NCBI RefSeq assembly: GCF_007860125.1
Contig: NZ_SJPW01000002.1
Location: 1,155,768-1,219,767, forward strand
Direction of reading: 5' to 3'
Length of the DNA stretch: 64,000 nt
From: Rubripirellula tenax
GTDB lineage: Bacteria; Planctomycetota; Planctomycetia; Pirellulales; Pirellulaceae
The first letter of the stretch is position 1. The number at the start of each line of letters is the position of its first letter. Below, piece by piece: positions 1 to 64,000 of the stretch. The position numbers were made by a program, and so were the translations under genes. The notes below the pieces were generated by a model. The model had not been told where the DNA came from. It searched no databases and saw only the letters and a list, made by a program, of their open reading frames with translations.

Positions 1-32
1 AACCTTTGCGCCGGACGATAGAAACAAAACAT

Positions 33-1082
33 TCACTTCGGCAGATCTCCGGCGGTCGTTTGATCACATGATGTATGGGCGATAATTGTCAATCGCCCCG
101 CCTGCCCAAAAAGGGCCAACGCCTGAGCGATGGGGGCGAGTAAGAGCTGGACAGGAAGTCTCGGCGAATCGGGATAACGCATGATTCGTTGACCCAATCG
201 AGCCGTTGATTGAAAACGCTTCAGAAAAATCCCAATGCTGCCAATGATATTGAGTACGTTTCGTTGATGCACTACTTGGACATCGGGGTATCCGGTGTCT
301 TGGAGTAGCTTCTGCAGTCGCTTCGGATCAAAGTGATGAAGATGTCGAGGCGATTCCCAAACGTACCAGTACTTCCGAAACACTTTCGGTTCCCAGCAAC
401 CCGCATTGGGAACACTGAGTAGGAGTTGACCGCCAGGGCGAAGTAGACGGGCAAACAACTGCAAGGTGTCAACCGGATCGATGGTGTGTTCCAGCACCAT
501 CCAGGCACAGATGGCATCGAACGACCGAGGCGACAATTGGACGTCATCAAGCACACCGGTATGCACTGCGTACCCGCTTTCACGTGCCTTTTGCGATGCA
601 ACCAAACTGGGTTCGATACCGACTCCTTGCCAACCGGCGTCGGCAAGCCTGCCGAGGTAGGCTCCGGTCGAGCATCCCAGTTCTAAAACTCTAGGTGGGC
701 CTTGGTCAAACTTTTCCGGCCAACTTGGAAGCGGCTGGCCGCGATCGTCCATCAGCCAATAGAAGAAGGCTCGCAAACCGGGAATTCGCTTCAACGGCAA
801 ATGCCGAAGATACCAGGGAGACGAGGGCGTGCTGTCGAGTTCGCGTTCGTGGGGAGCCGGAGTTTGGTGTGGTCCGTACTCCGAGGGATAGCAGCGATGA
901 AGCGTGGCCGCCGTTGGCCGTGGATTCAGATAAAGATGGCTGCAATCGCGGCAGCGACAGACAACATACACGCCTGGAATTCGAAAAAGGTTGTCGACGG
1001 TATCAAGGACTTTGTGAAAATCCTGACTACCACAGATGGGACAGTTGACGAGCTCGAGTTCAGGTGGCTGCAGTGATGTCAT
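33..1082 (-). CDS. Class I SAM-dependent methyltransferase with N-terminal zinc-finger-like motif
   Basis: Likely transfers a methyl group from SAM to a small molecule or sugar in envelope polysaccharide synthesis; the substrate is not readable. The N-terminus carries CPIC and CRDC cysteine pairs, as in the family with a zinc-binding head. The SAM-binding motif I reads VLELGCSTGAYLGRLADAGW, followed by the acidic GIEPS strand and a late LLRPGGQLLLSVPN segment typical of methyltransferase types 11/12. I chose the ATG at 1082; an in-frame TTG at 1127 would add 15 residues. The flippase-like gene on the other strand starts about 250 bp away, which fits a polysaccharide locus extending left of the window. 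Confidence 0.8.
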   Translation of the reverse strand: MTSLQPPELELVNCPICGSQDFHKVLDTVDNLFRIPGVYVVCRCRDCSHLYLNPRPTAATLHRCYPSEYGPHQTPAPHERELDSTPSSPWYLRHLPLKRIPGLRAFFYWLMDDRGQPLPSWPEKFDQGPPRVLELGCSTGAYLGRLADAGWQGVGIEPSLVASQKARESGYAVHTGVLDDVQLSPRSFDAICAWMVLEHTIDPVDTLQLFARLLRPGGQLLLSVPNAGCWEPKVFRKYWYVWESPRHLHHFDPKRLQKLLQDTGYPDVQVVHQRNVLNIIGSIGIFLKRFQSTARLGQRIMRYPDSPRLPVQLLLAPIAQALALFGQAGRLTIIAHTSCDQTTAGDLPK

Positions 1083-1338
1083 CGACTCGATCGAAAAGAA
1101 TTGGCTGAACAGTTTGTCAAGCGTCAATAATTGACGGTTGATCTTACTTCGCTGAGGATGTAAGTCGAACGGACGAGTGCTGACACGCCGCTGTCCTAGT
1201 AGGGTGAAGCCTATCGTCGATTGTTTGGGCGATAGTCGCGAGCAAACCGCCCGTTATGATCGTAACAGATTGCCACAGTGTCCAGTTTCCAACGTCGTTG
1301 CTTTAAAATCCTCTCTTTTTGCTTTGCCCAAGACCAAC

Positions 1339-2694
1339 ATGCTGAGACAGTTATCGGACCGACTTCACTTGGACCGTCCGTTGGCGTTCGTATTGGCCAA
1401 CAAAGTCTGGCAGGTGCTTTCGGGGCCGATCACGATTGCTCTGATCATCGCTAACTTTACGCTTCAAGAGCAGGGCATGTACTCGGGCATCATCAGCATC
1501 ATTGGGATCCAGTCTCTTTTCGAACTTGGGCTGCTAAACGTTCTTATCGGGCAAGCTGGCCACGAAGTGCCACATTTCTCAGAAGACCGGGCAAGCGATT
1601 CAGACGGTTCGAGTGAGTCGATTAAACGGATGGCCGAGTTGGTCCGTGGCTCTCGTCGCTGGTTTGCGATCGCAAGCATGATGTTTGCGGCACTGGCATT
1701 TGGGATCGGATTCGTAACGTTTCGGGGTACTGACGCTTACGGCTGGCAATTGCCACTCGTGTTCGTGATCCCTTTGTCAGCAATCGCGGTCTTCTTGTCG
1801 CCTTCGATCGCAATTTTGGAAGGTGCTGGTTTTCGGGACGACGTGTATCGAAACCGGCTGTTCCAGATCGTCACGGGCAGTCTTGTCGTTTGGACTGGCT
1901 TGGTACTGGGATGCAAACTTTGGGTACTGGTTTTCTCGGCAGCCGCCCAGGCTGGGTGGATGGCGTATTTGACTCATTGGCGGTACGGGGCATTTTTCAA
2001 AAAGTTCCTGACAGTGACGCAGCGACCTCACAATTTTTCTTGGCGACATGATGTTGTCCCGATTCAGTGGCGCAGTGCGATCGCCAGCATCGTGTTTTAT
2101 ATGGCTACCGGACTCTTCACGGTGATTGTGATCAACTTTCACTCGGCAACCGAAGCAGCGCCGCTGGGCATGACCCTAACGATCGTCGCCGCAATCCAGA
2201 TGCTGGCGTTGGCCTGGATTCAAACGAAGTACCCCGTTGTTGCTGCGATGCACGGTGCCTTGCGGCGAGAAGAGGCGGGAACGCTTTGGCGACAAATTGC
2301 TATCGCGTCCACCGGCATATTGGTCGCCGGCTTGGGATCGTTGATTGCGCTGATCGCGATACTGCCGATCGCCGAGACTTGGACTTCGGCCGCCTTGGTT
2401 CCACGTTTCTTGTCCGTCGCTCAAGTTGCGATGCTGGGAACAGGGTGTGTTTTGAATCACGCGGTTGCCATCCAAGCCTTTTATGTGTTGTCACGTCGGT
2501 CCAGCCCGTTGCTCGCAGCCAGCACCATCGGCTACGGAACGGTCGGGATCGCCGTCTGGCTGGGTGGATACTGGAACGGCACGAACGGCCTTTTGCTCGG
2601 CTACATGGCCGCGATGCTGCTTGTCGCGTTTCCGATTCACACCGTCGCGTACATCAAATTTCGATCCACGTATCGCGATCCAGCTTCAGAATAG
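1339..2694 (+). CDS. Polysaccharide flippase-like (Wzx/MATE-type) multi-pass membrane protein
   Basis: A 451-residue, very hydrophobic protein with about a dozen predicted membrane segments. Its start (LAFVLANKVWQVLSGPITIA, then EQGMYSGIISIIG and FELGLLNVLIGQ) resembles O-antigen/polysaccharide exporters of the MOP superfamily, which flip lipid-linked glycans across the inner membrane. I preferred the ATG at 1339; an upstream GTG at 1177 would add 54 polar residues that do not look like a membrane-protein N-terminus. The assignment is by hydrophobicity and general resemblance. The substrate is unknown, and another polytopic membrane family cannot be excluded. Confidence 0.65.
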   Translation: MLRQLSDRLHLDRPLAFVLANKVWQVLSGPITIALIIANFTLQEQGMYSGIISIIGIQSLFELGLLNVLIGQAGHEVPHFSEDRASDSDGSSESIKRMAELVRGSRRWFAIASMMFAALAFGIGFVTFRGTDAYGWQLPLVFVIPLSAIAVFLSPSIAILEGAGFRDDVYRNRLFQIVTGSLVVWTGLVLGCKLWVLVFSAAAQAGWMAYLTHWRYGAFFKKFLTVTQRPHNFSWRHDVVPIQWRSAIASIVFYMATGLFTVIVINFHSATEAAPLGMTLTIVAAIQMLALAWIQTKYPVVAAMHGALRREEAGTLWRQIAIASTGILVAGLGSLIALIAILPIAETWTSAALVPRFLSVAQVAMLGTGCVLNHAVAIQAFYVLSRRSSPLLAASTIGYGTVGIAVWLGGYWNGTNGLLLGYMAAMLLVAFPIHTVAYIKFRSTYRDPASE

Positions 2695-3173
2695 AAGCTT
2701 GATGATGTTCGACGTGTTCGTGTGATCTTTACAATTCCGCGACCTGGGGAATCGCGATGGCACTCGGGAAGCGACGCTAGGAGCAAAAAATGTTCTGTGT
2801 GACCACAGAAAAGCTGGGCAACAAGGCTTGGCTGGAAGAGTAAGGGCGACTGCCGCGAAAACGGAGTGGAGGCGTCACACGGACGTTCGCATTTTTTGCT
2901 TTGCCGGTAACCGACGGCGCATGTGGCTTCGCGGGATCGAAGATATTCGGCAGCGCTTCGTGAGCTTGGGAAGGCTTGCGACCTGAACCGAATGATGAGA
3001 TTGCAATCAGAGCGGGGAAACCTGCTAGGTTGCGGCGATGGCAGAACGAGCGACGCCAGCCTTATGAGTCTTCGCCCGATTCCAAGGCCCGCCATCAAAC
3101 AAGTGACTGATTCATAGACCGCTTTAACCACACTGCGAGCGAATGACTCAACTAGGCGTAAACTGAAAGCCTA
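2695..3173. other. Intergenic region between convergent genes
   Basis: About 480 bp between the 3' ends of the flippase-like gene and the repeat-protein gene. A minus-strand open frame crosses it (2637-3131), but its composition is arginine/serine-rich, it matches nothing I recognise, and it overlaps the flippase gene end, so I do not call it. The only structure I see is the small hairpin at 2785-2810. Confidence 0.6.
2785..2810 (-). terminator. Possible intrinsic terminator, minus strand
   Basis: A 7-bp perfect stem (TTCTGTG at 2793-2799, CACAGAA at 2804-2810) with a 4-nt loop. Next to it is A6 at 2785-2790, which reads as U6 on the minus strand shortly after the hairpin. It could stop transcripts coming from the repeat-protein gene, whose stop codon lies about 360 bp upstream on that strand. 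The stem is short and A/T-rich, so this is tentative. Confidence 0.3.
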
Positions 3174-4853
3174 TCAAACGTCCCGAGCATAAATGGGATT
3201 CCAGCGGATTCGCCATCCGGCTTCCGTCGCGGTGGTTCCACCGTCGTCAGTCTTGGGCGCGTTCAGTGCAGGTGGAAGAAGTTCGTCCGCGTCGGAAGGA
3301 CTGCTTTCATTGGCCGAAGGTTCCGATGGGCTGGGAGTCTCCAAAGGCTTTCGCTCGACGCTCTGCAGTCGCGACTCAGGTTCCGCGTTGTAGGACTGCG
3401 GCGATTCAAGAACCGAACTTCCCATCGAATCGGCCGGTTGCGTCACAACGGGCGACGGATCAGTGATGATCCGACTGCTGCTGTACGGCACCGATCCCAT
3501 CGGCACGGAACTGGTGGATGGCGAGAACGACGAGTAACCGCTGACGATCGCGGGACTGAACGGATCGTAGTACGAAATCGGCATTTTTTGGACCATTTGC
3601 CGTGGCACCATCACCGTTTCGTTGTAGGGAACGTAAACCTGTTTTTGAACGGGTTTGCGAACGGTTTGGACGATGGCTTCTTGCTCGTAGTATTGAACCT
3701 GGATCGGTTCTTTCCGCGTTTCGTAAACCATTCGTGTCGATTGAACCGGAACTTTGCGAACTTGCTCTTCGGTCACCCATCGTTGTTGCTGGACCGGCAC
3801 TTTTCGGGTCAGCGTTTCGGTGATCGGACGCTGAACCACGAACGGAACCTTGCGCACTTCGGTCGTCGCGACCATGCGAGTGGTTTGGACGGGAACGTTT
3901 TGCGTCACCATGTCAGTCTGCATTCGCGTTGTCTGCACGGGCACCCGTTGGCTGACGACCTCCTGTTGCATCCGTTGAACTTGAACCGGCACTTGGACGG
4001 TTTGTGTTTCCGGTACGTACGAAGTTTGTGCGACTTGCTGAGTGATGTAGTTCGGGCGATACGACATCTGTGTTTGCACGGTCGGCGGCGTCACCTGAGG
4101 AACGACGGCGTAGGCACCACGGACGCGAGCGAAGATACCCAAGGGTCCCGGCGTTGCGTACGCATTGGGGACATACGCCAGACCTTGCTGAACCGTTCCA
4201 GGCGTGACGACTTGCTGAGCGACATAGCCACCGGCGTCATAGGTTTGGTTCTGAACGCTTGTGACCGGACGCAGCGACGTGTACTGCTGAGACTGCATTT
4301 GAGTTTCAACGACGGGACGCTGGACCATATATTGTTGGTCGACGTACGACGTTTCGGTAACAGGCCGCTGTACCGCGTACTGTTGTTGATAGTAAGAGGT
4401 CTCAACGACCGGGCGATACGTGACGTACTGCTCTTCCCGTTCGCTCGTTTCGTTTACGTAGCGAGTCTGCTGGACGGATTCTTCCCGATACGATGTTTCG
4501 ACAACAGGCTTCCAAACGGTGAACCGCTCTTCGCGGAAACTGGTTTCGACGACAGGCTTGGCAACCTTGTACTCGCGTTCTTCCGTTCGCGTCTTTAGCA
4601 CGGGTCGGTAGCTGGTGACTTGTTCGTCGACGTACTCGGTCTCGTAGGACAAACGAAAACGTTGGACCGTTTGTGGTTCCATGACGGTTTCGCATTGCAG
4701 CCGATACTCAGGTTCAAAACAACAAGCGTCTTGCGCTTTGACGTTGCTTGAACTGGCCAGCATCAACACGAGTGATGGGATAGCGACGCCGCCCAAACGC
4801 TTGGTGGCGTGAGCGGTGATAGCGGCGAAGTCGAAGGGGTAGCGACAATTCAT
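3174..4853 (-). CDS. Secreted protein built of 16-residue RPV/VPV repeats
   Basis: Function unknown; probably a structural envelope or surface protein. The start at 4853 gives a plausible signal peptide (IPSLVLMLASSSNVKAQ, cut before DACC). The body has two repeat blocks with a 16-residue period. The first follows YxxxRPVxETSYxxQQ (for example YAVQRPVTETSYVDQQ). The second follows xVPVQxxRMxxxxxxx (for example RVPVQTTRMQTDMVTQ). The C-terminus is Ser/Pro-rich and disordered-looking. Similar Thr/Tyr/Val repeat proteins occur in many planctomycetes, and none that I know of has a defined role. The frame stays open to 5039, but that extension looks non-coding. Confidence 0.75.
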   Translation of the reverse strand: MNCRYPFDFAAITAHATKRLGGVAIPSLVLMLASSSNVKAQDACCFEPEYRLQCETVMEPQTVQRFRLSYETEYVDEQVTSYRPVLKTRTEEREYKVAKPVVETSFREERFTVWKPVVETSYREESVQQTRYVNETSEREEQYVTYRPVVETSYYQQQYAVQRPVTETSYVDQQYMVQRPVVETQMQSQQYTSLRPVTSVQNQTYDAGGYVAQQVVTPGTVQQGLAYVPNAYATPGPLGIFARVRGAYAVVPQVTPPTVQTQMSYRPNYITQQVAQTSYVPETQTVQVPVQVQRMQQEVVSQRVPVQTTRMQTDMVTQNVPVQTTRMVATTEVRKVPFVVQRPITETLTRKVPVQQQRWVTEEQVRKVPVQSTRMVYETRKEPIQVQYYEQEAIVQTVRKPVQKQVYVPYNETVMVPRQMVQKMPISYYDPFSPAIVSGYSSFSPSTSSVPMGSVPYSSSRIITDPSPVVTQPADSMGSSVLESPQSYNAEPESRLQSVERKPLETPSPSEPSANESSPSDADELLPPALNAPKTDDGGTTATEAGWRIRWNPIYARDV

Positions 4854-5156
4854 GTTTGACTTGCAAATCGGTGTGCGAGTGTTGCCTTGGGAGCGCGACG
4901 CCATCCTCGGATGATGTGCATGCTCCACCATTCCAAGGGTACGCAAGCCTTGAACAAAATGTAGAGGAAACCCGTCAAAAACGTCGTTTTTGCCTCCTGA
5001 GACCCCGTCAAAATTAGCCAAGTCCCCCGGTCTGTCCATTTGCCGATACGAACGTTGGGCTTTTCCGACCCTGGACAGTTTGGTTAACCGGCCGAATCAA
5101 CCCAAACGGCACGATCGTTAAAGTCAGAGTTCATCATCGCTCGCCGGGTCACGTTG
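4854..5156. other. Intergenic leader region
   Basis: About 300 bp between the SecA-like gene and the repeat-protein gene, both on the minus strand. It should hold the promoter of the repeat-protein gene. I see no gene, no clear hairpin with a T-tract and no convincing promoter consensus. Confidence 0.5.
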
Positions 5157-6887
5157 TTAGTTCGAAGGCAGCGGCGTGGTGTGGGGAGGCATCCCCAGCG
5201 AACGAAGGGCCTCGCCGAGCCGTTGCTGGCTTGCGTTGGAACTTGCCCGCTCGATCCGGTGTTGGCGAGCCACCATTCGTTGGGCTCGGGCCAACTTTCG
5301 AGCCAAACTCGCAGGTGTCACGGACGCCGCAGAACGTCGTGAAAAGTCTCGACCGAATGCCTGGGCCAAAATCTCGTCCTCGCCGCTGGCAAACAAACAA
5401 GCGGTCCCGGGGTCGCCCGCCCGAGCGCCGCGTCCCATCAATTGACGATCGATTCGCGACGACGCGTGCGGCTCACTGACGATGACATGCAACCCCCCGG
5501 CGCGGCGAACGTCGTCGGTAAGCTGTATGTCGGTTCCGCGTCCGGCTAGATTCGTTGCGATCGTGACGCGACCGGGCCGACCGGCCTCGGCGACGATACT
5601 GGCTTCTGCTTCGTGATTCCGAGCGGTTAGCAATTGATGCTCGATGCCTGCGCGTCGAAACTGCTCGCTCAAACGTTCGGATAGCTCGATTGTCCGCGTT
5701 CCGATCAGCACGGCTCGGCCGGCAGAAACCATCGAAACCGTCTCGCCCTCGATCGCTTTCCACTTTTCGTCGGCGGTCGCAAAAATGCGGTCCGTCGATC
5801 GAACCTGCTTTGACGGACACTCCGATTCAACTCGCTGTACATCGCATCCGTAGACCGACTTTAGCTCCTGACGATCCTCCCAAGCGGTCGCCGTCAATCC
5901 GCATACGTGTCTGAATCGATCAACGAATTCCATGACCGTGATGCGTGCGATCGGACAATTTGACGACGTGATCGTCAACCCTTCGCGTGCCTGGATCGCT
6001 TGATGCAATCCACCGCCGAGCGTCCGGTCGACCGATTTTCGACCGGTGTATTCGTCGACCAAGCAGATCCCGTCGCCTTCGACCACGTAGTGAACGTCTC
6101 GAAAGAGGGTTTGGTTGGCCTGGATTGACCGTTCGACCGCGTGCAAGATCTCGGTGGTGGTCAGCGATCGCATCTGCGGCGGCATGACTGAATCCAGTGC
6201 GGAACGCCGGCCGATGGTGGTCAGGGCGGTCTGTCCTCGGTCTTCCAACCAAACGAAATCGACGTCGATTCGAAGCTGGCTGGCGACGTTCGCAGCCCAT
6301 CGGAAGCAAGCTTCTTCGGCGCCATTTCGTTCAGGTTCGGTCGAGCCTCCCGACGACGAAATTACCATCGGGGTTCGGGCTTCGTCGATCAGAATACTGT
6401 CGGCTTCGTCGACGATCAAAACGTCTCCCCGCCAGTCCTCGCTCGCGATCTGGGATCTCAAGAAATCGAATCCGAATGAGCGGATGGTCCCATAGACCAC
6501 GTCGGATTCGTATGCGGCCGAACGCTCACTTGGCGACATCGTTGCGGCAATACTGACAACACCGACACCAAGCTGGTCGTACACCGGTCGCATCCACTGT
6601 GCGTCACGGTGGGCCAAGTAATCGTTGGCCGTCGCGATCCAGACTTTGCGACCGCGTCGGGCAAACGCACATGCCGGAAATACGGTTGCAATCGTTTTGC
6701 CTTCGCCGGTTGGCAGTTCGACGATGGTTCGACCAAGCAGGTGGTGGCCGCTGGTGATCTGGGATGGGCGAAGTGACAAGCCGAGCTTGTCCAGCACGGC
6801 TCGACCGACATCATCGACCACAGATGCGTTCAACCCGGCATACGTTTGACGGCGACCGAGTGTCCATTTCGAACCGCTCACTCCCAT
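5157..6887 (-). CDS. Shortened SecA-like ATPase (NBD1-PPXD-NBD2 only)
   Basis: A 576-residue SecA-family ATPase; housekeeping SecA usually has 800-1000 residues. Visible motifs are Walker A PTGEGKT at about 59-65, the SecA signature DEADSILIDEARTP at about 160-173, a PPXD-like middle, the crosslinking-domain end HVCGLTATA, NLAGRGTDI in NBD2, and the arginine-finger region RQLMGRGARAGDPG. The protein stops shortly after the start of what would be the long helical scaffold (LARKLARAQRMVARQHRIERAS). The two-helix finger, wing and zinc tail are therefore absent. It starts 4 nt after the stop of the preceding secreted-protein gene, so the two are co-transcribed. ATPase activity is likely; classical translocation is doubtful. 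Confidence 0.85.
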   Translation of the reverse strand: MGVSGSKWTLGRRQTYAGLNASVVDDVGRAVLDKLGLSLRPSQITSGHHLLGRTIVELPTGEGKTIATVFPACAFARRGRKVWIATANDYLAHRDAQWMRPVYDQLGVGVVSIAATMSPSERSAAYESDVVYGTIRSFGFDFLRSQIASEDWRGDVLIVDEADSILIDEARTPMVISSSGGSTEPERNGAEEACFRWAANVASQLRIDVDFVWLEDRGQTALTTIGRRSALDSVMPPQMRSLTTTEILHAVERSIQANQTLFRDVHYVVEGDGICLVDEYTGRKSVDRTLGGGLHQAIQAREGLTITSSNCPIARITVMEFVDRFRHVCGLTATAWEDRQELKSVYGCDVQRVESECPSKQVRSTDRIFATADEKWKAIEGETVSMVSAGRAVLIGTRTIELSERLSEQFRRAGIEHQLLTARNHEAEASIVAEAGRPGRVTIATNLAGRGTDIQLTDDVRRAGGLHVIVSEPHASSRIDRQLMGRGARAGDPGTACLFASGEDEILAQAFGRDFSRRSAASVTPASLARKLARAQRMVARQHRIERASSNASQQRLGEALRSLGMPPHTTPLPSN

Positions 6888-6891
6888 CGCA

Positions 6892-7695
6892 TCAAAGCAA
6901 CAACAGCGAAACAGCGCTGACGGCCGCCAACTCGACCCAAACCGCGTGTCGATCGAGTGGCAGCGGATTCAATTTGACAGGATAGGACTGGCACGTTTGG
7001 CAATCGCCTCCGGATGAAACCAGGCAAGCCGGACGCTGCTGGGCCATGTGATAGGGAAGTTTCATTGTATTCGCAACAAACCGAAACGCCGAAACGCCGT
7101 TCTGGAAATACCCACAGTTTTTTCCGCACCGCTCTAAATTCGGCTGTTCGAAGTACAAAGGTCGATGTTGAAAACACTCGGGATTGCGATCGGGTCGAAA
7201 TACTGGAAAGCCCATCGCCGTCACCAAAGTCGACGCACCATCGGTCACCAACGTCAATTCATCGGCTCGGTCGGAAGGTTCGCGGCCCGACGAACCCGGC
7301 GGCGTTATCCGGATTTGGTGTAGCGGTTTTCGCAGCCGACTCAAACGGTCAACATCTGTTTTTTGACCGCCTTTCTTGGCGGAAGCATCACTGGCGGGTT
7401 CGCCGTCGAACTCAAGATCCGATTCATCTTTTTCAGCGAACTCTTTGGCCGATTCGGCGCCCTCGCTCTCGTTATCTTTTCCGTTACCAAGCAATGCATC
7501 AGTTGATTCGTCGGAATCGGGACTGGTGTCTTTCGCAGGATCCGCACCGTACCCGAGCATCTCGCTTAGCAGGTCCGTTTCTTGACCAAGACTGAGCGGA
7601 TCCTGCGCCTGCGTCTTGCAATGCGACAGCAGGCCGATAGCGATTGCCAGCCCTAGGAATGCTGGCCCAAGTGGGGTGAATGAAATCAGCCGCAT
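6892..7695 (-). CDS. Secreted protein of unknown function, partner of SecA-like gene
   Basis: Not recognised. The N-terminus from the ATG at 7695 is a signal peptide (LGPAFLGLAIAIGLLSHC, then KTQAQ). A long acidic, low-complexity stretch rich in Asp, Glu and Ser follows. The C-terminal half is ordered and Cys-containing (ECFQHRPLYFEQPNLERCGK, then CLVSSGGDCQTCQSYPVKLN), and a short hydrophobic tail (VELAAVSAVSLLLL) ends it. I chose 7695 because GAGG lies 5 nt upstream; tandem ATGs at 7716/7713 would add 5-7 residues. The downstream SecA-like gene begins 4 nt after the stop, so this protein could be a substrate or partner of that ATPase. That link is inference from the arrangement. Confidence 0.7.
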   Translation of the reverse strand: MRLISFTPLGPAFLGLAIAIGLLSHCKTQAQDPLSLGQETDLLSEMLGYGADPAKDTSPDSDESTDALLGNGKDNESEGAESAKEFAEKDESDLEFDGEPASDASAKKGGQKTDVDRLSRLRKPLHQIRITPPGSSGREPSDRADELTLVTDGASTLVTAMGFPVFRPDRNPECFQHRPLYFEQPNLERCGKNCGYFQNGVSAFRFVANTMKLPYHMAQQRPACLVSSGGDCQTCQSYPVKLNPLPLDRHAVWVELAAVSAVSLLLL

Positions 7696-7971
7696 CGATG
7701 ATGCCTCGTCCATCATTGAGAATTCCGTCGTTCGTCCTCGGGTGTCATCGGCGTCATCAGACCGACTTCAACAGAAGAACCAGGATTCTAGGAATCACCG
7801 GTATAATCGGAACAATCTAGCTATTTTGGCCCAGATTCAGCAATTCAACGGCGATCGACACGGGAAAACCGCCCGTGAATAGCGAAGCGAAATGTGACTT
7901 TGCAAGTAGAATGATGGTTTGATCCACAGCCGTTCTTGGGCTGAATCCGGCCCCCTTTTCCAGTCTTCGCA

Positions 7972-10900
7972 ATGCAATCATTCCACCGACGATCGGGCGC
8001 ACTCAAGCGGTGGCTGTCCACGCACCGCGACCAAATTCTGCGACGCGATGGACCAACCACAAAAAGAATCGCACCACGTCCGATACGACAGATCCGGTCC
8101 GCGCGACCGTCCGTCCACTCGCTAGAGGCCCGCTTGGTGTTGAACGCCACCGCCGAACTGACGGCATTGGGCGAGTTGGTGATCACCGGAACCGACGATG
8201 CTGAAAACGTCGAATTGAGCATCAACAACGACGGCCACTTGCAACTTCGGGACGCCGACAACCAAATCATCGCCATCGCCAACCATCCTGGCAGTCCAAC
8301 TGACCCGCTCGATCCTTCGGACGTTACATCCGGCCGAATCGAATTCTATCTCGGCGGCGGAGACGATGTGCTTCGCATCGCGCTTCCCCAGCAGCTAAGC
8401 ATTGATGTGTTTGCGGGCGGTGGTGACGATACAACCACCGTCACCGGATCAGCGCCCGGCGAACACGGATATCTTTTCATTGCGTCCGAGAAAATTTTCC
8501 TCGATCCAATCGGCGACACGCTGGATCTCTCCGGTGCATCGGTGCGTCTTTCCGGCGATGTCTCTGTCGGCGAAGTCGGTGAGCGAACCCACATCAAATT
8601 GAGTTCGGGCTACTTCGAATCCGATGGAGACTTCTCCATTGCCGGCGATGTGGAAATCACAACCACCGGCCAAACGGACCTTTCCGAAGCGATCGTTTCG
8701 GGTTCCGCAGCCTCGTCGACCCTACGAATAACAGGAACTGGATCCGCCGTTTTCCTGGGCACGTTCGATGCCTCGGCCGGTCACGCAGTTGATGATGTTC
8801 AAGTCGATACAGTTTCGTCGGTTCAGTTCGTCGAAGCACCGCTGGCGATCGATGGCGACTTGATCGTTCGCAACGTCGCCAACGATGTCCAAGTCGACTC
8901 ATCGATCCGCGCGGATTCCGTTTCGATCTTGACCGGGATGGACATGCAGATCAACGGAGACATCGCGACACTCGGTGGTGACGTCACGCTTATCGCCGGT
9001 GGTCGCCTGACGACGGATGCAGACATCACGATTGTCGATGATTCGCGACTCGGATCGATAGCGCTGTCCAGCGATCAAACCACACTTAGCGGTACAACAC
9101 TGACTACCACCGGCGGCAGGATCACCGTTTCTGGTCCTGTGATGATCGACGGCGACGTTTTGGTCGATTCGGGTAACGTCCAGTCTGCCGACACCGCGGG
9201 TGAGATTGAGTTTCTCAATACGATTGAGTCGCTCGATGGGCTCGACGACCGCCTGATCATTGATGCTCGCGGCGAACGGTTCGACGGTTCGGTGACGTTG
9301 CTGGGAACCGTGGGACGAACCGACCGATCTCCATTGGCAAATGACCTCAACGCCCTGACGATCAACGCCGCTCAAATACAAACCGACTCGATCGGAATCA
9401 CGGGCGGCAACCTAACCTTATCGGCGGATTCGATCGTGCTACTGGGCGATCAATACGAAACGCGAAACACCGGCGAGATCCGAATCAATGGTCCATTGCA
9501 ATTGCCGCGTGGAGATTCGCGAGTGGTCAGCGCGGGTGATATTGACTTCGGCGACGCGATACTGGGCCAACCTGATACGGGAACACTCACGGCCAGGGCA
9601 GGCGGTGATCTGACGTTTACGGGACCCATCGATCGTGTGACCAACGTCATTGCCGAAGCCGTTGACGACATTCAATTTCGTGGGCCCGTTCTGATTTCGG
9701 GCGATCTGACGGCATCGGGAGACACGATTCATGTCGCATCTGATATCACGACGACACTCGATTCGACGGGTGGAACTGTCTTCCTTAATTCCCAAACCCT
9801 GCTAACCATCGACGGACAAATTTCGGTCGGCACGGGCAAAATCATCGGCAACGGTGGCGGAGGTCGCATCGACGCGAGTTTGGGATCGTTGAAGAGTGAT
9901 GCGGCAGATGAAGCAGTCACACTGGCCAATGCGAATCGCATCACGCTTGGTGACATCGAGTTGCCCAACGGGAGACTGACCCTTGGGACCGATGCCGACG
10001 TGACCGGACGTATCGATCAAGCCGTGGAAACCACGATCAAGGTCGACCGATTGGTTTCCAGCAACACCGACGAGCTGATCTTAGGAAACGAAGGTAACGA
10101 TTTCGTCATGATCGAGGATGTGGTTTCCGGCGGCAACGTCGCGATCGTCGATTCCGTCGGTGACGTAGTCGTCAACAGCATCCGCGCCGCCGAACAGAAC
10201 ATTGACGTTCGCACCAACGGTGATTTGATCGTTACCAGCATTGACGCCGGTTCCCAGGGCGATGTGGTGCTACAGGCGGGCGACGACATACGTGACTCCG
10301 ACGTGAATGACGACTCACGAATCATTGCGGACGCTTTGAGTGTTCGATCCGAGAATGTGGTCAACGATCTCGTTAGCGGGATCCAATTGTCGACCAACGT
10401 CAACCAGATCGAAGGAAGTGTTGCAGGCATCCATCCCGGCGACTTCATCATCAACGAAGTCGACTCGATCGACCTGGCTTCCTCAGACTCACTCGCCGAC
10501 GAAGTGATGATGACATCCAACGGCCAAATCATTGTCCGTGCCGGCGATGCGATCACGGTCATGGATCACACCTCGGGCGATGACGATGCGAATCGCACCT
10601 CAGACCCAGAACTGGTCGCCGGAGGGACCGAGAACGGACGCATCGAACTGATTGCCCCCACCGTCACCTTGTCCGACGACGCTCAACTGGATGCCGCCAA
10701 GTTGACACGCGCGTTCGCGGACCCGAACACGTCATTTGATGAAACGATGCCCGTTGCGTCCACGGAATCCGATGCCGAACGAGCGGTACTGATTCGGGCG
10801 ACGTCATTCGTGGTTGGGGATGGCACACAAATTTTCACCGGCGAGACTCAGGGTACCGCACGTGTCTTCGCGCCTCGTCCGATCGACACGACCAACGGTG

Positions 10901-12120
10901 CCGCCGGCGTGACGGTAACGCCGGACGGACCTTCATCCAATCCGTTCGCCTTCTATGATCCGAATACGGTTCGCGTGAACGTGCTCGAGCAAGCACTGGT
11001 AAACGATGCGACCGGAATTCTAACCTTCTCGCTGGGTCAATCCGGTGAACGAGGATTGACCGTCGACATCGACTGGGGCGCGCCGACGCGACGCTTTCAA
11101 CAGATCAACGGTTTGTCGGGTGACGAGCAAACTTTCGTCGGCGTCGATCGATTTGGAAACCTGTTGCAACCGGTCGCGACCGATGGCACAGGACGTTTGA
11201 CGATTGAGCACTTCTATGCCGAAAAAGCTGACATCGTCAACAGCGACCTCAACGGCCGAACCTCGGCGACGGAACCGTTGAACGTTCGTTTCGCCGTTCG
11301 GCATCACGAGTCCATCTTGGTCCAAGCCGAATCGGTCACACAAAGCGGCTTTAGCAATTCGGTCGCCGGAGAAATCGTTTCATCGACCGATGATCCCTCG
11401 ACGCCGGGATTAGACACCGGCGCGGTGTCGTTCATCATCCCAAACCTGACCATCCCCGTCGCGTTCTTTCCCGTCCGCGACGTGATTCCCGAGTTTGAAA
11501 CGCCGACGTTTTTTGTACGAGCCGAAACCCCGATGACGCTCACCACTGTCTCCGTTGAAACGACAGAATCGACGTCGGTTTCCGTTGTCAGTCGGGAAGA
11601 ATTTTTCCAACTTCGCGTGCTCTCACCCGACCCCAATGGCGAAGACCTGATCGCGCCGCAGAAGTTGCCCGATGACATTCTTGATGGCGACAAGATCAAA
11701 CAATTGTTTGCAGAGCTACCAGATGGTACTTACATCATCGAGTACGTGCTCGGCGATGGAAATCAACGCACGATATTGAAGGTCGATGTGCGGGAAGGCG
11801 AGGCGACCATCCCCGAGGGAGAATTAGACGAAGGTGAGCTCAAGCTGAAATTACTCCATGGCTATGAAGATTCGTCAGAAAACAAGATTGACCCCAACGT
11901 GGCCCCATCGACGCAAGCGGCCATCGAATCGGGCGAAGTCGATATCGATCGGACGGAGGTCCCATGGGCCGATCCGGATCGGGTCGAATCACCAAGTGTC
12001 ACCTCCGGCGCAGGCGTTGCTTTTGCAACCGCGACGCTACGATGGCGAACGCGGCGCAACAACGAAGCGAACAATCGACTGTCCCAATCCAGTCGATTCA
12101 TGGCTCGGCAGAATCAATAG
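7972..12120 (+). CDS. Giant LEPR-XLL-type secreted repeat protein
   Basis: A 1382-residue extracellular protein. It opens with a basic leader of about 45 residues and then a LEPR-XLL-like motif (SLEARLVLNAT, about 50-60), the signature found at the start of many very large planctomycete surface proteins. The body is rich in Asp, Gly, Thr and Val, with repeated beta-strand-like units such as GDVTLIAGGRLTTDADITIV and GRITVSGPVMIDGDVLVDSG, suggesting a beta-helix or solenoid. A Thr/Glu-rich segment and an acidic domain (about 1230-1330) lead to a short hydrophobic stretch (GAGVAFATATLRW) and a basic tail, which may anchor it. The next gene, a Ser/Thr kinase, begins 16 nt downstream, so they form an operon. 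Confidence 0.8.
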   Translation: MQSFHRRSGALKRWLSTHRDQILRRDGPTTKRIAPRPIRQIRSARPSVHSLEARLVLNATAELTALGELVITGTDDAENVELSINNDGHLQLRDADNQIIAIANHPGSPTDPLDPSDVTSGRIEFYLGGGDDVLRIALPQQLSIDVFAGGGDDTTTVTGSAPGEHGYLFIASEKIFLDPIGDTLDLSGASVRLSGDVSVGEVGERTHIKLSSGYFESDGDFSIAGDVEITTTGQTDLSEAIVSGSAASSTLRITGTGSAVFLGTFDASAGHAVDDVQVDTVSSVQFVEAPLAIDGDLIVRNVANDVQVDSSIRADSVSILTGMDMQINGDIATLGGDVTLIAGGRLTTDADITIVDDSRLGSIALSSDQTTLSGTTLTTTGGRITVSGPVMIDGDVLVDSGNVQSADTAGEIEFLNTIESLDGLDDRLIIDARGERFDGSVTLLGTVGRTDRSPLANDLNALTINAAQIQTDSIGITGGNLTLSADSIVLLGDQYETRNTGEIRINGPLQLPRGDSRVVSAGDIDFGDAILGQPDTGTLTARAGGDLTFTGPIDRVTNVIAEAVDDIQFRGPVLISGDLTASGDTIHVASDITTTLDSTGGTVFLNSQTLLTIDGQISVGTGKIIGNGGGGRIDASLGSLKSDAADEAVTLANANRITLGDIELPNGRLTLGTDADVTGRIDQAVETTIKVDRLVSSNTDELILGNEGNDFVMIEDVVSGGNVAIVDSVGDVVVNSIRAAEQNIDVRTNGDLIVTSIDAGSQGDVVLQAGDDIRDSDVNDDSRIIADALSVRSENVVNDLVSGIQLSTNVNQIEGSVAGIHPGDFIINEVDSIDLASSDSLADEVMMTSNGQIIVRAGDAITVMDHTSGDDDANRTSDPELVAGGTENGRIELIAPTVTLSDDAQLDAAKLTRAFADPNTSFDETMPVASTESDAERAVLIRATSFVVGDGTQIFTGETQGTARVFAPRPIDTTNGAAGVTVTPDGPSSNPFAFYDPNTVRVNVLEQALVNDATGILTFSLGQSGERGLTVDIDWGAPTRRFQQINGLSGDEQTFVGVDRFGNLLQPVATDGTGRLTIEHFYAEKADIVNSDLNGRTSATEPLNVRFAVRHHESILVQAESVTQSGFSNSVAGEIVSSTDDPSTPGLDTGAVSFIIPNLTIPVAFFPVRDVIPEFETPTFFVRAETPMTLTTVSVETTESTSVSVVSREEFFQLRVLSPDPNGEDLIAPQKLPDDILDGDKIKQLFAELPDGTYIIEYVLGDGNQRTILKVDVREGEATIPEGELDEGELKLKLLHGYEDSSENKIDPNVAPSTQAAIESGEVDIDRTEVPWADPDRVESPSVTSGAGVAFATATLRWRTRRNNEANNRLSQSSRFMARQNQ

Positions 12121-12136
12121 GTAAGCAATACGAACC

Positions 12137-15100
12137 ATGGCAAAGAAAAAACGCTCACCAAAGTCGGTGTCTTCCAATGACGAAACCATTCGCATCGATG
12201 CGGATGAGGTTGTGTCGTCGAATCCCGAAGCATCCGTCGACGAGAACATCGATAGCACGAACATCGATTACACGGGGACAAAGGACCAGATTGATGCAAC
12301 CGTGACGAAGGGCCAGATCGATGCAACCGTGACGATGGACAGCACCCTGAACTTGGGACATCACGACGAAGCGGTCCAGTCCGACACTAACGCGGTCACT
12401 AGCGCCGATTCGCCGCCAAAGAGCAACCCAGCGAACGAAAAGACGGTTGCGTTTGACAAGTCCGAATTGCTCGACAAGACCGTCGCGTTTGACAAGACGG
12501 TCCCTCTGGATAAGACGATCGAGTTTGACAAGTCCGCACCGATCGACAAAACCGTTTCCGATCACGACGTCGATCAAACCGTGGCGATCCCTCGCGAATC
12601 GTCAACGCGGGACGCAAACCGTTCCAGCGTCAGCAGCGGTACGGTCGTCTCGCGAGGCGGACTGAGTCAATCGGTCGATTCGTCGGGTTCCATCGACGGC
12701 ACGACGGTTGGATTGAGTGGCGGCGGTTCGGATCACACGGTCGCGATCGGCGGCTCGATGCTTTCCAGTCCTCAGATCGGAGCGACCGTCAACCCACGCG
12801 AACTGTCGGCCGAGGAAGCAGACCAGTGGAGTCTCGTCGTTGGCAGCAACGCCAGCGAGAACCGCAGTGTCGATACTCCCGCGATCGATCGCACATTCTC
12901 GGATCGTCATTTCGCACGCTTGCGGATGAATACGATTGCCGAATCGCATTCCGACCCTTCGCTACCGTCGGACTACCGACTCAATCGCAAATTGGGCCAG
13001 GGCGGGATGGGCGACGTCTACCTCGCCCGCCAAAAATCGCTCGATCGTTTGCTGGCGTTAAAGGTCATCAAGCCGCTGGATGAAAAACGTCGTCAACAAT
13101 TGATGCAAAACGGTCGCTTACAGAAGGTCGAAGAAGAACGGCAAATGCAGTTCTTGGCCGAAGCGATCATTACCGGCGACTTGGACCATCCCAACATCGT
13201 CCCAATTCACGATGTGGCGATGACCAAGGATGGCAATCTTTTCTATTCGATGAAGCGCGTCGATGGGACGCCATGGTCGGATCAGTTGAACGACATGTCG
13301 CAAAGCGAAAACTTAGACGTTTTGCTGCGCGTGTGTGACGCCGTCGGGTTTGCACATACCCGTAATGTCGTTCACCGCGACATCAAACCCGAGAACATCA
13401 TGCTGGGTGATTTCGGCGTCGTCATGGTGATGGACTGGGGGCTTGCGCTGCCGACAAGCGAATACGACAAAGAGAAACAGTCGTCCATCCTGTTGACGTC
13501 GGGATTGGGCGGTACGCCCGCGTTCATGGCGCCGGAAATGGCGACGGGACCTTTGGCGAAAATCGGACCGACGGCTGACATCTATCTGCTCGGCGCGACG
13601 CTGTTCATGATCGTCACGGGCCAAGCACCCCACCACGCTCGAAACGTCTCGGAGTGCCTAAAGGTCGTCCGCACGAACGAGATTCGGCCCGTGGACGAAA
13701 AACACAAAGGCGAATTGCTAGACATCGCGCTGCAAGCGATGGCCACCGATCCGAAAAACCGATTTCAATCGGTCGGCGAATTCCAAGACGCGATCCGAAA
13801 TTTCATCGCCCACGATCAAAGCATCGGCCAAACGAATCGCGCGTACGAATTACTTACCCGCGGTAAGAAAACCCGCAACTTGGCCGAGTTCCACCGGGCA
13901 ACACAAGGCTTTGAAGAAGCGATCAAGTCCTGGAGCGGGAACGACCGCGCGCGTGAGGGCTTGGCGGAAACAACGATCACGCATGCGGAATTTGCTTACG
14001 AAACGGGAGAGTATGAATCAGGTATTTCGATTCTTGATTCTGAGAACCCCGCTCACACCGAATTGCTCGACAAGCTGATCAAGGCCCGCGATGAACGAGA
14101 ATCGCGAGTCGCTCGACTGCGACTGCTACGCCGGCTAACGGCTGCGATGTTGGCATTCATTCTGGTCGGCGGAACGGTCGCATTGTTCTTCATCAACATG
14201 CAACGCAACCTGGCGATCGCATCGGCTGACCTGGCCGAAAAGCAAACAAAGATCGCCCAAGACCAGACGGAATTTGCAGAAACTGAAACCAAACGTGCCG
14301 AAGAACAAGAGCTGCTCGCAGTATCCGAAACGAAGAAGGCTGAGAGCGCCGCTAAGTTAGCACGCGAGGCCGAAAATGCGGAACGAGATGCGAAACTTGC
14401 GGCCATCAAATCCGAAAAGGCAGCGAAGGAAAACGAACAACGCGCATTGGATGCCGAGAAGGATGCGAGGGAGGCGCAAGCGTACGCGAATCGTGAACGC
14501 GAATCGGCTCGGTATGAAGAGTACGTTTCGAAGATCGGTCTGGCCAAAGCGCGCCTGGAAACGAACGACGGGAAGGGTGCTCGCAAGATTCTAGAGGAAC
14601 TGAAGTCGTCGCCGCGGTCCAACGGTTGGGAATGGCGTTGGCTGTGGCAGCAAGCGAATCAATCGCTTTCCGATGTGGAAACCGACACGTCGGTCATTGA
14701 TCTGTCGCTTTCGTCTGATCGCCGACGCGCCGCTGTGGCAACCAGTGATGGTCACGTCTCGCTTTTACAGTTCGACGACGACGGAAAAATCGCTGAACGT
14801 CAACTCGTGGATGCGGATCGCTTGAACCATCAACGCGCGACCGCGGTCGCACTCTCGCCCGATCATCGATCGATCGCCGTCGGCACCCAGTCAGGCGACG
14901 TCATCGTCTTGTCGATCGATCGGGACGAAGTCGTTACCGCCCATACAAACACGGTCAACGATCTACAGTTTTCCAGCGACGGTCGATTGTTCAGCGGTTC
15001 TTCAGATCGTACCGTTCGGGTACTGAGCAAAAATGAAGGATCGAATTGGGAGGTTATCGCGACCTGTTGGCACTTGTCGCCGGTCCGACAGATTGCCGTC

Positions 15101-17893
15101 CAAGGCCAGGGAAGTAACACACAAATGGCGGCCGCAACGTCGGACCAAGTCAGTGGACGCGTCGCGTTCTGGTCGATTCCCGCAACGGCGAACGGGCAGC
15201 CCAAACAAACCGGCGTCTTCACACTGCACGATTCGCCCGTATCAGCGATCGCAATTTCAAACGATGGTCGCTTGGCGGCGTCGGGCGATGCCGCCGGGAA
15301 TGTGTTGATTTGGAAACCATCGTCATTGTCAACGGTGAACTACGGCAAATCGATCGACCGAGCGATCGCAACAGTCGATCCCGAAGCGATCAACAATGAT
15401 GGTGCGCAATCACTCCAGGCTGACATTCGGTTTGTGCGGTTGGTGGATTCGGCACTCGATCGCCGCCCCCAGTTCGTTTCGACATCCTCCGCAACGACCG
15501 CCCCCTCACCGAAGTCTTCGGTCGCACACAGCGACGTGATTCGTTCGATTCGATTCGCCGCAAACAATGACACCATCGTTACGGCATCGGATGACTACAC
15601 GTTGAAACTTTGGGGCATCGCGCAACGCGACTTGAGAACCACGATGCGGGGACATGGCGGCTGGGTCGTGTCGGCAGACTTCTTGAGCGACGCGACCGAA
15701 TCGATTGTTTCGGGATCCAACGATGCATCCGTTCGAACTTGGAAGCCGGCGAACTACCACGGTGCCTTTGTCACTCAATCGATCCGCGACGATAGCGTTA
15801 ACGACGGAGACACCCAAGAACCATCGCTAAAAAGATCGGCGACCGCGCATCAATCGGAGATCAAATCGGCCAAGTTTTCGCCCGATGGAACGGAAGTGGT
15901 CACGGCAAGTCGCGATCACACAGCACGGATTCTAAAGATCAATCCCGAAACCCTAGCCTTCGAGGAATCTGTTCGATTCGATACTTCCGACGAACCTCTT
16001 GCCGAAGGCACACCGTACGTTGCCATGTCGATGGAGATCGATGTACCGGGAAATCGATTATTTATCGGCAGCGCGGATGCAACGATTCGCATTTGGGATC
16101 TTCGCCGCGCGGTCGAGGTGGACCAAGTCCGAGGCACAGGCCTGAACAGTGCCTTTGCAGTATCCGCGGACGGCAAGTCCATGTTGACGGGATCCAGCTC
16201 GCCGGCGGTCAAAGCGATCCTGTGGCGTCTTGACCCAACTGGCACGAAACGCCCGGTCATGATCCATCAACTCAAAGGACACGACCAAGCGGTGACCGCG
16301 TTTGCGATTTCGAGCGATGGATCGCGAATCTTCACGGGCGATCGCGGCGGATACGGAATCCTATGGGACACAGCGACCGGTTCCACCGTTGGACCGCCCA
16401 TTGAAGACGTTCGTGGTTTCCGAATCAATGCGGCCGCGTTCTCGCCGGACGGAACAAGTCTTTACCTTGCCGCAGATGACGAGCAGCTAACCAAGATCGA
16501 CGTCGCTAGTCGCCGCCGCATGCTGCGACTGAACCATAACGGATTCGTTACTCAGTTCGCGCTCTCGCGCGACGAAACCTCTGTCGTTACGCTAAGCGAG
16601 CTGCTGACCGATTCACAACTAACGACCACCGCGACGTATTGGAACCTTGCCAACCAAGCCTCACAAACGCTCAGCCGTGTCACCGACAACGTCGATTCCA
16701 ATGCCAAACAGAATCGCCAAGGTCGTCGGCGCATCCATTCAGTGCGCTGGGATGACGAAGCAACGACGGCGACAGTTTGTCTGTCGTCGCCAGCCATACG
16801 TCAATCGATTGTTAATGTCTACGATATCGCATCGATCAAGCGTGGCAACGATCCGTCGAAAGTCGTACGCTCTTTCGAAGTTCCGGGACGATTGGAAACA
16901 ACTCAAATCGCGATTCCAATTGGCCGCGACCAGCTTATGACGATGAACCAGAACGCTGCGTTCCAGTGGGACTTGGGTTCGAGCAAGTTGATCCGAAGTT
17001 TTCGGTCGCACGCCGAGCTTACCGAAGCCAGTTTTTCGGCCGATGCAAAGTACGTCGCCACGGCTAGTCGCTCGGTCAAGATATGGGACGCGTCCACGGG
17101 TGCCGCTCTTGCCAAGCTAGAAACACCACACATGGGCCCTGTTTCAAGCGTTACGTTCGCATCAAATTCGATCGGGGGTCAACCGTATGCGTTTGCAACG
17201 GGCGGGCCCGATGGTGTCGTCCGCCTATGGAGTTGGGATCCAGAATCAAAAACCGTTTCGCCGATATCTTCGATGGGTGACGGCGATGCGCGAAGCATTC
17301 ACCGTGTTCGATTCTCGCCGGATTCCAAACGTTTGATGATCGTTGGTGACGGAGGACGAGTCGCGGTCTGGATTGTGGGCGACAAAGCGCCGCGATGGAC
17401 GTCGGATCTGCCAGCGGCGGGCGACTTCGTTTGCGCAGCATTTTCGCCTGATGGAAATGCGATCGCAGTCGGCGGAACGGATTACCGAGTTCGTGTCTGG
17501 CAACTGGATGATCAAGTTGCAGGTGGCCCCTTGGGCGCGCCGTCAATTCTGGACGGCCATGCGGACGTCATCCGCGACGTTGCGATGCTGGGCGCGGGTG
17601 ACACTTTGAGAGTCTTGACCGCGTCGTCGGATGATTCGGCGCGCGTCTGGGACCCTCGACTCGGTACACTGGACCCCAATCAGCATCCGGAACCAGGCCG
17701 CGAAATCGTGTCACTGCGTCGGCATGTCGGCGATGTGACTTCCGTCGACACCACCGACGGAGGAAATCTCTTGATGACAGCGGGACACGATGGAACGGTC
17801 ATCCTCTGGCCGGCCGTGGCGTCCCACGCAATCGAGTCAAACAACTTATTTGACGCACTCGACGAATCGGGCAAAGCTGTCCCGGTTCCCTAG
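12137..17893 (+). CDS. Membrane Ser/Thr protein kinase with WD40 repeats
   Basis: A 1918-residue Hanks-type kinase. Residues 1-270 form a Thr/Asp-rich, disordered head with repeated DKTVAFDK- and QIDATVT-like units. The kinase domain spans about 280-560: glycine loop GQGGMG (287-292), catalytic lysine K309 (LALKV), HRDIKPEN at 413-420, DWG instead of DFG at 433-435, and APE at 465-467. A tetratricopeptide-like linker follows, then one membrane helix (about 668-688, AAMLAFILVGGTVALFFIN), a long Ala/Glu/Lys coiled coil (about 690-820) and at least a dozen WD40 blades ending in motifs such as LKLWGI, IRIWDL, VKIWDA and ARVWDP. The WD40 propellers would lie across the membrane from the kinase and may sense partners, possibly the LEPR-XLL protein encoded just upstream (inference). 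Confidence 0.9.
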   Translation: MAKKKRSPKSVSSNDETIRIDADEVVSSNPEASVDENIDSTNIDYTGTKDQIDATVTKGQIDATVTMDSTLNLGHHDEAVQSDTNAVTSADSPPKSNPANEKTVAFDKSELLDKTVAFDKTVPLDKTIEFDKSAPIDKTVSDHDVDQTVAIPRESSTRDANRSSVSSGTVVSRGGLSQSVDSSGSIDGTTVGLSGGGSDHTVAIGGSMLSSPQIGATVNPRELSAEEADQWSLVVGSNASENRSVDTPAIDRTFSDRHFARLRMNTIAESHSDPSLPSDYRLNRKLGQGGMGDVYLARQKSLDRLLALKVIKPLDEKRRQQLMQNGRLQKVEEERQMQFLAEAIITGDLDHPNIVPIHDVAMTKDGNLFYSMKRVDGTPWSDQLNDMSQSENLDVLLRVCDAVGFAHTRNVVHRDIKPENIMLGDFGVVMVMDWGLALPTSEYDKEKQSSILLTSGLGGTPAFMAPEMATGPLAKIGPTADIYLLGATLFMIVTGQAPHHARNVSECLKVVRTNEIRPVDEKHKGELLDIALQAMATDPKNRFQSVGEFQDAIRNFIAHDQSIGQTNRAYELLTRGKKTRNLAEFHRATQGFEEAIKSWSGNDRAREGLAETTITHAEFAYETGEYESGISILDSENPAHTELLDKLIKARDERESRVARLRLLRRLTAAMLAFILVGGTVALFFINMQRNLAIASADLAEKQTKIAQDQTEFAETETKRAEEQELLAVSETKKAESAAKLAREAENAERDAKLAAIKSEKAAKENEQRALDAEKDAREAQAYANRERESARYEEYVSKIGLAKARLETNDGKGARKILEELKSSPRSNGWEWRWLWQQANQSLSDVETDTSVIDLSLSSDRRRAAVATSDGHVSLLQFDDDGKIAERQLVDADRLNHQRATAVALSPDHRSIAVGTQSGDVIVLSIDRDEVVTAHTNTVNDLQFSSDGRLFSGSSDRTVRVLSKNEGSNWEVIATCWHLSPVRQIAVQGQGSNTQMAAATSDQVSGRVAFWSIPATANGQPKQTGVFTLHDSPVSAIAISNDGRLAASGDAAGNVLIWKPSSLSTVNYGKSIDRAIATVDPEAINNDGAQSLQADIRFVRLVDSALDRRPQFVSTSSATTAPSPKSSVAHSDVIRSIRFAANNDTIVTASDDYTLKLWGIAQRDLRTTMRGHGGWVVSADFLSDATESIVSGSNDASVRTWKPANYHGAFVTQSIRDDSVNDGDTQEPSLKRSATAHQSEIKSAKFSPDGTEVVTASRDHTARILKINPETLAFEESVRFDTSDEPLAEGTPYVAMSMEIDVPGNRLFIGSADATIRIWDLRRAVEVDQVRGTGLNSAFAVSADGKSMLTGSSSPAVKAILWRLDPTGTKRPVMIHQLKGHDQAVTAFAISSDGSRIFTGDRGGYGILWDTATGSTVGPPIEDVRGFRINAAAFSPDGTSLYLAADDEQLTKIDVASRRRMLRLNHNGFVTQFALSRDETSVVTLSELLTDSQLTTTATYWNLANQASQTLSRVTDNVDSNAKQNRQGRRRIHSVRWDDEATTATVCLSSPAIRQSIVNVYDIASIKRGNDPSKVVRSFEVPGRLETTQIAIPIGRDQLMTMNQNAAFQWDLGSSKLIRSFRSHAELTEASFSADAKYVATASRSVKIWDASTGAALAKLETPHMGPVSSVTFASNSIGGQPYAFATGGPDGVVRLWSWDPESKTVSPISSMGDGDARSIHRVRFSPDSKRLMIVGDGGRVAVWIVGDKAPRWTSDLPAAGDFVCAAFSPDGNAIAVGGTDYRVRVWQLDDQVAGGPLGAPSILDGHADVIRDVAMLGAGDTLRVLTASSDDSARVWDPRLGTLDPNQHPEPGREIVSLRRHVGDVTSVDTTDGGNLLMTAGHDGTVILWPAVASHAIESNNLFDALDESGKAVPVP

Positions 17894-17971
17894 GAACCAA
17901 CGGGGTTACTGCTCCCTAAGAGCCAACGCGGCTACCGTTTCCTTGTAACCCATGGGGCTACCGCTTGCGCA
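17894..17971. repeat. Three degenerate 26-bp tandem units with small inverted repeats
   Basis: Units begin at 17894, 17920 and 17946, a period of exactly 26 bp. Unit 1 contains AACC-AACGG-GGTT, unit 2 contains AGCC-AACGC-GGCT, and unit 3 contains AACC-CATGG-GGCT. Between units 1 and 2 both arms change together (A-T to G-C), which keeps the pairing. The array starts just after the kinase stop codon. It may help end or stabilise the long transcript; there is no T-tract. Confidence 0.45.
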
Positions 17972-18178
17972 TCGGACCGCCGACGCAACTGGGATGCGGC
18001 TGGACGGCGTATTTTGCACAACCAAAAGAAAACATCGTTTTCAGCGGCGACATCATACGCCGCTCGGAAAAGTTTTCTATTCTCCAGGGGCGATGGCTCA
18101 CCCGTCGAGTCGATTTGTGTCTCGCTTTTAACGGGCAAGCAAGTCGAATGCTCACTTCACACTCTCCAAGACGATTCG

Positions 18179-19654
18179 ATGAATCAGCTGAACCAGCTCT
18201 ACGGAACATCTCTAGCGCTGCTGACGGACCTGTATCAGCTGACGATGGCATACGGGTATTGGAAAAACGGTCTCGCCGAGCGAGAGTCGGTATTTCATCT
18301 TTTCTTTCGCAAGAACCCGTTCGGTGGCGGGCATTCCGTCGCGTGCGGATTGGCGACTGCAATCGATTTTCTGAACAATTTTCGATTCCACGCCGACGAC
18401 TTGTCGTACTTGAAAACCCTTCGCGGATCCGATGCGAATCCTCTATTCGATCCCGAGTTCCTTGACTATCTGCGTGACCTGAACTTTGAGTGCGACATTG
18501 ACGCGATTCCCGAAGGCACGACCGTCTATCCGCATGAACCGTTGGCCCGCGTCACGGGACCAATTTTGCAGTGCCAGTTGATCGAGACACCGCTGCTAAA
18601 CATTCTTAACTTCCAAACGCTCATTGCCACGAAAGCGGCTCGTGTTTGTATCGCTGCCGACGGGGACCGTGTAGTCGAGTTCGGTTTGCGTCGGGCACAG
18701 GGCATCGACGGCGGCCTGGCCGCTTCGCGAGCAGCGTTCATCGGAGGAAGCGGTGGAACATCCAACGTCTTGGCCGGCAAACTGTACGACATCCCCGTGG
18801 TTGGAACTCACGCCCACAGTTGGGTCATGACGTTCGATGAAGAACAGGAAGCTTTTGATCGCTACGCGGATGCAATGCCGAACAATTGTGTTTTTCTGGT
18901 CGACACGTATGACACGCTCGAAGGTGTTCGCAAAGCCGTGCAAACGGGACGACGGCTGAGAGATATTGGCCACAAGATGCTTGGCATCCGGCTGGATTCG
19001 GGAGACCTAGCTTGGCTAAGCATCGAGGCCCGGAAGATACTCGATGAAGCGGGATTCGTAGACACGCAAATTGTCGCCAGCAACGATCTGGATGAACGTT
19101 TGATTGTGAGCCTTAAACAACAAGGTGCGCGGATCGACACGTGGGGCATTGGCACGAAATTGGTCACTGCGTTCGATCAGCCGGCGCTCGGCGGAGTCTA
19201 CAAACTGGGCGCGATTCGCGGCGACAACGGTGAATGGCAGTACCGTCTGAAACTGTCCGAACAAGCGATCAAGATCAGTAATCCGGGGATCTTGCAAGTC
19301 CGTCGGTTCAGCGGTTCAACCGAGCATCGTGCCGACATGATCTATGACGTGCGTTCGTCGATCCATCTGGATAGGCCGGTCACAATGGTCGACCCAGCGG
19401 ATGAGACGCGCCGCAGGACTTTCGACCATGGCGACTCTTCTTACGACCTTCTGGTTCCCGTATTCCGGCGCGGAGAGTGCGTTTACGATCCGCCAAGTAT
19501 CCGATCGATCCGTGATACCGTTCAGCAACAATTGTCACAAACTCCTGCGTCGGTCAAACGGTTCGAGTTCCCCCACAACTATCCGGTGGGTCTTGAACAA
19601 TCACTGCACGATTTAAAATCATCGATGATCCGCGAAGCGAGGTTGAAGCCATGA
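18179..19654 (+). CDS. pncB: Nicotinate phosphoribosyltransferase
   Basis: Converts nicotinate, PRPP and ATP to nicotinate mononucleotide in the Preiss-Handler NAD salvage route, in the cytoplasm. The N-terminus [20 protein letters not shown] is typical of the family. The phosphorylated-His signature appears as [11 protein letters not shown], and the PRPP/phosphate-binding region reads [13 protein letters not shown] start at the ATG at 18179 (491 residues, normal for the family); the frame is open further upstream but lacks family resemblance there. The last codons overlap the start of the nicotinamidase-Nudix gene (ATGA), so the two products, which act consecutively on nicotinamide, are translationally coupled. 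Confidence 0.93.
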
Positions 19655-20829
19655 ATGATGTCGACGCGATGAACTGTACGGCCTTGCTATTGGTCGATCT
19701 GCAGAACGATTTTTTGCCGGGCGGGGCATTGGCAGTCGATCGAGGCGACGAGGTCATTCCGATCGCCAATCAGTTGCAACCTTACTTCCACTTGGTCGTC
19801 GCAACGCAGGACTTTCACCCGGCCGATCACAACAGCTTTGCCAGCCAGCACAAAGGCCAATGCGTGGGTGATGTCATTGAAATGAATGGACACCCCCAGG
19901 TCCTCTGGCCCGACCACTGCGTCCAAAACGAAGTGGGATCGGCGCTGGCGAGTGATCTCAACCAAGCATCGATCGCGCAGGTTTTCCCCAAAGGGACGGA
20001 CAAGAGGATTGATAGCTACAGTGGATTTTTCGACAACGGTGGACTTCATTCGACGGGTCTTGGCGACTACCTGCTAAGCAAGCAAGTGACGGACGTGTTC
20101 ATTGTGGGGCTCGCCACCGATTACTGTGTTCGCGCAACCGCTCTGGACTCGCGGCGGTTGGGATTTCGAACTTGGCTAATCGAGGACGGGTGTCGCGGCG
20201 TTGATTTGAAACCGGGCGACTGCAAGGCGGCCATCCAAGAAATGGAAGACGCCGGAGTACGAACGATATCGAGCCGCCAATGGCTCGACGACAAAAGTGA
20301 CGCGACCAAAGATGCGAGTCGCACCGAAATCGCGACCGGAAAATTCTTGAGTCTGATGCAGTCCGGTCGCTGGGAATACTCGCATCGTAAACTTGCAAGC
20401 GATGTTGTCGTCATCGTCCCCATGACGCGAAACAACGAGTGGGTATTCATCGAACAGTATCGCGAATCGATCGGCAAACGGTGCATCGAATTTCCCGCCG
20501 GTTTGGTTGGCGATGTCGAAGGCGATGCGGATGAAGCGAGTATGGATGCGGTTCGGCGCGAACTGATGGAGGAAACGGGATTTGAAGCAGCACGCATCCG
20601 TCACCTGGGATCCGCTTCGAACTCCGCGGGTTTGACCGACGAAGTGACATCGATCTATCTCGCCGAGGGACTGCATCGCCATGGTCAGGGCGGTGGCGTC
20701 GACGGTGAGTTGATTCAAATCCATTTGGTCCCTCGCAACGAAGCGGCCGCATGGCTCGATCGCCGACAGAACGAAGGACTGAACGTCGCGATGTCCGTCT
20801 ATGCCGGTCTTTGGTTGGCCGCGAGATAG
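19651..20829 (+). CDS. pncA: Nicotinamidase fused to ADP-ribose-pyrophosphatase-like Nudix hydrolase
   Basis: Residues 1-215 are a nicotinamidase (nicotinamide to nicotinate and ammonia). The catalytic triad is Asp16 ([13 protein letters not shown]), Lys114 (FPKGTD) and Cys159 (ATDYCVRAT); the metal ligands are Asp54 and His56 (QDFHPADH) and His89 (WPDHC). Residues about 230-392 form a Nudix domain ([18 protein letters not shown], then [11 protein letters not shown]). This Nudix box is about five residues longer than the classical spacing between the first Gly and RE, a variant I believe occurs in some ADP-ribose pyrophosphatases. The gene overlaps pncB by 4 nt. A single polypeptide could therefore recycle nicotinamide and cleave ADP-ribose or NAD-derived nucleotides. 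Substrate choice of the Nudix half is inference. Confidence 0.9.
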
Positions 20830-20916
20830 TTCGTTCGGACGCGTCATCATGCCCACTCGCTCCGAATCACTCTCTTTTTGGATTCCTATTTGCAAAATCG
20901 ATCGTTTTTCGCACGG

Positions 20917-20934
20917 GGTAACACAACGGTAACA
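20917..20934 (+). promoter_or_regulatory. Direct repeat GGTAACA-N4-GGTAACA, candidate response-regulator site
   Basis: Two identical 7-bp repeats lie 11 bp apart (20917-20923 and 20928-20934). This period is typical of sites bound by tandem OmpR/PhoB-family dimers. It lies about 105 bp upstream of the TPR-protein gene that heads an operon ending in an OmpR-family regulator gene. Autoregulation is a reasonable but untested reading. Confidence 0.35.
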
Positions 20935-21039
20935 TGCCTCCCTTAACCTGGGCTTGTGACGTCCGCGACAGTGGTTCGGGTGACGAGTAAAACCCGCTGC
21001 GTGAGGCGTCTGTACCGATCTCAAGCACAGGACTTTGAA

Positions 21040-22491
21040 ATGCGCAATCCATGTTTTACGCCAGCCCATGTCGGCTGGCTGGCTTCCCTTGCTCTGTTGG
21101 CGATGATCGCCATGACAACGCCGGCCACCGCTGCGACGGCGGCCGAGATGCTTGAGAAGGGTATCTACACCGAAGAAACCGTTGGTGACCTCGACGGCGC
21201 GATCGAGGTGTATTTGAAAGTCGTAGTCGAAGGGAAAGAATCGGCCAAAGCGGCTGCACAGGCCCAATTTCGAATCGGCATGTGCTACCAGAAGCAAGGC
21301 AAGGCCGACTTGGCCGCGAGAGCCTTTCAATCCGTCATCGACGGTTATCCGGCCGCAACCGACTGGGTCAACAAAGCAAAAAGCCAGCTCGCGACGGACA
21401 CTGAACTGCTGCCCGTTCCTTGGGGCGAAGGTGACGAAATGCAGTTGGAGATGAAGTTGCAAACCGGGCTGGGCATTGGCGTCCAGGTATGGCGAGTCGC
21501 GAAATCTCAACACGAAGGCAAACCGGCTTGGGAATGCAACGCTTGGCAAGTCGTGACCGCCAACAGCCAAAAAGGAAAGAGCCAAGTGTTTGCGGATGCC
21601 AACACATTCGCTCCGCTTGCAAGCACTTGGAAACACTCGTTGCTAGGCGAAGCCACGGCCGCGTACACCGCGAACGATGTCGAAATCAAATTGGCCTCGA
21701 AAACGGATCCCACAACGCTAACGCTCGACAGCAAGATCTACGACAACGAGCAAGCGGCGGAAATGTTCCGTCGTCTGCCGCTGAAGCCGGGATACAAAAC
21801 GGATGTGACTGTCGTTTCCACTTTGGTGGCTTCGAAGGTTCCGATCGAACTAGAAGTCACTGGAACCGAAACGATCACCGTACCGGCCGGAACGTTCGAG
21901 TGTTTTCGGATGGAGCTGAACATTGGGCAAACCTTCTACATTTCCAACGATCCGCATCGATACATCGTCCGCTTCGAAGCTGGCGGCGTGACGGCGGATT
22001 TGACGAGAGTCGGACCGTCGCAAGCCGGTAAACCGACGTCGTTTGATTCTGACCGACTTTCGACCACGCTTCCACCAGACTGGTTTGCCTACACTCCGTC
22101 GAATCCAGGATCGAACAAGACGGTCAAAACCTACTTGATCGATCCGCTTGCCCGCGCGGATGTTCGATTGGAGGTTGGACCACTAGACGAAGTGCAAGAG
22201 AAACATGCATCACCCAGCGATTGGTTAACAAGTTCGCTCGACGAGTACAAGAAACAGTTGAAGGATTTTGCAATCACCCAGGCAGGCGTACGTCCTATCA
22301 AGATCGGCGATCAAGACGCGGCCGTTGCCGAAATCACGTTCACCGATGGCAAACGTTCAATGAAAGGGACTCGGATTACCCTATACGGAACCGAGTCGGC
22401 TGCGAACCTGGGTTACATGGCCGAAGGCGAAGACTTCGATGGACTCGCCAAGTCTTTTCAACAGTTGGTCGACAGTGTCCGCGTCAAGTAG
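21040..22491 (+). CDS. Secreted TPR protein with DUF3108-like domain, first gene of the two-component operon
   Basis: Function unknown. A signal peptide (WLASLALLAMIAMTTPATAA) is followed by a short tetratricopeptide region: GDLDGAIEVYLKVV, then AQFRIGMCYQKQGKADLAAR. The middle resembles periplasmic DUF3108-type beta proteins (TITVPAGTFECFRMELNIG), and the C-terminal part may bind ligand. I used the ATG at 21040, since residues upstream in the open frame look non-coding. The histidine kinase gene starts 9 nt after the stop, so this protein may be the periplasmic sensor partner of the kinase. Confidence 0.75.
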   Translation: MRNPCFTPAHVGWLASLALLAMIAMTTPATAATAAEMLEKGIYTEETVGDLDGAIEVYLKVVVEGKESAKAAAQAQFRIGMCYQKQGKADLAARAFQSVIDGYPAATDWVNKAKSQLATDTELLPVPWGEGDEMQLEMKLQTGLGIGVQVWRVAKSQHEGKPAWECNAWQVVTANSQKGKSQVFADANTFAPLASTWKHSLLGEATAAYTANDVEIKLASKTDPTTLTLDSKIYDNEQAAEMFRRLPLKPGYKTDVTVVSTLVASKVPIELEVTGTETITVPAGTFECFRMELNIGQTFYISNDPHRYIVRFEAGGVTADLTRVGPSQAGKPTSFDSDRLSTTLPPDWFAYTPSNPGSNKTVKTYLIDPLARADVRLEVGPLDEVQEKHASPSDWLTSSLDEYKKQLKDFAITQAGVRPIKIGDQDAAVAEITFTDGKRSMKGTRITLYGTESAANLGYMAEGEDFDGLAKSFQQLVDSVRVK

Positions 22492-22500
22492 AAACGTCGA

Positions 22501-24423
22501 ATGACAAACAACGACCGCCTAGCGTGGCCGATCCTTTTGCTGCTGTTGACGGTGTTGGTGCCGTCGGCAGGTGTGGTTTGGATGATGCGCGAGGCGGTCC
22601 GGAACGAACGACTGGCGTCGAACCAACGATTGCGAGACGCCTATCAAATTCAATTGCAATCGGCGACTCAAAAGGTTCGTCAAGGCTGGGCGGACGAACT
22701 TGGCCGTTCGGCCGCAATTGTTGACACCAAGCCCCCATCGGTTGCGTTTGAAACGATTGTCGCGAGCGGCAACGTTGACGGGGCGTTGATCAGGGACGAC
22801 GAAGGCCGTCTCGTGTATCCCGAATCCTCTCGAGCAGGTAACAAGACGATCAACATCGTTGCCCCACTTTGGTCAAAAGCATCGCGGCTTGAGTTTGTCG
22901 AGAAACGCTTTGACGAAGCGTCAAAAGCCTACCAGCAACTTACGCAAACAACGTCGGATCCAATCTTGTTGGCGCAGATTCAACAAGCCCTTGTTCGGTG
23001 CCTGCTGAAGCTGAACCGGCGAGACGACGCGATTGAATTGTTGGAAAACCAACGTGCATCAGGCGGACTCGTCGATCGCGACGGACGCCTCTTCGCCGCC
23101 GCGGCCGAATTTCGCTTGTTGGAATTGTTGGACTCTCAGTCGACGGATTGGGCAGAAGTTCGCGATTCGCTGGTTCAGCGACTGGGAAACTACAAAGACG
23201 TCACGATGACATCGTCGCAGCGCCGATTCTTGATGACAGAAGTCCAGCATTTGGCCGGCGGGACAATCCAATGGCCGACACGGGCAGCCGAAACGTTGTC
23301 GTCGGAACTGATCACCGTCGACGGGGGTTCGAGTTTCCAGTCACGCTTGCAACCAACCAAACTGCCCGACGTGTGGGCCCGAGCAACCACGGATGGACGC
23401 GCGATTGAACTCTATCGAACGGCGTCGGTTCAGAAGCGGCTATTGGAACTGGCGGATGGTGTGCCGCTTCCCGAGGGCATCTCGTTTTCGGCTTCGCCAC
23501 CGGGCGACCGAACAGACCACTTGATGAATGCTGACTTGGGTGATGAATTGGACGGATGGCGGCTTAGTCTTTCGATGACTGACGACGCGGTTTTCGATGA
23601 TGTCTCGAAACATCGACGTGCGATTCATTTGTGGATCGCTTCGCTTGTGATCGCAGTGACATGCGTCTTGGCTTGGATGCTGTCGTTGGCACTACGGCGT
23701 CACATGCGATTGGCGCAATTAAAAAACGATCTCGTGGCCACGGTGTCACACGAACTGAAGACACCACTGGCGTCGACTCGTTTGCTGGTCGACACCCTAT
23801 TGAGCGTCGAACCCCGTGATCCACATGACCCATCCGCGGTTCAGACTCGCGAGTATCTGCAGATGATCAGTCAAGAGAATTCGCGATTGACTCGGATGAT
23901 CGACAATTTCCTGACGTTTTCAAAGATGGACCGTGGACAGTCGACTGCGAACTTCCGCTCGGTCGCGATCAACGAGGTGGCGACTCAGGCCGTATCGATT
24001 TTCCGAGAACATACAGGTATCGACGACGCGGCGTTGACCGTTTCCGAATCTCCGAACGCGTTCGTTTGGGGAGACCTGGATTCGTTAGTCACGGCGATGG
24101 TCAATTTGCTAGAAAACGCGTGGAAGTACAGTGAGGAACCGCGAAGGATTTCGTTGAACATCGAAGCCGATCAACTTCATATCCAGCTGGCCGTTCGCGA
24201 CAACGGAATCGGAATGAACGCGAATCAGGTGGGGCGTGCCTTCGATCGTTTCTATCAAGCGGACCAGCGAGTCGCTCGGACTCATGGTGGCTGCGGGCTT
24301 GGATTGAGCATCGTTCGCGCGATCGCAGAGTCTCACGCCGGTAGTGTCGATATTGAAAGCGTTTCTAACGTGGGAAGTTGTTTTACGCTTTGCCTGCCCA
24401 AGTTAAACGTTGGAACGGAATGA
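22501..24423 (+). CDS. Sensor histidine kinase with TPR-like periplasmic domain
   Basis: Membrane sensor that autophosphorylates on His417 (VSHELKTPLAS) and passes phosphate to the regulator encoded next. Two membrane helices (about 9-27 and 379-400) flank a periplasmic domain of roughly 350 residues, which contains a TPR-like stretch (RFDEASKAYQQLTQ, then ALVRCLLKLNRRDDAIELL). The ATPase part shows the N-box NLLENAWKYS (about 532), DNGIGMN (about 567) and GGCGLGLSIV (about 598). I see no HAMP or PAS domain. It follows the TPR-protein gene by 9 nt and overlaps the regulator start by 4 nt (ATGA). The stimulus is unknown. Confidence 0.92.
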   Translation: MTNNDRLAWPILLLLLTVLVPSAGVVWMMREAVRNERLASNQRLRDAYQIQLQSATQKVRQGWADELGRSAAIVDTKPPSVAFETIVASGNVDGALIRDDEGRLVYPESSRAGNKTINIVAPLWSKASRLEFVEKRFDEASKAYQQLTQTTSDPILLAQIQQALVRCLLKLNRRDDAIELLENQRASGGLVDRDGRLFAAAAEFRLLELLDSQSTDWAEVRDSLVQRLGNYKDVTMTSSQRRFLMTEVQHLAGGTIQWPTRAAETLSSELITVDGGSSFQSRLQPTKLPDVWARATTDGRAIELYRTASVQKRLLELADGVPLPEGISFSASPPGDRTDHLMNADLGDELDGWRLSLSMTDDAVFDDVSKHRRAIHLWIASLVIAVTCVLAWMLSLALRRHMRLAQLKNDLVATVSHELKTPLASTRLLVDTLLSVEPRDPHDPSAVQTREYLQMISQENSRLTRMIDNFLTFSKMDRGQSTANFRSVAINEVATQAVSIFREHTGIDDAALTVSESPNAFVWGDLDSLVTAMVNLLENAWKYSEEPRRISLNIEADQLHIQLAVRDNGIGMNANQVGRAFDRFYQADQRVARTHGGCGLGLSIVRAIAESHAGSVDIESVSNVGSCFTLCLPKLNVGTE

Positions 24424-25106
24424 CGCACCCACAACGTATTTTGATCGTCGAAGATGACCCAACGCTGCTGCGCGGGCTGAGCGACAACTTTCAGACCGCT
24501 GGGTTCGCGGTCTCCACGGCGACGGATGGCATGTCGGGTTTGGCCCAGGTCTTGGCAGAACCGCCTGCCTTACTATTGCTCGACATCATGCTTCCGCATT
24601 TGAACGGTTTCGATCTCTGCCGACGGGTACGGAAAGCGGGACTGGAAATCCCGATCTTGATGCTGACCGCGAAAGGTCAAGAGGAAGACATCGTTCGCGG
24701 CCTAGAACTGGGCGCCGACGATTACATGACGAAACCGTTTGGAATCAAAGAACTACTGGCTCGCGTGCAACGACTGCTGCGTCCGCGTGGGCGGCAATCG
24801 TCCGAAGTGATCGCCTTCGGTGACTCGCAATTCAATCGCGAAGCTCGAACGCTGGATCGATCGGGACAAACGACTTCGTTGACGGCGAAAGAGTTTCAGT
24901 TGCTAGAGTTTTTCTTATCGCATCCCCATCGTGCGCTGACTCGCAGCAATATTCTTGACGCCGTTTGGGGTCGATCGCTGATCGTCAGCACACGCAGCGT
25001 CGACCGATGCGTCGCAACATTACGAGCCAAACTTGAACGGGATCCAAGCCATCCCGAATTCATTCACACGATCCGCGACGTTGGGTATCGATTCGAATTG
25101 CCGTAG
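24420..25106 (+). CDS. OmpR/PhoB-family response regulator
   Basis: A 228-residue regulator with a receiver domain (acidic pair EDD at 11-13, phosphoacceptor Asp55 in LLLLDIMLPHLNGFD, conserved Lys in DDYMTKPFG) and a C-terminal winged helix (LTAKEFQLLEFFLSHPHRAL, then VDRCVATLRAKLE and IRDVGYRF). The ATG at 24420 overlaps the kinase stop codon, so stoichiometric expression with the kinase is expected. Likely DNA targets are direct repeats with an 11-bp period, such as the one at 20917-20934. Confidence 0.93.
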   Translation: MTHPQRILIVEDDPTLLRGLSDNFQTAGFAVSTATDGMSGLAQVLAEPPALLLLDIMLPHLNGFDLCRRVRKAGLEIPILMLTAKGQEEDIVRGLELGADDYMTKPFGIKELLARVQRLLRPRGRQSSEVIAFGDSQFNREARTLDRSGQTTSLTAKEFQLLEFFLSHPHRALTRSNILDAVWGRSLIVSTRSVDRCVATLRAKLERDPSHPEFIHTIRDVGYRFELP

Positions 25107-25170
25107 GATCGTGCAAAGCGATTTTCGCTTGCCACTGGAACAACTTCTCGATCCGTCGCCCTACAATGGG

Positions 25171-25692
25171 ATGTTCGAACTCTGCCCCCACTGTTTGAAC
25201 AAGCAATCCCAGAGCCCATCCATGAGTGCCGATTTAGTCCCCGAATCGCGTGCCTATCGCCACATCACATGCGGGAGTGAGACGGTCGTTGGCGGACAAT
25301 CGTTCGAGGTTGTGTCTAACCCGATGTCCAGCATGGAACAAACGAAATGCAGCATGTGCAATGCGATGTTTCCGATTTCCGATTATGTGTGGGCTGATAC
25401 GGACGAAAACTTAAGCGACTATTACGCCCGCCACACGACCACCGCGACCGATCTTCAGCGACTGCTTTGTTCGAAAAAGATGATGGTGGGATTGGTCGCT
25501 GTCAGTGCTTTGGCCGCCGCTGCGGGGGTCTATGTGTTAGTTGCCAACGACGATCTGTTTACCAGGACCATTTGTCTACTAGGTGGTTTGATGATCGGTG
25601 CGTTTATCGGTGCAACCCTTTTCCTTCACGTGTTTGCCAACCCCATCACACGAAAAGTTTGTGGTGTTCGCGATACTCGATTGCTGCGATAG
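25171..25692 (+). CDS. Small zinc-ribbon membrane protein
   Basis: Not recognised. A 173-residue protein with Cys pairs CPHC near the N-terminus and CSMC in the middle, probably a zinc ribbon, followed by two membrane helices (MVGLVAVSALAAAAGVYVLV and ICLLGGLMIGAFIGATLFLH). The ATG at 25171 is the first one giving a sensible N-terminus; the open frame begins earlier, inside the regulator gene. It resembles the smaller zinc-ribbon membrane protein encoded about 150 bp downstream in overall design, not in detail. Confidence 0.6.
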   Translation: MFELCPHCLNKQSQSPSMSADLVPESRAYRHITCGSETVVGGQSFEVVSNPMSSMEQTKCSMCNAMFPISDYVWADTDENLSDYYARHTTTATDLQRLLCSKKMMVGLVAVSALAAAAGVYVLVANDDLFTRTICLLGGLMIGAFIGATLFLHVFANPITRKVCGVRDTRLLR

Positions 25693-25838
25693 CGAGTCCC
25701 TATCGTCTGAATTCCAGTCAAACTTATGACGGCCGCAACTTGACCTGCACTATTAAAACGTGCGGACGATGCGTTGATCCTTTAAAATTGTGGATCGAGA
25801 TCTAAGCCCGACTCATTTCAACCCAAGCGAGCAAAAAC

Positions 25839-26102
25839 ATGAGTTCGATCGTGAAAGCTAAATGCCCCAAGTGCAAAACCGAAGTCTCGGTCGAAGAGGA
25901 CGCATCGGTGTTGTCGACGGTCTGTACTTCGTGTCAAACGGCATTCGTTCCCGCAACCGTGATCGCCGAGTCCAACAAACGATTCGAAATGGGCATGTAC
26001 GTGGTGATGTTGCTGGTCGGTTTGGGATTGATCGTCTACATGGCTGCGACCGGCAGCCTGAAACCCAAACCTGACCCGCCCGCCGCCGTCTTGCCGGAAT
26101 AA
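25839..26102 (+). CDS. Zinc-ribbon protein with C-terminal membrane helix
   Basis: An 87-residue protein with a clear zinc ribbon (Cys9, Cys12, Cys29, Cys32: KCPKC and VCTSC), one membrane helix (GMYVVMLLVGLGLIVYMAAT) and a proline-rich tail. The role is unknown; such proteins are often membrane-tethered metal-binding or regulatory modules. It stands alone between a similar gene and the convergent priA. Confidence 0.65.
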   Translation: MSSIVKAKCPKCKTEVSVEEDASVLSTVCTSCQTAFVPATVIAESNKRFEMGMYVVMLLVGLGLIVYMAATGSLKPKPDPPAAVLPE

Positions 26103-26148
26103 CCATTGGCTTCGCGATCGCCCGTTCAATCCGGGTGCTTAAGTAGCC

Positions 26149-28557
26149 TTAAAGCATGTCCATCGGGTCGATGTCGATGACGTATTGGACGTCGTCTTTA
26201 TCTGGAATCGTGAACGTGTCTACGGCGCGTCGGATCGTTTCGCCAAGGTGCGATGCCTCGACCGATTGCAGCAGGATGTGGAATCGGTATTTGCCGCGCA
26301 GCTTTGAAATGGGTGGCGGCGCCGGACCGAGTATTCGTACTTCGTAGCCAAGTTGATTGCGGGCAGCTTCCAGGCGACCCAACAACGCTTCGGCCGTCGC
26401 TTCGGTGACGTCTTCGATCGCACCGCGGATGATGATTCGCCCGACGCTTCCCAGCGGTGGATAGTTGAACTTACGTCGATTGACCATTTCGTCGGTTGCG
26501 AACTGTTCATAGTCGTGGCGTGATGCGGCTTGAATCGCTGGATGCTCCGGTGTGAACGTCTGTACGATCACTCGGCCGCCACGATCACCACGCCCCGTCC
26601 GACCAGCAACTTGGGTGACCAATTGGAACGTCCGTTCGGAAGCGCGAAAATCGGGGAAGTGCAGGGCACCGTCGGCGTTGATGACGCCGACCAAAAGCAC
26701 GTTGGGAAAATCGAGCCCTTTGGCGATCATTTGTGTCCCCAACAAGATGTCGACTTCGCCGCTGCGGAAGGCGGACAAGACCCGTTGATGGCTGCCGGGA
26801 CGCTTCATCGTGTCGCTGTCCATGCGAGCCACCTGAGCATCGGGGAATCGGGCTTTGACTTCGACTTCCAGACGCTGGGTTCCCAAACCGCCGTATCGGA
26901 TACCGTCGAAACGACATGCCGGACACCAAGGTGGCGTGGCAATCGTGTAGTCGCAGTAGTGGCACACCGCTTTACCTCCGTCGCGGTGATGGGTCAGCGG
27001 CATGTCGCAATCGGGACAGGCAACCACATGACCGCACGACGGGCACTGAATCGTGGTTGCAAAACCGCGTCGGTTTAGCAACAAGATAACTTGCCCTTTC
27101 TCTTTCAGCGTTTCTTCAACCGCACGATGCAGCGGCCGGCTGATCGATCCGGACGTGCGATCATCGCGGACACGCAGATCGACCAACTGCACGTCCGGCA
27201 TGGGGCGATTCTCGACACGCGAAGGCATCGAAATCAGTTCGGCGTGTCCGGTGGTACAGGCATGCCAAGTTTCCATCGATGGAGTAGCCGTCCCCAGCAC
27301 CAATGGAATCTTTAGCGACATGGCGCGGGCATGGGCGACCTTTCTAGCATGGTATCGCGGCACACTATCTTGCTTGAACGAACCGTCATGCTCTTCGTCC
27401 AAGATGATCAGCCCCAACCGCGGCAGCGGCGCGAACACGGCACTGCGGGGCCCGACAACGACTTGGACATCACCACTACGAATCCGTTGCCACTGGAAAT
27501 GGCGTTCGGCGGGTGTCATCTGGCTATGGAGGACTGCAACCGATTTGAACCGTCGCTCGAAGCGTCCACGCGTTTGCGGCGTCAGACTGATCTCGGGTAC
27601 CAGAACGATCGCGCTGCGTCCGAATTTGACCAAGTGTTCGATGGCGCGAATATAAACTTCCGTCTTGCCACTGCCGGTGACGCCGTGCAGCAGCAATGTT
27701 TTACCAGCTTCGGAGTCGACCGCGGCGACAATCCGACCCAGCGCGTTGCCTTGATCGTCGGTCAACGGGTGCGATTTTTCTTTCTCACCATCACCCAGAC
27801 TCCAACGCATCGGTGCCGCGGTCGCCATCTCGCGGCGCGTCTCCGTTCGGATCAGTTCTTTCTTCTCGAGCGACTTGATCGGCCCCGATGTACATCCGGC
27901 TTCGACCATCAATTCCGATGAAGTCATCGGGCGTGCGGCGGCAATCAAGAATCGCAACGCGACTTGCTGTTTTTGCGGCAAACTTTCGACAACGGAGTCG
28001 TCGATCAATTTCGCGTTGGGCGTGTAGTAGGTTCGCTCGCGAGTCCCCGCGCCGCTGCGAACGCTGGACGGAATCAATGCGTCGAACACTTGACCGGCGG
28101 GTGCCTGGTAGTAGTGGCTCATCCATAGCACCAACCGGACCAATGGCGGATCGCAAAGCGGCGCATGGTCCACCACCTCGGCGACGTCCTTCAGTGTTCG
28201 CGACGCCGACGATCCGAGCTTGCACTCGATGCACCACCCCGTCGTTGCTTTTCGACGACGTCCCAGCGGCACCTTGACCCGCATTCCGGCTTCCAAGCGA
28301 TCACGCATGTCCTCGGGAATGCGGTAATCATAGGGGCCGTGCGGAGCTTCACTGAACACCACTCGTGCCGTAGCCACGTCGTCTTCGGCCGCCAATTCCC
28401 ATGGTGGAGGTGCCGTTTCGAACAGTTCTCCCTGTGCCGAATCCGCTTTGGATTTGGCGGATTCACGATCCGGAGGGACGTCATATTCGTCGGGAACCGG
28501 ACCGGACATCGGAGTGGAAATGGGGCAATGGGGAAGGGATGAGTGATCCGTCAACAT
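26149..28557 (-). CDS. priA: Primosomal protein N', replication restart helicase
   Basis: 3'-to-5' DNA helicase that reloads the replisome at stalled forks. The N-terminal DNA-binding domain includes HGPYDYRIPEDM. Helicase motifs are GVTGSGKTEVYIRA (Walker A), DEEH (motif II, LIILDEEHDGSFKQ) and QVAGRTGRGDR (motif VI). Eight cysteines in four pairs (CPSC, CPDC, CHYC, CPAC) form the characteristic double zinc site inserted between the helicase lobes. About 802 residues from the ATG at 28557; ATG 28509 and GTG 28623 are alternative starts. E. coli PriA has 732 residues, and the extra length is an acidic N-terminal extension. Confidence 0.94.
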   Translation of the reverse strand: MLTDHSSLPHCPISTPMSGPVPDEYDVPPDRESAKSKADSAQGELFETAPPPWELAAEDDVATARVVFSEAPHGPYDYRIPEDMRDRLEAGMRVKVPLGRRRKATTGWCIECKLGSSASRTLKDVAEVVDHAPLCDPPLVRLVLWMSHYYQAPAGQVFDALIPSSVRSGAGTRERTYYTPNAKLIDDSVVESLPQKQQVALRFLIAAARPMTSSELMVEAGCTSGPIKSLEKKELIRTETRREMATAAPMRWSLGDGEKEKSHPLTDDQGNALGRIVAAVDSEAGKTLLLHGVTGSGKTEVYIRAIEHLVKFGRSAIVLVPEISLTPQTRGRFERRFKSVAVLHSQMTPAERHFQWQRIRSGDVQVVVGPRSAVFAPLPRLGLIILDEEHDGSFKQDSVPRYHARKVAHARAMSLKIPLVLGTATPSMETWHACTTGHAELISMPSRVENRPMPDVQLVDLRVRDDRTSGSISRPLHRAVEETLKEKGQVILLLNRRGFATTIQCPSCGHVVACPDCDMPLTHHRDGGKAVCHYCDYTIATPPWCPACRFDGIRYGGLGTQRLEVEVKARFPDAQVARMDSDTMKRPGSHQRVLSAFRSGEVDILLGTQMIAKGLDFPNVLLVGVINADGALHFPDFRASERTFQLVTQVAGRTGRGDRGGRVIVQTFTPEHPAIQAASRHDYEQFATDEMVNRRKFNYPPLGSVGRIIIRGAIEDVTEATAEALLGRLEAARNQLGYEVRILGPAPPPISKLRGKYRFHILLQSVEASHLGETIRRAVDTFTIPDKDDVQYVIDIDPMDML

Positions 28558-28781
28558 AGTAAAAATTCCCGAAGCTGGAACATCGCGTGTGATTTCAGCC
28601 ATTGTCGGCCGAGTGATGGACACGTCTGGTCAAACGCGGTAACTACCCGGTTCATTGCATCCCAGCCGGTCGAGTACACTCGCGAGCGTGGTTCGACGCT
28701 TGGACCGGCCCATCGTTTCAGTGGCTGTTGCCAACCCTTGTGCGTGAATCCACCGTATCGAACGCAAACGAGGCTAGACGG

Positions 28782-29402
28782 TTGAGCAAACGAATCGGAA
28801 TCTACGGCGGGTCGTTTGACCCCGTTCACGTCGGCCACCTTTGGATCGCCGAAGCGGCACGGGAATCGCTTTCACTGGATGAAGTGCGTTGGATACCCGC
28901 GGCGACATCACCGCTGAAACCCAGCGGACCGGTCGCAAGCAACGAAGATCGTCTTCAGATGCTGCGTTTGGCCATTTCAGGGAACTCGAATTTTGCGATC
29001 GATGATCGCGAAATCCTTCGCGGCGACGTCAGCTATACAGTGGACACAATCGCTGAGATGAAAGCCGAGAGCCCGTCCGATCAGTACTTCTTGATCATTG
29101 GCAGCGACTCGCTGGCCAGTTTTGATCGATGGCACCAGCCGGCCCGTTTGCTGACGATGGTCGAAGTGGCAGTTGTCCAGCGCGGCGGTGATCCGCCAAT
29201 CGATTTTGCTGTGTTGGATCCGTTTTCGGATGGCAACTCGGCCGGACACCACGTGATCGCGATGCCCGTCATCGAGGTTTCCAGCAGCGACCTTCGCCAG
29301 CGACGGGCGAACGGGAAAAGTATCCGCTACCGGGTTCCCCGTCCTGTAGAAGCATTCATTGCAGCCGAGAAACTTTACGGATCGACGGCGGCGGGCAGCT
29401 AG
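28782..29402 (+). CDS. nadD: Nicotinate-nucleotide adenylyltransferase
   Basis: Makes nicotinate adenine dinucleotide from nicotinate mononucleotide and ATP, the step after PncB in NAD synthesis. The nucleotidyltransferase motif GIYGGSFDPVHVGHLWIAEA includes the HxGH signature. WIPAATSPLKPS and the late SSSDLRQRRANGKSIRY motif are typical of the family. I chose a TTG start at 28782 because GAGG lies 8 nt upstream and the protein then begins just before the conserved strand (206 residues). A GTG at 28740 is an alternative. It is divergent from priA and about 8 kb from pncB/pncA. Confidence 0.9.
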   Translation: MSKRIGIYGGSFDPVHVGHLWIAEAARESLSLDEVRWIPAATSPLKPSGPVASNEDRLQMLRLAISGNSNFAIDDREILRGDVSYTVDTIAEMKAESPSDQYFLIIGSDSLASFDRWHQPARLLTMVEVAVVQRGGDPPIDFAVLDPFSDGNSAGHHVIAMPVIEVSSSDLRQRRANGKSIRYRVPRPVEAFIAAEKLYGSTAAGS

Positions 29403-29432
29403 TTCTGGAATCTAACGAATCATTTCGGCCTC

Positions 29433-29448
29433 TGTGTGGTAGGTCACA
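29433..29448. promoter_or_regulatory. Candidate Crp-type operator upstream of spondin-like gene
   Basis: TGTGTGGTAGGTCACA matches TGTGA-N6-TCACA at nine of ten consensus positions. It lies about 97 bp upstream of the spondin-like gene, and a Crp-family regulator is encoded 1.5 kb away. It also sits inside a longer imperfect hairpin (TTCGGC and TCTGTG pairing with CACAGA and GCCGAA, one bulge), so an RNA role for the same sequence is possible. Confidence 0.35.
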
Positions 29449-29544
29449 GAGCCGAATCGGGACCCGACTCATACTCGGCGAAAGTGATGGCGGCTGCGTG
29501 TCCGCAATCCGCAATTCGATTCGACTTATGAAAGGTCGCCTGTG

Positions 29545-30381
29545 ATGCTCGTTTCCCGTTTTTCTGGCTTGATGGCCGGTTTGACCCTGCTTTGTGTGCC
29601 GGCAATCCCTTCGACCGCCAACGCGGCGATTGTTGATTTGACCGTCACGATCGAAAACCTGGCCCCAACGAACAGCGTTAGCTTTGCGCCGACGCGGGTA
29701 GCCTTTCATAACGGGTCGTTTGATCCGTTCAACAACGGCGAAACGGCTGGCGAGGCGATCAAGTCGATTGCCGAAGGTGGATCCGGAAACGCTTGGTTTC
29801 CGGCCGTCACGGCAGCCGATCCCAACGCCGCCACCGGCACCATCGCCGCTGGTGGTCCCGCCGTCCCATCGGGCAACGCTGGCGGCTTGTCCAACACGGC
29901 GACGGCTACGTTTCGGATCGACACCAATTCGCAGGGCTTCTTTACGTTCGCCAACATGGTCGTGCCCAGCAACGACTTGTTCCTTGGCAACGACAGCCCG
30001 CTGGGGTTGTTTGACAGCAACGGCGCGTTAACGACAACGTCGATCCTGCAAACCGGCAGCAGCATTTGGGATGCAAATTCGGAAGTCGCCATCGCCGGGA
30101 ACGCGGCGTTTTTGCAGGGCAGCATGAACGACTTGCGAGTCGAAGAAGGCGGCGTGGTCGCGTTCGATTTCGCAGAACTGGCGACTTATAACGGACTGAC
30201 GACGGCCGCCGGTTACGTGTTTGACAGCTCGTCGATCACGGCCGGAACCGAGATTTTCCGCGTCAGCTTCAGTTCGGTAACAGCGGTGCCGGAACCCTCC
30301 TCAGTCTTGGCAGGCGTTGTTTGCTGTGTCGGATTGGGTGTTCGAAGTTATCGCAAACGACGCCAGACGGCGAAGCTCTAG
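29545..30381 (+). CDS. Spondin-N-like secreted protein with PEP-CTERM anchor
   Basis: Exported protein of about 278 residues. The signal peptide (LMAGLTLLCVPAIPSTANAA) is followed by a domain starting LTVTIENLAPTNSVSFAPTR, with AFHNGSFDPFNNGE, which resembles bacterial spondin_N domains. The C-terminus is a sorting signal: VPEPSS, a hydrophobic helix and a basic end (RSYRKRRQ), recognised by exosortase in PEP-CTERM systems. AAAGG about 10 nt before the ATG at 29545 supports that start; a GTG directly before it at 29542 is possible. Likely role: surface or extracellular-matrix adhesion. Confidence 0.8.
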   Translation: MLVSRFSGLMAGLTLLCVPAIPSTANAAIVDLTVTIENLAPTNSVSFAPTRVAFHNGSFDPFNNGETAGEAIKSIAEGGSGNAWFPAVTAADPNAATGTIAAGGPAVPSGNAGGLSNTATATFRIDTNSQGFFTFANMVVPSNDLFLGNDSPLGLFDSNGALTTTSILQTGSSIWDANSEVAIAGNAAFLQGSMNDLRVEEGGVVAFDFAELATYNGLTTAAGYVFDSSSITAGTEIFRVSFSSVTAVPEPSSVLAGVVCCVGLGVRSYRKRRQTAKL

Positions 30382-30426
30382 CAAGAATCGCCAACGCGAA
30401 AGCATGCCGCTTCATGTCAAAGCAAA

Positions 30427-30471
30427 CGCCGTTGGGCTAGGGATTCTCGGATCATCACTAAGCCAACGGCG
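30427..30471. terminator. Hairpin between convergent genes, possible bidirectional terminator
   Basis: Arms CGCCGTTGGGCTAG (30427-30440) and CTAAGCCAACGGCG (30458-30471) pair at 12 of 14 positions around a 17-nt loop. The hairpin lies between the spondin-like gene and the convergent zinc-finger gene and overlaps the last codons of the latter. There is no T-tract, so it may act as a Rho-linked or RNA-stability element. Confidence 0.35.
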
Positions 30472-30811
30472 AAGCTTCCGGCCGCACGACGTAAGATCGA
30501 CAGAACGGACAGGTTCGCAAATGCGCGTCGATCTTCTCCGTTGTCGACTCGTCGAGTTCCCGCGTCCGGTACTGCGGCAAGCGTTTGCGAAGTTCGCTGC
30601 ACAGGATCCCTCCGTCGTTTCGATCGCCGGGGATTCCCGATGCATCCGGCACTACCATCCGGCTGATCGCGGCCAATCCGACCGTGGCTACGACGCCGGC
30701 AATGATGACACGCCGTGCTCGACGCTGACGATTGACCGACGATGCTTTCTCGCTCAACAAGCCGGGCGGGCACGGTGCCCAAGCGTCTTCGTGGTTGGAT
30801 GATTGTTTCAT
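30458..30811 (-). CDS. Small membrane protein with C-terminal zf-HC2 motif
   Basis: A 117-residue protein. A basic N-terminus (RQRRARR) precedes one membrane helix (VIIAGVVATVGLAAISRMVV). A zinc-binding anti-sigma-like motif follows at the C-terminus: CSELRKRLPQYRTREL, then HLRTCPFC, giving C-x-H-xxx-C-xx-C. Most zf-HC2 anti-sigma proteins carry this motif at the N-terminal cytoplasmic end; here the order is reversed. AAGGAAA 7-8 nt upstream supports the ATG at 30811. It follows the Crp-family gene by 58 nt, with a perfect Crp-type palindrome in between. No ECF gene is adjacent, so an anti-sigma role is not certain. Confidence 0.7.
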   Translation of the reverse strand: MKQSSNHEDAWAPCPPGLLSEKASSVNRQRRARRVIIAGVVATVGLAAISRMVVPDASGIPGDRNDGGILCSELRKRLPQYRTRELDESTTEKIDAHLRTCPFCRSYVVRPEASPLA

Positions 30812-30862
30812 AGCAGATTTCCTTCGATGCGTCTTTTATCGACGTTGCGACCATGAACGCTC

Positions 30863-30878
30863 TGTGATCTTACTCACA
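30863..30878. promoter_or_regulatory. Perfect Crp-type operator TGTGA-N6-TCACA
   Basis: TGTGATCTTACTCACA is an exact match to the Crp consensus half-sites. It overlaps the final codons and stop of the Crp-family gene and lies 52 bp upstream of the zinc-finger gene start. The regulator's recognition helix contains TRESV, matching the Arg-Glu pair that reads this half-site in E. coli Crp. It likely controls the zinc-finger gene. Confidence 0.6.
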
Positions 30879-31589
30879 TCCATTCAGTTTTTTATTGGTT
30901 CGCGGTTGATCGGTTTCAGTTTCTAGGCGGCACTTGTCTCGGACCACGATCCATTGACGGCCGTATCGGATGATCCCTTCGGCTTGCAGATCGCCCAACA
31001 AGTAGCTGACCGATTCGCGTGTCGCGCCGATCAACGAAGCCAAGTCTTGGTGCGACAATCGAATGGTGATGCGAATGCCATCGGGATCATCGATTCCGTA
31101 TTGTTCGACCAAATCGACCAACAGCATCGTCAGCCGCTCGCGATTGGACCGAAACAGCATCCCGCGAAGCCGCCGCTCGACCCGTTTTCGTCTCAGTCCC
31201 ATCATTCGGTTGATGCGAATCGTAAGCGATGCGGTCTTTTCCATCAGATCGGCAAGACTCTCGCCCGACAACATCACGACCGTCGACCTGGTGACTGACT
31301 CGGCCCGCTCGTCCCGCGATCCGGTATCGACCAGCGCCAATTCGCCAAAGACTTCACCGGGTTCTATAAACCCCAGAATCGCAAGCTTGCCGTCGGGCGT
31401 CGCGGACGATAAGCGAATTCGGCCTTCATGCAAAAAATAGACGTTCCGGGATGCGTCAGACGGCAAGTACACGCATTCACGAGCGGCGAACGACTTCAAT
31501 CGCGCGCCGCGCTCGAGCAATTCCCACTGGGACGGATCCAGATGATCGAACAGCGAGCAGCGCCGGATATGCCAAAACTTGGAAGCCAT
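30870..31589 (-). CDS. Crp/Fnr-family transcription regulator
   Basis: A 239-residue regulator. The N-terminal cyclic-nucleotide-binding-type beta barrel shows NVYFLHEGRIRLSS and the phosphate-cassette region PGEVFGELALVDTG, then ERAESV, which keeps the Glu and Arg that bind a cyclic nucleotide in Crp. A dimer helix (SLTIRINRMMGLRRKRVERR) leads to a winged helix with LSHQDLASLIGATRESVSYL. No N-terminal Cys cluster is present, so Fnr-type iron-sulfur sensing is unlikely. I chose the ATG at 31589; a GTG at 31625 would add 12 residues. The inverted repeat GGCAC-N6-GTGCC at 31641-31656, 52 bp upstream, could be an additional operator. Confidence 0.9.
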   Translation of the reverse strand: MASKFWHIRRCSLFDHLDPSQWELLERGARLKSFAARECVYLPSDASRNVYFLHEGRIRLSSATPDGKLAILGFIEPGEVFGELALVDTGSRDERAESVTRSTVVMLSGESLADLMEKTASLTIRINRMMGLRRKRVERRLRGMLFRSNRERLTMLLVDLVEQYGIDDPDGIRITIRLSHQDLASLIGATRESVSYLLGDLQAEGIIRYGRQWIVVRDKCRLETETDQPRTNKKLNGCE

Positions 31590-31773
31590 AAAACCATGGG
31601 TGCCGCTTGTCGACGCAGGAATCACCAGCGGATCCCGTCAGGCACAACGACGTGCCCTGGTGGTCAAATGAAGTTATGGACCTGGCGTCCGCCAAGCCTG
31701 AATCTTTTCATTGAGTCACTTGGAGGCCGTCAGGCGATTTGGTGCAGGCGTTCGATGCGGATGGAGCGTTTCC

Positions 31774-32295
31774 CTAAGTCGCGAGCGACTTGGCCATGCG
31801 GACCGTTTCTTCGACCAATGTATTGACGCGGTCTTGAATGGATTCGTCGGCCAGCGATTGGCCCTCGAACGATTCGCCGGTGGCGTAGATAAAACGGGGG
31901 ACGATCACGCAGCGAAAGTCCAACATCAGACTGTTAGCCAGCCCCATCGCCGACATGTAGCTGCCTTGGCCACCCGCGGCCAGCATCAACCCGACGACTT
32001 TTCCGGTCCACGCTTTGCCCGTCAACTCGACGGCGTTTTTCGCTGCCGCGTTCACGTCATAGTTGTAGACGCCCGAAGCGATCAAAATTCCATCCGCCGC
32101 TTGAATCCGTTTCGACAGGTCTTGGACGTTGGCATCGCCGTAAGCTGACGCCCCGTCGCAGGGGGGAAGCGTCGTGACCGCCAAATCAAACAATTCGGTT
32201 GGCTCGCCAATTTCGGCGAGTCGGTCAACGCAGGCGCGAGCCAGAATGCGGCTGCGGCTATCGGGGTGAAGCGACGAGCTGATTACCAAAATCAT
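31774..32295 (-). CDS. NADPH-dependent FMN reductase-like flavoprotein
   Basis: A 173-residue flavodoxin-fold protein that probably reduces FMN or quinone-like substrates with NAD(P)H. It begins MILVISSSLHPDSRSRILAR, the phosphate-binding loop for FMN. ADGILIASGVYNYDVNAAAK and GKVVGLMLAAGGQGSYMSAM are the typical flavin-contact regions of NADPH-dependent FMN reductases, though the usual PEY(N) is SGVYN here. Start at the ATG at 32295, directly before the FMN loop. It is a single gene between the Crp-family gene and an unknown conserved protein, all on the minus strand. Confidence 0.8.
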   Translation of the reverse strand: MILVISSSLHPDSRSRILARACVDRLAEIGEPTELFDLAVTTLPPCDGASAYGDANVQDLSKRIQAADGILIASGVYNYDVNAAAKNAVELTGKAWTGKVVGLMLAAGGQGSYMSAMGLANSLMLDFRCVIVPRFIYATGESFEGQSLADESIQDRVNTLVEETVRMAKSLAT

Positions 32296-32440
32296 GAAAC
32301 GTACCGATGGAAGGTTCGGAGAATGCAAAACTGGGAAGCATTGTTCCGCATCGGCAATGTTGGCAGACAATCGCAGCAATGTCGACCGGTTCAGACCGCA
32401 CTGCGGTTCGCCGCCGGGTCGTCGGTCGACAATTCAGTCG

Positions 32441-33148
32441 TTACCAGCTTGAACCGGCAAACTCTTCGCCGTCCATGCCCAAACGATTCTTCAACACATT
32501 GAACTGGTCATAGAGACGTTCGTTGCTGCTGTGAACATGTTCGGCTTCGGTGATGAAGCGAATATCTTGTTCGGGGTATACATCGCCGCTGATCAGAACG
32601 GACTCAAACGCTTTGAGTGGTTCGCCGTAAGCGATTAGCAACTTGTGTTCATCCAGTTGAACTTCTTGACGCTTGCTGGGGTTGATCACTGCGATTCCGG
32701 TGCAACCATCGTTGAGAAGCAGGTCCTCGAATTCAAGCAAGATGCTCTTGAGAACTGGCATGTCGATGTGTTCCCGATACAGGTCGTCGTGACCCGAACC
32801 GGCGCGGTGGCTGGTTTCCAGAACGACATCGACGACTTCACCGAGCGGTTCGATCATGTCCAAGAACAAGTCCATCAACGACTCGCGAGTCGCCGAGGCC
32901 ATGATGACGGGTGTCTTTGTATCACTGGCTTCGTCGACGTATTCGTCGTGGCGGAAACCTTGACGAGGCACAATCCGCAGATCGTAGGACGGCCGAATCG
33001 CATCGGTCAGTTCGAACACACCGTAGGTACGGATGCCCATGTGAGCTTGCAGCTCTTCGTCGGTCAGCGTTTCGAAGCTTCCGTCCGAAACATTGCGAAG
33101 CGATTCCTCGGTTGCGCCGCCGCGAAGGATGCGTTTCAGAAAACCCAT
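32441..33148 (-). CDS. Conserved protein of unknown function
   Basis: A 235-residue soluble protein, starting MGFLKRILRGGATEESLRNV. No signal peptide, membrane helix or catalytic motif is visible. It is acidic overall, with regular alternation of predicted strands and helices (VIMASATRESLMDLFLDMIE, then TGIAVINPSKRQEVQLDEHK). The regular composition and the well-defined start at 33148 argue for a real gene. I do not recognise the family. It lies 146 bp upstream of the FMN reductase gene on the same strand. Confidence 0.6.
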   Translation of the reverse strand: MGFLKRILRGGATEESLRNVSDGSFETLTDEELQAHMGIRTYGVFELTDAIRPSYDLRIVPRQGFRHDEYVDEASDTKTPVIMASATRESLMDLFLDMIEPLGEVVDVVLETSHRAGSGHDDLYREHIDMPVLKSILLEFEDLLLNDGCTGIAVINPSKRQEVQLDEHKLLIAYGEPLKAFESVLISGDVYPEQDIRFITEAEHVHSSNERLYDQFNVLKNRLGMDGEEFAGSSW

Positions 33149-33559
33149 GGTGGAGTCCGGTGTCGTTGCCTTGGAGTTTGGTACGTTGAGACCGATGTGC
33201 CCCGGTCTCATCAACCTCGCGGTCGATCATCTACAAACAACGCTAGGTCAATTTCACGGCCCGCGAATCCGGAAGTGAACAAAGCACTCCCAGCGATCAG
33301 ATCGAGCCCCGAAAATCCAGCCCCATTGATTCAATCGTTATCGTCGGCATAAACCGTCGTGCCAAAATGGGTGCGAAAACGCCCAGGTCGGTTGATTTTT
33401 CGCATCATTGTGTTCGATCCGATGTCGCGTTGGACAAACTTGATTATCCAAACCAATCGCTCGGCTATAATTCGCGGACCGCAACGTGTTCATTCGCGTT
33501 CTGATGGAATGCATCACTGTCGCCCTCTTCGATCCGAATCCCTTCGCCGTAACTTTCTT
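33149..33559. other. Intergenic region between divergent genes
   Basis: About 410 bp between the unknown minus-strand gene and the transglutaminase-like gene. It should hold promoters for both. The only signal I see is the plus-strand TATAAT at 33466. No RNA gene was recognised. Confidence 0.5.
33444..33471 (+). promoter_or_regulatory. Candidate sigma-70 promoter for the transglutaminase-like gene
   Basis: TATAAT at 33466-33471 is a perfect -10 box. A weak -35 (TTATCC, 33444-33449) lies 16 bp upstream. Transcription would begin near 33478, about 80 nt before the ATG at 33560. Supported only by consensus match and position. Confidence 0.35.
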
Positions 33560-35260
33560 ATGCCGGTTTCGCAAACTCCCGTTCGCCAGATCGCCGCTCC
33601 GATTCGAGCCCGGACTTGGACCTATCCCCTGGCGGGTCCAACGATCGTTTTTCTTTTCGCAACGGCGATCTTGTTCCATATCGCCGGATGCGATATTCCG
33701 GCGCGGCCGCCATTGGTCCCCGCTGATGTTGCCGAATTCGATGATGATGTGACTCCCCAACTCAGCCCCCTCGGTGATTCTGCGGCAGCGGAAGTCTCCA
33801 CCGAAGAAGATGGCTACGAGTTGCCCGTCGGCGCTTTCGAGGGCGACTGGCATGCCTGGGACATCTACTCAATCAGCGATAGCCCCGTCGGATACAACCA
33901 CTTGATGGCCGAAGCGATCGACGAGGAACAGGTGCGTTACGACTTGGACAATGTACTCTTCGTCAATCAAGGCAAGGCCCGAACGCTTCAGCGCTTGATG
34001 CAAACCAGTTACGAGAACCGCGACGGCCAGCTCATTCGATTCGAAAGTGAACTGCACGTCGGTCCGGTCGTGACACGAACCGTCGGAATCGTGAATGGCG
34101 AGCAACTGAAAGTTGAGACCGTCCGGGGAACCCAAAAGACAAGTAAGACGGTCACTTGGTCCGATAGTTACCGTGGACTGGTTGCAATCGAACAGTCGCT
34201 GCGAGCCAAGCCGATGACCCGGCGGGGCGAGACGCGGAATCTGCGTATGCTGATGCCGGGGCAATTCGAACTGGCAACGGCGCGGCTGCGATGCAGTGGC
34301 ACCGCGTCAGTACCGAATGCGGATCAAACGCTTGCCCAATTGAATGAAATCAATTTTGAAATCCAAGTCGATGGCCAGAATCCAATCTATTCCACCGTCT
34401 GGACGGACGATGAGGGAAACATCCTTCGCAGTGTTTCACAGGGCATGCAGTTCGTCGGCTATCGATCAGACGCTGCGGCGGCAAAGGCAGCCTTTCGCAG
34501 TTTGAATGATCTGGTTGCGATTCCCGTGTCGGGGACCTTCGAGCGACCGAGCGAATCGATTCGGTTGGCCATCACGGTCTCGCCGACGGCGAAAGCCGCA
34601 TCCGAGGGGCTGACGATGGGCGTCGAGGCGATGCCGGGCCAAATGGTTCGAGACGCGGATGATGGAACGATTCAGGTGCTTATCAGCCGTCTCGATGAAT
34701 CGACCATCAAAGGATTTCGAACGGCTACGCTGGCTCCACAACCGGGCGACTTTGAACCGAACGCATTGGTGGATTCCAACGCATCGCTTATTCAACGCTA
34801 TGCGACCGCGGCGATTGGAACACGACAACTGACGCCGACCGAGATTGCGATCGAACTGACCCGAACCACCCAGTCGCTGATCGACGATCGAAAACTGCCC
34901 AGCGGCCTGGTTCGCGCCAGTAGCGTTGCCAACGATGCCATCGGTGATCGACTGGGGAAATCGATCTTTCTGGTGGCGCTGCTGCGATCGCAAAAGATCC
35001 CCGCTCGATTGGCAATCGGGATGAAGTACGCTGACGATTCACCGGACCGAATGGTTTTCCATCCATGGACTTTGGCGTTCGTGGATGAACAATGGATCCA
35101 TCTGGACGCATCCGAGGGCGATGTTGCAGCGGCCGATCGATTGATGTTTGCGACGACGGATTTAGCCGCCGGCAACGAGTACTCGGCGTTTGTGCCGCTG
35201 TTCAATTCGATCAGCCGAATTGAAATCCGCGTCTTGCGTGCCCAGTATGCGAACGACTGA
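33560..35260 (+). CDS. Lipoprotein with transglutaminase-like domain lacking catalytic Cys
   Basis: A 566-residue exported protein. The N-terminal hydrophobic segment ends in HIAGC, a plausible lipobox, so it is probably a lipoprotein. The C-terminal domain matches the transglutaminase core: GDRLGKSIFLVALLRSQKIP and ARLAIGMKY align with the family's GDCxEHAxLxxALxRxxGIPxR pattern, followed by FHPWTLAFVDEQW and LDASEG. The Cys position is Arg (GDR), while the His (FHPW) and Asp (LDAS) regions remain. It is therefore probably non-catalytic, or uses the fold for binding. The middle region is beta-rich and unknown. Confidence 0.8.
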   Translation: MPVSQTPVRQIAAPIRARTWTYPLAGPTIVFLFATAILFHIAGCDIPARPPLVPADVAEFDDDVTPQLSPLGDSAAAEVSTEEDGYELPVGAFEGDWHAWDIYSISDSPVGYNHLMAEAIDEEQVRYDLDNVLFVNQGKARTLQRLMQTSYENRDGQLIRFESELHVGPVVTRTVGIVNGEQLKVETVRGTQKTSKTVTWSDSYRGLVAIEQSLRAKPMTRRGETRNLRMLMPGQFELATARLRCSGTASVPNADQTLAQLNEINFEIQVDGQNPIYSTVWTDDEGNILRSVSQGMQFVGYRSDAAAAKAAFRSLNDLVAIPVSGTFERPSESIRLAITVSPTAKAASEGLTMGVEAMPGQMVRDADDGTIQVLISRLDESTIKGFRTATLAPQPGDFEPNALVDSNASLIQRYATAAIGTRQLTPTEIAIELTRTTQSLIDDRKLPSGLVRASSVANDAIGDRLGKSIFLVALLRSQKIPARLAIGMKYADDSPDRMVFHPWTLAFVDEQWIHLDASEGDVAAADRLMFATTDLAAGNEYSAFVPLFNSISRIEIRVLRAQYAND

Positions 35261-35294
35261 TGCACGACATGGATCGAGTCCAAGCCGACACCGA

Positions 35295-35318
35295 CCCGTC
35301 AGGACATGCCCTGACGGG
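35295..35318. terminator. Perfect 9-bp hairpin between convergent genes
   Basis: Arms CCCGTCAGG (35295-35303) and CCTGACGGG (35310-35318) pair perfectly around a 6-nt loop, 35 bp after the transglutaminase-like gene and 37 bp after the end of the convergent NIDO-like gene. There is no T-tract. The position suits a bidirectional terminator. Confidence 0.45.
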
Positions 35319-35354
35319 ACGCTGGAATCACCTTGATCTGCAAGATCGCCACGG

Positions 35355-36179
35355 CTAGGCGGACTTCGTTCGATCGCGAGACCGGCGAAGTCGCCGACAA
35401 CCGATCAGACCCATCACTGCGAAAATCGCCAGAGTTGACGGTTCGGGAACGGTTCCGCCCGGGTTGCCGACGTTTCCGTTACGAGCTTCGAAAAGGTATC
35501 GGCCCAACTCAGGGCTATTGAGGCTGTTGTTGATCAAGCCGGTCGTCAAGTTGTCATCCAAGAACGCTCCGTTGACCAATGAACCGTCAAGCTGGAAAAA
35601 CGATCCGGCGGCGTTGGAGTAACCCACGGAAGCCGATACCCCGCCACTTGCCGTTCCCAACTCCCAAAGAATTTGTTCATAGTTGAACTCTATATCAAAG
35701 TCACCGGCTCGGATGTCTGAGCGATCTGTCAACACAAGTTGAAATCGATTCAGCGGCTCCACTGATGGAAAGGCTGCCACATCGACCCAGTTCACACCAA
35801 AGGCTGCCCGCCCATCAACGGTTCCCGTGCCATATCGAACGGGTTCGCCCACACTCAGTGTATCAACGTCGGCAAAGAACGGTGCGATGATCGGCCCCGA
35901 ACCTGCATCTCCCGCGCCCGTGATACCCGACGGCGTGAAAGTTGAGAAACCGGAGTCGAACGTGACGTTTCCGTTCGTGTTAACAAACAAGGAGTTGAAT
36001 GTTTGCCCAAAAAAGTTGATGTCGAAGCCAATCGCGACTGGACCTTCGAAACCGTCATCATTTCGGAATTGATCAGTTGAGTCGAAACCCGAGCGAATCA
36101 CACCTGCGTCGACCGATCCGCCGATGAACAGCAGGGAAGTCATCCCCAAAGCTAAAACCCTGAACCACTTCTTCATCAT
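35355..36179 (-). CDS. NIDO-like secreted protein with PEP-CTERM anchor
   Basis: A 274-residue exported protein. A signal peptide (VLALGMTSLLFIGGSVDA) precedes a domain resembling the nidogen extracellular (NIDO) module: GFDINFFGQTFNSLFVNTNG, NVTFDSGFSTFTPSG, IIAPFFADVDTLSVGEPVRY and FQLVLTDRSD. It ends with VPEPSTLAIFAVMGLIGCRR, a PEP-CTERM sorting signal with a basic tail. Tandem ATGs at 36179 and 36176 follow a G-rich stretch that can serve as ribosome-binding site. Likely a cell-surface or matrix adhesion protein attached by exosortase. Confidence 0.8.
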   Translation of the reverse strand: MMKKWFRVLALGMTSLLFIGGSVDAGVIRSGFDSTDQFRNDDGFEGPVAIGFDINFFGQTFNSLFVNTNGNVTFDSGFSTFTPSGITGAGDAGSGPIIAPFFADVDTLSVGEPVRYGTGTVDGRAAFGVNWVDVAAFPSVEPLNRFQLVLTDRSDIRAGDFDIEFNYEQILWELGTASGGVSASVGYSNAAGSFFQLDGSLVNGAFLDDNLTTGLINNSLNSPELGRYLFEARNGNVGNPGGTVPEPSTLAIFAVMGLIGCRRLRRSRDRTKSA

Positions 36180-36335
36180 CTTATCCCCCCAGAATGAGCC
36201 TTTGAAATCTACGACTCTGGTGATAACTCTCGTAAAATGCCACGTCAACTACCCACTCACCAAATAAGCCCTAAATCTCCCAAACTGAAACATGCGTACA
36301 TGTTAGGTAGTCCAGAAACAGCCGACAGAGGTACA

Positions 36336-36788
36336 TCATTGGGGGCGTTGATTGGCCAGGAATCCCGCGGCGGCGGCAAGGAGCGGATCAATCGTTTCGG
36401 CCTGGACGGGTTCGGGTGGAGACTTCCATTGGAACCACTCAGCCGATTCGTGCTCGGTCAGCGTTAGCGACGGCTGTCCGGTGACATAGCCGATGAAGTA
36501 ACGAACGTGCTTGTCGAAAACCACGTCGCCATGCCGCTTGTAGGTGACGGGATATCGAAGATCGAAGTGAAAATCGTTTTCTAATTCGATATCCGTTGCT
36601 GGGATGCCCGTTTCTTCCTCGGTTTCGCGAATCGCGGCTTGCTTGAACGACTCGCCCTTCTCGCAGTGGCCTTTGGGCAAGTCCCAGCGATCACGGTGAC
36701 GCATCAACAGAAAATGGCTTGGCGATTCCGAGTCGGAAAACAGTAAAATCCCTGCCGCTCGAACCGCTTCGCCAACGATTTTCTTCAT
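36336..36788 (-). CDS. Nudix hydrolase, diadenosine-tetraphosphatase-like
   Basis: A 150-residue Nudix hydrolase with an exact Nudix box (GHCEKGESFKQAAIRE, then TEEETGI, keeping G, E, RE and EE at canonical spacing). The preceding strands SHFLLMRHRDRWDLPKGH resemble the asymmetric Ap4A hydrolase group, which cleaves dinucleoside polyphosphates. The start at 36788 has GGCGGGA upstream; the frame is open to 36845. It is divergent from the cobalamin adenosyltransferase gene with 110 bp between starts. Confidence 0.88.
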   Translation of the reverse strand: MKKIVGEAVRAAGILLFSDSESPSHFLLMRHRDRWDLPKGHCEKGESFKQAAIRETEEETGIPATDIELENDFHFDLRYPVTYKRHGDVVFDKHVRYFIGYVTGQPSLTLTEHESAEWFQWKSPPEPVQAETIDPLLAAAAGFLANQRPQ

Positions 36789-36898
36789 CAAATCCCGCCT
36801 TTCGAAATGTCGGCCCCATCCATCCGCTTGCCGCGCTGGAATCATGACACCAACATGTCCAAACTTTCGCGACCCTCCCTCGATCCAAATCTAGTGCA

Positions 36899-37450
36899 AT
36901 GAAAATTTATACGCGAACCGGTGACACTGGCAGTACCGGGTTGTTCGGTGGGCCTCGTGTGTCGAAGGATGATGACCGGATCGAATCTTATGGCACAGTC
37001 GATGAACTCAACGCTGCGATCGGAATGGCTCGAGCAGCGGGCGTCGGAAGCGAGATTGACGAGCAATTGTCCCAAATCCAGCACGAACTGTTTTCGATCG
37101 GCGCCGAGTTGGCGACACCGGATCCGGATGCGTTTCAGATGCGAATCATCACCACGGGTCACATTGAACGACTGGAGCAATGGATCGATCATCACGAAAA
37201 GAATCTGCCGCCGCTGAAGCACTTTATTCTGCCGGCCGGACACGCCGGATCGGTGACCCTGCACTTGGCCCGGTCGATTTGCCGCCGTGCGGAACGGCGA
37301 GTCGTCACGTTGGTCCGGCATCACGAGACTCAAATTTCGGAAGAGTTGATTGTCTATCTGAATCGGTTGAGCGACCTTTTGTTCGTCCTGACTCGGGCGG
37401 TGAACCACAACGCGGGGATCGAAGAAGTCCAGTGGATTCGCCCAACTTGA
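36899..37450 (+). CDS. Cob(I)alamin adenosyltransferase, PduO type
   Basis: Transfers the adenosyl group of ATP to cob(I)alamin to form coenzyme B12. The N-terminus MKIYTRTGDTGSTGLFGG is the ATP-binding signature; SYGTVDELNAAIGMAR and RSICRRAERRVVTL are the conserved helix motifs of the PduO family. At 183 residues it has the usual length. No cobalamin riboswitch is visible in the short leader. It precedes glnB on the same strand. Confidence 0.92.
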   Translation: MKIYTRTGDTGSTGLFGGPRVSKDDDRIESYGTVDELNAAIGMARAAGVGSEIDEQLSQIQHELFSIGAELATPDPDAFQMRIITTGHIERLEQWIDHHEKNLPPLKHFILPAGHAGSVTLHLARSICRRAERRVVTLVRHHETQISEELIVYLNRLSDLLFVLTRAVNHNAGIEEVQWIRPT

Positions 37451-37533
37451 TCGCGGGCCGCACCGGTAACTGGAAATACTGGGTTTTTCCACCACGCAGT
37501 GGTGGATCAGCCCGCTAGATCAACCCGAATTGA

Positions 37534-37944
<411 letters not shown>

Positions 37945-38022
37945 TCAGCCTTTCGTGCACTGCGCGTATTTCGCGTGCTGCGCCGGAGCGTTGATTCTTA
38001 GCAGCAGTGCCAAAGGCCCAAC

Positions 38023-40644
38023 ATGTCCATGCGACCGATCGTACTGCGCTGTCGCGAATTGCTTCGCGAGGGTCGCGAGAAAGCACACCAGCAACATCGC
38101 AGCGGGTCGCCTGGGACACAGATCTCGACCCTGCTGGCTGATTTGTACGACGACGTCGTGCTGGATGTGTGGAACGAAGCGACTCGCGAATTTGCAACCG
38201 ATGATCGGCTGGGCGGTTTGTGCTTGATCGCGCACGGAGGTTTCGGGCGGCGTGATTTGGCGCCGTACTCCGACGCCGACCTGATGCTTCTAACAACGCC
38301 ACGTTCCGAAAGCCTCGCGACAAAGATAGCGGGTAATCTGACTCGTGACCTCAGCGATTCAGGCATCACGCCGGGACTTTCCATCCGCTCGGCTGCCGAA
38401 GCGTGCAGCATGTCCTGGACGGACCCGATCGTCTTCACGTCGCTGGCCGAGTCACGTTTGTTGGCGGGCAGCTTGCAGTTGTACAAAAATTACTTTGATG
38501 CGTTTCGGCATGGAGCGATGCGACGCAGCAAGCAGATCATCCGTGACATCGTTGCCGCCCGGCGCGAAGAACGGGCCAAGTGGGGCGAGACAACGTACTT
38601 GCTTCGGCCGAACGTCAAACGTTCGCGAGGCGCGCTGCGCGACATCCAGCTGATTCGATGGATCGGGTTTGCCCGTTACGGCGAAACCGATCTGGATCGA
38701 TTGCTTCGGCTGGGTGCGCTGCCCGAGGACGATTACCGAAATGTTCGCCAAGCGTTTGCGTTCATGCTGCGTTTGCGCAACGAACTGCATTTTCGCGAAG
38801 GCAAAGGCCAAGACGTACTGGACCGCGCGACGCAAATGGAGATTGCCCAAACCTGGGGTTACGCCGGAACCGAAGGAGTCTTGCCCGTCGAACAGTTCAT
38901 GCAGGACTACTTTGATAAGGCGCGCAATGTTCGATACGCGTCGTCCTATTTTGCCGATGACGCAGACAGCCGACCGTGGTTGCATCGCGTCTATGAACGT
39001 GTCTTTTCTCGCAAGATCGATGAAAAGATTCGAATGGGCCCTGCACACATTTGGGTTCGCGAAGACCGCTTGCCATCGTTCTCGCAAAGCTTGCCGGAAG
39101 TCCTGCGGTTGATGAGCTTGGCGAATCAGCATAACCGACGCATTTCGCACCATACCTGGCAAGCGATTCGATTGGCGATGCAGGACCGATCCCCGACTCA
39201 ACCGAAACCGGAAACGATCGAAGCATTCTTGTCGCTGCTAAGCAATCCCGGTCGACTGGCACCACTGCTGAGGCGACTTCACGAGCTGAGAATCATCGAA
39301 CAGTTGATCCCCGAGTTCCGGCGGATGCGAGGCTTGCTGCAGTTCAACGCTTATCACAAGTACACCGTCGACGCGCACAGCTTTCTTGCGGTCGAAGCAG
39401 CGACCAATATGCAAGACGATCCCGGCGGTATGGGCCGTCGCTATCGACGGATCGACGACAAGCGACTCTTGCACCTGGCGTTGTTGATTCATGATATCGG
39501 CAAAGGCTACGAAGAAGATCACTGCATCGTCGGCGCCCGAATTGCCCGTGACACGGCCAAGCGATTGAATCTTGATTCGGCCACTGCGGAAACCCTGGAA
39601 TGGTTGGTGCTGAAACACTTGGCCGTTAACGTCGCCGCGTTTCGCCACGACTTGAGTGATCCCGAGATCGTGCTGTCGTTCGCCGCAGAAGTCGGTTCCA
39701 TTCGTCGATTGGAACTGCTGGTCGTTCACTCGGTCGCGGACTTGATTTCGGTGGGGCCGGGTGTCGCGACGGATTGGAAAATGAATCTGATCGAAGACCT
39801 TTACAAGCGGACACGCCGCTACTTCGATTCCGGCGACTTGCCCGGCAGCCCCAATGATCCCGAAATCGAATCGACTCGTGAGAGGGTTTCCAAAGAACTA
39901 TCGACTCGCTCCGCTTCACCGATCGCAACCGAACTGCTTGAACAGATTCCGCTATCACTGCTAAGTCGGTGTGAACCGCAGGACCTGGCCAACGAGATCA
40001 TGGCCGTTGCGGATCGGTCGGATCGAGACAGCAAGACGATTTGCTTGTGCCGTTTCGACGACAGCTTCAAGGCGATGCTTTACACCGTGATTCGGCGTGA
40101 AGACAAACACTCGATCGGAACGTTTGCACGCGCGACCGGAGCGCTGGCGACGAGCGACTTGACGATCATGCGAGCGCAGATCGAAATGGTGGGCGATTAT
40201 GCGTGGGATCACTTCTGGGTTTTAGATCCACAATCGCCCGACGGCCCCGCGTCGAATCATCGAACCAGCGAAGTCAGTGATCGTGTGTGTAGATTGCTGG
40301 ACGTGCCGGATGCACCCCTGCCCGCGTATCGTTCGCGATGGAAACCCAGCACCGTCATCGAACCGAACCAAGTCCAGGTGTTGCCCACGAAAGTGGTCTT
40401 TGACAACGACACGGTCGATCGATACACGATCGTTTCTTTCTTTGCGTACGACGAAGTCGGCTTGCTCTACCGCATCGCATCGGCGCTGGCCGAGAAACGA
40501 CTGGTGTTGTCGTTCGCCAAAATTGACACGCACTTGGATCAAGTCGCCGACGTTTTTTATGTTTCGGAAATCGACGGTTCGAAGTTGATCGACTCGAAGC
40601 GTCAAGAAGAAGTTCGAGCTGCGTTGCTGGACGTCGTCAACTGA
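38023..40644 (+). CDS. glnD: Bifunctional uridylyltransferase/uridylyl-removing enzyme
   Basis: Adds UMP to and removes it from P-II according to glutamine level. The nucleotidyltransferase motif GGFGRRDLAPYSDADLMLL is at about residues 72-90. The HD phosphohydrolase (uridylyl-removing) motif LLIHDIGKGYEEDH is near residue 490. Two ACT domains close the protein; the last reads YTIVSFFAYDEVGLLYRIAS. At 873 residues it matches the usual size. ATG at 38023, with an in-frame ATG two codons later. Confidence 0.94.
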   Translation: MSMRPIVLRCRELLREGREKAHQQHRSGSPGTQISTLLADLYDDVVLDVWNEATREFATDDRLGGLCLIAHGGFGRRDLAPYSDADLMLLTTPRSESLATKIAGNLTRDLSDSGITPGLSIRSAAEACSMSWTDPIVFTSLAESRLLAGSLQLYKNYFDAFRHGAMRRSKQIIRDIVAARREERAKWGETTYLLRPNVKRSRGALRDIQLIRWIGFARYGETDLDRLLRLGALPEDDYRNVRQAFAFMLRLRNELHFREGKGQDVLDRATQMEIAQTWGYAGTEGVLPVEQFMQDYFDKARNVRYASSYFADDADSRPWLHRVYERVFSRKIDEKIRMGPAHIWVREDRLPSFSQSLPEVLRLMSLANQHNRRISHHTWQAIRLAMQDRSPTQPKPETIEAFLSLLSNPGRLAPLLRRLHELRIIEQLIPEFRRMRGLLQFNAYHKYTVDAHSFLAVEAATNMQDDPGGMGRRYRRIDDKRLLHLALLIHDIGKGYEEDHCIVGARIARDTAKRLNLDSATAETLEWLVLKHLAVNVAAFRHDLSDPEIVLSFAAEVGSIRRLELLVVHSVADLISVGPGVATDWKMNLIEDLYKRTRRYFDSGDLPGSPNDPEIESTRERVSKELSTRSASPIATELLEQIPLSLLSRCEPQDLANEIMAVADRSDRDSKTICLCRFDDSFKAMLYTVIRREDKHSIGTFARATGALATSDLTIMRAQIEMVGDYAWDHFWVLDPQSPDGPASNHRTSEVSDRVCRLLDVPDAPLPAYRSRWKPSTVIEPNQVQVLPTKVVFDNDTVDRYTIVSFFAYDEVGLLYRIASALAEKRLVLSFAKIDTHLDQVADVFYVSEIDGSKLIDSKRQEEVRAALLDVVN

Positions 40645-41044
40645 CGTCACTTGTTGTCGAATTCGAATCGACGAATCCCGCCGGCGCCGTTGAACGTCAT
40701 CACGTGACCAACGCGACGACTCGGTAGAGTTTGTCGATTAGCGAATCGAATGGGATTGCTAGGATTCTGCCAGACGGCGTTGGGCGAAATCTGAAAAAGA
40801 CCGCAGCAATTTCTTGCCACCTATTGACGGCGCGGCAATGCTTCCGTGGTTCATCAACCATGGCCGCTCGACGGGTCCTGTCATCCGACGCAAGCACTGT
40901 CTTGTTCAAGCACGGGAATCCTGTCACTCGGCCACCCACCTGATGGTTAGCGTCGGACGAAACATTCGGATCGGCAAGGAAACCGAGGGCTGGGTAGGTT
41001 CCCAATCAGCCCCCCAAAACCGCTTAGAACAAGGAAGTCGTACC
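40645..41044. other. Intergenic region upstream of Cys-rich gene
   Basis: 400 bp between glnD and the Cys-rich secreted protein. The reading frame of the latter is open leftwards to 40814, but those residues do not look coding and the signal peptide begins at 41045. A short palindrome, GTCGA-N7-TCGAC, lies just after glnD. No tRNA or other RNA was recognised. Confidence 0.5.
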
Positions 41045-41812
41045 ATGCGAATCTCCGCACTTTCCATCGCTCTTGTCGTCGCCACGACGCTGGCGTCCAC
41101 CGCATCCGCCAAGAATGATTTCAGCGCGTTGCTGGCCGACTTGAGTTTCGGTGACGCCCCGCCTTCGGCAGCGGAAATGCGATCCGAATTGCCTTCGCTC
41201 AACTCGCCCCAACGTTCGCTTGAATTCCCAACGTCGAACGGCTTAGAAGTCGCAGCCCGCGAAGTCGCGAAAGAACTGAGGCCTGTCCCCCAATCGTTCG
41301 CGTTGCCAGTTCCTCAGGCATCACTTCGCGATCCCTTCGTGGCGAACAACCGCTCGAGCGGACCAACGGATATCGACCTGAACACCGCATTCGCGGTTCA
41401 AGAGTTCGAATCCAGCGGCAATCGCGTCGCCGCCCAATCCGTTGGACTCGGACGACATCGGGCCGCAGGCTGCGATTCCCCCACCTGTGCCGGGGGAAAC
41501 TGCGGGTGCGGCGGTTGCGGGAACCGCGGCAACGAGACGGTGATCGATTGCACGCCGCACAGGGCTCCGAATCTTCCCTCATCGTCGTTCATCCAGTACT
41601 TCCGAAGCGAGAAATGCAACACCAACGTTTGGGACAACTACAGCCGTCCATGCGGACGGGTTCACGCCCACAGCCATGGCACGTGTGACTGCTTTAACAA
41701 GTCGCGGTCGTGTGGCGAGTTGCTGGCGCCGTGCGGCCGTACCGGTTGCGGAGGATGTGCAGGTTGCGACAAGGCTTGTGACAGCCCCTGCGATACCGGC
41801 TGCGACCGATAG
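41045..41812 (+). CDS. Secreted protein with Cys/His-rich C-terminus
   Basis: A 255-residue exported protein of unknown function. The signal peptide (ISALSIALVVATTLASTASA) is followed by an Ala/Pro/Ser-rich spacer, then from about residue 140 a dense cysteine region with GNCGCGGCGNRG, HAHSHGTCDC, CGRTGCGGCAGCDKAC and a CDTGCDR end. Around 25 cysteines and several histidines suggest metal binding or heavy disulfide cross-linking in the envelope. AAGGAAG upstream supports the ATG at 41045. A strong terminator follows at 41971. Confidence 0.7.
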   Translation: MRISALSIALVVATTLASTASAKNDFSALLADLSFGDAPPSAAEMRSELPSLNSPQRSLEFPTSNGLEVAAREVAKELRPVPQSFALPVPQASLRDPFVANNRSSGPTDIDLNTAFAVQEFESSGNRVAAQSVGLGRHRAAGCDSPTCAGGNCGCGGCGNRGNETVIDCTPHRAPNLPSSSFIQYFRSEKCNTNVWDNYSRPCGRVHAHSHGTCDCFNKSRSCGELLAPCGRTGCGGCAGCDKACDSPCDTGCDR

Positions 41813-41970
41813 TTGCAAATCGCCTCACCTGCAGCCTCCATTTTGGGTCGTTCCAAGAAAATCCACCCTCAAGACCAATTCGATTTCAGGTGCCCCGGCT
41901 CAAATGCCGATGTCACGGGTACCATGGATTGGGAGGGTGGAACGATCGGTGCCATCGTTCCAGCATTGAT

Positions 41971-42016
41971 GGGCCATGGTGAGGCAGGGAGGGCTTCACC
42001 ATGGCCCTTCTTTTTT
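41971..42016 (+). terminator. Strong intrinsic terminator
   Basis: A perfect 12-bp G/C-rich stem (GGGCCATGGTGA at 41971-41982 with TCACCATGGCCC at 41996-42007) and a 13-nt loop, followed directly by TTCTTTTTT. It ends the Cys-rich gene transcript before the convergent flavoprotein gene. Confidence 0.85.
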
Positions 42017-42054
42017 GCGCCCAGCTTAGACCGGCCGCTTTTCTAGTTCCCAGT

Positions 42055-43218
42055 TCAGCTTTCCGGGCTGAGCTCAATTTGCCGGGCCAGTTGGCGATCC
42101 GCGGCCGACGTGTCGGTCCCTTCACCAGCCGCTGTTTGCCCCTCGCGACTTCGCTTCGCGACAATATCCTTGGCAATCTTTGTCGAATGGTCGTGGCAAT
42201 TCTCAAGAAAGATTTGGTACTTGCTGCTTTGCGTTCCACCAATCGCAGTGCCGGCAACATAGATGCCGGGTAAGTCCGTTTCCATCGTCACCGGATTGAA
42301 GACCGGAGCCAGTGCCGGTCCGCTAAGCGGGATCCCCATTTGTTTGAACAGTGACTTATCTTGCTGGTATCCGATCAGCGTCAAAACATCGTCGACGGCT
42401 ACCGAAACTCGCTGGACCGATCCGTCTTCGCCGATTTGGTTCAGCACGACGCAACCCGGCTCGATCTTAACGACGCGAGATCCGAAAGCCGCCTCGATCG
42501 CGCCGCTGCGGACCAAGCCTTCGATCTCCGGCCGTAACCAATACTTGATGCTTTCCGTCGGCAGCGATGGACCGTGGTAGCAAAGCGTCACCTTGGCTCC
42601 CACCCGGTGCAGCCGAATCGCGGCCTCGACAGCACTATTACGGCCGCCGACGATCAAAACCCGGCGGCCGTGGTACCGATGAGGCTCACGAAGGTAACCG
42701 TCGACCATCGGCAATTCCTCGCCCTCGACACCCAAACGATTGGGCCGATCGGTACCGCCGATCGCCAACACGACATTCGAAGCGAGAATCGTTTGGACCG
42801 TCGCGGGTTGGTCGACGGGGTGCGACGATTCCGAATCGGCGTGATGACTCGCGACGGTTCGGACCAACCAATCATTGTCGTCGCCTCGATCGACCGAAAT
42901 GACGCGAGTGAAAGACGTGATCGGCACACGAAACTGTTGGACGACCGAACGCAGGTAGTTCAGATACTCTTCGCGTGTGGCTTTGTTTTGGTCGATCGTT
43001 TGAAGCGGGACACCTGCGATGGAGATGCGATCGTTGCTGCTGAACCAACGGGTTTGCGGCGCCCACCAAGATATCGTGTGACCGATCGAACCGGCTTCCA
43101 ACACGCGACACTCGATCTTGGCGGCATTCAACGCGATCGCCGTTTCAATTCCTATGGGGCCGCCCCCAATCACAACAGCATCACAACGGGACGGAGAGCT
43201 CGCTTCAGAAGGGGTCAT
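42055..43218 (-). CDS. YpdA-like FAD-dependent disulfide reductase
   Basis: A 387-residue flavoprotein of the two-dinucleotide-binding type. The FAD-binding loop CDAVVIGGGPIGIETAIALN opens the protein and GGRNSAVEAAIRLHRVGAKV provides the NAD(P)H site. GHTISWWAPQTRWFSSNDRI is the characteristic segment of YpdA proteins, which reduce bacillithiol disulfide. No CxxC redox motif is visible, as in YpdA. Start at the ATG at 43218; the frame is open to 43284. Whether this organism makes bacillithiol cannot be judged here. Confidence 0.78.
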   Translation of the reverse strand: MTPSEASSPSRCDAVVIGGGPIGIETAIALNAAKIECRVLEAGSIGHTISWWAPQTRWFSSNDRISIAGVPLQTIDQNKATREEYLNYLRSVVQQFRVPITSFTRVISVDRGDDNDWLVRTVASHHADSESSHPVDQPATVQTILASNVVLAIGGTDRPNRLGVEGEELPMVDGYLREPHRYHGRRVLIVGGRNSAVEAAIRLHRVGAKVTLCYHGPSLPTESIKYWLRPEIEGLVRSGAIEAAFGSRVVKIEPGCVVLNQIGEDGSVQRVSVAVDDVLTLIGYQQDKSLFKQMGIPLSGPALAPVFNPVTMETDLPGIYVAGTAIGGTQSSKYQIFLENCHDHSTKIAKDIVAKRSREGQTAAGEGTDTSAADRQLARQIELSPES

Positions 43219-43328
43219 CGACAAGTCGGCAGCGGGGACAGTGTTTAAAAAAATAGGGCGGACAGCCAACAATTGACTGTCCACCCATTCTAAACACGTT
43301 TGGCCGTCGCGAGGTCGACTTTCGTTGA

Positions 43329-44633
43329 TTACGAAAACAGCTGGTTGATCACCTTGCCGTCACGCACCAACGTGATCGGCCGACCCGTATTGCTGTCGTA
43401 TTCCAACGACGGATCGATGCCCAGGTTGTGATAGAAGCTGGCCGCGACATCGTCGGGCGTGATTGCTTCGTGTCGCGGTCCTGCGGCGGTATCGTCGCTT
43501 TCGCCGATCACTTGGCCGCCCCGTACACCGCCGCCGGCCATCAGCATGAACATGCAACGCGGGTAATGGTCGCGGCCACCTTCGGCACTTCGGCTATTGA
43601 TTTTCGGCGTCCGTCCGAATTCACCCGTGACATAGATCGCGGTGGATTCCAACATGCCGCGTTGTTCCAAACCGACCAACAAACCGGCCAAACCTTCGTC
43701 CAGCTTCGGCAGATTGTTGTCCTTTAACTTGGTCCAGTTATCCGTGTGCGTATCCCAGCCGCCCAATTGCAAACTGACCAAACGCACACCCGATTCCACC
43801 AACCGCAACGCCAACAAACAGCTTTGGCCGAACGATGACTCGCCAAACTGGCTGGCGAAGCTGGCCGGTTCTTTGCTGATGTCAAAGGCTTGTCGAGCCA
43901 GCGGAGACGTGATCATCGAATACGCTTGCTCGCCGAATCGATCCAATCCGTCCAGCAGTTGGTCGTCTTTTTCCAAGTCAGCGAATCGGCGATCCAGTTT
44001 CGACAGCAACGTTTGGCGACGCTTCACTTCGTCGACGCCGATCCCGCCGGGAAGCGAGATGCCGCGGACCGAATAGGGTTGCCCGAAATTGGGTGTCGAG
44101 TTGGTTTCCAGCGCCGCGTAACGGATGCCCAAGAAGCCTGGTCCCTGCGAAACCTTGGGAATCGCAACTTGGCTTGGAATCTCAGGTGCACTGGGTTGCT
44201 CCTTGGCCAGCACGGCACCGAAGCTGGGGTATTCCAACGCTGGGATCGGCTTGCTGCCCGTGTTGACGTACTCTTGGCCCAATCGGTGCGCGGCCAGTGT
44301 ATGGCTGACGCCTCGCAGGATCGCGAACTTATCGGCACACTTGGCCAGCTTCGGCAGATGCTCGGAGATTTCGATGCCGGGAACATTCGTCTTGATCGGG
44401 TTGAACGAACCACGGAACTCGCTGGGAGCGTCCGGCTTCATGTCGAACGTGTCCAAGTGAGATGGCCCACCGGGAAGCTCGATGAAGATCGCCCGCGTTG
44501 CTTTACCGGGCGTGACTTGCCCAGCGTCAGCAAGTTTCATGTAGCCGCTTAGCGACAACCCGCCGACCGAAAGGGTCCCGGCACGCAACATGTCGCGTCG
44601 ACTAACTCCGTCACAAGTACGATTGAACTTCAT
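43329..44633 (-). CDS. DUF1501 family exported protein
   Basis: A 434-residue alkaline-phosphatase-fold protein, predicted to be exported by Tat (SRRDMLRAGTLSVGGLSLSG). The core shows RAIFIELPGGPSHLDTFDMK, RLVSLQLGGWDTHTDNW and AIYVTGEFGRTPKINSRSAE, then GGRDHYPRCM, typical of DUF1501. Such genes are usually paired with DUF1549/DUF1553 genes in planctomycetes, as here, and some family members are annotated as sulfatase-like. The true substrate is unknown. Confidence 0.9.
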   Translation of the reverse strand: MKFNRTCDGVSRRDMLRAGTLSVGGLSLSGYMKLADAGQVTPGKATRAIFIELPGGPSHLDTFDMKPDAPSEFRGSFNPIKTNVPGIEISEHLPKLAKCADKFAILRGVSHTLAAHRLGQEYVNTGSKPIPALEYPSFGAVLAKEQPSAPEIPSQVAIPKVSQGPGFLGIRYAALETNSTPNFGQPYSVRGISLPGGIGVDEVKRRQTLLSKLDRRFADLEKDDQLLDGLDRFGEQAYSMITSPLARQAFDISKEPASFASQFGESSFGQSCLLALRLVESGVRLVSLQLGGWDTHTDNWTKLKDNNLPKLDEGLAGLLVGLEQRGMLESTAIYVTGEFGRTPKINSRSAEGGRDHYPRCMFMLMAGGGVRGGQVIGESDDTAAGPRHEAITPDDVAASFYHNLGIDPSLEYDSNTGRPITLVRDGKVINQLFS

Positions 44634-44675
44634 GGCAAGGTCTCAGAAAGGCAGGGCAGGGTGGAAGTAAAAATC

Positions 44676-44697
44676 GTGCGAGCACATTGTCTCGCAC
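44676..44697 (-). other. Intergenic hairpin between DUF1549 and DUF1501 genes
   Basis: Arms GTGCGAG (44676-44682) and CTCGCAC (44691-44697) pair perfectly around an 8-nt loop, in the 89-bp gap of the operon. No T-tract follows on the minus strand. It could mark RNA processing or attenuation between the two cistrons. Confidence 0.35.
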
Positions 44698-44722
44698 ATT
44701 GGCTCGGCTCGCAGCATCGTCG

Positions 44723-47533
44723 CTAGTGGCTGATGATGAACTCTTTCGTGTTCACCAAAGCCCACAGCAGCGATTGCAAACCATTCGAAGGTATTTCAGA
44801 CTCTTTGATGAAGTCGACCGAAATTTGGGTCTCGTCCGAATCGGGGAACCGACTGAGCGTTCGCAAGTACGCTTCTTCGACAAGTTGATCCACCGTTAAC
44901 GTCGATGGTCCATTGACTTGGTCGTTTGCATCAAGTGGCTTCCATGAATCGGGATCCGCCATCAAATCGTCCAGCGGGGGAATCGGAAGCTTGTACTGCT
45001 TAAACTTCTTTGTTAGGCGATCGTGCTCGCCGCGTAATTGGGCGGCAAACTTAACGCGTTTTTGATTGGGCTGGTTCGCAAACAACTTGATGTGAGCGAT
45101 CAATTGCTTCTGTTGCTCCAACGCCCGACGCAGGACGAGGGCCTGTTTAGGATCGACCTTTTGGGCGGGACCGGCGACGCCCAAACTCTTGCAAGCCTGG
45201 TTCACCCAACCGTCTTTGTCGGCCAAACGGCGATACATGTCGGAATCGTTTCGCAGATAAATCGATTGCAGCAAGCTGGGCGAATCGCTGCGGTCGCAAT
45301 CGCAGTTGGATTCTCGAATCGATTGGCCGAACACTTCCAACGCAAAGTCTTGTTTGTTTTGTTGGCGAGGCTTTCCGTCGGCGATGGCCATGTCGTCCAA
45401 CTCGCTGCGAAGCTGTTCGGCTTGCTTGTCCGATCCGGTCGCCAAAACGACCGAATCGTAAACCACTTCGGCCGGTAAACGACGCGGCACGTGCCGTGAA
45501 AAATTTCTTTGGTCGCGAACGTTGGTGGCATTCGTCGCCGAGCTACGTTGGTACGTTTGGCTGGTCGCGATGGTCCGGTTCAACCAACGCAAGTCGAAGT
45601 CATTGGCGATGAACTGTTTTGCCAATTCATCCAACAAGGGTGCGTTGCTTGGCGGATTCGCCAAGTTCATGTCGTCGGACGGATCAACGATCCCGATGCC
45701 AAAATAGTTGCTCCAAACACGATTAACGATCGCTTTGGCGAAATACGGATTCTCGGGCGAACGCAGCCAATCCATCAGCGCGATACGAGGATCCGTGTCG
45801 AGCAACAGTGGCTCGCCTTGTCCCAGAATCTTGCCGCTTGGAATGTTAAGTGGCGGTACCTTGGTGCCTTTTTTCTTCGCCCGAGCCCGCGCCTTTTCGG
45901 CCCGGTCGGAAAGGCCCCTGGTGTTGACCAAAAGTTCACCGAACGGAACGATCTCGCCACTGCGTGCCGCTTCGTAAACGGCCTTCCGAAGCGCACCGTT
46001 GTCAAGCTTCTTGCCGTCGGTGATCGTGGCCATCAACTCTTCACGCGTGGCTTTGCCGTCGGGTGCGACTTGATTGGCGTTGACGCGGATGGGGGTGAAC
46101 AATTTCGAAAACTGTTCAAAGTCATCCTTGGACCATTGATCGAACGGATGCTTGTGGCATTGGGCGCATTCGATCCGCACGCCTAAGAATGAGTAGGCGA
46201 ATCCGATCGCACGCTCTTCGGGCTTTTGAAAGTTGCGTCGTGCCCAGTAAAGCGGCATCCCATCGCGGCCCGCAAACTCACTCTCGCCGCCGGGCGCACA
46301 CGCTTTTGTCATCGACTCACAAAACTGGCGATAGTCTTCGCCGGGCTGGCGGTTGTTCGCCGTCACGATGCCTTCGATCAGTTCGTCGTAGGGGACGTTT
46401 TCGGCCAACCGCTTGCGAAGCCATTCGTACCACAACTGGCTCGCCACATTGCGAATCGGCAACGCATTGTTGAGTTGTTCTTCGCTGTTTCCGGTCCAGT
46501 CCGAAAGGCGAGTAGCCCACCACGCCGCGTATCCGGGCGAATCGAGCAGCTCGTCGATCAAGACTTCTCTCTTGTTTGGCGATGCGTCATCCAAGAATTC
46601 GCGAACGGTGTCCGCCGACGGCAGAATGCCCGTGATGTCCAACGACGATCGACGTATGAACTCTTCGTCCGTGCAAATGCCCGACGGTTGAATGCCAAGC
46701 TTGTCCAGTTTCTGTGCGACGAGTTGGTCGATGGGGTGATCGTACTTTGAAGGCGAAAGTGGCGTCGGCCCAACGGCTCGCATCACTGGAACCGGCACAA
46801 CCGCATTGTCATAGTAAACGACGATATGTGTATCGCCGGTTTGCCCTGCAGCGAGCAGCCCTTCATCGTTGATGGCGGCAATCGAGTCGTCATTGGAACT
46901 GAACCGGCACAATTCGGTGACCTCTTCGCTGGAACCGTCTTGCCAGTGCGCGATCGCCTTGACCGAAAGTGTTTCTTGCTCGCCGGTGAATCGTACTTCC
47001 GATGGAATGACTTCCAGACGATTGAGTGTTTGTGGTTCGTCGTTCGCATAGATCGCACCGGTTTCAACCCAGCGTCGCAGCACGTGGTGCTGCCAACTGC
47101 CTTCATCGAACCGCTTGCCACCCTCGTGCAGATCGGCATCAAGCGGCTTGGCGAGAATCAAGCTTTCGTCGATATCATCAACATCGACGCGCCCCGTCGC
47201 TTCGTCCAACAGCGCCGTGTGGTCGGCCTTGAAATCGTAACCGAACAACGACAATTGAAACCCGCCGCGACCCTGGAACGAACCGTGGCACGCGCGTCCG
47301 TTGCAACCCAGTCGGCCCAACAGCGGCACGACATGCTTTTGAAAATCAGGAGTTTCATCGGATGAGTCGCCCGCAAACCGAACGCTCAGCGGAGCCGCGA
47401 CATCGGACGACCTTGTCGGTGTGTCGATGCGAGCCGCTGCCGGCTTGATGGGTTCGGCACCAACGTACGAGCCGAACCAGCCCGCGACCGCCACACAAGC
47501 CAACATCATCAACGCCGCAGGTCGGATTGACAT
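44723..47533 (-). CDS. DUF1549/DUF1553 exported protein with cytochrome-c-like motifs
   Basis: A 936-residue exported protein. After a signal peptide (LMMLACVAVAGWFGSYVGA) come a planctomycete cytochrome-c-like segment (LGCNGRACHGSFQGRGGF), a BIG2-like immunoglobulin domain (SVKAIAHWQDGSSEEV), then DUF1549 (EEFIRRSSLDITGILPSADT) with the heme-type motif CAQCHKHPFDQW, and a C-terminal DUF1553 (YFAKAIVNRVWSNYFGIGIV). It probably acts in the periplasm together with the DUF1501 protein encoded next. I start at the ATG at 47533, directly before the signal peptide; upstream ATGs are possible. Confidence 0.88.
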   Translation of the reverse strand: MSIRPAALMMLACVAVAGWFGSYVGAEPIKPAAARIDTPTRSSDVAAPLSVRFAGDSSDETPDFQKHVVPLLGRLGCNGRACHGSFQGRGGFQLSLFGYDFKADHTALLDEATGRVDVDDIDESLILAKPLDADLHEGGKRFDEGSWQHHVLRRWVETGAIYANDEPQTLNRLEVIPSEVRFTGEQETLSVKAIAHWQDGSSEEVTELCRFSSNDDSIAAINDEGLLAAGQTGDTHIVVYYDNAVVPVPVMRAVGPTPLSPSKYDHPIDQLVAQKLDKLGIQPSGICTDEEFIRRSSLDITGILPSADTVREFLDDASPNKREVLIDELLDSPGYAAWWATRLSDWTGNSEEQLNNALPIRNVASQLWYEWLRKRLAENVPYDELIEGIVTANNRQPGEDYRQFCESMTKACAPGGESEFAGRDGMPLYWARRNFQKPEERAIGFAYSFLGVRIECAQCHKHPFDQWSKDDFEQFSKLFTPIRVNANQVAPDGKATREELMATITDGKKLDNGALRKAVYEAARSGEIVPFGELLVNTRGLSDRAEKARARAKKKGTKVPPLNIPSGKILGQGEPLLLDTDPRIALMDWLRSPENPYFAKAIVNRVWSNYFGIGIVDPSDDMNLANPPSNAPLLDELAKQFIANDFDLRWLNRTIATSQTYQRSSATNATNVRDQRNFSRHVPRRLPAEVVYDSVVLATGSDKQAEQLRSELDDMAIADGKPRQQNKQDFALEVFGQSIRESNCDCDRSDSPSLLQSIYLRNDSDMYRRLADKDGWVNQACKSLGVAGPAQKVDPKQALVLRRALEQQKQLIAHIKLFANQPNQKRVKFAAQLRGEHDRLTKKFKQYKLPIPPLDDLMADPDSWKPLDANDQVNGPSTLTVDQLVEEAYLRTLSRFPDSDETQISVDFIKESEIPSNGLQSLLWALVNTKEFIISH

Positions 47534-47657
47534 GATTCGAAATCGCTCGGAGGGTTGAAGCATGATTTTCATAGGGGACAGAGAAATCGGGTGACGCCAG
47601 AACAGGGCGGGGCGGGGAAGCGGAGCGGTTAGATCAGGGTTTCGGTATCATCAGCTT

Positions 47658-48284
47658 TCAAGGTCTACGGCCGACTTTGCGAAGCAAACCGACGTATTCT
47701 TCTTCGCGTTCGTCGGCCGTTTTCGATTGGATCGCTTGAAATCGATCGTTTGCCGAATCGAAGGCGGTTTCCGCACGCTGCAGTCGTTGCTTCATGACAT
47801 CGACGTCGTAGTTCGCGCGGGACAGCCGGGCGTCGTGCAAACGATCCATCGCGACGCGAAGTGATTTGCGATCCGCCGGGTTGTCGCGGACCTTCAATTT
47901 CGCACTCAGCAAGTTAACGGCGCTTTCCGCCTTCAACAGGCTGACCTCGATCTTATACAGTTCCGTGTCACGTTTTCGGGCGGTATCAAGTCGCCGAGCC
48001 CATTTGGCAAGGTCGCGAATCGCACGCTCGTACTGGCGTGAATCAACGTCGCGAAGCCGGTCCAACATCGTCCCCAACTCGGGCAAATGAATGTCGACCA
48101 ATTCTAACACCTTCGACTCGACGTCGGGGGCAACGGCGGACGCCGACTTGTTCGGTTTGGTTGTCGTCGTGGCGGTCTTTTCGGCCAAGGGGCCAATGAT
48201 TTTCACCGGCTCGATTGCCACAGCCACCGAAGCCATCGTCACCGCCAACACGAGAAATGCGACTGAACTTCTAGCCTTCATCAT
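47658..48284 (-). CDS. Secreted coiled-coil protein of unknown function
   Basis: A 208-residue protein beginning with a signal peptide (SSVAFLVLAVTMASVAVA). The mature part is almost entirely charged helix (ERAIRDLAKWARRLDTARKR, then LKAESAVNLLSAKLKVRD), so it is likely a periplasmic coiled coil. It overlaps the end of the anti-sigma gene by about 14 nt (tandem ATGs at 48284/48281), indicating translational coupling within the ECF-led gene train. Confidence 0.7.
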   Translation of the reverse strand: MMKARSSVAFLVLAVTMASVAVAIEPVKIIGPLAEKTATTTTKPNKSASAVAPDVESKVLELVDIHLPELGTMLDRLRDVDSRQYERAIRDLAKWARRLDTARKRDTELYKIEVSLLKAESAVNLLSAKLKVRDNPADRKSLRVAMDRLHDARLSRANYDVDVMKQRLQRAETAFDSANDRFQAIQSKTADEREEEYVGLLRKVGRRP

Positions 48285-48864
48285 GTGACTCCGAAACCGA
48301 CGCTGGCATCGTTGCCTTATCCGCGGGAATGCGAACCTCGGCTGCAACGGCCGCAACCATCCAACTGAGTGCCGCATCCATCGAATCTTCGGTACCTGAA
48401 TCCTCCACCGCCCGCTCAACATCGGATTCCGAAAGATCGGAACCCGCCACGTTTACGAACGTCAAGTTGTCGACCCAAGCCTGGGCAATCTGAAGCTCCT
48501 CGTTGGCGCCGCTGTTCCGCATCTTAATTCCCGTGACGATCGCTGCTAAACAGACAGCGATCGCAAGGATTGTGGCGACCAACGACCGATGCGAAGTCTC
48601 CCGCGTCGGCGTCACGACGGCCGCTGGCGCGGACGCCATCGACGAATCCGCGACCGCCAATATTAAATCGGCGTGGCGCATCAATCGATCCGACAACTCC
48701 GAAGATGTCGCCAAGCGTTCTTCAAACGTCGATCGATCCGACGCCGATAGCTCGCCCAACAAATAAAGGCTGCATTGATCATCGTCACTCATCAATTCAT
48801 AGGCAGATTTGCTGGCCAGGTCGTTCATTGCGTCTTGCGAGTTCATTGGGTCTTGCGAGTTCAT
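48271..48864 (-). CDS. Probable membrane anti-sigma factor
   Basis: A 197-residue protein: a cytoplasmic N-terminal helical region (SLYLLGELSASDRSTFEERL, as in anti-sigma proteins that measure their own fold), one membrane helix (LVATILAIAVCLAAIVTGIK) and a periplasmic tail rich in Asp, Glu and Ser. A zinc-binding H-xxx-C-xx-C motif is absent. Its start overlaps the ECF sigma gene stop by 4 nt, the common arrangement for sigma/anti-sigma pairs. Confidence 0.75.
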   Translation of the reverse strand: MNSQDPMNSQDAMNDLASKSAYELMSDDDQCSLYLLGELSASDRSTFEERLATSSELSDRLMRHADLILAVADSSMASAPAAVVTPTRETSHRSLVATILAIAVCLAAIVTGIKMRNSGANEELQIAQAWVDNLTFVNVAGSDLSESDVERAVEDSGTEDSMDAALSWMVAAVAAEVRIPADKATMPASVSESHDEG

Positions 48865-49451
48865 CGGTCGTCAGGCTGAATTTCATGTCGTAGTCGTTCG
48901 AGCGCCCGTCGCATTCGCGTCAACGCCGTCCCGAGAGGGATTCCGAGTCGTTTTGAGATCTGTTGGAAAGTTAAATTGTCTTGCATCCTCAGCGACACGA
49001 CGTCGCGTTCCTCCGCAGGAAGCCGCCCGATCGCATCACACACCAACTGTCGCGTTTCGTCTCGGATTGCTTGGATTGCTGGGTCGTCATCGACGAAGTC
49101 GGCTTGGCCGTACGTCGACATCATTTTTTCGGTTGATCCTTGGCGACGCCAAACTTGCGATGCTTCATTGGCCGCAACACGAAACAACCAGGCCCTCCGA
49201 GCCGCCGGGACGACACGAGAACCACTTTGGATCATTGCGACACAAACGGCTTGCAAACAGTCGTCGATGTCCGAAGTCTGTTTCAATCTCCCCGCCAAAA
49301 AACGTCTCAAACCTGGCGTTGACTCCTCAAACACCTCTCGAAAAGCATCCTCATCGACCTCCGTGCCGGATCGACGACGATGGCCCACCGTGGGAATAGG
49401 TTCCCGCGGAGACGCGTCGGATGGATCGGGGGGGAAGTTTTCGGCAGGCAA
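48861..49451 (-). CDS. ECF-type RNA polymerase sigma factor
   Basis: A 196-residue sigma-70-family factor. Region 2 reads FREVFEESTPGLRRFLAGRL and CLQAVCVAMIQSG, then RAWLFRVAANEASQVWRR. Region 4 is VVSLRMQDNLTFQQISKRLG with TALTRMRRALERLR. It heads a train with the anti-sigma gene, a secreted coiled-coil gene, DUF1549/DUF1553 and DUF1501, and so probably controls that whole export-related set. Confidence 0.9.
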   Translation of the reverse strand: MPAENFPPDPSDASPREPIPTVGHRRRSGTEVDEDAFREVFEESTPGLRRFLAGRLKQTSDIDDCLQAVCVAMIQSGSRVVPAARRAWLFRVAANEASQVWRRQGSTEKMMSTYGQADFVDDDPAIQAIRDETRQLVCDAIGRLPAEERDVVSLRMQDNLTFQQISKRLGIPLGTALTRMRRALERLRHEIQPDDR

Positions 49452-49693
49452 TTCGATAATCGCTGAGTCGTCGTTGATACTAGATGCGCCAGGGGTGCCG
49501 ATTATTTTAGGAATCGAACATTTTTACCAACTGGAGCTTTCCAATGGCGGCTAGGTGGGTTGAAGATGTGGCAGGGTTACGGTCTTCTCTGACCAAATCC
49601 TAAGTTTGACTCGCGTGCGTGTTTGCTCGACAAATTTTCTGTTGACGACCATACCCCAGCCGATCCCCCTTCATCATTCGGAACCGTTGTTTG

Positions 49694-50713
49694 ATGGCCG
49701 AGAACGAAAAAAATATTTGGATCGGCTTCGATCTGGGCGGCACCAAGATGCTGACGGTCGCCTATGACGGCCAGTGGAAAGAACTGGGCCGACGCCGTCG
49801 CAAAACGCGCGGACGTGAGGGATCCGACAACGGAGCCCAGCGAATCGTGTCGACCATTTCGCGTCTGTTGGAAGAAAACAACCTCGATAAGAACGCGATC
49901 GCCGGCATCGGCATTGGTTGCCCGGGACCGATCGATCTCGAAAAAGGCTCGATCCTGACGACTCCCAATCTGGGCTGGGACGACGTTGACATTGGCAGCT
50001 TTTTGAAAAAGCAGTTCGATTGCCCCGTCGTCGTGCTTAACGATGTCGACGCAGGCGTCTACGGTGAATATGAATTCGGCGCCGCCAAGAGTGCTCGATG
50101 CGTCGTCGGAATTTTCCCAGGCACCGGCGTCGGCGGCGGGTGTGTTTACGAAGGAAAAATCCTGCAAGGTGCAGGCATCAGCTGCATGGAGATCGGCCAC
50201 ACACGGATCAGCAGCAGCAATCGCGGCAGCGGTATCGCGATGACGGGCACCGTCGAATCGGAAGCCAGCCGGCTGACGATCGCCGCGGAATCCGCCAAAG
50301 CCGCCTTCCGCGGCGACGCCCCGTACTTGGCGAAAAAAGTGGGCACCGATCTGGCCGAAATTCGAAGTGGTGCGATCGCCGAAGCCATCGAAAACGGTGA
50401 TAAAACGATCAAGCGACTGGTCGAAGAAGCTTCCCAGACGATCGGATTGGCGGTCGTCAATATCGTCCACATCCTAGCTCCCGACAAAATCGTATTGGGT
50501 GGCGGATTGGTCGAAGCGATGGAAGACTTGATCGTGTCGACGGTCAAGAAAACCGCTAAAGCCAACGTGATGAGCGTCTACAAAGACCGTTTTGATGTCG
50601 TAGCCGCCAAGCTGGGCGACGACGCCGGCGTCCTGGGCGCCGCGGCATGGGCGAAACGCCAATTGACACCGGCAACCACGAAATCGGCGACAGCAACCGA
50701 AACGTCGAAGTAG
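49694..50713 (+). CDS. ROK-family sugar kinase-like protein
   Basis: A 339-residue ROK protein, probably a glucokinase or related sugar kinase. The ATP-binding loop is IGFDLGGTKMLTVAYD, the catalytic region is VVVLNDVDAGVYGEYEFGAA with GIFPGTGVGGGCVYEG, and EIGHTRI is conserved. The zinc cluster normally following this motif (CxCGxxGCxE) is missing: the segment reads SSSNRGSGIAMTGTVESEAS. ATG at 49694, with a TTG directly before it. Confidence 0.85.
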   Translation: MAENEKNIWIGFDLGGTKMLTVAYDGQWKELGRRRRKTRGREGSDNGAQRIVSTISRLLEENNLDKNAIAGIGIGCPGPIDLEKGSILTTPNLGWDDVDIGSFLKKQFDCPVVVLNDVDAGVYGEYEFGAAKSARCVVGIFPGTGVGGGCVYEGKILQGAGISCMEIGHTRISSSNRGSGIAMTGTVESEASRLTIAAESAKAAFRGDAPYLAKKVGTDLAEIRSGAIAEAIENGDKTIKRLVEEASQTIGLAVVNIVHILAPDKIVLGGGLVEAMEDLIVSTVKKTAKANVMSVYKDRFDVVAAKLGDDAGVLGAAAWAKRQLTPATTKSATATETSK

Positions 50714-51033
50714 ATCGACGCGGGCCGTATGAGCGGATCAACGCTATGATCAACGCTGCGATCGACGTGCGCAGGTGCTAACTCGCGAGGCAGCCTGCCC
50801 GGTCATTGGGCGAGCGGCTTTTCGCACCCAGCGGATAACGGAACATTCTAAACCAACAACGGGGCCTACCGGCCGATCGTTGCCGGTTGCCGTTTCTTCG
50901 CGAAGTTGTTGTAGGTGGCACACCTTTCGCTTATCGGGATAGCCACGTGTCGGATCCCGGCTGCTGATTGATTGGCTGGTCGGTTCCGATACATCTGTTA
51001 CCCAACCCAATGCCACGACTGAAGGGTCATGCC
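50714..51033. other. Intergenic region
   Basis: 320 bp between the ROK gene and a small unknown gene on the same strand. No gene, terminator with a T-tract, or RNA was recognised. Confidence 0.5.
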
Positions 51034-51507
51034 ATGGCGATTCAGGCGAAGCCGCTGATGTCGAACCACGAAGGACCTCCGCTGTGGTTCCAAATCGATC
51101 CGGGAAAGTCTTGTGAGATCGCGCTCGAACTGTCCGACAGCGAAAGTGGGTCCCCGATTGACTTGGCCGGTCACGTTCCACGGTTTCGTGTCTACAGCCA
51201 GGTTGTCGACCGGCTGATCGCGGTGGAGATTACCGATCCCGAGCGGTGCAAGTTTGATCCCAAAGGAATCTGGACGCTGCAGTTGACGGCCGAAGAAACG
51301 GCATCGCTGCCGCGCGGCGGGATGCGGTTCACGCTCGAACACTTGACCGAGGAAGGCAACTACGAATTCGTTCTTCAGGGCGGTGTCAGTCGCTGCCAAA
51401 CGGAGACGCGACGTGACGCGGGCCAGCACTCGAAGCCGGTCAAATGGAAAAGAAGTTGGACCGCCATCCATAGCCGCTACAATCGCGCCGAAGCCTCTTC
51501 GGATTAG
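51034..51507 (+). CDS. Small soluble protein of unknown function
   Basis: A 157-residue protein not recognised. It is beta-rich (PLWFQIDPGKSCEIALELSD, then RFRVYSQVVDRLIAVEI and GIWTLQLTAEETASLPRGGM) and ends in a basic, low-complexity tail. The alternation of strands and the motif RFTLEHLTEEGNYEFVLQGG suggest a small immunoglobulin- or jelly-roll-like fold. No signal peptide is visible. Start at the ATG at 51034 (GAAGGG upstream); an ATG at 51010 is an alternative. Confidence 0.55.
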   Translation: MAIQAKPLMSNHEGPPLWFQIDPGKSCEIALELSDSESGSPIDLAGHVPRFRVYSQVVDRLIAVEITDPERCKFDPKGIWTLQLTAEETASLPRGGMRFTLEHLTEEGNYEFVLQGGVSRCQTETRRDAGQHSKPVKWKRSWTAIHSRYNRAEASSD

Positions 51508-51527
51508 GCACCGGTTTGGGTCACACC

Positions 51528-52166
51528 CTACCCGGGTAATTCGGCCATCCGCGTTCTTAGCCGCCGCAGCACTCGCGACTTCGCCTGGTAAACACTGGCG
51601 ACGGACAAACCCAACGTGCTTGCCACCGTCGAAGCGGGTTGTTGGTCGACGGCGGTTGCCCAGAACGCTTGCCATGTCGTCGCTTCAAACTCCGATTCCA
51701 CGGACGCCAACACTTGTCGAATCAATGGGCTCTCGATCGACGCCGGACAGATCGTTGAATCCAGCAAATCTTCTTCCTGGATTTGGTGCAACTGCCGGAT
51801 TTGGTGCAACTGATCGAGCGCTTCGGCCCCGCCTGTCGCGCGTCCCTCGGCGGCCGCGCGCTTAGCCAACCGTCGGAAATGGTCGCGAACCCGATTGCGA
51901 GTGATGGTGGCCAGCCACGACCGGAAACTACCCTCGGCTTTTTGTCGTTGAAAATCGCCGATGCCTCGCGCGACCGACGCGAACACCTCTTGAACCACGT
52001 CGGGCGCGTCGGACGGGGCGATCCCCGATGTCCGACACCACCGGTAAACGATCGGACCAAACGTGTTGACCAGCCGACTCCAACTCTCGGCGTCCATTTC
52101 CTTGACGCCGCTGATCAACATCGATGACAGCGTGGGATGATCGTCTTGGGCAGCGGATTTGTCCAT
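51528..52166 (-). CDS. ECF-type sigma factor divergent from a Ser/Thr kinase
   Basis: A 212-residue ECF factor. Region 2 includes TFGPIVYRWCRTSGIAPSDA and VVQEVFASVARGIGDF, then FRSWLATITRNRVRDHFRRL. Region 4 is WQAFWATAVDQQPASTVAST with SVASVYQAKSRVLRRLR. It is transcribed away from the multidomain kinase gene, with starts only about 80 bp apart. ECF factors paired with kinases are a known planctomycete theme. The kinase carries an anti-sigma-like zinc motif and may restrain this factor directly. Confidence 0.9.
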   Translation of the reverse strand: MDKSAAQDDHPTLSSMLISGVKEMDAESWSRLVNTFGPIVYRWCRTSGIAPSDAPDVVQEVFASVARGIGDFQRQKAEGSFRSWLATITRNRVRDHFRRLAKRAAAEGRATGGAEALDQLHQIRQLHQIQEEDLLDSTICPASIESPLIRQVLASVESEFEATTWQAFWATAVDQQPASTVASTLGLSVASVYQAKSRVLRRLRTRMAELPG

Positions 52167-52244
52167 AAAAAGATTTTATCAGCAATTCGTGTCAGACGCC
52201 TGCGTTCATCCTGGTGAGTTACCCTAACAAGCCCGGAGAACGCC

Positions 52245-55200
52245 ATGATGACCGCCACCGAATGCCCATCGATTGAACGACTCAGAGACCTATCGCTGGG
52301 CCGATTGGCCGAAGAAGACAGCGATTCGCTGCTGGACCATCTTCGTGATTGTGAAGTTTGCCAATCGGAATTGGAAACGATCGGCGATGGCGAGGACTCG
52401 CTGATCCACGCCATCCGGTCCCCCGACGACGATTCGGGTTTGGCCAGCGAACCCCAGTGCCAGATCGCGGTGATCGCGGCCTTGGGTGCCATCGGCAGCC
52501 GCCCGCAATCACCCACGGTTTCGGATATCCCCGCCTTTCCCGTTTCGATCGGCGAATACGAAATCGTTCGACCGCTCGGACGGGGCGGCATGGGCAACGT
52601 TTATTTGGCCCGCCACACGAAACTTGGGCGACTGGTTGCGATCAAGGTCTTGGCCAACCATCGCCTGGCCGACGCCAGAATGAAGGAACGATTCGAGGCC
52701 GAGATGCGGGCCGTCGGACGACTGAGTCATCCGGGCATCGTCACCGCTCATGATGCTCGCGAGATCGACGGCACGGCGGTGTTGGTGACGGAGTTCATCG
52801 ACGGCATGGACTTGTCCCAATTGGTCTCGCGGACCGGACCAATCAGCGCTGCAGACGCCTGCGATCTTGTCCGGCAAGTTGCTATGGCACTGCAATACAC
52901 CAGCGACCAAGGATTCGTTCATCGCGACGTCAAACCGTCCAACATCATGCTGAGAAGCGGCGGCGAGGTGAAGTTGCTGGACTTGGGCCTGGCCCGACTG
53001 CAAGAAACCATTCACGAGCCATCTGAATTGACGGGCACCGGGCAAGCGATGGGGACGGCTGACTACATCGCACCGGAACAAGTCACCGACAGCCGCAGTG
53101 TCGACGTTCGCGCCGACATCTACTCACTCGGCTGTACGCTGTTCAAATTGCTGACCGGACACGCGCCCTTTGCCGGCCCCGAACACTCAACGGCGTTCGC
53201 AAAGATGACCGCGCACGTTTCTTCGACTCCGCCAACGATCGGCGATCTGCTTCCCGACGCGCCGCGCGGACTGTCGAATTTGGTTACATCCATGTTGGCC
53301 AAAAATCCGACGTCACGACCACAGACTCCCATGCAAGTCGCTGAAAAGCTGACTCCGTTTGCGAGCGACGCCGACCTAAGTGCGTTGATTCGACATGCCG
53401 AAACGCTTGCGCCCGATCAAGCCGCCGCAAGCGGATCGCACTCTCGATCGCAGGCCAAGACACAGCCTTGGTTGCGGCGAACCGTTCCCCGGTTCGTTGC
53501 AATCGCCGCAGGCTTTATCGGGTTATTCGTCGGCCTATGCGGAGGCTTTCTGATTCGCATCAAGTCGCCTGACGGAACCGTCGTGACCATGAATGCACCG
53601 GAGGGAAGCGAGATCGGCATTCATCCGGACACGACGGATGCGACGACTCAACCATCCGCCCTATCGCAAACCGAAGCTCCTTCTAGCGAACCGTTTCTGA
53701 CGTTTGCGATTTTGGCGTCAAAGGCTGAATCGGATCGGCACGTTGCCAAGTACGGTGAGCCATCGGACGACCTGCCCATCGCCCAGGACGGGTTGCGATG
53801 GTACGCCGTGGATCCGGACGTGACGGTCGTACAGAATTACGAAAAGGATGGGCGAGCGTTTCACCTGGTGCGCGAGTCCGAATCACTGAAGTTCACCGCA
53901 ACGGACCTGCGCGAACAAGTTGAATCGGCTCAGTCCCAAGGTAGGGAACGGGTCGAACTGAGGCTGAGCGAACCGACCGGAAAAGCAATGCGGGCTCTGA
54001 CGGGTAACAACATGCAGCAGCAATTGGCGATCATCGTCAACGGCAGCATTCGCATGGCACCAACGATCCTGTCGGAAGTCGGACGCGACATCGCGATCTC
54101 GGGCCGGTTTAGCGATGGAGAAATCAAGTTCCTGATGGATGCTTTGGGCAGCGGACTCGTCGAACCGTTGTCCAAGCCGGCAGACCGGCAACCACCGCTT
54201 TCCGATCCCCAACGGTTCCAGGGCGTTTGGCGAATCGTCGCCGGGCCCAGTCATTCGATCATCGCATTCGATCGTTCCGTGCGTGATGATTCACTGTTTG
54301 TGATCGCCAGTGATCGTTCGGTTCTAGCAGCCGGGAGCATGTCGTTAAGTGATGGCGATTCAAAACAGATTGTCCTGAAAAACGCGGTTCCAGGGGGGCC
54401 GCCGGAAGAAACGGCGACCTACCGTTTCCTTGCCGACGACCGAATCGAATTTAGCTGGATCGCCCCGTCGCCTGTCGCACAGTCGTCGAGCATCGGTGGT
54501 GAAACGGGCTACGAAAAGTACGTCATCGAACGCATCGGCGACATGCCCAGCGACTTGCGACAAGTTTCGAGCCTGATAACAAGCCCGAAGATGCTGGAAA
54601 TCGATCCCGATGCTCGAGGCAAGCTGTACAAGGCTCTCACTTTGATTGAGCAAGGCAAAGCAATCGCCATTCGAAGCGTTTCGATCGCCCACACGAAAGC
54701 CCAAGCGGCCGTTCATGAAGCCGAGTCCAGCAACAACCTAAAACGGTTGGCCGTTGGTTTTCTCAACTTCCACTACGACTATCGAAAGTTCCCCGCTTCG
54801 GCATGCACCAAACGAGACGGTTCGCGGGGCGTCAACGACGAATCGCAAATTCAACCGTTCTCTTGGCGAGTAGCGATATTGCCGTACATCGGACAAGAGA
54901 ATCTGTTCAATCAATATCGCTTCGACGAACCTTGGGACAGCGAAACCAATTTGAAGTTACTGGATCAGATGCCAAGCATGTATCGCAGCCCCACCGCACC
55001 ACAGGATCAACCCACCAGTCACGCCAACTATCAAGGCATCGCCAACGGCGCCGGTGCTATCGGTACGGACGACGGCGTCAAGATGCGTGACATCCGCGAC
55101 GGAACCTCCAACACGTTGCTGATCATGGAAACTGAAACGTCGGTACCCTGGACGAAACCGCAAGACCTGGACGGGATTCCCACGTTCGCGAATACGCAGG

Positions 55201-55313
55201 CACTTCGCTATGCACTGGCCGAAGGATCCGTGCATTCGATGATGCCGATCGACATTGACAAGCTAAAAGCGCTAGTCACTAAAGACGGCGGCGAAATCGT
55301 GCGACCCGAATAG
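52245..55313 (+). CDS. Multidomain Ser/Thr kinase: zinc anti-sigma-like head, kinase, membrane helix, SecD-P1-like and DUF1559 domains
   Basis: A 1022-residue kinase. Residues 7-39 hold a zinc anti-sigma-like motif (Cys7, His32, Cys36, Cys39: HLRDCEVC). The kinase domain spans 103-370: GRGGMG at 112-117, K134 (VAIKVL), HRDVKPSN at 226-233, DLG instead of DFG at 246-248, and APE at 276-278. One membrane helix is at about 416-437. The periplasmic part contains a SecDF-P1-head-like domain (about 485-645: RVELRLSEPTGKAMRALTG, then QQLAIIVNGSIRMAPTI and DIAISGRFSDGEI), a TIGR03067/lipocalin-like segment (about 655-765), and a DUF1559 domain (about 829-1020: NNLKRLAVGFLNFHYDYRKF, PYIGQENLF, DGTSNTLLIMET). 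GGAG upstream supports the ATG at 52245. Confidence 0.9.
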   Translation: MMTATECPSIERLRDLSLGRLAEEDSDSLLDHLRDCEVCQSELETIGDGEDSLIHAIRSPDDDSGLASEPQCQIAVIAALGAIGSRPQSPTVSDIPAFPVSIGEYEIVRPLGRGGMGNVYLARHTKLGRLVAIKVLANHRLADARMKERFEAEMRAVGRLSHPGIVTAHDAREIDGTAVLVTEFIDGMDLSQLVSRTGPISAADACDLVRQVAMALQYTSDQGFVHRDVKPSNIMLRSGGEVKLLDLGLARLQETIHEPSELTGTGQAMGTADYIAPEQVTDSRSVDVRADIYSLGCTLFKLLTGHAPFAGPEHSTAFAKMTAHVSSTPPTIGDLLPDAPRGLSNLVTSMLAKNPTSRPQTPMQVAEKLTPFASDADLSALIRHAETLAPDQAAASGSHSRSQAKTQPWLRRTVPRFVAIAAGFIGLFVGLCGGFLIRIKSPDGTVVTMNAPEGSEIGIHPDTTDATTQPSALSQTEAPSSEPFLTFAILASKAESDRHVAKYGEPSDDLPIAQDGLRWYAVDPDVTVVQNYEKDGRAFHLVRESESLKFTATDLREQVESAQSQGRERVELRLSEPTGKAMRALTGNNMQQQLAIIVNGSIRMAPTILSEVGRDIAISGRFSDGEIKFLMDALGSGLVEPLSKPADRQPPLSDPQRFQGVWRIVAGPSHSIIAFDRSVRDDSLFVIASDRSVLAAGSMSLSDGDSKQIVLKNAVPGGPPEETATYRFLADDRIEFSWIAPSPVAQSSSIGGETGYEKYVIERIGDMPSDLRQVSSLITSPKMLEIDPDARGKLYKALTLIEQGKAIAIRSVSIAHTKAQAAVHEAESSNNLKRLAVGFLNFHYDYRKFPASACTKRDGSRGVNDESQIQPFSWRVAILPYIGQENLFNQYRFDEPWDSETNLKLLDQMPSMYRSPTAPQDQPTSHANYQGIANGAGAIGTDDGVKMRDIRDGTSNTLLIMETETSVPWTKPQDLDGIPTFANTQALRYALAEGSVHSMMPIDIDKLKALVTKDGGEIVRPE

Positions 55314-56114
55314 CTGCATCGTTAGACTATGAAACAACGTGTCACCGAGCTCCGTTGCCGATACGCGGAAACAACTGGAAGCCTGATCGGCAGTTCAGTT
55401 TAATTTTCGGGAGCAAAATTTCTTTGAACGGCCACCAACTGTTAATCGATAAGCCGGCGATGTCGACCATCGCGAAAGCGAAACGCAATGGGACCGACAA
55501 GAGGACGCCGAAGGTCATCGTGCTCCAAAAACGAACTTCACCAGCACGCGCCGACCGAATGTGCTAGGCGCGCGGCCGAAGAAATCGATGCGAGTATGTT
55601 CGATGGATCCCAGAAAACTTGGACGGACCACATCGTCACCAACCCTCGGTCGCTGACGCAATTGACGCCCAGTTACTGACCCCGAAAACGCGGCGCAACA
55701 AAGACAATCTGGCCCCGCCGCTTCTAATTCCCTCCCGTGAGCCGCATAGCGAACTATGGACATGATCCTCGCGAAGAGACTCCCGCCCTCGAAGAATGTC
55801 AAACGAATCGCAAACGAATTAGTGACATTTGATTGATAATCAACGAAAGCAAGGATGGGCAGTAGCTTTGCGTACACGTCCGAACCGTTTGACGTTTTCT
55901 CTTTCGGAAAAGTCACAAGAATGATTTGCGAACGATTGCTTTTCCCCTGTCGGCGAGAATAGAATCGCGCGCAATCGAAAACAGAAATCCGGTAGTGCTT
56001 GTATCGGAATCGATTTGGCTTCCCTCCTTTCTCAAGGAAGCCTTCTTCGCACTTTGGCTCGTGCGAACAATCACAGAGAACATTTGTTTCAATTTGTTAC
56101 CGGAGTCAAACCCC
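55314..56114. other. Long intergenic region
   Basis: About 800 bp between the kinase and the PEP-CTERM adhesin-like gene. Open frames cross it on both strands (for example 55515-55916, minus), but they show no recognisable family, signal peptide or good start, so I do not call them. I saw no RNA gene, repeat array or transposase remnant. It should contain the promoter of the downstream gene. Confidence 0.5.
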
Positions 56115-58127
56115 ATGAATCGTTGCGCGCAGAATCCGTACTTGCTGGCTACCTTTTTGATGATTGGCATTGCGATCGCGGAAGCCCCGGGGATCGCTTT
56201 TGGTCAAATGCAAACCTGGAATGTGAGTGGCAGTGGATCAGGACTATGGAGTAACGCAGCAAACTGGACTCCCGGCCAAGTACCCACACAATCTTCGAAT
56301 GTGTTTATACCTGGATTCACGACGTCTGGCTTGGGGAACCCCAATCCACAGATCACCTCTCCGGCATTCGCGAATCAAGTCGTCGCGAATGCCGGAATGA
56401 TGTCCGCGTTGCTGGAAGTGCGAAGCACATTGACCGTTGGGAACGGGGGAATGATCCTGAACAACCAGTCGACGAATCTCCTCGGGAACCTGGGCGGTCG
56501 AGTTGTCGTTAATGGCGACATTCAATTGAATGGGGCCGGCGCCGCAGAATCCGGCGCAACGATCAATATCTCATCCAACGGCACGCACACTCAACCGATT
56601 CTTGATGTCCAGAAACTGACCATCGGTGGATCTATGAGCGGGTTGACCCAACTGAGTTCGAATTCACAATCACTTTCAGCAGCGGTGCCCATCGTGCGCG
56701 CGCAGCAAGTGTTTGTCGGAAGCAGCGGAATGGCTGGATTTTCTTCGGACGCACTCATCACTGGGATTGGTGTTGGAACCAATCCGGCGCTGACCATTGG
56801 ATCGTCGACGGGCAGCGGACTGGTCGATAGCAACCGACTCTCCGTCAACGGAAACATCAAGATGGGTGTCAATGGTTCGGGAGGATCGATGGGCAATAAT
56901 TTATTGCAAGTTTCCAGCAACGGCACGCTCACAGCAGGAAATGCAGACATCGCTCAGGGAAATTTCACAGTCAGCCAAAACGCAATGGCATCCCTGTCAA
57001 ACTTGACCCTTCAAAACGAAGGCGCATTTCAAACAAGTGCCGGTTCTTCTCTATCGGTTGCAGGAAAGATCCTTCAACAACAAGACTCCGTGGCGGCCTC
57101 GGACATTGGTGGAACGGTTTCGGCAAACCAAGTCGAACTGCGCGGTACCACCAACGTCAACGTCGGCGGCACCTTGTTGGCCGATAGCGTGAATTTTGAA
57201 AGCGAAAGCAACACTCTCGTCAAAGGTTCGGTCGGCACGGATGCCAATCGAATCAATGCATTGAGCGTCAACGGTGGAAACTTCAGCATCGATGGTACGT
57301 CGTCCAATACGGGAAAAGTATTCGCGGGGGATCTAACGCTTAGCAGCGGCGAAATTAACGACACGACGGTATCGAATATGGAAGTTGGAAACGGCGTCCA
57401 TGCGGCCTCACTAAACGTCAGCGGTACAACCACGATCGACGGAATTCGTTCGCACATGCATATCGGGCAATCCGGCATGGCGTCGCTCAATGACCTGGTG
57501 CTCAACAACGGCTCCATCGAAGTGGGCGGACATTTGACGATCAACGGTTCAATGACGGTGGATGCTCAAGGCTACGGAGCCATCCGAACATACGCCAGCG
57601 GGATGCTCACAATATCAAGCTTGAATTTGAATGAAGGGACACTTCAACTTGGTGGCAACATGACGGGCGACATCACCCAAGTCGGTGGAATTCTGGCACC
57701 TGGCCAGTCACCTGGATTGCTCGACTTGGTCGGCAACTATTCGCTCAACAGCGGTATCTTGCAGATGGAACTTGGCGGCGCCAATGCTGCTGATTTCGAC
57801 CGACTCAAAGCCACCTCCATCACCCTGGGTGGAACCAGCCAATTGGAAGTTGTTTGGTACAACGGTTTCGAAGCCGCACTGGGCAACCAATTCGATATCC
57901 TGGATTTCACGACGATCAACGGCACGTTCTCATCCATGTTGCTTCCCACGCTCAGCAATGGATTGCTATGGAACAGCTCGGCTCTTTATACGACCGGGGT
58001 GCTATCGGTGGTCAGCGCTTCGGCAGTTCCGGAACTGAGCTCGTCGCTTATGCTTGCGATGGGTGGATTAACGGTCTGCTTCGTTCACCGGCGGAGGACT
58101 CGCCGCTGCATTGAGTCCCGAACTTAA
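56115..58127 (+). CDS. Large secreted adhesin-like protein with PEP-CTERM-type (VPEL) anchor
   Basis: A 670-residue exported protein. Signal peptide LLATFLMIGIAIAEAPGIAF, then a long passenger rich in Gly, Ser, Asn and Thr with beta-helix-like repeats (GNGGMILNNQSTNLLGNLGG, VNGGNFSIDGTSSNTGKVFA). The C-terminal quarter (GGILAPGQSPGLLDLVGNYS, FDILDFTTINGTFSS) resembles the autotransporter-associated beta-strand region of PEP-CTERM proteins. It ends VPELSSSLMLAMGGLTVCF with RRRTRR; the usual VPEP is VPEL. The ATG at 56115 begins the signal peptide; the frame is open to 55926. Confidence 0.75.
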   Translation: MNRCAQNPYLLATFLMIGIAIAEAPGIAFGQMQTWNVSGSGSGLWSNAANWTPGQVPTQSSNVFIPGFTTSGLGNPNPQITSPAFANQVVANAGMMSALLEVRSTLTVGNGGMILNNQSTNLLGNLGGRVVVNGDIQLNGAGAAESGATINISSNGTHTQPILDVQKLTIGGSMSGLTQLSSNSQSLSAAVPIVRAQQVFVGSSGMAGFSSDALITGIGVGTNPALTIGSSTGSGLVDSNRLSVNGNIKMGVNGSGGSMGNNLLQVSSNGTLTAGNADIAQGNFTVSQNAMASLSNLTLQNEGAFQTSAGSSLSVAGKILQQQDSVAASDIGGTVSANQVELRGTTNVNVGGTLLADSVNFESESNTLVKGSVGTDANRINALSVNGGNFSIDGTSSNTGKVFAGDLTLSSGEINDTTVSNMEVGNGVHAASLNVSGTTTIDGIRSHMHIGQSGMASLNDLVLNNGSIEVGGHLTINGSMTVDAQGYGAIRTYASGMLTISSLNLNEGTLQLGGNMTGDITQVGGILAPGQSPGLLDLVGNYSLNSGILQMELGGANAADFDRLKATSITLGGTSQLEVVWYNGFEAALGNQFDILDFTTINGTFSSMLLPTLSNGLLWNSSALYTTGVLSVVSASAVPELSSSLMLAMGGLTVCFVHRRRTRRCIESRT

Positions 58128-58246
58128 ACGCACCCGTCTTCGACCTATAAGACTTATGTTGCAGCGTAAACGCTTCCCGTGAAGCAATTCCGGGATGCTG
58201 GCTTACCATTTCGATATTGGGTGACTGCGGACACCAACCGTGGTGT

Positions 58247-58921
58247 TTATGGCCAATACCACTGTGGCGATTCGCGGTTGTCGCCGTAGGATTCGCTGGC
58301 CCATGAGTTGGTTGCCCACTGGACGGTTGCGTCATCGGCATGCAGTGCGACGGCGTCGATTTCGTTCCATCCAGAGACCAAGTCCGTGTTCAAAAAGACT
58401 TTCATTCGACGAGTGCGAATCTTTGTTGACGGGACAATGAATGAACTCCCCATACCGGCGATCGGTGCCACGGGATCCTGCCCTTTCCAAATCTCTATTT
58501 CTTGACCCGTCATGCTGACACTGCAGATGCGAACGACAGCTCCGGGGTTGTAGGTCTCGACGATTTCGATCTTTCCAACGTTGACTTTGTTGGGAAATTC
58601 AACGATGAACCACTGCATCCCGGCGTTCTGTCCGGGCGTGGTCCAGGCCGATTGTTGGTCACCCGCCATCGGTGTGTTCGGACGGCCCAACAATTGATCG
58701 ATGCTCCAACTCGTCCGCGCTGTGCCGAATCTCGCTTGAAGTTGCGACGTTAGATTTTGGTGATCGCGGTACCAGGTCATCAACAACGCGGACAACAGCG
58801 ACAACCAAATCAAGTCAAGCAATCGAAATCGCGGTCGCCATCGCCACATCACTCCGAAGAACCGTTTGAAAACCGACCGCTTGCGAGGGATGGGACTCGT
58901 ATCGCTCGCGGGGTCGGTCAT
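58247..58921 (-). CDS. Membrane-anchored discoidin-like (F5/8 type C) protein
   Basis: A 224-residue protein with a basic cytoplasmic head, one membrane helix (LLDLIWLSLLSALLMTWY) and an outer domain resembling F5/8 type C/discoidin modules: RTSWSIDQLLGRPNTPMAGD, QWFIVEFPNKVNVGKIEIVE and RMKVFLNTDLVSGWNEIDAV. Such domains bind carbohydrates or surfaces. It lies 24 bp downstream of the PH-domain gene on the same strand. Confidence 0.65.
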   Translation of the reverse strand: MTDPASDTSPIPRKRSVFKRFFGVMWRWRPRFRLLDLIWLSLLSALLMTWYRDHQNLTSQLQARFGTARTSWSIDQLLGRPNTPMAGDQQSAWTTPGQNAGMQWFIVEFPNKVNVGKIEIVETYNPGAVVRICSVSMTGQEIEIWKGQDPVAPIAGMGSSFIVPSTKIRTRRMKVFLNTDLVSGWNEIDAVALHADDATVQWATNSWASESYGDNRESPQWYWP

Positions 58922-58944
58922 GATTTTTAGTCAGTGAGAGTGCG

Positions 58945-59337
58945 TCAGTCGGCCTTGGCACGATAGCTGTCGATAATGCCTTTGATTTTATCGGGACCTC
59001 TCAAGCCGCTGACATCGATTTCAATCCCTGATTGAGCCGCACTGCTGACTCCGATCCGGCCGGTATCAAGAATTCGTTGAAAGAACGTTTGGTCCAGCTG
59101 GACGTTACGCACATCGCGGTGCCAGACTTCGGTGATCGACCGACTGAGCCAACCTCGATGCAATCGCGTACGAAGGTTGGTGATCGTCAATTCCGTCGAC
59201 CGGCAACGAACGTACCATACCAACAGAATGGGAATTCCGACCCCAACAAGGCACAGAATCAGGGTGACGACGAATCCGATGGGATTGTTTCGAAACATCG
59301 AAGGCGAGTCAACAAAGACGGTTTCTTCGTCAGACAT
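58945..59337 (-). CDS. Membrane PH-domain (bPH2/YdbS-like) protein
   Basis: A 130-residue protein with one or two closely spaced membrane helices (PIGFVVTLILCLVGVGIPIL, LVWYV) followed by a bacterial PH-like domain: STELTITNLRTRLHRGWLSR, ITEVWHRDVRNVQLDQTFFQ and RIGVSSAAQSGIEIDVSGL. Proteins with this arrangement are common small membrane proteins of uncertain role. It shares the strand with the discoidin-like gene 24 bp downstream. Confidence 0.75.
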   Translation of the reverse strand: MSDEETVFVDSPSMFRNNPIGFVVTLILCLVGVGIPILLVWYVRCRSTELTITNLRTRLHRGWLSRSITEVWHRDVRNVQLDQTFFQRILDTGRIGVSSAAQSGIEIDVSGLRGPDKIKGIIDSYRAKAD

Positions 59338-59669
59338 CTTGTAGCTTTCCTAAAAAGATTCTTGCTTGGAACGGATACGGCCTCTTTCCCCGCACATTGA
59401 ACGGCCCAGAACGGAGCTAGGCAAGGCGCGCGAAAAAATGAGTGACGGAAAAACAATCAAACGGGCCGAAATGCACTTGCTGCAACCCCGTTTTTCGCCC
59501 AAACAACTGGCTTCAGACCGACGTCAAGCGAATGGGGCAAGCGACTCACAGTCGCCATTGGCCATTCGATGGATTTCGATCGATCGGCTGGGCCTTGCCG
59601 ATCAGCACGGATGATCGGCACGTATGATCATGGCCCAATCCGCGCCACTCCCGATCAGCGGGAATGAAT
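59338..59669. other. Intergenic region
   Basis: About 330 bp upstream of the PH-domain gene and downstream of the second ExbD/MotB-like gene. No gene was recognised. A weak 5-bp inverted repeat (TCCCG, CGGGA) lies close to the end of the ExbD/MotB-like gene and lacks a T-tract. Confidence 0.5.
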
Positions 59670-60746
59670 TTACTGCGCGCTAGAGCGTGATCCGGCGGGA
59701 CTACCGCTGATCGGGTGATCCATCGGCAGCGGGCGGGCGGCGGTGGCGAAGCCCTTGTTGTAGAGCCGCTCTTTCAGGTTTCGGAAGGCACCGAAGCTAT
59801 CCGGATAGACCCACACGGTAATCGTGGTGTTACCGGGGTCACGTCCGGCCAGTTCGATGTCCAGTTCGCTGGCGCCGGTCAAGACTTTGTCGATAGATTG
59901 TCCGTGCGGTTCGGAAAGTGGTTCCAACGTCATGCCGACCAGCTGGATTCGGGTTGCCATCTGTGACCGGCCGCTGGTGCCGACAAGGCCGCGGCTTTTG
60001 TCGATCACATAGCGAGCGACGTAGCCGCGTACGGGTCCGACGGCGCCGTCGAGTTTGCCTTCTCTAGCACCCATCGCCGCGCGTTCAAAGTCTGCCTTGA
60101 TTTCGTCGACCAAGCGATCGACCGGAACGACTGACAAGAGGTTACCCCGGAGTCGCAAATGGATTTCGTCGCCGAAAACCGTTTTCGCCATCGGCGTCGG
60201 CAAATGCTCGACGGCGACGACGGTTTCGGGTTGATCTTCTAGACGTTTTCGTTCGCCTTCCAATCGAGTCAACTCGGTTTGGATCTTTTCCAATTCGGTC
60301 TGCTTTTCAGCTGCAGCAATGATCTTTTGGTCGAGCTCTTTCTTTTTGTCGTCCCACACCGACCTCGCTTGGGAAAGCAAGTCGATCAGCATTGCCCGCT
60401 CTTGCTCGCGAGCACTCAGTTGAGCGTCGTGCTGCTTGACAAGTTGTTCCAATCGATTCGATTCGACTTGGGCCGCGGCGGCGCGCATCGATTGCTGCGA
60501 CAGACGCGAAAGCTGATCGTCAGTCGCCCATAGCGAAGGATCATCGCGTTCCGCCTCGGTGTCAACGACGGACTCGAGCTTCGATTCATCGCGGACTTGT
60601 TCTTGAATCTCTTCGATCACCGCGGTCGACTGCGACCCCAGGATGACCACCAAAATGATCAGGATCCCGACCAAGTTGGCGACGATGTCCAAGAACGAAT
60701 CGTGCCCCAGTTCGATCGTCGTTCGGTTGCGTCGATTGCCACTCAT
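59670..60746 (-). CDS. ExbD/MotB-like stator protein that keeps the membrane Asp
   Basis: A 358-residue inner-membrane protein. After a basic head it has an ExbD/TolR/MotB-type helix, HDSFLDIVANLVGILIILVV, with Asp20 at the position that carries protons in these ion-driven motors. A coiled coil follows (about 85-180), then a periplasmic domain (about 185-345: HLRLRGNLLSVVPVDRLVDE, TTITVWVYPDSFGAFRNLKE). There is no OmpA-type peptidoglycan-binding motif. Its start overlaps the stop of the larger partner gene by 4 nt (ATGA). With that partner and the MotA/ExbB-like gene it probably forms one motor complex. Confidence 0.75.
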   Translation of the reverse strand: MSGNRRNRTTIELGHDSFLDIVANLVGILIILVVILGSQSTAVIEEIQEQVRDESKLESVVDTEAERDDPSLWATDDQLSRLSQQSMRAAAAQVESNRLEQLVKQHDAQLSAREQERAMLIDLLSQARSVWDDKKKELDQKIIAAAEKQTELEKIQTELTRLEGERKRLEDQPETVVAVEHLPTPMAKTVFGDEIHLRLRGNLLSVVPVDRLVDEIKADFERAAMGAREGKLDGAVGPVRGYVARYVIDKSRGLVGTSGRSQMATRIQLVGMTLEPLSEPHGQSIDKVLTGASELDIELAGRDPGNTTITVWVYPDSFGAFRNLKERLYNKGFATAARPLPMDHPISGSPAGSRSSAQ

Positions 60747-62935
60747 TGTGATCCCCTTCCGCTGACTTGGACACCGCTGCCGTCCATCAAAGACCGCAAC
60801 TGATGGAACCTTTGTTCACCTCCGGGCATCACTTCGACGTCCAAGCGGGGTTGCCAGCGTCCGCCCGGCAGTGCGACGCCCCAACGCTGGACACGGTCAC
60901 GCACGGACGTTGCCAGTTCCAGCGTCGCGCGTTCCGCATCGCGACCGATACGGTTGCCGTCGATCCCAAACATCTCCGTTGCACCACCGCTGGCCGGCGG
61001 CAGCAACACGAATCGATCTTCGTAACAAAGCACACGAATCGTTCGAACCACCGAGTTGCCTTTCATGCCGGCGACTTCCGGTGGCAGCGCCCAGTCGCGT
61101 CCCTGTCGTCGAACCAATTCACGCGGGGGCGGCGACAGATCCATTTGCATCTGGGGCGCGCCGGACTGTGACTGAGAATCATCGTCCGATGCTGATGACT
61201 GTCCTTGTTGGGCAGCCGTCGAAGGCGATCCCGCCGATTGTGTACCGCCAGTCCCGGTGGTGCCGGCCGACATTTTTGACGTTGCTTTGGATGCCGACGA
61301 TGAAGTCCCCTGGTTTGCGAATCCCTGCATTGCCGGAGCACCGGTTGCCGAGTCGCCCGCGCCGCCCGGTTCCGTTCCATCGCTTCCGGTGCCATTTTGG
61401 GTGCTGTTTTCGGAACTCGCGTTGTCGCTTTGGGTCGGCCCGCCGAGTGTCATACCATCGAAATCTTCACCATTGGCGTCGGTGACGCCTGCAGTACCGG
61501 CAAACTGACGGCCCCCGCCCGTTGAACCATTCGGAAAATCGCCCGACTTCATTTCTTGTGCGGCCGCTTTCATGTCATCGGCCCATTTCGACTGCATGGC
61601 CGGATCGATCTCGCTTGGATTGTTTTGAGTGTACGCACCCGTTCCGGTGTAACCATTGGTAGCGGCCCCACTGACCGACGACTCACCCGCTTGGCCGGAT
61701 CCGCTGACGTAGGGCGATCGCTTTGATGACGACGACGATCCGAAATCAGAGAAGTCCTGATCGCCGTGATACCCTCTGGACCTGCCATCGCGATCCAGGG
61801 ATGCAGCCGAAAGAACGCGAGGGCGCGACCGCGGCCCGGCGCCGCCTGTTCCTGAACCACTTGCTGTCGCACCGCTTGCACCCAAGCCACCCGATCCGGA
61901 ACGATTAACGCCGCCCATTCCCGAGCCGCCGAGTCCCGTTCCAATGCCACCACCGCCGTATCCGAAACCGCTTGCGATCGAGCGAGCCGATTGGTTTCGC
62001 GTCTCGCGAGCGATCACCGCATCGAGTTCTCGTTTCAAATTTGAATCGGGCTGAGCGTAAGCTAATTTGACTTCGGCAGGCACCAATTCGTACCCGAACT
62101 GATCGTCCCAATTTTCCATCGCGCCTCGCGCCATGCCGTAGGTGTCGATGCCATCGGGACGGACGACCAGCAAAGGGTAGGGCGGGGTGGTGTCGCCGTA
62201 GGTTTGCATTGCATGGTGACGCACGGCGCGGAGCGCGGCATCCAAGGGGTTGGCGCCGGATTCCGCGTTTTCGAGTTGTTGCCGGGTGATGCGATTGCCT
62301 TCGGGCCAGATGGTCAGTCCCTCGGCCACGCATTCCAAATAGATTGGGCGACGGTCGGTGCCGTTGGGGCCTTTATGAGGAACGATCACGACTCGCGGTG
62401 TGCGTTTGCCCGAATCAACGCGAAGCGTCTCGATCGTTTCCTTGACTTCTTCGATTTTCTGTCGATAGCTGGCCAACGTCGCGTCGTCCACGGCGGGTGA
62501 TTCGTCACCACCGACGGCGCGGTCGACTTCGCCGCTCAATTGTTTCAACTCCGTTCGCAGTCGGCCGATGTGGTTCTCGACGTGCGCGAGCTTGTCGCGG
62601 CGATCTTCCAAGTCTGCCGTCTGCTTGTCGCGAAAGGCGACTAGCTGGGTGACGCGAAAGTCCTCTTCCGCAATCATCTTCGTCGCGGCCTCGGCCGCAA
62701 TTTGCGGTTTGCGAGGTGCGAGATCGGCGGCCGGTTCGACGGTTTTCGCTGCCAGCAACGCATCGTTTTCGCGCTGGGCTTTCGCGCGCGCCGCATCCGC
62801 TTGTTTCTTGGCATTGTCGGTTGCGTCTTGCGAAACCAGTGCCAACAACAAGATCAGAGTCCCTAGCGTACAAACCAAAACGGCTAGGAACGGAAACAGC
62901 GATGGCGACATACCGCCCCGCTTACGCCGACTCAT
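60743..62935 (-). CDS. Large ExbD/MotB-like stator protein lacking the membrane Asp
   Basis: A 730-residue membrane protein. The helix reads SPSLFPFLAVLVCTLGTLIL: the PFL motif matches ExbD-type helices, but the Asp position is Ala18. A coiled coil (about 40-190) and a periplasmic domain (TPRVVIVPHKGPNG, then RPIYLECVAEGLTIWPEG) follow. A long Gly/Ser-rich linker (about 330-600) leads to a C-terminal domain (VVRTIRVLCYEDRFVLLPPA, GGEQRFHQLRSLMDGSGV). The ATG at 62935 overlaps the stop of the MotA/ExbB-like gene (ATGA); the end overlaps the next gene in the same way. The frame is open to 63013. Confidence 0.75.
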   Translation of the reverse strand: MSRRKRGGMSPSLFPFLAVLVCTLGTLILLLALVSQDATDNAKKQADAARAKAQRENDALLAAKTVEPAADLAPRKPQIAAEAATKMIAEEDFRVTQLVAFRDKQTADLEDRRDKLAHVENHIGRLRTELKQLSGEVDRAVGGDESPAVDDATLASYRQKIEEVKETIETLRVDSGKRTPRVVIVPHKGPNGTDRRPIYLECVAEGLTIWPEGNRITRQQLENAESGANPLDAALRAVRHHAMQTYGDTTPPYPLLVVRPDGIDTYGMARGAMENWDDQFGYELVPAEVKLAYAQPDSNLKRELDAVIARETRNQSARSIASGFGYGGGGIGTGLGGSGMGGVNRSGSGGLGASGATASGSGTGGAGPRSRPRVLSAASLDRDGRSRGYHGDQDFSDFGSSSSSKRSPYVSGSGQAGESSVSGAATNGYTGTGAYTQNNPSEIDPAMQSKWADDMKAAAQEMKSGDFPNGSTGGGRQFAGTAGVTDANGEDFDGMTLGGPTQSDNASSENSTQNGTGSDGTEPGGAGDSATGAPAMQGFANQGTSSSASKATSKMSAGTTGTGGTQSAGSPSTAAQQGQSSASDDDSQSQSGAPQMQMDLSPPPRELVRRQGRDWALPPEVAGMKGNSVVRTIRVLCYEDRFVLLPPASGGATEMFGIDGNRIGRDAERATLELATSVRDRVQRWGVALPGGRWQPRLDVEVMPGGEQRFHQLRSLMDGSGVQVSGRGSQ

Positions 62936-64000
62936 GCTGCACGCCTTGTCGGAGTCACGGTATCGTTTGGCATTCTTGCCGACAACTTGTCCACCGCGCG
63001 AGCCAGGATGCACATTGCGTCGGCCATGGCGTCATTGTTCGGATTGGCCATCTGATGCTGTAGCGCCGTCGTCGCTTCGGTCAAACGCGTGATGGCTTCG
63101 TGAGTTTGATTGATCGAGTCATAGTGCCCGGCCAGCGTTTGTTGCTGACTTGCCAATGTTTCGCAGACATCGTCCAGCGTTTCGTTCAAGACCGACGTTT
63201 GGTTGCGGATCTGTTCGGCGCTTTGACGACTGGATTGGTCCAACATCGACTGCGCCGACACGATCGATTGTTGCCAACGATCACATTGGACTTCCAATCG
63301 TTCACCGGCGACCTGCGACGAACCGGCGACCGATTCGGCGTGCTTCAATAGCGCCGGTGCAAGCGTTAGCTCGAATGCGTCGGCCAACGTCGTGTTGTTC
63401 TTTTCATGGACCTGTTGCCACTGCGATTGTGCCGAGTCGATTGTGTCTCGCCACAGGGTGGCTTGATTGGCAAGCGATTCGGCGACGGCCGCTTGAACGC
63501 CCCGGCAAAGGTCGGCAATCAGAACCGTTTGGTTGTCCGACGCTTCGTCGCCGGGCAACGTGGACGAAACCAAGTGACCGACGCGGGCGTCGATGGCGGC
63601 CAACAGCCGTTGCTCACTACGTTCGACAGGGAACTGCAAGAAGATCGCGATGACCGAGAGTACCAGGCCCATCGCGGTCGTATCAAATGCTACATACAGG
63701 CCGCTTTTCAAGTTGTCGACGGCGGCGGTTCCGCTGGAAAAATCTAATCCGCCAAGTGTCTGGGTAATCCCAATCACGGTGCCCAAAAACCCCAACATCG
63801 GAATCGCCCAAACGATGATCCGAACCAGCCCTAGTGAATCGTGAGCCGCGTCCGCATCGCGACCGGCCAGTTCGCGAAGGTCGTCAGCCAAGTTCTTGCT
63901 GGACCCGCGTTGCGATTGTCGCGTTAGCACTTCTTCGAGCCGCGTTACCAAGTGGCTGGCTCGCATCGATTGCGACAGACTTGAAAGTTCGCTCAACCAA
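62932..64000 (-). CDS. MotA/TolQ/ExbB-like motor protein with long coiled-coil tail (5' end outside window)
   Basis: Partial gene; the frame runs off the right edge of the window. Membrane helices VRIIVWAIPMLGFLGTVIGI and LYVAFDTTAMGLVLSVIAIF, then the EQRLLAAID motif, form the MotA/TolQ/ExbB channel core that drives ion-powered motors. After it comes an unusually long cytoplasmic-type tail of about 200 residues, rich in Gln and Ala and predicted coiled coil (SQWQQVHEKNNTTLADAFEL, TLASQQQTLAGHYDSINQTH). It heads an ATGA-linked train with two ExbD/MotB-like genes. The usual N-terminal first membrane helix should lie upstream. Confidence 0.85.
   Translation of the reverse strand, partial: WLSELSSLSQSMRASHLVTRLEEVLTRQSQRGSSKNLADDLRELAGRDADAAHDSLGLVRIIVWAIPMLGFLGTVIGITQTLGGLDFSSGTAAVDNLKSGLYVAFDTTAMGLVLSVIAIFLQFPVERSEQRLLAAIDARVGHLVSSTLPGDEASDNQTVLIADLCRGVQAAVAESLANQATLWRDTIDSAQSQWQQVHEKNNTTLADAFELTLAPALLKHAESVAGSSQVAGERLEVQCDRWQQSIVSAQSMLDQSSRQSAEQIRNQTSVLNETLDDVCETLASQQQTLAGHYDSINQTHEAITRLTEATTALQHQMANPNNDAMADAMCILARAVDKLSARMPNDTVTPTRRAA

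Follow-up and report, generated by a model that had tools for sequence, protein, structure and literature searches.

A candidate ion-driven motor of Pirellulales with two different axle proteins and a covarying ring

Three adjacent genes of Rubripirellula tenax, located at one end of a 64,000-nucleotide stretch of DNA (termed here the window), probably encode a 5:2 motor of the ExbB/ExbD type, powered by ions, in which two different proteins would have to pair to form the axle. In the ordinary form of this candidate motor, the small axle protein (S) keeps the aspartate of its membrane helix, the large axle protein (L) has alanine at the aligned position (residue 18), and the ring protein (B) has an aspartate, Asp258, in its last membrane helix. 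In the homologues of this system, an acid was found at residue 18 of L only in genomes that encode a second type of ring protein, termed here the HN ring after the residues that it carries at positions 229 and 258.

Gene layout and ring protein

All three genes lie on the minus strand in the order B, L, S, and both junctions are 4-base ATGA overlaps (62932-62935 for B/L and 60743-60746 for L/S; Table 1). This arrangement, a MotA/ExbB-like gene with two ExbD-like genes that overlap by ATGA, together with Asp20 in S and Ala18 in L, had been described in a sequence-only reading of the window and is confirmed here on the minus strand. B continues beyond the window: on the contig it extends to at most 507 aa, from a TTG start at L002:7223, 455 bases outside the window, and the nearest genes upstream of it, as seen when the contig is read beyond position 64000, are divergent. 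The genes downstream of S encode one bPH_2 protein and one protein without a family. Elsewhere in the window, positions 52245-55313 encode a protein kinase with a long C-terminal part, which presumably resembles a DUF1559-type pilin-like segment.

Table 1. Positions in the window of the three motor genes and of the membrane segments and residues discussed in the text
Feature	Positions	Strand	Size or remark
S, small axle protein	59670..60746	-	358 aa
L, large axle protein	60743..62935	-	730 aa
B, MotA/TolQ/ExbB-like ring protein	62932..64000, continues past window	-	355 residues in window
S membrane helix, ~residues 16-38, with D20, N24 and G27	60633..60701	-	
S Asp20 codon (axle acid)	60687..60689	-	
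L membrane helix, ~residues 13-34, with A18, C22 and G25	62834..62899	-	read from sequence
L Ala18 codon (place of the missing Asp)	62882..62884	-	
B third membrane helix, ~residues 212-236, with T226 and class-defining G229 and I230	63748..63822	-	
B fourth membrane helix, ~residues 252-275, with class-defining D258 and A261 and conserved T259/T260	63631..63702	-	
B Asp258 codon (ring acid)	63682..63684	-	numbered on the 507-residue reading
B cytoplasmic tail, residues 276-507, ending -RRAA	62932..63630	-	modelled as long helices

B has the ring features of the 5:2 ion motor superfamily, a PF01618 match (2.4e-15; 56.8 bits against a cut-off of 22.9) and the conserved threonines Thr226 and Thr260, both of which are present in 40 of 40 ordinary ring sequences; residue numbers of E. 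coli ExbB and ExbD, as we take them to be, served as a guide. S likewise has the axle aspartate of that superfamily, but the superfamily trait of an aspartate on both axle helices is absent from ordinary-ring loci. When a structural model of B (score 77.2; the model of S has a mean pLDDT of 83.7) was compared with solved structures by Foldseek, the top match was ExbB (5sv0; E 4.9e-4, probability 1.00), with TolQ, PomA/MotA and ZorA ranking lower, and the sequence of B gave weak TolQ matches only among solved relatives. B appears from its sequence to have four membrane helices, and the tail past the last of them, put at about 200 residues by the earlier reading, comes to ~230 residues, the second half of which is modelled with low confidence. 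The C terminus of B is -AA in 35 of 36 aligned proteins (window 62932-62940), possibly an end signal, and the same ending is seen in two rings without an L behind them.

The aspartate in the last membrane helix, Asp258, is invariant in the ordinary ring (40/40 rows). In an alignment with TolQ, the corresponding residue, two before the conserved Thr, is Ile in TolQ, and the six other ExbB-family genes of the same genome have I, F, I, V, V and R at this position (motif reading). The sequence-only reading had envisaged a motor with a single protonatable site, a claim contradicted by this invariant acid in the ring-axle core.

Two axle proteins with a common helix pattern

The sequence of S includes ...HDSFLDIVANLVG, with D20, and that of L includes ...SLFPFLAVLVCTLG, with A18 at the place aligned to D20 of S; the two membrane helices have a pattern in common, such that A18-C22-G25 in L corresponds to D20-N24-G27 in S. 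Asp20 is invariant among 40 aligned S proteins and is present in all 145 typed loci (126/126 with an ordinary ring and 19/19 with an HN ring). Residues 22 and 25 of L (Cys in 126/126 and Gly in 126/126 ordinary-ring loci) are as fixed as residues 24 and 27 of S, in a protein whose mean column identity is 23% versus 37% for S. Behind its membrane helix, S has a long coiled-coil-like helix (residues 76-170) and a periplasmic alpha/beta domain (~193-348), and L has a conserved periplasmic part, a long Gly/Ser-rich stretch and a conserved C-terminal part. The last residue of S is Gln in at least 90% of 40 sequences (window 59670-59680), which might also be an end signal.

Neither L nor S of the window matched any Pfam family above its cut-off, the ExbD/TolR family PF02472 included, and no peptidoglycan-binding family was found in either one at Pfam E-values up to 1, in agreement with the earlier description of their periplasmic parts as lacking such motifs. 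For the periplasmic part of S, Foldseek returned nothing at E <= 0.001 and the best VIA-align match had a Z of 6.4, in the range of common arrangements, with ExbD and TolR not among the matches listed; because neither search gave a convincing solved relative, an ExbD fold for this part was dropped. Comparison of the S sequence with solved structures yielded coiled-coil noise only.

Nine other ExbD-family genes in the same genome, among them three tandem pairs, all have the aspartate. Since the other ExbD and ExbB genes keep the axle Asp and have no ring acid, neither trait of the B-L-S locus is a habit of this genome. ExbD pairs with Asp in both members occur elsewhere in the genome at C2:863453-864721 (L010), C5:621322-623117 (L011) and C3:934069-934895 (L012), the last of which has no adjoining PF01618 match.

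Distribution and gene neighbourhood

Each of the 60 genomes searched within the genus, family and order, including the one from which the window comes, contains S, and named relatives with the system include Rhodopirellula, Rubripirellula, Roseimaritima, Stieleria, Pirellula and Blastopirellula. In a sample of 292 genomes of the phylum, 57 had an S match at E <= 0.001; the 35 genomes with a match at E < 1e-50 all belong to the same class, the best match outside of which is 9e-28, and among class members with a poor match, one is weak (G315) and one has none (G151). The three genes are direct neighbours with a shared orientation in 36 of 41 loci, a recurrence far above chance, the five non-standard loci being two that are cut by contig ends, two without B beside L and one with a divergent B. 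The conservation of gene order and of the Ala/Asp split, which the earlier reading had named as support for its view if seen across many planctomycetes, is borne out for the whole order and much of the class. In this respect B-L-S belongs to the core gene set and differs from a defence island.

BLAST among the neighbours of 61 loci gave no load-naming conserved partner gene past local synteny: the commonest recurring neighbour family occurs in 11 of 61 loci (neighbours were viewed by their first residues, and two window genes by profile). No TolA/TonB-like or TolB/Pal gene was recognised, without profile search, in the open reading frames of the window and L002 or among the recurring neighbours.

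Residue 18 of L covaries with the ring

Where an ordinary ring gene lies beside L, residue 18 of L is Ala in 125 loci and Thr in one (n = 126, of which 118 are distinct by their S end, and 95 remained after thinning and were used in the S tree). For the 69 loci from named records, ring status refers to the ring gene beside L only; seven loci without a scored ordinary ring gene (six with Ala, one with Thr) were left out of the 126, and loci with a cut-off L start were left untyped. Cases with Asp in L first appeared in three of the first 40 loci, in which the ring gene is divergent or not beside L and has His for Gly229 and Asn for Asp258; a Pirellula (L190) provided the fourth case. A profile built from the rings of these four loci (A4) and run on 296 genomes of the order scored 446-751 bits in 20 genomes and at most 234 bits in all others.

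In the 21 genomes with an HN ring (i.e., these 20 and L190), residue 18 of L is Asp in 18, Glu in one (G368), Ser in one (G360) and Ala in one (G550); the last of these holds both rings, an ordinary one adjoining L, with Arg for Gly229, and an HN ring elsewhere. All 19 homologues of L with Asp or Glu come from genomes with an HN ring, and those with Asp read, for example, MPLLDVLL and FTFLDVML, which is ExbD-like. We therefore reject a fixed Ala/Asp rule. Asp at this position in homologues of L had been named in the sequence-only reading as evidence against it, and these 19 homologues count against it in part: L lacks Asp in ordinary-ring loci (Ala or Thr in 126/126) and has an acid in 19 of 21 HN-ring genomes. 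A later check of 73 genomes without an HN ring (60 hand-picked genomes with a matched L start and 13 automatic loci, with L354 read by eye) gave 72 Ala, one Gly and no acids; the previously unseen genomes alone (n = 69) gave 68 Ala and one Gly, the other four being known named records, all with Ala.

Across 623 columns of L and 327 of S, compared between 95 ordinary-ring rows and the HN-ring rows (20 in L, 19 in S), L18 is the only column in which the two ring groups share no residue (total variation 1.00, with 0.79 for the runner-up). Of the 489 positions of the ring protein itself, 24 are near-fixed within each of the two classes (40 ordinary and 21 HN rows): 20 are the same, and the four that differ (G229H, I230F, D258N and A261T, ordinary to HN) each lie at most four residues from T226 or T260. 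His229 is present in 21/21 HN rings and 0/40 ordinary rings. This covariation between L18 and ring residues flanking the ion-site threonines is evidence for an L helix within the pore, as the sequence-only reading had guessed, and it places L18 at the ion site and favors an axle in which L pairs with S, with a single axle acid and, in addition, a ring Asp.

Repeated changes in L and retention of old ring genes

The HN rings form one clade (support 100) on a stem of 1.37 changes per column, long enough that more ring positions could have differed than did. Their hosts are scattered over families f1, f2, f7, f14, f18 and f19, and the HN ring may have spread by transfer or may be an old duplicate with many losses. 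In the S tree (122 rows), seven changes are needed for the acid in L and seven for ring type, and there are five separate supported pairs that differ in ring type (seven on all branches). The acid follows ring type in 4.7 of the five pairs on average and never goes the opposite way; the median p of the sign test, 0.0625, is the minimum for five pairs, which puts 0.05 out of reach. On the L tree (67 rows, membrane helix excluded), the acid needs eight changes, and a single clade for the 19 acid-bearing L proteins is rejected (AU p 1.2e-48). L changed in place in about five to seven independent lineages, and because L190 falls among Ala-bearing Pirellula on a branch of 0.13, the change there was from Ala to Asp. 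L290 (no full S) was omitted from the S tree, G550 (both rings) from the pair tests and L297 from the ring tree.

A second ring gene is present in the operon slot of six genomes of genus g305 (L295-L300), of G386 (L290) and of L190; intact ring paralogues span L290:4388-5461 and L190:1895-3427. The seven old rings in the tree nest with the ordinary rings of their own lineages (the placement of L290 being unsure), and all seven have lost both T226 and T260 and kept P219, G222 and G225. In g305, the old ring is under purifying selection: five comparisons gave a dN/dS of 0.07-0.34, and the HN ring gave 0.11-0.36, with synonymous sites near saturation. As judged from these sequences, the old ring protein may be a subunit that no longer handles ions.

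Second and third families

The phylum sample contains a second three-gene family (B', L' and S'), in which L' has Ser at the site and S' has Asp in 13/13 loci with L', a pattern that is also found on two cyanobacterial plasmids. Among loci of this family with Ser in L, the ring has Asp in six and Asn in three (L109, L110 and L116). S' occurs without L' in the fetched flanks of 7 of 20 S' loci, and in seven genomes of genus g46 (family f21; L318-L324) the fetched flank of S' contains neither L' nor B'. Several B proteins of this family (L108-L112, L116) start with a zinc-ribbon-like CxxC...CPYC segment. A third family (three loci) has Asp in both axle proteins, and its ring has Glu or Val and no His. 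A strict trade of ring acid for axle acid in all relatives was rejected on the basis of the Ser/Asn loci and the third family; these two families break the pattern and confine the exchange rule to the main family.

The cyanobacterial version, on plasmids of Anabaena cylindrica and Microcystis aeruginosa (L305:3664-6243 and L306:3637-6237), is compact, with an L of 153 aa that has Ser and an S of 231-236 aa that has Asp. One such short L matches PF02472 weakly (E 0.0036; 17.8 bits, below the cut-off of 25.4). These copies adjoin CRISPR III-B, CARF-HEPN and viperin genes, or an SNF2/PLD helicase and a DUF559 gene, and no relative of the cyanobacterial S was found in phages.

Discussion

Mixed axle pairs are already in print, with Asp in both members where this is stated (PMC9389320, PMC12204202), and AglQ/AglS and the TolR-like pairs are precedents for two different axle proteins, where the sequence-only reading had taken the two axle copies of a motor to be normally identical. 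AglR-AglQ-AglS of Myxococcus, like B-L-S, combines one ring protein with two different MotB/TolR-like proteins; AglQ and AglS both have the conserved aspartate, unlike L in its ordinary form, and the available part of the source states that their pairing in one complex is not known (PMC9389320). Heterologous TolR-like pairs and paired TPH-vWA proteins have been described from PVC and other phyla (PMC12204202): as here, a TolQ-like gene stands with a pair of unlike axle genes, and Planctomycetes are among the hosts, but the TolR pairs come with vWA force transducers, none of which was seen here. For the paired TPH-vWA helices, the available part of that paper names a conserved Asp, with no mention of its loss, and in the open-access literature we found no text on an axle subunit without Asp.

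ExbB-ExbD and TolQ-TolR are alike to this system in the ring fold, the two ring threonines and the ExbD-type pore helix with Asp in S. They are unlike it in that B-L-S has two different axle proteins, one of them without Asp, a ring Asp258, a B protein with apparently four membrane helices and a ~230-residue tail, and no TonB/TolA-like gene seen adjoining. An acid in the ring also occurs in GldL-GldM, where GldL E49 is essential for T9 secretion (PMC8986121, in the part available); GldM is a homodimer, whereas here one axle acid stays and the ring Asp is in a protein of another family. B further resembles ZorA of Zorya in ring sequence and in its long cytoplasmic tail (PADLOC ZorA, 3.1e-10). 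However, it reached 36.5 of 100 bits with the NCBIfam ZorA model (NF033915), below the cut-off, the axle proteins have no peptidoglycan-binding (OmpA-like) domain, and the system is general in the order instead of patchy; membership in Zorya was rejected on the missed cut-off and the absent axle domain.

In the mechanism that we propose, Asp20 of S would be the sole axle acid of the ordinary motor, and L would contribute an ExbD-type pore helix that has Ala instead of the acid and whose C22 and G25 lie on the helix face that bears N24 and G27 in S. The B ring would provide copies of the membrane Asp258, two residues before the ion-site Thr260, so that each ion would have a single axle site to bind and a circle of ring acids to pass, with no swap between two axle acids; in the accepted picture of such motors, as given in the available part of PMC9389320, two axle acids swap protons in turn and ten ions pass per revolution. 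With an HN ring (Asn258, and His for Gly229 one turn from Thr226), the acid would be restored in L. Force would be passed to the extended periplasmic regions of both axle proteins and might also reach the cytoplasmic tail of B. The data show the gene order, the conservation and the repeated residue exchange, from which we infer the pentameric ring, the 1:1 axle, ion flow, rotation and the direction of force. Because Asp258 is two residues from Thr260, and hence on approximately the opposite face by helix geometry, any direct part that it plays in ion passage is conjecture.

The ATGA overlap couples L to S, and the two genes are kept together, which counts for the mixed axle, and G360, with its HN ring and Ser in L, counts against the exchange reading. 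It is possible, if doubtful, that the mixed axle is right and Asp258 is no substitute for the missing acid: the His ring would require an acid on both axle helices, Gly229 would leave room for a small residue in L, and the ordinary motor would be a true one-acid motor. His229 lies one helical turn from T226 and separates the two ring classes without exception, and the second family, where a Ser-bearing L occurs with a ring Asp in some loci and a ring Asn in others, suggests that a ring Asp is not always needed; D258N, however, marks the two classes as perfectly as G229H, and the third family has an acid-bearing L without His. The sequences are compatible with both, a ring Asp that stands in for the second acid and a His ring that calls for one.

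The constancy of Asp20 in S of all typed loci, and the S' loci without L' in their fetched flanks, would also be expected if a homodimer of S were the axle and L a rim accessory or anchor like TonB or TolA, in which case the missing Asp would be meaningless. We consider this unlikely, in that L18 alone tracks the residues beside the ring ion site and the helix of L is ExbD-like, with residues 22 and 25 fixed like 24 and 27 of S despite the lower overall conservation of L. Quite unlikely, too, is an arrangement in which one ring protein serves two homodimeric motors, B with two S and B with two L, the latter relying on the ring acid only: the ring acid GldL E49 is essential in its own system (PMC8986121, in the part available), and stoichiometry here is not fixed, but translational coupling and the steady pairing of L with S point the other way. 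That L is a decaying paralogue, its Ala a product of drift, is scarcely credible, as nothing except the loss itself favors it, L22 and L25 are without exception Cys and Gly in ordinary-ring loci, and the acid comes back with the ring swap.

Returning to the mixed axle that we prefer, a bolder version, which we offer tentatively as a speculation, is that the ordinary form is a natural 5:1 rotary motor, with one ion site and an acid-bearing ring, that takes five ions a turn instead of ten. Such a motor would have been converted repeatedly to a two-acid motor by ring swap and a restored axle acid, by way of an intermediate that has both rings (as in G550), and one genus would have kept the threonine-less old ring as a pseudo-ring subunit under purifying selection.

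A widespread motor with one axle acid would allow natural parts to be used for testing the assumption of two equal acids and ten ions. Sister species in which ring and acid changed jointly could serve to test which ring residues allow the motor to do without the second acid, and between sister species with ordinary and HN rings the effect on step size and force could be compared. For the organisms themselves, B-L-S points to a core envelope machine of the Pirellulales.
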